A program made the translations under genes and the position numbers. DNA of 35,907 nucleotides, from positions 1 through 35,907 of the forward strand of contig CAMOXN010000004.1 of NCBI GenBank assembly GCA_946629175.1, written 5' to 3'. Positions within the stretch are counted from its first letter, which is position 1. The number at the start of each line of letters is the position of its first letter. Positions 1 through 35,907 of this stretch are shown one piece after another. This DNA is from an uncultured Lachnospiraceae bacterium (GTDB lineage: Bacteria > Bacillota > Clostridia > Lachnospirales > Lachnospiraceae). The notes beneath the pieces were generated by a model that was not told where the DNA came from, made no database searches, and worked only from the letters and a program-made list of their open reading frames with translations.

Positions 1-128
1 AAGAAGCTACAACAACCATTCTTGGTGGAATCGCCAACTTAAAGGCTCAACCGAAGGCTCCACCAAGAAGCTACAACAACCATTCTTGGTGGAATCGCCA
101 ACTTAAAGGCTCAACCGAAAGCTCCGCC
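1..128. repeat. 64-bp tandem direct repeat, two copies (1-64, 65-128), possibly continuing beyond the left edge
   Basis: Read directly: aagaagctacaacaaccattcttggtggaatcgccaacttaaaggctcaaccgaaggctccacc repeated with 2 mismatches; contains the inverted repeat ccaccaagaa...ttcttggtgg. Confidence 0.9.
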
Positions 129-247
129 ATAAATGTACTCAGGCGTTTCTTAGCAGAGCCCTAAGGAATAGGTCCTGTCACCCCTCTTTTCCTTTTCTTT
201 TGACAGGGTAAAGGTAGAAAAAAGCCGCCGTCATCGCCTATCGCATC

Positions 248-290
248 AAAAAGGCCGCCGCCCTAAGAATCAATTCTTAGTGCGACAGCC
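248..290 (-). terminator. Intrinsic terminator downstream of the M13 peptidase gene
   Basis: Minus strand GGCTGTCGCACTAAGAA-TTGA-TTCTTAGGGCGGCGGCC-TTTTT; about 17-bp stem with one mismatch and two G:U pairs, then a T5 tract. Confidence 0.8.
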
Positions 291-308
291 CCTTGCACAC
301 AATGTCCG

Positions 309-2543
309 TCACCACACTTCCAGTCTTCGCTCCGGCGCGAGGTACATTCCGTCCCCTCTCTTCACGCCATACGTATCATAGAATTCCCGGAACTGCTGCA
401 CGACCGCGTTCACCCTCAGATAAGGGAGCGGATGTGTATCCTGCTGCAGCGTATAAAACTCGCTCTGCGCAGTTGTGATCGTCCTCCATGTCTTCGCGTA
501 ATTCCGGAAGAATCTGTCATAGTCGAAGCCCTGCCCCTGCGCTGCGACGCGAAGAAGGATCTTGATCGCGACCAGGTCCGCGATCGCTTCTCCCTCGATC
601 TGTGAACCGACACAGAAAGTATCCTGAAAAGGCTCGATATTGTCGTAGTAGGCCGCAAGCCTGTCCGCTCTCTCCGCGAACGCTTTCCGGTCCTCATCTG
701 TCCACCAGTTCCTGTAATTGCCCTTTTCGTCGAACTGACAGCCTGTTGTATCGAAGGCATGCGAGATCTCATGCGCGATCGTATCCCCAACGGTTGCAAA
801 GAGCTCCTCCCTGGTCATTCCCGGGTCGTAGAACTCTCCGCCCAAGATCCCGCCGCAGATCGTAATGGCGTTCTCCGTAGGATCGTAGAAAGCGTTGACC
901 TGCTGTACTTTGCTCGTCCAGTAATTGTGGTCGACTTTCTGATTGACCCTGGAGCGCATTCTCTCCACCCAGTAAGCGCCGACCTCGTCCTGCGCGGTGA
1001 AAAGGTTCCCTCCTTCTTCCCCGCCTTTGAAATCGATCCCGCTGTCATCCTCCCAGATCTCCGGTTTCGCGATACGGAGCTTCAGGTTGTCAAGCTTATT
1101 GATCGCCTCTTTACGCGTGTCCTCAGAAAGGAAGGTCTCCTCTGTGAGCATCAGGCGGTATTCATCCATGATCTCCTGTACCACAGCAGTTACTTCCTCC
1201 TTGGTCCCGTCCGTCACATAACGGTCCGCGTACAGCCGCCCGAGCTGCATGGGAAGGAACTGGTCGACCGCATCGCTCGCCGATTTCTCATCCGACTTGG
1301 TCCCTGTAGCTCCGCTGATGCCATTGATCACCTTGTAATAGATATCGTAGCATTCACGGTCTAGGAGCGTCGCGTAATCCTGCGCAGTGTAGCAGATCAG
1401 ATAGTCCTTAAGGATCTCCGCATTGTCTTCGTTATAGAGCACATCCATCGCGTCCAGCCAGTCGGGCTGAGTCAAAATATACACATCCGCCCCGTCAGCT
1501 CCGTACGCGGCGAGCATTTCCCTGATCGGAAAACCGCCGGCCTGATCCTCGAGCTGTTCCATTGTCCTCGGGTTGTTCTCTTTTTCGACCGCGTCCCGCG
1601 CACTCTCCTCTTCTGTTGTCATGATATGCTCGGCGATCGCCTCTTCGAACCGAAAACACCCTTCCAGGACAGAAGTCGCCTCATCGTACGTATAGCCGAG
1701 TTCCATAAGGATATGGCGGATCACTTCGTCGTAATATGGCTCCGCCATCGCTTCATCCTCGGTCATCAGCCCGTAGTACATGGAATCGCCGAAGATCAGA
1801 TCGAAAGGCATGACGTAAACCGCGTAGTTATCGGAATCGTTCCAATCCGCGCTGACATCGCACTGCAGAAGTTCCGTGGCGGATACCGCAGTCCGTTCCA
1901 TGGACAGGTAGGCTGTCAGGTCGTCCAGGTCCTCGGCCTTAAGAAGCGGCTCCAGAAGGTCTTTCAGCGGCTGTACTCCCAGACCGTTTCTGGTCTCCCA
2001 GTCGAGCCACATCTTATAGTACTTCTGTACCAGCTCCTGATCATGGATCAGTGCCTCGTCCGTCTCTTTCTCAGGGTTCTTCAGAATATCGACGAGCCGT
2101 CCGTCGACTTCGATGGCCCACTCCGTGATCGCGTCATAGCTCGAATAGCCGTCCGGAAGCTTTGTGCTGAGCATCCAGTCCCTGTTCACATGGAGATTGA
2201 AATCGTCCTGCGGAGCGGCCTCGTCGCTGAGGCGCACCCATTCCTGGATATCGGAATCCATCCAGGTCGCGGCGTCAATACCGGGGATCCCCGTGCCCTC
2301 CTCCAGTTCTCCGAACAGCTCATCGTCCTCTTCTGTTCCTGTGCCCTCATTCTGCTCCCCGGGTGACTCCTCTGCCGGGGCGTCAGCGCCTCCTTCTTCC
2401 TGCTCCGCCACGATATTTCCGTCCGGTTCGCCAGAGGCACCCTGCCCCTGTTCTCCGCCCGGCTTTACGCCGCAGGCAGCCATGGACAGCGCCATGACCA
2501 GCGCGAGCAGCAGCGCCGCGCTCTTTTTTGCCAGTCTGTTCAT
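309..2543 (-). CDS. M13 (neprilysin/PepO) family zinc metallopeptidase, lipoprotein
   Basis: Lipobox MALSMAAC; HEISHAFD zinc motif, EGEAIADLVAI (ExxxD), C-terminal NAVVQQFREFYDTYGVKRGDGMYLAPERRLEVW. Confidence 0.95.
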   Translation of the reverse strand: MNRLAKKSAALLLALVMALSMAACGVKPGGEQGQGASGEPDGNIVAEQEEGGADAPAEESPGEQNEGTGTEEDDELFGELEEGTGIPGIDAATWMDSDIQEWVRLSDEAAPQDDFNLHVNRDWMLSTKLPDGYSSYDAITEWAIEVDGRLVDILKNPEKETDEALIHDQELVQKYYKMWLDWETRNGLGVQPLKDLLEPLLKAEDLDDLTAYLSMERTAVSATELLQCDVSADWNDSDNYAVYVMPFDLIFGDSMYYGLMTEDEAMAEPYYDEVIRHILMELGYTYDEATSVLEGCFRFEEAIAEHIMTTEEESARDAVEKENNPRTMEQLEDQAGGFPIREMLAAYGADGADVYILTQPDWLDAMDVLYNEDNAEILKDYLICYTAQDYATLLDRECYDIYYKVINGISGATGTKSDEKSASDAVDQFLPMQLGRLYADRYVTDGTKEEVTAVVQEIMDEYRLMLTEETFLSEDTRKEAINKLDNLKLRIAKPEIWEDDSGIDFKGGEEGGNLFTAQDEVGAYWVERMRSRVNQKVDHNYWTSKVQQVNAFYDPTENAITICGGILGGEFYDPGMTREELFATVGDTIAHEISHAFDTTGCQFDEKGNYRNWWTDEDRKAFAERADRLAAYYDNIEPFQDTFCVGSQIEGEAIADLVAIKILLRVAAQGQGFDYDRFFRNYAKTWRTITTAQSEFYTLQQDTHPLPYLRVNAVVQQFREFYDTYGVKRGDGMYLAPERRLEVW

Positions 2544-2567
2544 TTAGTAAGTCCTCCGTCTTGCGGT

Positions 2568-2599
2568 AAAAATGTGACAAGGGGACTGCCCTTGTCACA
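2568..2599 (-). terminator. Intrinsic terminator / dispersed palindrome between the ABC exporter and M13 genes
   Basis: Minus strand TGTGACAAGGG-CAGTC-CCCTTGTCACA-TTTTT, 11-bp perfect stem. Confidence 0.8.
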
Positions 2600-2644
2600 C
2601 TGGGTCTGCTTAATATGACAGGGGAATCGGTTCCCTTGCCACAC

Positions 2645-4612
2645 TTATGCTGTCAGCGCGTCGCTCTTTCCGGTGTACAGCTGGTAGTAGCGTCCCTTCT
2701 GCGCCAGCAGTTCCTCGTGATTGCCGCGCTCTACGATCCGTCCCTGTTCCAGGACCAGGATCGTGTCGCTGTTCTTGATCGTCGAGAGCCTGTGCGCGAT
2801 GACAAAAGTCGTTCTTCCGCTCATCAGCTTGTCCATGCCATCCTGAACGATCTTCTCAGTTCTCGTATCGATGGAGCTTGTCGCTTCGTCGAGGATCAGC
2901 ACCGGCGGATCAGCGATCGCGGCTCTCGCGATCGCGAGGAGCTGCCGCTGGCCCTGGGAGAGGTTGGAACCGTCCCCCTTGAGCATCGTGTCATACCCAT
3001 GGGGCAGCCTCCGGATGAAACCGTCAGCATTTGCCAGTTTGGCCGCCGCTATGATCTCCTCCTCCGTGGCATCCAGCTTTCCGTAGCGGATGTTGTCCCG
3101 TACAGTGCCGGTGAACAGGTGCGTTTCCTGCAGGACCATTCCGAGCGACCTGCGTAGGTCCGGCTTTTTGATCTTGTTGATGTTGATGTTGTCATAACGG
3201 ATCTTGCCGTCCTGGATATCGTAGAAGCGGGTGAGCAGGTTCGTGATGGTCGTCTTGCCCGCGCCGGTGGAACCGACGAGCGCCACCTTCTCGCCCGGCT
3301 TTGCGTGGATCACGATGTCATGCAGTACCATCTTGTCGTCACGATAACCGAAATCCACGTTGTTGAAGGTGACATCCCCCTCCATTTTCTGGTAAGTCGT
3401 GCTGTGGTCGGACTGTTTGTGGTAGTGCTTCCACGCCCATTGTCCGGTGTGCTTCTCGCTCTCCACGACATTGCCTTCCTGATCATACTCGCAGTTGACG
3501 AGCATGACATAGCCCTCATCTTTCTCCGGCTCTTCGTCGAGGAGCTTAAAGACCCTCTCCGCGCCGGCGAGCGCCATGATAATACTGTTGAACTGCATAC
3601 TGACCTGGTTGATCGGCATACTGAAGCTCTTATTCAGAGTAAGGAAGCTGGCCAGCGCGCCGACCGTGAACCCTGCGTAGGTGTTGAGCGCCAGAATAGC
3701 GCCGACGATCGCCGCGACGACATAGTTCGCGTTGCCCATCTGCGCGTTGACGGGGCCGATCATGTTAGCGAAAGCGTTCGCCTTGTACGCGCTCTTAAAG
3801 AGTTCCTCGTTGAGCTCGTCGAATGTCCTGACGCACTCCTCTTCGTGGCAGAAGACCTTGACGACCTTCTGGCCGGTCATCGTCTCCTCGATGAAACCGT
3901 TCAGTTTACCGATATTGCGCTGCTGCGCGACGAAGTTCTTGCCCGAATTCTGCGTCACCTTCATTGTTAAGAACAGCATGAGCACCACCATCACCAGAGT
4001 CACCAGCGTCAGCGGGATACTGAGGATGAGCATCATGCTGAGTATACTGATGATCGTGATCGCGCTGTTGAACATCTGCGGCACGCTCTGACTGATCATC
4101 TGGCGGAGCGTGTCGATGTCATTCGTGTAGACGGACATGATATCCCCGCGGGAATGCGTGTCAAAATACTGAATGGGAAGGCTCTCCATATGATCAAAGA
4201 GGTCCTCCCTGAGCCGCTTTAAAGTGCCCTGGTTCACGTGCACCATCGTGACCTGCTGTGTAAAAGCAGCCGCGATACCGATGGCATAGAATAACACCAC
4301 TCTGGACATCGCCCCTAAGAGAGGCGCGTAATCGGGATCCGGCTGCCCGATCATCGGAGTGATATATGTGTCGATCAGCGTCCTCGTGAACATGGTCCCC
4401 TGGATATTGGCAAATACGGAGAGCACGATGCACATCAGAACAAGGATCATCTGCACGCCGTAGTACTTGAAGACATAGCTCATGATCCTCTTAAACAGGA
4501 GTCCGGGATTCTCCACTTTCGGGCGCGGCCTTCCGGCCATCCGTCTGCCGCCGCCTCCTCCGCCCTTAAATTCCCTGGTCTTTTCTTCTTCCGCCATTCT
4601 CTTACCCTCCAA
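2645..4612 (-). CDS. ABC exporter, fused TMD-NBD (consensus NBD half of a heterodimer)
   Basis: ABC membrane domain plus NBD: Walker A GSTGAGKTT, signature LSQGQ, Walker B LILDEATSSID, H-loop IAHR. Confidence 0.95.
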   Translation of the reverse strand: MEGKRMAEEEKTREFKGGGGGGRRMAGRPRPKVENPGLLFKRIMSYVFKYYGVQMILVLMCIVLSVFANIQGTMFTRTLIDTYITPMIGQPDPDYAPLLGAMSRVVLFYAIGIAAAFTQQVTMVHVNQGTLKRLREDLFDHMESLPIQYFDTHSRGDIMSVYTNDIDTLRQMISQSVPQMFNSAITIISILSMMLILSIPLTLVTLVMVVLMLFLTMKVTQNSGKNFVAQQRNIGKLNGFIEETMTGQKVVKVFCHEEECVRTFDELNEELFKSAYKANAFANMIGPVNAQMGNANYVVAAIVGAILALNTYAGFTVGALASFLTLNKSFSMPINQVSMQFNSIIMALAGAERVFKLLDEEPEKDEGYVMLVNCEYDQEGNVVESEKHTGQWAWKHYHKQSDHSTTYQKMEGDVTFNNVDFGYRDDKMVLHDIVIHAKPGEKVALVGSTGAGKTTITNLLTRFYDIQDGKIRYDNININKIKKPDLRRSLGMVLQETHLFTGTVRDNIRYGKLDATEEEIIAAAKLANADGFIRRLPHGYDTMLKGDGSNLSQGQRQLLAIARAAIADPPVLILDEATSSIDTRTEKIVQDGMDKLMSGRTTFVIAHRLSTIKNSDTILVLEQGRIVERGNHEELLAQKGRYYQLYTGKSDALTA

Positions 4613-4686
4613 GCATTTCGCACACCCGAAAAGGGAGCCTCATATTGCTGAGCTTCAATAATAATGCGTGCGATGTTCCGCGAACA

Positions 4687-6432
4687 CTATTTTTTGTCAA
4701 AGTCCGCGTCGCCGCCTGCTCCTACCTGGGACTCATACACTTCCCTGTAAATATCGTTGTTCTCAAGAAGTTCCTCGTGAGTGCCGAACCCATTCACTCT
4801 TCCGTCGTCCATGACGATGATCCTGTCGCAGTCCCTGACGCTGGAGATCCTCTGCGCGATGATCAGTTTCGTCGTTCCCGGGATCTCCTCCCGGAATGCC
4901 TTGCGGATCTTAGCGTCCGTCGCGGTATCCACCGCGCTGGTGCTGTCGTCGAGGATCAGGATCCTGGGCTTTTTGAGCAGCGCCCTCGCAATACAGAGCC
5001 TCTGCTTCTGGCCGCCGGAGACATTGGTCCCGCCCTGCTCGATCCAGGTGTTGTAACCCTCCGGCATTTTCTCGATGAATTCGTCTGCGCATGCCATCCG
5101 GCAGGCTCTCTTACACTCTTCTTCCGTGGCGTCCTTGTCTCCCCAGCGCAGGTTGTCCAGGATGGTCCCGCTGAACAGGACATTCTTCTGCAGGACGACC
5201 GAGACCTGGTTCCTCAGGACTTCCAGGTCGTAGTCACGCACGTCAATACCGCCGACAAGAACGCGCCCCTGCGTCACGTCATAAAGGCGGCTGATGAGGT
5301 TCACCAGCGAGGATTTGGCGCTGCCCGTGCCGCCGATAATGCCAATGCTCTCTCCGGACCGGATGGATAAGCTTATATCCTTGAGGACCGGATCGCCGGT
5401 ACCGGGGCGGTAGGAGAAGTCAACATCTTCGAACACGATGCTTCCGTCCGGGACTTCCATGACAGGATTTTCGGGATTGGTCAGGTCGCTCCGCTCGTTG
5501 ATGACTTCCGCGATACGCTTCGCGCTTGCCTCTGACATCGTCAGCATGACAAAGACCATGGAGAGCATCATCAGGCTCATGAGGATGTTCATACAGTAAG
5601 CCAGAAGGCTCATGAGCTCGCCGGTCCCCAGTTCCTTAGAGATGATCATATGGGCTCCGAACCAGCTGATTAATAGGATGCAGGCGTAGACCACCGACAT
5701 CATGACCGGCATGACGCCGGCAATATTCATTTCCGCCTTGATGAACATCTCGTAGATGTTCTCCGCAGCCGTGTGAAAGCGGTCCTTCTCGTAGTCTTCC
5801 CGCACATACGCCTTGACGACGCGGATCGCCGATACGTTCTCCTGGACGCTCGCGTTGAGGTCGTCGTATCTTCTGAAGACCTGCTGGAAATACTTGGTGG
5901 CCCTGCGCATCACAAAGGAGATGACAATCGCGAGAAAGATCACGGCGATGAGATAAATGCTCGCCAGTCTCGGACTGATGATAAAGGACATTGCCATTGC
6001 GATGATCATGGAAAAAGGCGCGCGCATGGCCATCCGCAGGAGCATCTGGTACGCGTTCTGGATATTGGTCACATCCGTCGTCAGTCTTGTGACAAGGCTG
6101 GAGGATGAGAACTTGTCGATGCTCGCGAAAGAGAAAGTCTGGATATTGTCATACATGGCCTTTCTGAGGTTCTTAGCGAAACCGGTCGCCGCCTTAGCTC
6201 CGAACACTCCGCCGAGAATACCGAATAAAAGGCCCAAAAGGGCGACGAACACCATGAACGCCCCGGTCTTTATGATGTAGCTCATATCCGACCCGCCGAT
6301 CCCGATGTCTACGATCCTTCCCATGAGAACGGGAATGATCATCTCGCAGACCACCTCCCCGATCATAAAGAGAGGCGTAAGAACAGAAGGCAGTTTATAC
6401 TCTTTAACTTGTGAAAGAAGTGTCTTGAACAT
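4687..6432 (-). CDS. ABC exporter, fused TMD-NBD (degenerate NBD half of a heterodimer)
   Basis: TMD plus NBD: Walker A GGTGSAKSS, signature VSGGQ, Walker B LILDDSTSAVD (E to D), H-loop IIAQRI (H to Q). Confidence 0.95.
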   Translation of the reverse strand: MFKTLLSQVKEYKLPSVLTPLFMIGEVVCEMIIPVLMGRIVDIGIGGSDMSYIIKTGAFMVFVALLGLLFGILGGVFGAKAATGFAKNLRKAMYDNIQTFSFASIDKFSSSSLVTRLTTDVTNIQNAYQMLLRMAMRAPFSMIIAMAMSFIISPRLASIYLIAVIFLAIVISFVMRRATKYFQQVFRRYDDLNASVQENVSAIRVVKAYVREDYEKDRFHTAAENIYEMFIKAEMNIAGVMPVMMSVVYACILLISWFGAHMIISKELGTGELMSLLAYCMNILMSLMMLSMVFVMLTMSEASAKRIAEVINERSDLTNPENPVMEVPDGSIVFEDVDFSYRPGTGDPVLKDISLSIRSGESIGIIGGTGSAKSSLVNLISRLYDVTQGRVLVGGIDVRDYDLEVLRNQVSVVLQKNVLFSGTILDNLRWGDKDATEEECKRACRMACADEFIEKMPEGYNTWIEQGGTNVSGGQKQRLCIARALLKKPRILILDDSTSAVDTATDAKIRKAFREEIPGTTKLIIAQRISSVRDCDRIIVMDDGRVNGFGTHEELLENNDIYREVYESQVGAGGDADFDKK

Positions 6433-6510
6433 AGCGGTTCCTCGCGAAATGAAATTGCGGTCCGGCAGCCCGGATCAATGTTCGAAAAAAGTGGACAAGG
6501 AGTCCCTGCA

Positions 6511-9084
6511 CTACTCGATCGATTTGAGCGACTCGATCATATCGATCTTCCTGATCGTAAAATATGAAAACAAATTGACTGACAGTGAGAAAAGACAGGT
6601 GAGTATTGCTGAGATGATATAACTTCGCGGATGGACGCTCCTTCCGAACATAAGGTAATCGACCTCGATCGTGGTGATCAGCCATCCGTGGAGCCACTTT
6701 CCCATATAAAGTCCCAGGCCGGCGCCGATCAGGGTCAAAAAACCGTTCTCCCTGTAGACATAAGAAGACGTCTCGCCGTCATAAAAGCCGAGGACCTTAA
6801 GCGTCGCCAGTTCCCGTATCCTCTCCGTGACATTGATGTTGGTCAGGTTGAACAGAACTAAAAAGGCCAGCACCGCAGCTGCTGCTATGACGATCACGAT
6901 GATCGCGTTGATGCTCCTGACACTGCCCTCGAAACGGGTCCTCATCTGGTCGATCCGGCTGTAGGAAATGACGCCGTCCATCGAGAGGAGCCCGGCGGCG
7001 GCCTTTTCTTCATCTGCGCCTTCCGTAAGGCGGATCAGTATCGTATTGTACTGCGGCCAATCTCCCATAATGCCTTTCCAGCAGCTTCTGGTCATATAGA
7101 CATAGTGGTTGACGTAATTCTCCGTGATGTCTGAGACAACAGCGGAATATTCCTCCTCGTCCGCGTCTGTGAGCGTCACCCGGTCCCCGACATTGACATG
7201 AAGGAGTTCAGCCATTTTCTCATCGATCACGATCCCGTCCGGATCCATGTTCAAGGGAGCAGTGAACAGGTCCTTGTACTCCGGCGCAATGCCTCCGCCG
7301 TGTTCTCTGTGCCGCAGCCGAATGAACCCGTCAAGGCTTTTCAGGTCATCGATACAGGTCACGACGACATTTTCTGCCTTTCCGTCCACGGTCTCAAGTC
7401 CGAGACGGCTCTGGAAACACTCCAGAGAGCCTTCCAGCCCTTCCATCCTTGCGAGTTCTTCCCGCAGCCTCACCTTATCAGCAACACCGATCTCATCCGA
7501 AAAACTGACCGCGGCGTCATAACAGGTGATTTCATCGAACTGCCACGCCAGAATATCGAAGATCGAATCCCTGAGTCCCAGCCCAGTTACGACCAGAGCC
7601 GTGCACCCACCGATCCCGGCGACCGTCATCCAGAACCGCCTTTTGTATCGGAACAGGTTCCGGACGCTTACCTTCTGCAGAAAAGAGAGCCTCTTCCAGA
7701 TCGCGGGGATCCGCTCGAGCAGCACTCTTTTGCCGGGTCTTGGAGCCCTGGGCCGCATCAGGGAAGCAGCAGAAGCGCTCATTGTTGACCGGCTTGCGGC
7801 CGCGGCCGAACCTGCAGTGGCGAGGACCGCAAAGCCCACGGAATAGGCGAGGACCCGCGCGGAAACAAGGAGCCGCATCGGAGGCAGGATATATTCCAGA
7901 CCCCACTCGTAGTAAATGATGCTCGGGATCGTCAGGATCCCGAACGCCCAGCCGATGAGACCGCCTCCCAGACTGGCCGCCAGCGCGTAACCGATGTATT
8001 TGATCCCGATATCCGCGGCAGTAAAACCAAGCGCCTTCATGCCGCCGATCTCCGTTCTGTGCTCCTCCACCATCCTGGTCATCGTGGTGAGGGAACTGAG
8101 CGCCGCGACAAGAAAAAAGATCATCGGAAAGACATCCGCCAGATTGCTCATGCGTTCCGCGTCCATCGCGAATTCCTCGTAGCTCTCCAGCGTGTTCCTG
8201 CCCAGTATATACCATTTGCCGCCTTCGATCTGCACGGCTTCCAGCCCCATGCTCAGGATCTGCGCGAACATGTCCGTGATCGTCGCGTCCCGGATCAGCT
8301 CTTCATGGCGCTCCGCTGCTCTCTCCCTGCCGGGTTCTTCCAGCGCATCGCTGAGGAGCTCGGTCCTGTCCTCATAATCGCTGTCCCCATAGCAGTCCAA
8401 AGGGTCCAGCTCGTCCGCCGTCAGATAGATCGCGGAGTAATACGGCTGCGTGAACGCTTCCTCCGGAATCGAGATCCATGCTGTCACAGTCCCGCTGCCG
8501 ATGCGCGATGCTCCTCTGGTCCTCGTGATATACATGGGGCTCTTCGCGGCGCCGACAACTACGAAGGAGTGCTCCTTCAGCACACTGCTTTCCGTCGTCG
8601 TTTTATCCGCGTCTTTCGTATCGATCGTGATCGTATCTCCGATCCCGATCCCGAGCTTATCCAGAAAGAACTGTTCCGTGACGCATTCGCCGCTGTTCTC
8701 CGGCAGTCTTCCGTCGGTGAGTCTCAACCGGTTGATCATGACCGGAAGTGAGAATACAGTGACCGTCTCTTCCTCCACCAGCGCGTCAAAAGACTTGCTG
8801 CCCTCCGCGTCGGAAATGACCGGAAGGCCGGAGGCGCCTCTCCATTCTCTCAAAGTTTCCAGATCTTTGTCAGTCAGTCCCAATGTGGAGACGATCCGCA
8901 GGTCCATAAGGTTCTGCTCGTCGTAATACACATCAAGCGAGTGCTTCATGTCCGGCGCCGTCATGCGCAGCCCGGCCAGAAACCCTACCGCAAGAAAGTT
9001 CATTATCAGGAGGGAGAAGAACTTCTTCTTCGTGTGAAGGATCTCCCTGACCGCATCTGTCAAAAGCCGGTTCCGTGTGCGCAT
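6511..9084 (-). CDS. MacB/FtsX-type ABC transporter permease
   Basis: 857 aa; N-terminal TM helix plus extracytoplasmic domain, duplicated FtsX-like TM modules (TRMVEEHRTEIGGMKALGF; NVTERIRELATLKVLGFYDGE); directly follows a LolD-type ATPase gene. Confidence 0.9.
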   Translation of the reverse strand: MRTRNRLLTDAVREILHTKKKFFSLLIMNFLAVGFLAGLRMTAPDMKHSLDVYYDEQNLMDLRIVSTLGLTDKDLETLREWRGASGLPVISDAEGSKSFDALVEEETVTVFSLPVMINRLRLTDGRLPENSGECVTEQFFLDKLGIGIGDTITIDTKDADKTTTESSVLKEHSFVVVGAAKSPMYITRTRGASRIGSGTVTAWISIPEEAFTQPYYSAIYLTADELDPLDCYGDSDYEDRTELLSDALEEPGRERAAERHEELIRDATITDMFAQILSMGLEAVQIEGGKWYILGRNTLESYEEFAMDAERMSNLADVFPMIFFLVAALSSLTTMTRMVEEHRTEIGGMKALGFTAADIGIKYIGYALAASLGGGLIGWAFGILTIPSIIYYEWGLEYILPPMRLLVSARVLAYSVGFAVLATAGSAAAASRSTMSASAASLMRPRAPRPGKRVLLERIPAIWKRLSFLQKVSVRNLFRYKRRFWMTVAGIGGCTALVVTGLGLRDSIFDILAWQFDEITCYDAAVSFSDEIGVADKVRLREELARMEGLEGSLECFQSRLGLETVDGKAENVVVTCIDDLKSLDGFIRLRHREHGGGIAPEYKDLFTAPLNMDPDGIVIDEKMAELLHVNVGDRVTLTDADEEEYSAVVSDITENYVNHYVYMTRSCWKGIMGDWPQYNTILIRLTEGADEEKAAAGLLSMDGVISYSRIDQMRTRFEGSVRSINAIIVIVIAAAAVLAFLVLFNLTNINVTERIRELATLKVLGFYDGETSSYVYRENGFLTLIGAGLGLYMGKWLHGWLITTIEVDYLMFGRSVHPRSYIISAILTCLFSLSVNLFSYFTIRKIDMIESLKSIE

Positions 9085-9101
9085 CCAACATCACTTTCCG
9101 A

Positions 9102-9809
9102 TCACCATTCGATCTGCTCGACCGGTACAGGGTCCTCGTTGATCTCGAGCCTGTCCACCTTCCCGTTCCGAATGTGGATCACTTTGTCAGCCATTGGTGT
9201 CAGTGCCAGATTGTGCGTGATGACAATGACGGTCATTCCCTTCTCCCTGCAGGTCTTCTGCAGAAGTGCCAGGATCTGTTTGCCCGTCACATAGTCAAGA
9301 GCTCCTGTCGGCTCATCACACAGCAGGAGTTTGGGGTTTTTAGCGAGAGCGCGCGCGATCGCCACGCGCTGCTGCTCGCCGCCGGACAGCTGGGACGGGA
9401 AATTGTTCATCCTGTCCCCCAGTCCGACCTCTTTCATTGTTTCTTCCGCATCAAGCGGGTTCTTACAGATCTGTGAGGCAAGCTCAACATTCTCGAGCGC
9501 AGTGAGGTTCTGCACCAGATTGTAGAACTGGAAGACAAATCCGATATCGTAGCGCCTGTATTCCGTCAGCTGTCTGGAAGAGCTCTTACTGACATCTCTT
9601 CCATCCACAACGATCCTGCCCGATGTGCACTGGTCCATGCCGCCGAGCATATTGAGGATCGTCGTCTTTCCGGCCCCGCTGGGACCGACGATCACCGTAA
9701 ACTCTCCCTTATCAATGGTGAAATCAGCGCCGTTCACTGCCTTGATCTCCACCTCACCCATACGGTAGATCTTCGTGACATTTTCAAACAGAATAAAGGG
9801 ATCACTCAT
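9102..9809 (-). CDS. ABC transporter ATP-binding protein, MacB/LolD type
   Basis: [35 protein letters not shown]. Confidence 0.95.
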
Positions 9810-9840
9810 AACTTGCGAACATACCTCTCAGGATTGCGTG

Positions 9841-12423
9841 TTACTGTCCGTCCGCAGCATCTGCGCTTACGTTGTTGTCACTGCTTGCGCTGAAGTCACC
9901 GCTTCCGGAATCGTCTCCGCCGCCGGAGTTGTCTCCGCCGCCGGTGTTATCTCCGCCGCCGGTGTTATCTCCGCCGCCGGAGTTGTCTCCGCCGCCTGTG
10001 TTGTCTCCACCGCCGGTATTGTCTCCGCCGCCGGTATTGTCTCCGCCTCCGGTGTTGTCTCCGCCGCCGGTGTTGTCTCCGCCGCCGGTATTGTCTCCGC
10101 CGCCGGTGTTATCTCCGCCGCCGGGATTGTTCCCGCCGCCGCTGTTATCTCCGCCGCCGGGATTGTTCCCGCCTTCGGGGAATTCCTCGCCGCCGCTGTT
10201 ATCTCCGCCGCCGATGTTATCTCCCTGTCCGCCGTTATCATTGTCCGGTTCCACAAATACAGGCGGCTCTTCGATAAAGAACTGCTCTTCTTTGGTCGTT
10301 TCTTTCTTCTCGGTGGCCGCTTCCGTATTGGAATCATCATGATGGCCGTGGTAGTCGTCGTCATCATCTCTTTCCTGGTCCTTGAGAGCCCTCTTCTCTT
10401 TGGCGCGGTCGTAGTCCTTGAATTCGACCGCCTCGAGGTCTTCATGGATCAGGTTCATAAAGCTGTTCCAGATCCTTCCCGGCCAAGCCGCTCCCTGAAG
10501 TCCCCGGACGCTTTCCGGCGTATCACAGCCAACCCAGACTGCCGTCGTGTAATAGTGCGTGAAGCCGCAGAACCATCCGTCCTTGGCATCGTCCGTCGTT
10601 CCCGTCTTGCCTGCGCAGGGCATTCCGTTCCTGAGTCCCAGGCCGCGCCCGGTGCCCCAGTCTTCTTCCATAACGCCCTGCAGAACGCTCACCATCTCTC
10701 TGGCCGCGTTCTTATCATAGATCTTGGAGGACACTCCGTCATAGGAATAGATCGTTGAGCCCTTATAATCAAGGATCTTCGTGATGCAGGTGGGGATCCT
10801 GTATTTTCCGTCGTTCTGCAGTGTGCTGTAACCTGCGGCCATCTCGACCGGTTCGACGCCGTAGGTGAATCCGCCCAGGCTCGTCGCGAGCGTATAATCG
10901 GAATCCACGATCTGCGAAAAATGCATTCCCTTAAGTTTGGAAAGGCCGTATCTCGGCGTTACATCCTCATAGACCTGCCAGGCGACAGTATTGAGAGATC
11001 TCTGGACCGCCTCGCTCAGCTCCATTTCACCGTAATAGCCTCCGCCCGCGTTCTTCGGTCCGTCTTCGATCTCCTGGTCCTCGACCAGAGTCCCGGGATA
11101 GTATTCCCTCTCAAATGCCGGCGTATACACCACGAGCGGTTTAATGGAACTGCCGGGCTGCCTGTGGCTCTGGAACGCGCGGTTCAGCGTGAGCGCGGAG
11201 TCTATGTCCTGCGAGCGCCCGCCGACCATTGCCACGACCTGTCCGGTACTGTTGTCTATGCAGACAGCCGCGCCCTGCATTTTGTACTTGCCGTCATCCG
11301 CCGTGTCCGTGAAGGAAGACAGCTCTTCATCCACGCACTCCTGCAGTTCATCCTGCTTCTCCATATCGAACGAAGTGTAGATCTTATAACCGCCCTTGAA
11401 GAGTTTGGCAAGGCAGGCGTCGTAAAGATCGTTGTAGATATTATCATAGGAAGCCCGCTCCTGGTCTGACGCGAAGTCATACCGGAGTGAGAAATCAGGG
11501 TCCTCGATCTGCATCAGGACCTCGGTAGCGCACTTATAGGTATAAGTGAGCACATATGTGTTCTCATTCAGGTCTGATTTCCTGTTCCCGCTCAGATCCA
11601 GGACAATGCTCTCCTTGACAGCCTGGTCATACTCAGCCTGGGAGATCACACCGTCGCTGAGCATATTGGACAGGATCAGGTTCCTTCTCTGCACGGTATG
11701 CTCCGGATAGACAAGCGGATCGTAATAGGTCGGGCTGTTCGGTATCGCGCACAGGTATGCCACCTGTGACAGATCCAGTTTATCAGGCGTTTTGTTGAAA
11801 TATCCTTCCGAAGCGGACGCGATCCCGTAATAGCCGTTCATGAAGTAGATATTGTTGAGATAAAACTCAAGGATCTGGTCCTTGTTGTATTTCTTCTCCA
11901 TGTCCCAGGCGATGAAGATCTCCTCGATCTTCCTCTCCCAGGTACGCCCGTTATTCAGGAAGATCCCTCTTGCGAGCTGCATCGTGATCGTGCTTCCGCC
12001 CTGCGTGATCTGTCTTCGCAGGACAAGCTCTTTTGCCGCGCGCACGATCGCCTTGTAATCGACGCCGTTATGCTTGTAATAGCTCTTGTCCTCAATGCTG
12101 ACGATCGCCTGCTTGAACAGTTCGGGGATCTGGGAATAAGTCAGGTAATTCGAATCCTTATCAGGCAGAGTCTCCGAAATAAGTGTGCCTTCGGAGTCAT
12201 AGATCTCTCCTGTCTGGGAAGGGACGAAAGTCTCCTTCGTAGACTCAGAGACGAAGCTGTCCGCTTCATCCTTCATCGCTTTGACCCTGTCATAGTAACC
12301 GCCAAAATAGAAAATGCAAAGTGCGGCCAGCATCCCTGTAAGGAACAGCAGTATAAGCACTTTTAATATTAACAGGATGGGATTCGTTCTCCTCTTTTTC
12401 CTTCGTCCATTCTTAGCCATCAC
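9841..12423 (-). CDS. Class A penicillin-binding protein (PBP1A-type transglycosylase/transpeptidase) with a Gly/Asp/Asn repeat tail
   Basis: GT51 region (VSIEDKSYYKHNGVDYKAIVRA, QGGSTITMQLARG), transpeptidase SxxK (RQPGSSIKPLVVY), SLN, KTGTT; C-terminal (GGGDNT/S)n. Confidence 0.95.
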   Translation of the reverse strand: MMAKNGRRKKRRTNPILLILKVLILLFLTGMLAALCIFYFGGYYDRVKAMKDEADSFVSESTKETFVPSQTGEIYDSEGTLISETLPDKDSNYLTYSQIPELFKQAIVSIEDKSYYKHNGVDYKAIVRAAKELVLRRQITQGGSTITMQLARGIFLNNGRTWERKIEEIFIAWDMEKKYNKDQILEFYLNNIYFMNGYYGIASASEGYFNKTPDKLDLSQVAYLCAIPNSPTYYDPLVYPEHTVQRRNLILSNMLSDGVISQAEYDQAVKESIVLDLSGNRKSDLNENTYVLTYTYKCATEVLMQIEDPDFSLRYDFASDQERASYDNIYNDLYDACLAKLFKGGYKIYTSFDMEKQDELQECVDEELSSFTDTADDGKYKMQGAAVCIDNSTGQVVAMVGGRSQDIDSALTLNRAFQSHRQPGSSIKPLVVYTPAFEREYYPGTLVEDQEIEDGPKNAGGGYYGEMELSEAVQRSLNTVAWQVYEDVTPRYGLSKLKGMHFSQIVDSDYTLATSLGGFTYGVEPVEMAAGYSTLQNDGKYRIPTCITKILDYKGSTIYSYDGVSSKIYDKNAAREMVSVLQGVMEEDWGTGRGLGLRNGMPCAGKTGTTDDAKDGWFCGFTHYYTTAVWVGCDTPESVRGLQGAAWPGRIWNSFMNLIHEDLEAVEFKDYDRAKEKRALKDQERDDDDDYHGHHDDSNTEAATEKKETTKEEQFFIEEPPVFVEPDNDNGGQGDNIGGGDNSGGEEFPEGGNNPGGGDNSGGGNNPGGGDNTGGGDNTGGGDNTGGGDNTGGGDNTGGGDNTGGGDNTGGGDNSGGGDNTGGGDNTGGGDNSGGGDDSGSGDFSASSDNNVSADAADGQ
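9915..10240 (-). repeat. 18-bp coding tandem repeat in the PBP C-terminus (GGGDNT/GGGDNS/GGGNNP)
   Basis: Repeated (ccgccggtgttgtctccg)-type units read directly; more than a dozen hexapeptide units in the translation. Confidence 0.9.
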
Positions 12424-13970
12424 TTCCTCCGGGAACTATCGTCCTCTTTTTTGGGTATCCTGCCGTAGAGTTTTGCAAGCTGATAAATACTTCTGCTGAG
12501 ATCCGCTGATAAGAACCTTGGCTCCAGCCTCCACTGCCAGTTCTCCCCGAGTGTGCCGGGGTGGTTGATCCTCGCTTCTTTTCCTTTTACCAGATAGTCC
12601 TGCAGCGGAATGATGCACAGATCCGCCACGGAGCGGTAAGCTTCCCGGATCATATCCCACACGAATGTACCGTAATCCGTATTCTCCGAGTGGATGTATC
12701 TCCTCGCGAGATCCCTGTCATGGTCGCTGATCTCCTCGATCCACGCCCTCGTCGTCGTATTGTCGTGTGTTCCGGTATAAACGACGCAGTTCCTGATATG
12801 GTTGTAGGGCAGATAATAGCTGTATTCCGTCCAGTCAAAAGCGTACTGAAGGACTTTCATTCCGGGATACCCGGTGTCCTCAAGGAGCTTCTCCGTGACA
12901 GGTGTGAGCGTCCCGAGGTCCTCCGCGATGATCGGCACATCTCCGAGCTGCTCCTTAAGGGCCTTGAAAAAGTCCATGCCCGGTCCCTTCATGATCTTCC
13001 CGTTCTCGGCCGTCTCTTCACCGGCGGGCACCGCGTAATACTCCGCGAAGCCGTTGAAATGGTCGATGCGCAGCACGTCATAGAACTCCATATTGCGCTT
13101 GATCCGGTTGATCCACCATTTATAACCGCTCTTTTTGAGTGCCTTCCAGTCATAGAGAGGATTGCCCCAGAGCTGCCCGGTCTTTGAGAAAGCATCAGGC
13201 GCGCAGCCCGCGACATGAGTGGGATCTCCGTGCTTGTCAAAACAGAAGATCTCTTTGTGCGCCCACGAAGCGGCGCTGTCCATCGCGACATAGAAAGGGA
13301 TATCCCCGATGATGCTGATGCCCTTCTCTGTGGCATAGGTATGGAGCTTCTCCCAGTGTCTCTCGAACTCGTACTGCTGGAAGAAATAGAATCCCATTTC
13401 GTCCGCCAGTTCCGCCTCCGCCTTTTTCAGGGCGGCGGGCACGCGGAGCCTGAGGTCTTCCTCCCAGTTCTGCCAGCTCTTTCCCCCTTCTCTCTGTTTG
13501 ATCGACATGAAAAGCGCGTAGTCCCTGAGCCAGTACGCCTCTTTTTCAAGAAATGCCTTATATTCTCCTGCCTGCTTCGCCGCGCCGTTCTGCAGCCTGC
13601 CGTCCATGCTCTCCTTAAATCGCCCGTAAGCTTTTCTCAGAAGAGGATAGCGGTTCTCATACATCGCGCCGTAATCTACCTTTTCCCGATCCGAACCGAA
13701 CCATACCGATTCGCATTCCTCCCATGTGAGCAGCCCGTCGCCGATCAGCTGTTCGAGATCGATAAAATAGGGATTGCCCGCAAAAGAAGAGACGGACTGA
13801 TAGGGGCTGTCTCCGAAGCCTGTCTGGCAGAAGGGAAGGACCTGCCACATGCTCTGTCCGGATTCCTTCAAAAAGTCGATGAAAGCATACGCTTCCCTGT
13901 CAAAGCACCCGATCCCGAAGCGGGAGGGCAGTGAAAATACCGGCATCAGAATACCGCACTGTCTTTTCAT
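12420..13970 (-). CDS. malQ: 4-alpha-glucanotransferase (amylomaltase); start refined to MKRQCGILMPVFSLPSRFGIG
   Basis: GH77 signatures: SLPSRFGIGCFD, WQVLPF, LRIDHFNGFAEYYAVPAGEETAENG, IIAEDLGTLTP, YTGTHDNTT. Confidence 0.95.
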   Translation of the reverse strand: MKRQCGILMPVFSLPSRFGIGCFDREAYAFIDFLKESGQSMWQVLPFCQTGFGDSPYQSVSSFAGNPYFIDLEQLIGDGLLTWEECESVWFGSDREKVDYGAMYENRYPLLRKAYGRFKESMDGRLQNGAAKQAGEYKAFLEKEAYWLRDYALFMSIKQREGGKSWQNWEEDLRLRVPAALKKAEAELADEMGFYFFQQYEFERHWEKLHTYATEKGISIIGDIPFYVAMDSAASWAHKEIFCFDKHGDPTHVAGCAPDAFSKTGQLWGNPLYDWKALKKSGYKWWINRIKRNMEFYDVLRIDHFNGFAEYYAVPAGEETAENGKIMKGPGMDFFKALKEQLGDVPIIAEDLGTLTPVTEKLLEDTGYPGMKVLQYAFDWTEYSYYLPYNHIRNCVVYTGTHDNTTTRAWIEEISDHDRDLARRYIHSENTDYGTFVWDMIREAYRSVADLCIIPLQDYLVKGKEARINHPGTLGENWQWRLEPRFLSADLSRSIYQLAKLYGRIPKKEDDSSRRK

Positions 13971-14045
13971 ATGATCAAATATCCTTTCTAACGCGTCATG
14001 CCCGCCGCAGGAACGCGGCGGGATCATCTTTGCTGTAAAGCGGAA

Positions 14046-14074
14046 GGAGGATTACCCTTGACGAATAATCCTCC
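14046..14074 (-). terminator. Possible terminator/hairpin downstream of the rubrerythrin gene
   Basis: GGAGGATTA...TAATCCTCC, 9-bp stem; following T tract is weak on the minus strand. Confidence 0.4.
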
Positions 14075-14119
14075 ACCGTATTAAGCATCCTATTCGAATC
14101 TTATTCCGGAATAAACAGA

Positions 14120-14680
14120 TTAATAGTTGTCAGCGTGAATTTCAAAATAAGCCTGCGGGTGATCGCATACAGGACATACATCGGGAGCGCTCGGGCCGAC
14201 TACGATATGGCCGCAGTTGCCGCATTCCCAGACGCGGTCGCCGTCCTTGGAGAATACCAGGCCGCCCTCAATATTCTCGATCAGCTTGCGATATCTTGCT
14301 TCATGCTCTTTCTCGATCGCGGCTACCATCTCAAAGAGGTTCGCGATCTCCGTAAATCCTTCCTCCCTTGCCGTCTTGGCAAATCCGGGATACATTTCCT
14401 GCCATTCGTGCTGCTCGCCGTCCGCGGCGATCTCAAGATTATCTCTTGTGTCATGTACGCCCTCAAGGATCTTGTACCAGATCTTGGCATGCTCTCTCTC
14501 GTTCGCCGCAGTCTGCTCGAAGATCTTGGCGATCTGGACATATCCGTCCTTTTTCGCCTTGGACGCGAAATAAGTATATTTGTTGCGCGCCTGGGACTCG
14601 CCTGCGAACGCTTCCATCAGGTTGTCAAAAGTCTTCGTACCGATAAGATTCTTGCCGAGTTTTGCATAAATATCCGACAT
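14120..14680 (-). CDS. Rubrerythrin; start refined to [14 protein letters not shown]
   Basis: Ferritin-like diiron domain with [13 protein letters not shown] and [13 protein letters not shown]-terminal rubredoxin-like CGNCGH...[21 protein letters not shown] upstream of the ATG. Confidence 0.95.
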
Positions 14681-14807
14681 ATTCGTACCTCCATAAACCA
14701 AAACAAACACAACTCGTCCGATACCGGACTTGCTAATAGTTTAGCACAATTTATGCTGTGTAAACAGCGGTTTTGTCAAATACGATATCAAAATCCGGCG
14801 CGGATCA

Positions 14808-15467
14808 TTACTTCGTCCTCCAGAGCCTTGCCAGCATGCAGCCCGCGACCGCTCCGATCAGGCATCCGATCGTGTTGTTCACGATGTCATCCACCTGAAA
14901 ACATCCGAGTCCCCACCGGAGCTGCGCGTATTCCGTGGCGCAGCTGCACAGAAATCCGGCCAGAGTACAGGCGGTCACGCTGTACCGCATAGGTTTAAAA
15001 ATGAAGGGCAGCAGGTACCCCATCGGGATATAGAGAAGGATATTGAGGAACACCTCCCTTGCATAGGTATAGCTGCTGATATGTATGTGCGACAGCGTCT
15101 CCTCAAGTCCTTCGGGCAGGAGTCTGAGGGTATCCCACAGGCTGAGATCCAGATCGAACGCCTGCCGGTAGTTGAAAAACGCCGGCGCCTCGCCAAAATA
15201 CCCCGGGCTCCTGTTCAGGATCGTAAAACTCAGATTCCCGAGAATATAGACCGCGAATACGATCAGGGCCGTCCCCCTCACGAGCGGCTTCCACCTCAGA
15301 ATGCACAGAAGGACCGGAAGCATCACGACCGTTGAAAGAACGATCATGAATATGGCCCTGTCCTCCTCATTGAACAGGACGTCGGCAAAATAGCCCAATT
15401 TTAAGATCAGTTCAGAAAACATAGATATCATCCTTATGCTGTTTTTTAATGCTGTATTTTTGATCAC
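14808..15467 (-). CDS. VanZ-like family membrane protein
   Basis: NILLYIPMGYLLPFI and TEYAQLRWGLGCFQVDDIVNNTIGCLIGA with multiple TM helices. Confidence 0.85.
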   Translation of the reverse strand: MIKNTALKNSIRMISMFSELILKLGYFADVLFNEEDRAIFMIVLSTVVMLPVLLCILRWKPLVRGTALIVFAVYILGNLSFTILNRSPGYFGEAPAFFNYRQAFDLDLSLWDTLRLLPEGLEETLSHIHISSYTYAREVFLNILLYIPMGYLLPFIFKPMRYSVTACTLAGFLCSCATEYAQLRWGLGCFQVDDIVNNTIGCLIGAVAGCMLARLWRTK

Positions 15468-15518
15468 GTTTTGCTTGCCAGGACATGTCCTCTTTCCTGA
15501 CAGACAATGTTTTACATG

Positions 15519-15552
15519 AAAAATGCCTGTAAGTCAAACCGGCTTACAGGCA
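15519..15552 (-). terminator. Intrinsic terminator downstream of carB
   Basis: Minus strand TGCCTGTAAG-CCGGTTTGA-CTTACAGGCA-TTTTT. Confidence 0.8.
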
Positions 15553-15587
15553 AAATCATAACGATTATCTTACATTTTTCTGAATTT

Positions 15588-18500
15588 TTATTTGATCATC
15601 GAGTGCCATTCCTGAAGCGACCTGATCTCGCTGTCGCCGTGCTTTATGACATAGCGGATCCCCTCTGCCGCCGCGCGCGCGGCGTCGATCGTCGTGATGT
15701 AAGGGACGCGCGCCTTGATGGCGTTCTTTCTCAGATAGCTGTCGTCGTGGATGCTGTCCTTGCCGACAGGGGAATTGATGATCAGGTTGACCTTTCCGTT
15801 CGTGATGAGGTCGATGATATTGGGTCTTCCCTCGTAGAGCTTCTTTACGCGCTCCGCGGGGATCCCTGCCGCCTGGATCAGGTCGCAGGTGCCGCCCGTC
15901 GCGAGGATCTTGAAACCGCACTCATGGAAGATCTCAGCAACTTCGGCGACTTCGGGCTTGTCTTTCTTGTTCACGGAGATCAGGACAGTGCCGCTCGTAG
16001 GAAGAGTCGCGTTCGCACCTTCCTGCGCTTTGAAATAAGCTTCACCTGTCTTGTCGGCGATTCCGAGCACTTCTCCCGTGGAGCGCATCTCGGGTCCGAG
16101 GACGGGGTCGACTTCCTGGAACATATTGAACGGGAAGACGGCCTCTTTGACGCCATAGTAAGGGATCGTTCTCTCGCCGAGCGAAGCGACGGGAGAAGGC
16201 CTTCCCGTGAGCTCGGAAGTAATGATATCGGTCGCGATGGGAACCATGCGGATCCCGCATACCTTGGACACGAGCGGAACTGTGCGGGAAGCTCTGGGAT
16301 TGGCCTCCAGCACGTACACCTTTCCGTTCTCGATCGCATACTGCATGTTCATCAGACCGACGACATTCATCTCTTCAGCGATCCTGCGCGTGTATTCCTT
16401 GATCGTCTCCAGATTGTCCTTCTGGATATGTTTGGAAGGAATGATGCAGGCGGAATCTCCGGAGTGGATGCCCGCGAGCTCAATGTGTTCCATAACTGCG
16501 GGCACATAGGCATGCTTGCCGTCGCTGATCGCGTCCGCTTCACACTCCATCGCGTGGTTGAGGAAACGGTCGATGAGGATCGGCCTGTCAGGTGTGACAC
16601 CGACTGCCGCGAGCATATAGTCCTTCATGGAATCGTCGTCATAGACTACTTCCATACCACGTCCGCCCAGGACATAGGAGGGACGGACCATGACGGGATA
16701 GCCGATCCCGTTCGCGATCCTGATCGCTTCCTCGACTGTGGTCGCCATACCTGATTCAGGCATGGGAATGCCGAGCTTGTCCATAGTGGCGCGGAAGTGG
16801 TCGCGGTCCTCCGCGAGATCGATGACTTCCGGCTGCGTTCCGAGGATCCTGACGCCGTTGGCCTTGAGGTCCGCCGCGAGATTCAGGGGCGTCTGGCCGC
16901 CGAACTGCGCGATGACGCCGAAAGGTTTCTCCTTGTAGTAAATAGCGAGCACGTCTTCCAGCGTGAGCGGTTCAAAATACAGTTTGTCGGATGTATCGTA
17001 GTCCGTGGAGACGGTCTCCGGATTGCAGTTGACGATGATCGTCTCAAATCCGAGTTCTCTGAGCGACTTCGCCGCATGTACGCAGCAGTAGTCGAACTCT
17101 ATGCCCTGTCCGATCCTGTTGGGGCCGCCGCCGAGGATCATGATCTTCGGGCGCTCAGTCTCGACGGGATCGTTGTCAGGCGCATTATAGGTGGAATAGT
17201 AATATGAACTGTCCTCAGTGCCGCTGACGTGGACAGCGTCCCAGTTCTCGACGACGCCGAGCTCTTCGCGCATATGACGGATCTCGCTCTCCGGGATCCC
17301 GAGGATCTCACTCAGGTACTTGTCGGAGAAGCCGTCCTTCTTGGCCTGTGTCAGAGCCTCTGCAGTGAGCGGGCCGCGCATCAGCGCCTCCTCCTCTTCC
17401 ACGAGTTCCTTCATCTGATTGACGAAATAGTGCTTGACGCCGGTCAGCTCAAAGATCTCGTCCGCGGTCGCGCCTTTGCGGAGCGCCTCATACATGATGA
17501 AATAGCGCTCGCTGTTGGGAATGACAAGGAGTTTTAAGAGTTTCTCTTTGCTGAGTTCGTTATAGTTCTTTACAAAGCCGAGGCCGTAGCGGTCTTTTTC
17601 CAGGGAGCGGATCGCTTTCTGGAAAGCTTCTTTGTAGTTCTTGCCGATGCTCATGACTTCGCCCACCGCCCGCATCTGCGTGCCGAGGTGGTCATTGACG
17701 CCCTTGAACTTTTCAAACGCCCAGCGGGCAAATTTGACGACGACGTAATCGCCGTCGGGCACATATTTGTCGAGCGTTCCGTACTTTCCGCAGGGCAGTT
17801 CCTTAAGAGTGAGCCCGGTGGCGAGCTTGGCTGATACCAGCGCGATCGGGAAACCGGTCGCTTTGGAGGCAAGTGCGGAGGAGCGGGACGTGCGCGGGTT
17901 GATCTCAATGACCACGACGCGGTCCGTCTTGGGATCGTGCGCGAACTGCACGTTCGTTCCACCGATGACGCCGATGTGCTCCACGATCTTATAAGACTGC
18001 TCCTGGAGTTTCTTCTGCAGATCCTCGCTGATCGTGAGCATGGGGGCCGTGCAGAAAGAGTCACCGGTGTGGACGCCTACGGGATCCACGTTCTCGATGA
18101 AGCAGACGGTGATCATGTTGTTGTCCTTGTCGCGGACCACTTCGAGCTCAAGCTCTTCCCAGCCCAGGATCGACTCTTCTACGAGGACCTGGTGGATGAG
18201 ACTCGCCTGCAGGCCGCGAGAGCATACGGTCCTGAGTTCTTCTTTATTATATACAAGACCGCCGCCGGTACCGCCCATCGTGTAAGCGGGACGAAGGACG
18301 ACAGGATAACCGAGCCGGTCCGCGATCGCCAGTGCCTCGTCAACGGAGTACGCGACTTCGCTGCGCGCCATCTCGATGCCGAGTTTGTTCATGGTCTCCT
18401 TGAATTCCACCCGGTCTTCGCCGCGGTCGATGGCATCGACCTGCACGCCGATGACTTTCACGCCGTATTTGTCGAGTATTCCATTTTTATAGAGCTCGGA

Positions 18501-18797
18501 GCAGAGGTTGAGGCCGGACTGGCCGCCGAGATTGGGCAGAAGAGCATCAGGACGCTCTTTTGCAATGATCTGCTCCATGCGTCTGACGTTAAGGGGTTCG
18601 ATATAAGTGATGTCGGCCATCTCGGGGTCTGTCATGATCGTCGCGGGGTTGGAATTGACAAGGACGATCTCATAGCCGAGACTGCGCAGAGCCTTGCATG
18701 CCTGTGTTCCCGAGTAGTCGAACTCACATGCCTGGCCTATAACGATGGGACCGGAACCGATGATCAGAATCTTATGAATATCTGTACGCTTTGCCAT
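15588..18797 (-). CDS. carB: Carbamoyl-phosphate synthase large subunit
   Basis: MAKRTDIHKILIIGSGPIVIGQACEFDYSGTQACKAL, duplicated ATP-grasp domains, C-terminal MGS-like domain; 1069 aa. Confidence 0.98.
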   Translation of the reverse strand: MAKRTDIHKILIIGSGPIVIGQACEFDYSGTQACKALRSLGYEIVLVNSNPATIMTDPEMADITYIEPLNVRRMEQIIAKERPDALLPNLGGQSGLNLCSELYKNGILDKYGVKVIGVQVDAIDRGEDRVEFKETMNKLGIEMARSEVAYSVDEALAIADRLGYPVVLRPAYTMGGTGGGLVYNKEELRTVCSRGLQASLIHQVLVEESILGWEELELEVVRDKDNNMITVCFIENVDPVGVHTGDSFCTAPMLTISEDLQKKLQEQSYKIVEHIGVIGGTNVQFAHDPKTDRVVVIEINPRTSRSSALASKATGFPIALVSAKLATGLTLKELPCGKYGTLDKYVPDGDYVVVKFARWAFEKFKGVNDHLGTQMRAVGEVMSIGKNYKEAFQKAIRSLEKDRYGLGFVKNYNELSKEKLLKLLVIPNSERYFIMYEALRKGATADEIFELTGVKHYFVNQMKELVEEEEALMRGPLTAEALTQAKKDGFSDKYLSEILGIPESEIRHMREELGVVENWDAVHVSGTEDSSYYYSTYNAPDNDPVETERPKIMILGGGPNRIGQGIEFDYCCVHAAKSLRELGFETIIVNCNPETVSTDYDTSDKLYFEPLTLEDVLAIYYKEKPFGVIAQFGGQTPLNLAADLKANGVRILGTQPEVIDLAEDRDHFRATMDKLGIPMPESGMATTVEEAIRIANGIGYPVMVRPSYVLGGRGMEVVYDDDSMKDYMLAAVGVTPDRPILIDRFLNHAMECEADAISDGKHAYVPAVMEHIELAGIHSGDSACIIPSKHIQKDNLETIKEYTRRIAEEMNVVGLMNMQYAIENGKVYVLEANPRASRTVPLVSKVCGIRMVPIATDIITSELTGRPSPVASLGERTIPYYGVKEAVFPFNMFQEVDPVLGPEMRSTGEVLGIADKTGEAYFKAQEGANATLPTSGTVLISVNKKDKPEVAEVAEIFHECGFKILATGGTCDLIQAAGIPAERVKKLYEGRPNIIDLITNGKVNLIINSPVGKDSIHDDSYLRKNAIKARVPYITTIDAARAAAEGIRYVIKHGDSEIRSLQEWHSMIK

Positions 18798-18932
18798 AAG
18801 TCCTCTCTTTCTTTCGTTTTTGCTAACCTTAACCTTATAAATTGTAATGGAATGCTGTTTAAATTTCCATATTTTATTTTCTTAATATTTTTAAAAATAT
18901 TTTCCATTTATTATATTATTCTCACAATATTA

Positions 18933-18961
18933 TTTACAAAATTGTAACATTATAGTAAAAT
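18933..18961 (+). promoter_or_regulatory. Candidate sigma-A promoter for the plus-strand Cna_B protein gene
   Basis: TTTACA - 17 nt - TAAAAT, about 90 nt upstream of the CDS, within an AT-rich divergent intergenic region. Confidence 0.45.
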
Positions 18962-19052
18962 ATAAGAACAACCAGTATAAAAGACCGGAATGGTGTCATA
19001 ACGATCATTTGTCACAGTCATCTCACTGATCATGTATTCGGGAGTTGCGAAG

Positions 19053-19811
19053 ATGAATACGCAGTATAGAACAACGAGCCTTTTGCGGGCGATCCTGTTC
19101 TTTTTTATTTTATTTATGACAGCCGGACGCAGCGTGCAGGCCGCCTGCGAGGACCATGAAAGGCGGAATGCCGGGACCGATCTGAGCGACACCCGGCATG
19201 GACGTCACGGACAGGAGGATGAGCTCCTCCGGATAGATATTGCCGTAAGCTGCGAATGGGACGACGAAGAGGACAGGGACGGGATCAGGCCTGAAAAAGT
19301 AACGGTAACACTGTATGCGAACGGCCTGGAGACCGGAAAAAGCATCACGCTCGATGAAGAGAACGGATGGAGCGGCTGTTTTGAGGACATGGACGCCTCC
19401 CGGAACGGAGAGGCGCTCTCCTACTCTGTCATAGAGGAAAGAGTGGAGGGGTACACCGGAACGATCGCGGGATCCGGCATTGACGGATACAGGATCATCA
19501 ATATTCACGAGCCTCTTCCTGCCGGAAGGATCGGGCAGAATGTGATCACCCCTGACCTGAGAGTATCCGCTAAGAAAGGAGTCGTCGTTGAGACCGTCGT
19601 CACGAGCAAGGTCTCCAGATCCGCTCCCGCCAGAACGAGCACTACAACAAAGAGATCCGTATCAGCCAAGACAGCGGACACCTCGAAGCCTGCTATGTGG
19701 GAGATCCTGATCCTGATCTCCTGTGCGGGATTGTACGCGTGGATGCGGGCCGAACAGCGCAAAGAACAGACGGGCAGCCAAACTTTAGACAAAAGCCAAA
19801 GCATGACTTGA
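19053..19811 (+). CDS. Surface protein with signal peptide, one Cna_B-type domain and an LPXTG-like (KTADTS) C-terminal anchor
   Basis: Signal peptide MNTQYRTTSLLRAILFFFILFMTAGRSVQA; WDDEEDRDGIRPEKVTVTLYANG...WSGCFEDMDASRNGEALSYSVIEERVEGYTG...IINIHEP; KTADTSKPAMWEILILISCAGLYAWMRAEQRK; RBS GGAG 8 nt before the ATG. Confidence 0.75.
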   Translation: MNTQYRTTSLLRAILFFFILFMTAGRSVQAACEDHERRNAGTDLSDTRHGRHGQEDELLRIDIAVSCEWDDEEDRDGIRPEKVTVTLYANGLETGKSITLDEENGWSGCFEDMDASRNGEALSYSVIEERVEGYTGTIAGSGIDGYRIINIHEPLPAGRIGQNVITPDLRVSAKKGVVVETVVTSKVSRSAPARTSTTTKRSVSAKTADTSKPAMWEILILISCAGLYAWMRAEQRKEQTGSQTLDKSQSMT

Positions 19812-19819
19812 AACAAAAG

Positions 19820-19859
19820 CTGCCGCACCGGAAATGATTTCCGGTGCGGCAGTTTTTTT
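19820..19859 (+). terminator. Intrinsic terminator, probably bidirectional (Cna_B gene on +, atpC on -)
   Basis: CTGCCGCACCGGAAA-TGA-TTTCCGGTGCGGCAG-TTTTTTT, 15-bp perfect stem; minus side followed by CTTTTG. Confidence 0.9.
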
Positions 19860-19861
19860 AT

Positions 19862-20266
19862 TCAGTGATTTGCACTGTTTATTCTTACAAGAGCCCTGTA
19901 GAGCTTGGCTTCGGCGTTCAATCTGGCCATCTCGTCCAGATTGCTCTCGGCAAGCCTTTCTTCCGCCCTTCTCTTGGCGTCCTTTGCTCTCTCAAGGTCG
20001 ATGTCTTCTCCCCACTCCCAAGTCGTCGGGATCACACGGCAAAGATTGTTCATCATCGTGAGCATGCCGCCGATACAGGCCGCTCTGCGCTCCGTGCCGT
20101 CTTCCATGGTCACTGTGGCAGTTCCCATACCGATCGCCGTCACATAATTCATGTGCCTTGCGAGAATAGCGAGGTCACCGTGGATGGTGCGCAGTTTGAT
20201 CCGCTGCACCTCTCCGTCATATATGGGACCGTCCATTGTGACGATCTGTAACCGGAAGGTCGCCAT
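19862..20266 (-). CDS. atpC: F1Fo ATP synthase epsilon subunit
   Basis: MATFRLQIVTMDGPIYDGEVQRIKLRTIHGDLAILARHMNYVTAI; last gene of the atp operon. Confidence 0.93.
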   Translation of the reverse strand: MATFRLQIVTMDGPIYDGEVQRIKLRTIHGDLAILARHMNYVTAIGMGTATVTMEDGTERRAACIGGMLTMMNNLCRVIPTTWEWGEDIDLERAKDAKRRAEERLAESNLDEMARLNAEAKLYRALVRINSANH

Positions 20267-20296
20267 GGCATCTTCCTCCCTTCCTCTTCCGTTTGG

Positions 20297-21688
<1,392 letters not shown>

Positions 21689-21708
21689 TTATATGTACTC
21701 CTTTAGTA

Positions 21709-22581
21709 TCAATTTCCCTCTGCGCCGGCCACGATCTCCGTGATCTCCTGCGTGATGCTCGCCTGCCTTGCCCTGTTGTAGAACAGGCTCAGCTTTTCGA
21801 TCATCTCGCCGGCGTTGTCCGTCGCCGCTTCCATCGCGGTGCGTCTCGCCGCCAGCTCACTTGCCACCGATACGTTGATGCTGGTGTACAAGAGACCCGC
21901 AAGATATTCAGGTACGATCGCGTTAAAGACAGTTTCACTGTCCGGTTCATAAAGAATCAGATCGCGCACAGGCTGTTTGCTCTCACCCTCGGTCTCCGCC
22001 TCCAGTTCAAAATCCGCCAGGGGAAGGAGCGACGAGGAGCGGGGCGTCTGTGTCATCATCGATACGAAATCCGTATAGCACAGAAGGACGTGTCCGAATT
22101 TTCCTTTGGAATAAGCGTCACAGATCAGTTTGGCAACACCGAAGCAGTCGGAAACACTGATCTTCGCGACTTCCGCATATTCTTCGGTCAAAAGCTCGAC
22201 TCCGCGCTGGCGGAAATACTCTACGGACTTCTTGCCGATCGGCAGGACCATATACTCCCGTCCCTTCGTCTCGCTTTCCATGAACTTGAACAGATTGGCG
22301 TTGTATCCGCCCGCAAGTCCTCTGTCACCCGCGATCACGACATAGAGCCACTTGTTATTCTCGACCTGCTTCGTATAGGGGGACTGGAAATCGGTATTTC
22401 CCTTGGAAATATCGATGAGCGTCTCCTTCATGATCTGGAAATAGGGTTTGCTCAGATCTGCCCTTTCCTTGGCTTTACGAAGTTTGGAGGCCGCGACCAG
22501 CTGCATGGCCCTTGTGATCTGCATCGTGTTCTGAACGCTTTTGATCCGGAGTTTTACAGCTTTCATATTGGCAGCTGCCAT
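21709..22581 (-). CDS. atpG: F1Fo ATP synthase gamma subunit
   Basis: RIKSVQNTMQITRAMQLVAASKLRKA; C-terminal ARRTAMEAATDNAGEMIEKLSLFYNRARQASITQEITEIV. Confidence 0.97.
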   Translation of the reverse strand: MAAANMKAVKLRIKSVQNTMQITRAMQLVAASKLRKAKERADLSKPYFQIMKETLIDISKGNTDFQSPYTKQVENNKWLYVVIAGDRGLAGGYNANLFKFMESETKGREYMVLPIGKKSVEYFRQRGVELLTEEYAEVAKISVSDCFGVAKLICDAYSKGKFGHVLLCYTDFVSMMTQTPRSSSLLPLADFELEAETEGESKQPVRDLILYEPDSETVFNAIVPEYLAGLLYTSINVSVASELAARRTAMEAATDNAGEMIEKLSLFYNRARQASITQEITEIVAGAEGN

Positions 22582-22596
22582 ATCATTTGCCCTCCG

Positions 22597-24117
22597 TTAT
22601 CTGTTCTTTATAAACTCCTGTGTGTATGCAGTTAAAGCTGCCTTCAGTCCGGATTCCGCTTCCTCGCTCAGAGCGCCGGTCTCGCGGATCGTCCTCATGG
22701 CCGCTGCTCCGTCCGGATCCTCATCCAGACGCTTGAAAAGGCCTTTCTCATATTCAGCGATATCCTTGACGTTTACATCCGTAAGGATCCCTTTGACGAC
22801 CGCATAAAGGATCGCGACCTGTTTCTCAACGGGAACAGGCTCCGACTTGCCCTGCTTGAGCACTTCCACGATACGCTCGCCCTGAGCCAGTCTTGCCTTG
22901 GTGTCCGCGTCGAGGTCGGAACCGAACTGCGCGAAACTCTGCAGCTCGCGGTACTGTGAATAGATCAGTTTCAATGTACCCGCAACTTTCTTCATCGCCT
23001 TGATCTGCGCGTTTCCGCCGACTCGGGAGACAGAGATACCGGGGTTGACCGCCGGCATGATACCGGAGTGGAAAAGCTCCGTCTCAAGGAAGATCTGTCC
23101 GTCCGTGATGGAGATGACATTGGTCGGGATATACGCGGAGACATCGCCTGCCTGTGTCTCAATGATAGGAAGCGCGGTAAGGGAACCGCCGCCGAGTTCA
23201 TCAGAGAGCTTGGCTGCTCTCTCGAGCAGTCTTGAGTGCAGATAGAATACATCTCCGGGATACGCCTCACGTCCCGGGGGACGGCGGATCAGAAGAGACA
23301 GCGCGCGGTACGCGACCGCATGCTTGGAAAGATCATCGTAGATGATCAGGACATGCTTGCCCTTTTCCATGAAGTACTCGCCCATCGCGCATCCGGAATA
23401 CGGCGCGATGTACTGGAGCGGTGAAGGCTCTGAAGCGGTGGCCGCGACGACGATGGTATAATCCATTGCCCCGCCGTCCTGCAGCTGGGATACAATACCC
23501 GTGACCGTTGAGCGCTTCTGGCCGATCGCGACATAGATGCAGATGACGTCCTTGCCCTTCTGGTTCAGGATCGTATCGGTCGCGATCGTGGTCTTGCCGG
23601 TCTGGCGGTCGCCGATGATCAGCTCACGCTGTCCTCTTCCGATCGGGATCATGGAGTCGATCGCCTTGATGCCCGTCTGAAGCGGCTCTTTTACCGGCTG
23701 TCTTTCGATGATTCCGTGCGCCCGGGTCTCCACGGGACGGAACTCGGTAGTTTCGATCGGGCCTGCTCCGTCGATCGGCTGTCCGATCGCGTTCACTACG
23801 CGGCCGATCATCGCCTCCCCGACCGGGACAGAAACAACGCGCCCTGTCCTCTTGACCGTCTGTCCTTCACTAATGCCTTTGTCCTCACCGAACAGAACCG
23901 CGGAAACACTGGTCTCCTCGAGGTTCTGCGCCATGCCAAAGGTCCCGTTCTCAAATTCGAGAAGTTCGCCCGCCATGCAGTTCACCAGGCCGCTCACCCT
24001 GGAGATACCGTCGCCGACGGTAAGGACCGTTCCGGTCTCATTCTGTATGATCGCATTCTGATAATTCTTGATCTGACTGCGGATCACCTGGGATATCTTC
24101 TCTGGTTTTAATTCCAT
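22597..24117 (-). CDS. atpA: F1Fo ATP synthase alpha subunit
   Basis: [68 protein letters not shown]. Confidence 0.98.
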
Positions 24118-24129
24118 TAGTTTATTCCT

Positions 24130-24669
24130 TTACAATACTGTTTCACTGACCTTTTTGCGAAGGTCGGCAAGCCTGCCCATGACGGTGCCGTCCAGCAGCT
24201 TTCCTTCGATCTCGACCCTTAGGCCGCCGAGCACGCTGCTGTCGACTTTCTGCCTGAGATGAACTGTCTTTCCGCTCATAGCCTCCAGTTTGGATCTGAG
24301 GGCGTCCGCCTGCGCCTCTGACAGCGCGACCGCGCTTGTCACCGTTGCTTCCGCGATACCGTTATCCTTATTATAGGCTGTACGGAATGTGCGGCAGCAT
24401 GCGCTGAAGCCCCTCAGAAGGTTGTTCTCAAGCAGGATCATCAAGAAATTCATGAGGTACGGATGGAGCTGGTCCTTAAACGCTTCTCCGAGCAGTCCCA
24501 GTCGTTCTCTTCTGGGTATGGACGGTTCGAGGAGAAGCGTGATGTAATCGGGGTTCTCCTTAAAGATCGCCTCCACCGCCTCCATCTCATTCATGATCTC
24601 TTTCGAGAGACCTTCCTCCGCAGCAAGGTCGTACAGGCTCTGCCCGTACAGACTTGTCGCTGTCGTCAT
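24130..24669 (-). CDS. atpH: F1Fo ATP synthase delta subunit
   Basis: OSCP/delta pattern, C-terminal VDSSVLGGLRVEIEGKLLDGTVMGRLADLRKKV; overlaps atpF by 4 nt. Confidence 0.93.
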   Translation of the reverse strand: MTTATSLYGQSLYDLAAEEGLSKEIMNEMEAVEAIFKENPDYITLLLEPSIPRRERLGLLGEAFKDQLHPYLMNFLMILLENNLLRGFSACCRTFRTAYNKDNGIAEATVTSAVALSEAQADALRSKLEAMSGKTVHLRQKVDSSVLGGLRVEIEGKLLDGTVMGRLADLRKKVSETVL

Positions 24670-25172
24670 GATGCCTCTCCTACATTCCTGATGAACTCAT
24701 CAATGAGCTTTTTGTGATCCGCTTCGTTGATCTCTTTCTCGACCACCTTGCCCGCAATATCCATGGCAAGGCCGCCGATCTCATCCTTCACTTCATTGAT
24801 CGCTTTCTTCTTTTCCTGTGCGATATCCGCCTCAGCTTTTCTGCGGATACCGGCAGCCTGTTCCTGAGCCTGGCGTACAGTCTCTTCCGCTTTGATCGAC
24901 GCCTCTTTCTGCGCGCTCTGCACGATCTGCGCCGCCTCGGTCCTGGCATTTGCCAGTCCCTCTTCGTACTGTACCTTCAGGCCGTCTGCTTCTTCCTTGG
25001 CTTCCCTGGCTTCCCTGATCTCCTTGTCCGCCAGATCTCTTCTCTTTTCGAGCACATTGTTGATCGGTTTGAAGAGGAAGCGCTTGATCAGGTACATCTG
25101 AATGAACAGGTTGAGGATCTGTGCGATGAATGTCCATGGGATGATCGTCACAAGTTCCTGTGTATTACCCAT
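24666..25172 (-). CDS. atpF: F1Fo ATP synthase b subunit
   Basis: N-terminal TM helix then long charged coiled coil (FKPINNVLEKRRDLADKEIREA...), operon position. Confidence 0.93.
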   Translation of the reverse strand: MGNTQELVTIIPWTFIAQILNLFIQMYLIKRFLFKPINNVLEKRRDLADKEIREAREAKEEADGLKVQYEEGLANARTEAAQIVQSAQKEASIKAEETVRQAQEQAAGIRRKAEADIAQEKKKAINEVKDEIGGLAMDIAGKVVEKEINEADHKKLIDEFIRNVGEAS

Positions 25173-25193
25173 TTACTGCCTCCTTGTGGCTGT

Positions 25194-25213
25194 GCTGTCT
25201 GAGAACAGACAGC
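25194..25213 (-). other. Intercistronic hairpin between atpE and atpF
   Basis: GCTGTCTG-TTCT-CAGACAGC perfect 8-bp stem with no T tract. Confidence 0.6.
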
Positions 25214-25237
25214 GATTTTGAAGTACCAGCCCAGGAC

Positions 25238-25612
<375 letters not shown>

Positions 25613-25634
25613 TTACCAGGTCCGTATTTTCCCG

Positions 25635-26396
25635 TCATCCCGCGGCGTTCGCGATGTACATGATCGTCAGCATCGTGAAAATAAATGCCTGCATGACACC
25701 GGAGAACCAGTCAAAATAGAACGATGTGATCGCAGGTATGCCGACACTCAGGATCGGGATATGGCTCAGGAAATCTCCCACCGCGCCGGGGATCAGCCCC
25801 AACAGAGCGGAAGACGCCACGGCAAGCGCCGCGTAGATCAGTCCGTTTATGACGACACCGGACAAAATATTGCCGAAGTGACGGCATGCCATACTGACAG
25901 GAGTCGCCAGCTCCGAGAGAATGTTGAAAGGTGTCATCACCGGAATCGGTTCAGTGAATCCCTTCATGTAACCGAGTACGCCGCCGGCCTTGATCTTCTC
26001 CGTCGTGATCATGATAAAGACGACGACCGCCCAGGCCGCTTCAGTGGAAAGATCCGCTGTCGGGCTTCTGAGAATGCCTGTCAGGCTGATCAGGTTCGAC
26101 ACGATACTTGTAGCGAACAGCGCCGCGACGAACGGGATCAGTTTGTCGAACTTCGTTCCCCCGGTATTGTTGCGCACCAGATTATTCGCGGCGTCAACGA
26201 TCATTTCCGCCGCCGCCTGGCGCTTGGAGATCTTCTCGACCTTAAGGTCTCTTGTCAGAAAGATACACAGGCCTGTGATGATCGCCATGACGATCCAGCT
26301 TACGACCAGCGTTTCGGTAACCAGAAAATCCCCCAGGATCGGGATTCCCGTTGGAATTCGAAAGAATATCCTTGCTCCGGAAATATCAAATTCCAT
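25635..26396 (-). CDS. atpB: F1Fo ATP synthase a subunit
   Basis: Multi-TM protein with GYMKGFTEPIPVMTPFNILSELATPVSMACRHFGNILSG. Confidence 0.95.
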   Translation of the reverse strand: MEFDISGARIFFRIPTGIPILGDFLVTETLVVSWIVMAIITGLCIFLTRDLKVEKISKRQAAAEMIVDAANNLVRNNTGGTKFDKLIPFVAALFATSIVSNLISLTGILRSPTADLSTEAAWAVVVFIMITTEKIKAGGVLGYMKGFTEPIPVMTPFNILSELATPVSMACRHFGNILSGVVINGLIYAALAVASSALLGLIPGAVGDFLSHIPILSVGIPAITSFYFDWFSGVMQAFIFTMLTIMYIANAAG

Positions 26397-26398
26397 CT

Positions 26399-26827
26399 CT
26401 ACACATTTACCTCCTTCCCTTGTTTTTTGACCCCGCTAATGATCCCCCTGCCTTTGATCAAGAGGCTCGGCCAGAGAAGGGGCAGCATTCCGGCCACGGG
26501 GTTTATGAATTTAAGGACCATCGTCAGGACACACCAAATCAGCTGCAGGAACGTTCTGTACCTGTAGCTGACCTGCATCGAGCGGTATGCCTGCTCATAG
26601 TTCTCAATTCCGGCTACCTTCTGTACGGTCAGCGCCATGAGGAAGAAATTTCCCACCGCCACCGCACAGCCTCCGGCCGCGCCGACCAGAACAGGCATCC
26701 CCATCGGGACCTGTTCCGGAAAGGCCTTATTCAGACCGAAGAATACTATTACCATCAAAACGCTCAGGATCACGGATCCCAGCGCCACAAATGTCGTCTC
26801 ATCCTTGACCGCTTTTTGCAGTTTCAA
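26399..26827 (-). CDS. ATP synthase subunit I-like membrane protein
   Basis: Four predicted TM helices, size and position immediately before atpB. Confidence 0.7.
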   Translation of the reverse strand: MKLQKAVKDETTFVALGSVILSVLMVIVFFGLNKAFPEQVPMGMPVLVGAAGGCAVAVGNFFLMALTVQKVAGIENYEQAYRSMQVSYRYRTFLQLIWCVLTMVLKFINPVAGMLPLLWPSLLIKGRGIISGVKKQGKEVNV

Positions 26828-26886
26828 ATCTCAAACCCTTTCCGTCCGCGCTAATTCAAGATCATTCGATCCGATTCAATAGGGGA

Positions 26887-27150
26887 TCAGCTGTGTCTGT
26901 TAAAGGCAGTCTCTGCGGCTTCCCCCTCCTCATGCGCTTTCCGATTCACGGAAAGCCAGAGCTTATAAGCTGTCATAAAGGAGCCTCCGAGACCAAGAAC
27001 AAATCCGGGAAAATAGATCCAGAGTCCCAATCCCAGTTTAGAGGTGAGAAGATAGCATGCTCCCAGACAGAGCAGCAAAGGCATGAGCAGAGATAGGCCG
27101 AGCTGTCCGATCATGACCAGTCTCTGTGATATGGCAGCCCAGTCCTTCAT
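26887..27150 (-). CDS. AtpZ/AtpI family membrane protein
   Basis: 87 aa, two TM helices, LGLGLWIYFPGFVLGLGGSFMTAYKLWLSV, first gene of the atp cluster. Confidence 0.7.
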   Translation of the reverse strand: MKDWAAISQRLVMIGQLGLSLLMPLLLCLGACYLLTSKLGLGLWIYFPGFVLGLGGSFMTAYKLWLSVNRKAHEEGEAAETAFNRHS

Positions 27151-27177
27151 TGCGTTCCCCCTTTATCTTTACTAATA

Positions 27178-27206
27178 AATATACACTCTTTTAGAATTTT
27201 AGACAA
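27178..27206 (-). promoter_or_regulatory. Candidate promoter of the atp operon
   Basis: Minus strand TTGTCT - 17 nt - TATATT, about 30 nt upstream of the first gene's ATG. Confidence 0.6.
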
Positions 27207-27281
27207 TGCGGTTTCGCCTTTGTGATCCGATTGGTATAATGTAGTATGCTTCATCTTCCGGCCATTTCAGTTCGACCCCGT

Positions 27282-27812
27282 TCATCTCAGGCCATCCAGA
27301 TACTCTTTGACCGCAGTGCGGTATCCCGCTATGTCCTCTCCTGCGAACACCGATCCTACTATTCTGCCCTTTTTGTCGACGAGGATCGTGGTGGGCACGT
27401 TCTCGAACTGGTCCACGAATACTGTCAGAGTATCGTTCGTTATGATGAAAGGAATTTCGGCGCCGCTTCCCAGCATGATATTCACAGCTTTTTTGTACTC
27501 GTTGGACTCGAGGTCACGGACATCGCATGCCAGCAGGATCATCTGGGCATTTTCGGGAAGCTCCTGCGCGAATTTGGCGACCGCCGGCAGTTTATCGATA
27601 TAGGATTTGTTGAAAGTCCCCCAGACGGTGAGGATCGTGAGGTCTTTTGCGGAAAAGACCGTCTCGTTCACCTCTTTTCCATGCAGGTCATAAGTCTGAA
27701 ATTTTCCTATCTTCCTGTTGATGTCACTGTTGATCCCTTCCGAACTGCCGCATGCCGCAGCACAAAGACACAGGCACAAGGCTAATGCAACAGTCAGTAA
27801 TCTCTTCCACAT
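27282..27812 (-). CDS. TlpA/thioredoxin-fold lipoprotein lacking the CxxC active site
   Basis: Lipobox LCAAAC; TVWGTFNKSYIDKLPAVAKFAQEL where WCxxC is expected; retains cis-Pro segment NVPTTILVDKKGRIVGSVFAGED. Confidence 0.75.
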   Translation of the reverse strand: MWKRLLTVALALCLCLCAAACGSSEGINSDINRKIGKFQTYDLHGKEVNETVFSAKDLTILTVWGTFNKSYIDKLPAVAKFAQELPENAQMILLACDVRDLESNEYKKAVNIMLGSGAEIPFIITNDTLTVFVDQFENVPTTILVDKKGRIVGSVFAGEDIAGYRTAVKEYLDGLR

Positions 27813-27975
27813 ACCGATTCCCCACTCTTAACGCAATTAATGCGGACTGTATTTCCGCAGGTATCCGCTCTTACGTTCTTGATCTCCAAAAGGTTAATCC
27901 TGTAACATTTCTACTATACACTATTTTTTCATTTTAAGATAGTAAGTATGGCCCAAACCGGGGAGCAAATGACAA

Positions 27976-28015
27976 GTGACCGTCCGCTCGCCATAAACGG
28001 AGAACGGACGGTCAC
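27976..28015 (-). terminator. Hairpin downstream of hydE (possible terminator)
   Basis: GTGACCGTCCG...CGGACGGTCAC, 11-bp stem with 18-nt loop. Confidence 0.5.
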
Positions 28016-28036
28016 TATATTTTCTTTATCACCACT

Positions 28037-29152
28037 TTATCTTCGCGGATGGTCTTTTCCGCCGCGATCGTATCTGATATGGTCTCCCCGGCTCTCTGCT
28101 ACCCGGTATCCGGTCCCTGCCACCCGCATCGACATACAGCGGATACATTCCGCCGCTTCATCTCCGGTGCAGATCTTGTTGTCGTAGAGCAGGTATTTCC
28201 CGCGGACATTCACCGGGGAAAGGTTCGGCATCACGACATTCGCTCCGGCCATAATGCCCTTTTCCCGTCCCCGGACGTCGATCGTCCCGAGCGCGGTCGT
28301 TGCCGGAAGCAATACCTCCGGCAGGAGCAGGCGGATCACTGATAACAGGCGCAGCGTCATTCCGGCTGTTCCCGGCTGACGGTCCGCGTATATGGTGTCG
28401 CGGTGCGGAATAAAGGGACCGATCCCCACCATCTCGGGCCTGAACTCCTGTAAGAACCTTAAGTCTTTGATCAGGTGTTCCGTCTTTTGGCCCGGCGAGC
28501 CGACCATCATGCCGCATCCCACCTGGAAGCCGATCTCATGCAGATCCTGAAGGCACCTCATCCTGTGATCGAACGACATGTTCGCCGGATGAAGCGTCTC
28601 ATAATGGTCCTTATCAGCAGTCTCGTGCCTGAGCAGATACCTGTCGGCGCCCGCGTCATAAAACTTCTGGTAGCTTTCCCTCTCCCTTTCACCGATCGAC
28701 AGCGTGACGGCCGTATCCGGGTAGCGCTCTTTGATCTTGCCGACGATGGAAACGATCCGCTCGTCCGTATAATACGGATCTTCGCCTCCCTGCAGGACGA
28801 AGGTCCGAAAGCCCAGTCCATATCCCATGTCGCAGCAGGAAATGATATCCTCCATGCTCAGGCGGTATCTTTCGGCATTCTTATTCCCGCTCCGGATCCC
28901 GCAATAATTGCAGTTGTTCCTGCAATAGTTCGTAAATTCGATCAGGCCGCGCAGATATACGTCCTTGCCGTATACCTTTTCTCTCGCTGATCTGGCTTTT
29001 GCAGAGAGATAATCGCTGAATTGCGGATCATCAGAAATGAGGACAGCGGCAAATTCGTCGTCAGACAGATCCCTGTCGCGTTCCAGCTTGTCAGCCAGTT
29101 CCATATGATAGCTGTGGGATCCTGTATCCGTCATTTCAGTTAACCTCCGCAA
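28037..29152 (-). CDS. hydE: [FeFe] hydrogenase H-cluster radical SAM maturase HydE
   Basis: Radical SAM CX3CX2C (CRNNCNYCGIR), LQGGEDPYYTDERI, VGIGPFIPHRDT; C-terminal CTGDEAAECIRC (CX7CX2C). Confidence 0.9.
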   Translation of the reverse strand: MRRLTEMTDTGSHSYHMELADKLERDRDLSDDEFAAVLISDDPQFSDYLSAKARSAREKVYGKDVYLRGLIEFTNYCRNNCNYCGIRSGNKNAERYRLSMEDIISCCDMGYGLGFRTFVLQGGEDPYYTDERIVSIVGKIKERYPDTAVTLSIGERERESYQKFYDAGADRYLLRHETADKDHYETLHPANMSFDHRMRCLQDLHEIGFQVGCGMMVGSPGQKTEHLIKDLRFLQEFRPEMVGIGPFIPHRDTIYADRQPGTAGMTLRLLSVIRLLLPEVLLPATTALGTIDVRGREKGIMAGANVVMPNLSPVNVRGKYLLYDNKICTGDEAAECIRCMSMRVAGTGYRVAESRGDHIRYDRGGKDHPRR

Positions 29153-29226
29153 TTAAATTCTTTGACCGGTCATTTAACGTATCACGTTTCGGGAATGATT
29201 TCAATGCAATTTCTGTATTTTAGCAA

Positions 29227-29256
29227 AGAGGTACAGATCTCATGCTCTGTACCTCT
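29227..29256 (-). terminator. Intrinsic terminator at the 3' end of the metI gene
   Basis: Minus strand AGAGGTACAGA-GCATGAGA-TCTGTACCTCT-TTGCT, 11-bp stem overlapping the metI stop. Confidence 0.7.
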
Positions 29257-29920
29257 TGTCCGTCCTTCGCGCGATCCGGTTGCCGGCTTCCTGGATGATC
29301 TGCACAATGATGACCGTAAGGAACACGCAGCACCATGTCACATCCGGATTGAAGCGCTGATGTCCGTAGCTGATGGCGATCTGCCCCAGCCCGGTGCCGC
29401 CGATTGTCGCGGCCATTGCGGAATAGCCCAGGATCGTCACCATGGAAATGACCGCTCCTGTGATCAGGGATGGCTTCGCCTCCGGAAGAAGGACTTTCCA
29501 TACGATCTGCAGGTTGTTCGTTCCCATGGACTGCGCGGCTTCGATCACCCCCGCGTCCACTTCTTTGAGAGAGCTTTCCACCATGCGGGCAACATATGGG
29601 GAAGCTGCTATGACCAGCATCACGATCATTGCCTTATTCCCGAGACTTACGCCCACGATCAGCTTTGCCACAGGAAGCATGGCCACCATCAGGATGATGA
29701 ACGGAATGCTCCGGAAGAAATTCACGATGAGTCCGAGGATTCTGTTGAGCAGCGGCAGCGGCTGAATTCCCTCCTTGTCCGTAATATTGAGTATGACGCC
29801 CAGCGGAAGCCCTATACAGTAAGAGAGCGCCGTTGACAGGACCGTCATGTAGACAGTCTCCCATACCCCCAGCTGAATGAGTCCGTTATCCCACAATTTA
29901 AGGAACATCTCTGAAAACAT
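29240..29920 (-). CDS. metI: D-methionine-type ABC transporter permease
   Basis: Typical MetI: IQLGVWETVYMTVLSTALSYCIGLPLGVIL...NFFRSIPFIILM; adjacent to metN. Confidence 0.93.
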   Translation of the reverse strand: MFSEMFLKLWDNGLIQLGVWETVYMTVLSTALSYCIGLPLGVILNITDKEGIQPLPLLNRILGLIVNFFRSIPFIILMVAMLPVAKLIVGVSLGNKAMIVMLVIAASPYVARMVESSLKEVDAGVIEAAQSMGTNNLQIVWKVLLPEAKPSLITGAVISMVTILGYSAMAATIGGTGLGQIAISYGHQRFNPDVTWCCVFLTVIIVQIIQEAGNRIARRTDKRYRA

Positions 29921-29923
29921 GCC

Positions 29924-30913
29924 TTACACCTCCTCCTGCCATTCGATCGGGCTGCTCTTCAGCCAGGCAATGATCTTCTCCGAATCCCTCTCGGAAGAAG
30001 GCAGCTCCAGAAGCATCTGCCCATACGTCTCGGAATCCAGTTCTTTCATATTCGCGTACAGGATATTGACAGGACATCCGCAGTCCAGGATCATCCGCGA
30101 GAGCACCGGCTCCTGTGAATGTTCCGACCGGAATGTCAGCCTGACGCGCCTTCCCCCGGGCTCCATCGCATCAGAGCGGCTGTCCGGCAGGATCAGTTCC
30201 CTTGCGATCGCTGACCTGGGATTTGTGAACACTTCGCTGACCTTTCCCTCCTCCGCGATCCTGCTGTTATCGAGCACCGCGACGCGGTCGCAGATCTGGT
30301 CGATCACCTTCATCTCATGGGTGATGATCACGATCGTCACTCCCATAGTTTCATTGATCGTCGCCAGAAGTTCCAGGATAGACCTTGTAGTATTGGGATC
30401 CAGAGCGGAAGTGGCTTCATCGCAGAGCAGATATTTGGGCTTTGTGGCAAGAGCCCTGGCTATTGCTACCCTCTGCTTCTGCCCTCCGGATAATTGAGAC
30501 GGATAAGAGCCTGCGCGGTCTCTAAGACCGACAAGCTCGAGTAATTCCATTGCCCTTTCCTTAGCTTCATCCCGTTTCACTCCGGAGACTTCCAGCGGAA
30601 AGGTCACGTTATGAAGTACATCCCTCTGCTCGAGAAGATTAAAGCCCTGGAAGATCATTCCTATGGACTGCCTTAAGTTCAGCAGCTCTTTTCTGGAGAG
30701 CGCAAGGATGTCTTTTCCGTCGATGAGCACCTGTCCGGAAGTCGGACGTTCCAGCAGGTTGATACATCGGACCAAGGTGCTTTTCCCCGCACCGGAAAGG
30801 CCGATGATCCCGTAGATCTCTCCGTCGCGAATGGTCAGATCGATATCTTCCAGCGCAACGATCTCTTTGTCAGAAGTATGATAGGTCTTTCCAAGGGATC
30901 TCAGTTCTATCAT
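29924..30913 (-). CDS. metN: Methionine ABC transporter ATP-binding protein with C-terminal NIL domain; start refined to MIELRSLGKTY
   Basis: [67 protein letters not shown]-terminal ACT/NIL-like region. Confidence 0.93.
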   Translation of the reverse strand: MIELRSLGKTYHTSDKEIVALEDIDLTIRDGEIYGIIGLSGAGKSTLVRCINLLERPTSGQVLIDGKDILALSRKELLNLRQSIGMIFQGFNLLEQRDVLHNVTFPLEVSGVKRDEAKERAMELLELVGLRDRAGSYPSQLSGGQKQRVAIARALATKPKYLLCDEATSALDPNTTRSILELLATINETMGVTIVIITHEMKVIDQICDRVAVLDNSRIAEEGKVSEVFTNPRSAIARELILPDSRSDAMEPGGRRVRLTFRSEHSQEPVLSRMILDCGCPVNILYANMKELDSETYGQMLLELPSSERDSEKIIAWLKSSPIEWQEEV

Positions 30914-31004
30914 GAAATCATACACCTCCATCTCCGGGGAGACAGGACTCCCCGGAGCGTTCACATGAATCAGCCGGCATGATCCCGGGCTCAATAAGTC
31001 ATCT

Positions 31005-32693
31005 TCACTGAATCGGTACGATGCCTGCGCCTGTTTCCGCATTATACTGGTCAACAACACCGTCCTTCAGGGCTGCCACCAGTGCCTTGATAGCAGGATC
31101 CTCTTCGTCTCCCCTTCTCACGGCAATGATGTTGGAGTAGGTCTGCGCGGCGTCACCGGAAGCGTCTTCAATGGCGAGCGCGTCCGTTGTTTTGAAGCCG
31201 GCGCCTAAGGCGTAATTGTAATTGATGACCGCAATGCTTCCCGCGTCGCTGTTCTTCAGAAGAGCAGGGACCGCATCCGCCTGGACAGCCTGGATCTGAT
31301 AACCGTGGTCATCCGCGATATCGAGGATGGACACGCCGTTCTCGACAGACGCGCCTTCCGGAAGCTCTATGATCCCTTCCTGCTGAAGCAGCAGCAGTGC
31401 CCTGGTCTGGTTGGAATCATCATCCGGAACGATGATCACTGCGCCTTCAGCCAGATCATTCAGGTCCTCTACGCTGTAACTGTAGATGCCGAAAGGCTCA
31501 TAATGGATCAGTCCTGCGGATACCAGGTCTGTACCGTTCGACTCATTGAAGCTGTTCAGATACGGCCTGTGCTGGAAATAGTTGGCGTCGAGAGTCCCGT
31601 CCTGAAGCGCGGTATTCGGAAGCACGTAATCATCATAGATAACGATCTCGAGAGTGATTCCCTGCTCCGCAAGGACAGGTTTTACGATCTCCAGAAGCTC
31701 TGCATGGGGAGTGGAACTTGCTCCGACTTTCAGCACAGCCGCTTCTGTTGTCTCAGCGCCGGTCCCCGCAGCCTGTCCTGCAGGAACGCCTCCCTCCACG
31801 ACAAGGCTGTCCTCATACTCCAGTCCGTAGGTATCCGCCAGTGTAGCCTCATAATCCTTGTGGAAGAAATTCTCAGCTGCGAGCGCTTTGATCTCATCGT
31901 TGATCCAGTTCAGTAAGGTCTCATTTCCCTTGGAGACGGCAGGAGCGATCGTATCCTGGCTGCCGAGAGACGGGATGCCTACCGTGTAGCCCGGATTCTG
32001 AAGCGCATACGCGATCACTTCCGTATTGTCATTGGCCCATGCCGCGGCATTGCCGTTCTCCAGCGCGTTCTTCGCGTTTGCATATGTGTCATATTTCTGG
32101 AGTTTGATCTCGGGATTGTTCTTGATCAGGTAATCCTCTGCGGTCGTGCCGGAGATCACGATCACTTCATCGTCCGCGCCAAGCTGCGACAGATCGGTGA
32201 TCACCCTGCTGTCGGGAGACACGACGCCGAGCGCGACATTCATGTAAGGCAGAGCGAAGTCGACCTTCTCAGCGCGTTCGGGAGTGACCGTGAAGTTCGC
32301 AAGGACAATGTCCACCTTTCCTGTCTCCAGATATTCCACGCGGTTCGCCGCTTCCGTAGAGACATAGTTGATCTCTACGCCGAGATCCTCTCCGATCCTG
32401 TTGCCGAAATAGACATCGTAGCCCTGGTATTCCCCGTTCTCATCGACATATCCGAAGGGATTCTTGTCGGAGAAGACGCCGATATTGACGGTGCCGCTCT
32501 CCTTGATCTGATCGAGCGTCCTGTAGACGGCGTCCTGTGCCTGCGCGTCTTCGGAAGGGGCTTCGGCAACTGTTTCTGTTTCTGCCGGAGCAGCCGCCGG
32601 TTCCGGCGCTGACGCGGATGATCCGCATGCCGCCAGCGACACTGCCAGTATCGATGCCAACCCGATTCCTACTATCTCACGTAATTTTTTCAT
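31005..32693 (-). CDS. Bi-domain substrate-binding lipoprotein: N-terminal SBP_bac_3 (CjaA/PEB1-like) domain fused to C-terminal MetQ/NlpA domain
   Basis: Lipobox VSLAAC; NIGVFSDKNPFGYVDENGEYQGYDVYFGNRIGEDLG...ANRVEYLETGKVDIVLANFTVTPERAEKVDFALPYM (SBP_bac_3) then VGASSTPHAELLEIVKPVLAEQGITLEIVIYDDYVLPNTALQDGTLDANYFQHRPYL (NlpA); single uninterrupted ORF; RBS GGGAGG before ATG 32693. Confidence 0.93.
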   Translation of the reverse strand: MKKLREIVGIGLASILAVSLAACGSSASAPEPAAAPAETETVAEAPSEDAQAQDAVYRTLDQIKESGTVNIGVFSDKNPFGYVDENGEYQGYDVYFGNRIGEDLGVEINYVSTEAANRVEYLETGKVDIVLANFTVTPERAEKVDFALPYMNVALGVVSPDSRVITDLSQLGADDEVIVISGTTAEDYLIKNNPEIKLQKYDTYANAKNALENGNAAAWANDNTEVIAYALQNPGYTVGIPSLGSQDTIAPAVSKGNETLLNWINDEIKALAAENFFHKDYEATLADTYGLEYEDSLVVEGGVPAGQAAGTGAETTEAAVLKVGASSTPHAELLEIVKPVLAEQGITLEIVIYDDYVLPNTALQDGTLDANYFQHRPYLNSFNESNGTDLVSAGLIHYEPFGIYSYSVEDLNDLAEGAVIIVPDDDSNQTRALLLLQQEGIIELPEGASVENGVSILDIADDHGYQIQAVQADAVPALLKNSDAGSIAVINYNYALGAGFKTTDALAIEDASGDAAQTYSNIIAVRRGDEEDPAIKALVAALKDGVVDQYNAETGAGIVPIQ

Positions 32694-32723
32694 ATTTCCT
32701 CCCGGGCTCACCGCCCTTTTCTC

Positions 32724-33482
32724 TTATGAATGCGAGTGTTTCCTCTCAAAAGTAAATGTCCTTAAGAATTCTTTCGCTCTTTCCGTTTTGGGATGATCAA
32801 AGAACTGATCGGGATCGCCCTCCTCTTTGATCACGCCTTCATCCAGAAAGATGACTTTATCCGCGACCGCTCTTGCGAACTGCATTTCGTGCGTGACGAT
32901 GATCATGGTCTTGCCCTGCTCTGCAAGCCCCAGGATCACATCCAGGACTTCCCGCACCATCTCCGGATCCAGCGCTGCCGTCACTTCGTCAAAGAGCAGG
33001 ATCTCCGGGTGCATGCAGAGGGCCCTTACGATCGCGACACGCTGTTTCTGACCTCCGGAGAGCTGTCTGGGAAAGCTGCCGGCTTTTTCCTGAAGTCCTA
33101 CACGGGAGAGAAGGGCAAGGGCCTCTTCTGCCGCTTCCTCCCGGGAACGCTTCTGCACCTTTGTCGGGGCAAGCGTGATGTTGTCCAGCACGTTCAGGTG
33201 CGGGAACAGCTCATAACTCTGGAAGACCATGCCGATCTTCTGACGGATCTCGGGCAGGTTCCTGCTTTTTTTGGATACCGCCTCCCCCTTCAGCCTGATC
33301 TCTCCGCCCTGGATCTCCTCCAGGGCGTTGATACATCGAAGAAGTGTGCTTTTTCCGCATCCGCTGGGTCCGACGACCACGATGACTTCGCCTTCGTGCA
33401 CGTCAAGGCTGATGTCATTGAGTACAGTCAGGTCATCGAACCGCTTGACCAGATGCTCTATTTCTAAGACTTTTTCAGACAA
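32724..33482 (-). CDS. Polar amino acid ABC transporter ATP-binding protein; predicted TTG start
   Basis: [65 protein letters not shown] places a TTG start just past the upstream stop. Confidence 0.92.
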
Positions 33483-33486
33483 TGGC

Positions 33487-34161
33487 TCACCTCCATCGCT
33501 TTTCGAGATATCCGGCCAGCATGCTGATCGGCCAGCACGCGGCAAAATACAGCAGGAACACAGTAAGATAGACTCCGAACGCGGCATTGGGACTGCTCAT
33601 CCGGTTCGCCTCAATGATCTGCTGGGCGACCTTCAGGACTTCCACTACGCCTATCATCAGCACCAGGCTGGTGGTCTTGATCATGCGGGTGATCAGGTTG
33701 ATCGACAGAGGTATCAGCCTCCTCACCGTCTGAGGCAGAATGATATACCGGTATGTCTGCATTCCTGTCAGCCCCAGGGCAGCCGCGCTTTCATATTGAT
33801 GGATGGGAATACTGATGATCGCTCCTCTGACAAGATCGGCCATTTCGGCTGTTCCCCAGAATGAGAACACGATCACCGCGGACAATTCCCCGGACAGGTT
33901 CCAGCCGAAGATCCTTGTCGTCCCGAAGTATACGAGGAAAAGCAGGACCATCTGCGGCATGATCCGCACGATCTCCAGATAACATCGGGTGACCGCCCGG
34001 CTGATCGGATTCTTCCATGTCATCAGCATTCCGACAAGAACACCTGCCAAAATACTGATCGCGACAGAGATCAGGCTGATCTTCAGCGCGACTCCCAGTC
34101 CTCCCAGTATCCTCATCAGGTTCTTTCCCTTGAAGAGGACTTCAAGTCCCAAATCCGGCAT
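33487..34161 (-). CDS. Polar amino acid ABC transporter permease (HisM/GlnP family)
   Basis: [48 protein letters not shown] (EAA loop). Confidence 0.93.
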
Positions 34162-34801
34162 AACGGAGCCTCCTTTCCAGCAGGCTCCCGGCCAGCGAGA
34201 CCGGAAGCAGGATCAGCAGATAGAATATCACCAGCAGGAACAGGCTCTCTGTCGTCTGATAATACAGGCCGATCAGATCCTTAGCAGTGAACATCAGGTC
34301 CATCAGGCTTATGGCGGAAAAAACACTCGTCTCCTTGAGCAGGAAAATAACGTTGGCCATAAATGCCGGCATACAGATGGATAAAGCCTGCGGGAAGACA
34401 ACGTATCGCAGTGTCTGCCATCTGCTCAGCCCCAGACTGTACGCGCTCTCATACTGTACCGTCTCGACGGCTTCTATTCCGCTTCGGAATGCTTCTGCCA
34501 TGTAGCTCCCGCCCAGGAAAGCAAGGCCGGCTATTCCGCAGACCTCCGCGTTTGTCCTGATCCCGATCTTAGGAAGCCCGTAGTATATAAAGAACAGCTG
34601 GATCAGTAATGGCGTATTCCTGCTGATCTCGACATATACATTAGCTGCCTGCCTCAGGAACGGGATCCTGAAATTCTGCGCTGCTGTACAGAAGATCCCG
34701 ATCAGGATCGAAAGGAGAATACCGGCAACCCCTATTTTTACTGTCAATACCGCTGACTTCTGGTACAGCGGCAGATATTTCATAATAAAATCCCATTTCA
34801 A
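34142..34801 (-). CDS. Polar amino acid ABC transporter permease (HisM/GlnP family); TTG 34801 or GTG 34810 start
   Basis: YVEISRNTPLLIQLFFIYYGLPKIG, ESAYSLGLSRWQTLRYVVFPQALSICMP; GAGG 8 nt upstream of the TTG. Confidence 0.92.
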   Translation of the reverse strand: MKWDFIMKYLPLYQKSAVLTVKIGVAGILLSILIGIFCTAAQNFRIPFLRQAANVYVEISRNTPLLIQLFFIYYGLPKIGIRTNAEVCGIAGLAFLGGSYMAEAFRSGIEAVETVQYESAYSLGLSRWQTLRYVVFPQALSICMPAFMANVIFLLKETSVFSAISLMDLMFTAKDLIGLYYQTTESLFLLVIFYLLILLPVSLAGSLLERRLRYAGFGT

Positions 34802-34880
34802 AATGAGCACCTCTTGCTTTTCTCATCCGTCCTGTTGATCAGATGCCTTAATTCGCGACCTTTGAACATCTCCGGGCATG

Positions 34881-34915
34881 AAAAGACCCGGGACATTTTT
34901 CATAAAGCTCCCGGG
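34881..34915 (-). terminator. Leader intrinsic terminator (candidate attenuator)
   Basis: Minus strand CCCGGGA-GCTTTATGAAAAATG-TCCCGGG-TCTTTT, between the leader ORF and the first permease gene. Confidence 0.65.
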
Positions 34916-34945
34916 CAAATGGCAAATAGTGAACACACAGTCTTT

Positions 34946-35071
34946 TTATTTCTGCATATTAACGAGGCGTACAGACAAGCAGCCGAACACCCCAGCCATA
35001 TAGTATGCCCGGGAGTATGACATTCGACAACACATGCTGATTTTCTGCTTAATAACTGTTTTCCGAAGCAT
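34946..35071 (-). CDS. 41-aa leader peptide MLRKTVIKQKISMCCRMSYSRAYYMAGVFGCLSVRLVNMQK
   Basis: Translated codon by codon; strong RBS AAGGAGG 7 nt before the ATG; about 23 nt downstream of the predicted TSS; not in the ORF track because it is under 60 aa. Confidence 0.7.
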   Translation of the reverse strand: MLRKTVIKQKISMCCRMSYSRAYYMAGVFGCLSVRLVNMQK

Positions 35072-35100
35072 CTGACCGCCTCCTTACTGCAACTGGAGCA

Positions 35101-35129
35101 ATCATATACCGATTTACATACTATGTCAA
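35101..35129 (-). promoter_or_regulatory. Sigma-A promoter of the sulfur amino acid uptake operon
   Basis: Minus strand TTGACA - exactly 17 nt - TATGAT. Confidence 0.85.
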
Positions 35130-35216
35130 TAGGCGATAACAGAATTCTTTTATGCACCCATCCGGAACGCAGTTCCGAAGGAAGCTATGATATACCGGAA
35201 ACTTTCTATTAATTAA

Positions 35217-35840
35217 CCGCCCCCTTATACTCAAGGCACATCATGGTCAGGTCATCGAACTGTTCCGCATCGCCGATATGAACCACATATAGCCGGGGCC
35301 GTTGCCCATCAGCTGATAGACGTTCGTATAATAATTGGTGGCGGAAGTCGGGACCGTGTTGTACCCGGCAAGCGTATCCGGATCGGTCTTGATCTTATTG
35401 TTATACAGCCCCCCCTTTGACGGCATGCAGTCCCATATACTGGCCGCGGACTATTTTGGCGTCGAACTGCTCCAGAGTCTGGGTGAAGAGCTCGAGATCG
35501 TAAGATCCGTCCTCTTTGCCGGCCCTGTAAAGCTTGTTCTCCCACTCCATGGATGCCCACCACATGGAATGCGCGGGATCCGTATAGCCGTCATATATCT
35601 CATTTGTAAAAATATTGTTCTGATATTTGTGTGGTGCCCATTAATCAAGGTTGAATTCAGCCCGGAACGCGTGGCACTGTCTCCGATCGTCAGGACGACA
35701 CGTTCCTTAGATGTATCAGATTCCCCGGCAGCGGCAGCTTCCTCTGCGGCGGCAGATCCTCCTGGACCCGCAGGTGCCACGGCGGCAGCAGAACAAGGCA
35801 ACAGCATCAGGATCATTAATATAGATAACATAAAAGGCAC
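35217..35840 (-). pseudogene. Degraded lipoprotein/secreted protein gene with a PP2C/SpoIIE-like C-terminal remnant
   Basis: Coding similarity jumps frames: signal peptide-like start and KERVVLTIGDSATRSGLNSTL; then APHKYQNNIFTNEIYDGYTDPAHSMWWASMEWENKLYRAG...MGLHAVKGG in another frame; then LYNNKIKTDPDTLAGYNTVPTSATNYYTNVYQLMGNGPGYM after a G7 run; finally IGDAEQFDDLTMMCLEYKGAVN*. Confidence 0.6.
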
Positions 35841-35857
35841 CCCGTTCGGAGTGCCTT
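35834..35857 (-). terminator. Terminator of a minus-strand gene lying beyond the right edge
   Basis: Minus strand AAGGCACTCC-GAAC-GGGGTGCCTT then TTATG; overlaps the apparent 5' end of the pseudogene. Confidence 0.55.
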
Positions 35858-35907
35858 CTGATCGATCAGGTGATCATACAAATTGGATTGTTACTGATTT
35901 CAGACCT

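Follow-up and report, generated by a model that had tools for sequence, protein, structure and literature searches.

In Clostridia, cysteine control is known to act through T-boxes and the S-box, and other mechanisms may exist (PMC2940859). In Clostridium perfringens, cysKE, cysP1 and cysP2 carry a cysteine-specific T-box (PMC2940859), an RNA that binds tRNA directly without translation. Attenuators of the E. coli trpL, his and leu type instead contain a leader ORF with tandem control codons, a 2:3 antiterminator and a 3:4 intrinsic terminator. Within Firmicutes, histidine leader peptides of hisS and hisZ in bacilli replace the T-box by ribosome-mediated attenuation (PMC2965389), and Rli60 of Listeria ilv-leu combines a Gram-positive attenuator with the promoter-level regulator CodY (PMC5864092). 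As for cysteine, runs of Cys codons occur in short ORFs ahead of cysteine genes in mycobacteria and other Actinobacteria (PMC1262725), and cysteine-responsive attenuation has been demonstrated in mycobacteria according to a citation in PMC13236596 (Canestrari et al. 2020). The actinobacterial polycysteine ORFs have no conserved terminator hairpin, and Rho-dependent or translational mechanisms have been proposed for them (PMC1262725). In Rhodobacterales, a conserved uORF before cysS (uORFC-8-2) has a Cys tandem as its codons 14-15, and a terminator lies after it (PMC8632094). An earlier note on the DNA studied here had stated that Cys-rich leader ORFs are known in other phyla, in agreement with these two reports.

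We analyzed a 35,907-nt stretch (the window) from a 68% complete draft genome of an uncultured Lachnospiraceae bacterium, in which one copy of a Cys-containing leader was found. The leader ORF and its expression signals are as follows:

35116..35134, minus strand: operator-like palindrome GCCTATTGACATAGTATGT overlapping the -35 (family consensus ACCTATTGACATAGTAGGT)
35101..35129, minus strand: sigma-A promoter TTGACA-17-TATGAT, matching 11/12 consensus positions
35079..35085, minus strand: Shine-Dalgarno (SD) sequence AAGGAGG, perfect and 7 nt 5' of the leader ATG
34946..35071, minus strand: leader peptide ORF of 41 codons, MLRKTVIKQKISMCCRMSYSRAYYMAGVFGCLSVRLVNMQK, recognised from the sequence and its conserved family
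35027..35032, minus strand: control codons UGU UGU (Cys-Cys), at Cys positions conserved in the family and with its UGU preference
35021..35026, minus strand: CGA-AUG right after the Cys codons (CGA in 84/94 and AUG in 93/94 loci of the family)

The ORF runs from ATG (35069-35071) to TAA (34946-34948) and contains three Cys and five Met, with ATG TGT TGT CGA ATG in succession at 35035-35021. The ORF, its composition and its MCCRM run had been given correctly in the earlier note, from which only the strand was missing. The note had also placed a consensus promoter and a strong SD before the ORF. The SD is indeed perfect, and the promoter, with its -35 TTGACA (35129-35124) and -10 TATGAT (35106-35101) separated by 17 nt, is close to consensus, but it is not significant when taken alone (one promoter-like site seen versus 1.7 in shuffles).

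The leader shares the plan of the trp, his and leu type. It differs from that type in its control amino acid, cysteine, in the position of segment 2 (inside the ORF, 3' of the control codons), in the further helix and the internal hairpin, P2, that its antiterminator contains, and in that one conserved element serves many different sulfur genes. The His leaders of bacilli differ from it in amino acid, genes and sequence. In comparison with the described features of uORFC-8-2, the Cys codons of the window are likewise codons 14 and 15, and the proposed logic is the same. However, uORFC-8-2 is alphaproteobacterial, precedes cysS only and uses mostly UGC, whereas the clostridial leaders use UGU, and its Cys codons lie within the first stem according to the published description (PMC8632094). 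Mycobacterial polycysteine ORFs are leaderless, whereas the clostridial leader has a strong SD as well as an intrinsic terminator and an antiterminator that covaries; its Cys run lies mid-ORF and not near the stop, which sets it outside the actinobacterial class. No NCBIfam family was found for five leader peptides, and a Cys leader in Clostridia was not found in a literature search whose scope excluded most subscription journals and preprints. The earlier note had recognised no described family in the peptide, and Rfam, NCBIfam and the literature searched agree; having found no description, we regard the family as an undescribed form of ribosome-mediated attenuation.

The same arrangement was found at about 107 loci, 94 of them non-redundant, in Lachnospiraceae and other Clostridia. 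Within the genus, a DNA search showed that similar leaders are not confined to the region upstream of the window-type permease, and the same ORF could be read before an O-acetylhomoserine sulfhydrylase and other genes. A covariance model built from 23 sequences (R1), which includes the Cys-codon columns so that its matches are partly selected by them, matched 41/298 genera of the family, 13/392 genomes sampled from the class (five families), 13/197 genomes from the order and 2/300 from the phylum; these counts are lower bounds, with 7-15 candidates scored per genome. Named carriers are [Clostridium] citroniae, Clostridium porci, Gemmiger formicilis, Faecalicatena contorta and Hominifimenecus microfluidus. 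A second model (R2), which starts at segment 2 and excludes the Cys codons and CGAAUG, recovered the same loci as R1. All of its strong matches, both in loci fetched by permease homology and in 250 genomes, have in-frame Cys codons just 5'. Three weak R2 matches (L013, L250 and L251) were short or had no Cys codons, and were rejected as false positives. At one locus (L088), two leader copies lie 1.8 kb apart (2740-2887 and 4581-4728); the first has a stop within the leader ORF and no sulfur gene after it, and is apparently a decaying duplicate.

At least one in-frame Cys codon stands among the six codons before CGA in all 94 non-redundant loci, and Met in 86/94, so that the ORF with its Cys and Met codons, whose conservation the earlier note had proposed to check, is indeed kept in related loci. 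There is one Cys codon in 17 leaders, two in 48, three in 21, four in seven and five in one, at position -1 in 79/94 leaders and at -2 in 73/94. The number varies by whole codons, as in MCCRM, MCCCRM, MCCCCRM, MCCCCCRM and MCMCMCRM. The start codon is most often exactly 45 nt 5' of CGA. UGU, a minority Cys codon in genes, is strongly preferred in the leaders (UGU 176 : UGC 33, against 54 : 100 in downstream genes; p=4e-22). CGA is conserved after the Cys run despite being the rarest Arg codon (20/547 in window genes), and we speculate that CGA may be slow and thereby steady the ribosome.

Could the ORF be incidental, with a metabolite riboswitch or T-box sensing cysteine, SAM or tRNA-Cys directly? 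CGAAUG and the helices are strongly conserved, and pairing constrains some ORF codons, as such an RNA would require. Like the C. perfringens T-box, the leader would couple premature termination of sulfur genes in Clostridia to tRNA-Cys charging; T-boxes, however, use UGC and not UGU. The window and 12 homologous loci gave no match to Rfam 15 at the gathering score, T-box and SAM/S-box included, and thus no T-box with its core, specifier loop and NCCA-binding bulge was recognised there. At E<=5, the window gave nothing but atoC (16.2 bits against a cut-off of 50). By inspection, there is no conserved aptamer-sized loop outside the antiterminator helices. Moreover, the frame-keeping Cys variation and an SD-proximal ATG in frame with the Cys codons at 81/86 homologous loci point to translation, and peptide changes are tolerated N-terminal to the Cys run. 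We therefore consider a directly sensing RNA very unlikely.

The leader might also sense methionine. An attenuator acting as a dual Met-Cys sensor would account for the frequent Met before CGA, for patterns such as MCMCMC, CCMCMC and MCM, for the almost invariant AUG after CGA, which may add Met sensing, and for the many downstream genes of methionine synthesis or uptake. On the other hand, Met is found in fewer loci than Cys, leaders alternating with Met show no significant tie to transporter genes (Fisher p=0.20), and AUG-UGU may partly come from repeat expansion. Sensing of Met is thus possible, Cys being the universal signal, and a true dual sensor appears rather unlikely.

The alternative structures of the window leader are formed by the following elements:

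35006..35015, minus strand: segment 2, CUCCCGGGCA, 5' arm of the antiterminator inside the leader ORF (perfect 10-bp inverted repeat, covariation)
34995..34999, minus strand: segment 2', AUGGC, 5' arm of the inner antiterminator helix, pairing with GCCAU at 34919-34923
34964..34993, minus strand: internal hairpin P2, GGGGUGU (34993-34987) with ACGCCUC (34970-34964) (paired positions, double changes)
34919..34923, minus strand: GCCAU, 3' arm of the inner antiterminator helix (pairing with segment 2', double changes)
34908..34917, minus strand: segment 3, UGCCCGGGAG, common to antiterminator and terminator (inverted repeat, covariation)
34880..34915, minus strand: intrinsic terminator CCCGGGAGCUUU / AAAUGUCCCGGG, then UCUUUUC (inverted repeat; the strand lying 3' of segment 3 and a T-run recur in the family)

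Starting 11 nt 3' of the last Cys codon, segment 2 forms a perfect 10-bp helix with segment 3 (35015-35006 with 34917-34908), while the terminator arms are 34915-34904 and 34898-34887. Because segment 3 is common to both, the antiterminator and the terminator are mutually exclusive. When the window RNA was folded from segment 2 onward (ribosome to 10 nt past CGA), the antiterminator was predicted, and without segment 2, the terminator. RNAfold of the whole window leader alone gave z=-1.37. A pattern-based scan missed the window terminator, whose loop and tail fall outside its rule. A pairing of CGAAUG with P2, seen by eye, holds in the close relatives of the window, fails across the family and was rejected.

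Across 83 loci, pairing of segments 2 and 3 reached 9.55/10, compared with 9.29 +/- 0.03 in 2000 permutations (maximum 9.40), where segment 3 was found by sequence only and loci were treated as independent of shared ancestry. On an alignment (A2) fitted to the antiterminator structure, and thus favouring it, 91.8% of cells in the three antiterminator helices (P1, P1b and P2) were paired, against at most 46% when slid; double-change cells numbered 127, compared with 38 +/- 10 in shuffles, in counts that ignore shared ancestry. The helix of segment 2' with GCCAU had 90.5% of cells paired and double changes in 5/5 pairs. In P2, the inner five pairs were paired in 89.7% of cells and the outer two in 72.7%, with double changes at every pair. 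Segments 2, 3 and 4 co-vary in several loci, e.g. CCCAGGC / GCCUGGG / CCCAGG in L159 and L157, and such joint change is the signature of alternative pairing. Against this, terminator complementarity alone was only modestly above permutations (5.72 versus 5.64 +/- 0.03 of 7); part of the reason is that segments 3 and 4 hardly vary.

The same comparison bears on nascent-chain arrest of the TnaC kind, in which free cysteine, methionine or another ligand in the exit tunnel would stall the ribosome. The R-M and S-R-A-Y that follow the Cys run do look conserved at the peptide level. However, where S-R-A gives way to S-Q-A or S-R-T, segment 3 carries the compensating change, so the constraint is on RNA pairing and not on the peptide. 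The residues that would lie in the tunnel (codons -14 to -7) show hardly any conservation (0.3-0.7 bits), conservation starts at the Cys codons, and the start codon is close, about 12 codons 5' of the Cys run. Arrest by the nascent chain is accordingly highly improbable.

The spacing of control codons and segment 2 fits attenuation by a translating ribosome. When the last Cys codon occupies the A site, the ribosome extends some 9-10 nt beyond the first base of CGA. UCCCGGG lies at +12 from CGA in 85/85 loci where it was recognised, and segment 2 begins at +11, so that, judging from the constancy of this spacing, a Cys-stalled ribosome would just leave segment 2 free, and a ribosome one or two codons further on would cover it. 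With the ribosome placed at Cys, folding gave the antiterminator in 63/81 loci, and the terminator was still preferred in 15/81, which count against this reading; with the ribosome beyond segment 2, the terminator was obtained in 78/81. Without a ribosome, the predicted state was split 42 to 37, again a point against. The leader stop is variable, mostly +60 to +81 nt after CGA, and its position seems not to be critical. Since it lies beyond segment 2, the non-stalled state must depend on passage of the ribosome and not on parking on segment 2, which also counts against the reading.

Taken together, the leader is in all probability a ribosome-mediated (trp-type) transcription attenuator that senses tRNA-Cys charging. 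The suggestion of such attenuation in the earlier note is borne out by the terminator, by the exclusive, covarying antiterminator and by in-frame Cys codons before sulfur genes, with no known riboswitch or T-box. The ORF, the Cys codons, both alternative structures, the constant spacing and the gene context are read from sequence and comparison, and from them we infer that the ribosome stalls and transcription terminates, which way the response goes and what the operator does. A promoter under a probable sulfur/Fe-S repressor would start the leader RNA, and the ribosome would translate the short peptide. When Cys-tRNA is plentiful, the ribosome would cross the Cys codons and segments 2, 2' and P2; with these covered, segment 3 would pair with segment 4, leading to termination before the transporter genes. 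When Cys-tRNA is short, the ribosome would stall while its A site holds a Cys codon, its leading edge lying just 5' of segment 2. The free segments 2 and 2' would then pair with segment 3 and GCCAU to form the antiterminator, and RNA polymerase would enter the operon. Most likely, then, the leader family turns on sulfur uptake and assimilation genes upon stalling for charged tRNA-Cys.

The palindrome over the -35 adds a possible second layer. ACCTATTGACATAGTAGGT was found within three mismatches over the -35 in 72/93 leader loci, versus 0/465 shuffled upstream regions, and it looks like an Rrf2-type (CymR/IscR) sulfur/Fe-S operator. Within the genus, the same palindrome precedes nifS-like, sufC, gshF and cysK genes without a leader, these genes being named by sequence resemblance and not by family search. 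It appears to mark a wider sulfur/Fe-S regulon (also L210-L226). A repressor at this site might be the sole control, with terminator and ORF as decoration, and the presence of the operator in most loci and before leaderless genes agrees with this. Yet the covariation and the conserved geometry of the control codons would be lost in the absence of selection, and repressor-only control is extremely unlikely. Tentatively, a broader picture may be considered on top of Cys attenuation: a portable Cys-tRNA attenuator, unrelated to T-boxes, that acts across the whole regulon and provides much of Lachnospiraceae and neighbouring Clostridia with their main sulfur control at the RNA level. It would be layered over a repressor operator, tuned by UGU and a constant slow CGA, and in some lineages would sense Met and Cys together through alternating AUG-UGU. 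We hold this as a possibility well short of probable.

The genes downstream of the window leader are as follows:

34142..34810, minus strand: first structural gene, an amino-acid ABC permease (cystine type, PF00528)
29240..34161, minus strand: second permease, ATPase, SBP_bac_3+NlpA lipoprotein, MetN (NIL) and MetI, for putative sulfur amino-acid uptake

Spacing and strand suggest that these uptake genes form one operon. The two permeases are of the PAAT type, and the set as a whole confirms that transporters lie downstream of the leader, as had been noted. After the 94 leaders, sulfur genes predominate: we found 39 O-acetylhomoserine sulfhydrylases, six genes of the cystathionine lyase/synthase type, 21 binding lipoproteins (eight fused, seven NlpA type, six family 3), 11 cystine-type permeases, two cysK, two MetN, one MetI and 12 other genes, including a gshF-like gene, a LysR regulator and a peptidase.

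A Cys attenuator would be a further mechanism of clostridial cysteine control. The bacteria concerned are dominant in the gut, and their sulfur metabolism feeds the supply of hydrogen sulfide and methionine. Such an attenuator would make trp-type attenuation in Firmicutes a recurrent, mobile regulatory module and not an isolated case. For many uncultured species, the leader would allow the sulfur regulon to be predicted with nothing but DNA, and the roughly 100 variants found in nature, which carry 1-5 control codons, provide a testable set.

Several other features of the window were observed. The lipoprotein (31005-32711, minus strand), encoded between the PAAT transporter and MetN-MetI, has a family-3 (cystine-type) binding domain fused to an NlpA/MetQ domain, and the same fusion follows the leader at at least eight other loci. 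Directly after the transporter operon lies HydE, an [FeFe]-hydrogenase maturase (TIGR03956; 28037-29152, minus strand). The region 5' of the leader (35200-35840, minus strand) contains broken ORF remnants that look like a decayed gene. A large ORF at 9841-12423 (minus strand) resembles a penicillin-binding protein and ends in a long GGGDNTGGG-type repeat tail.
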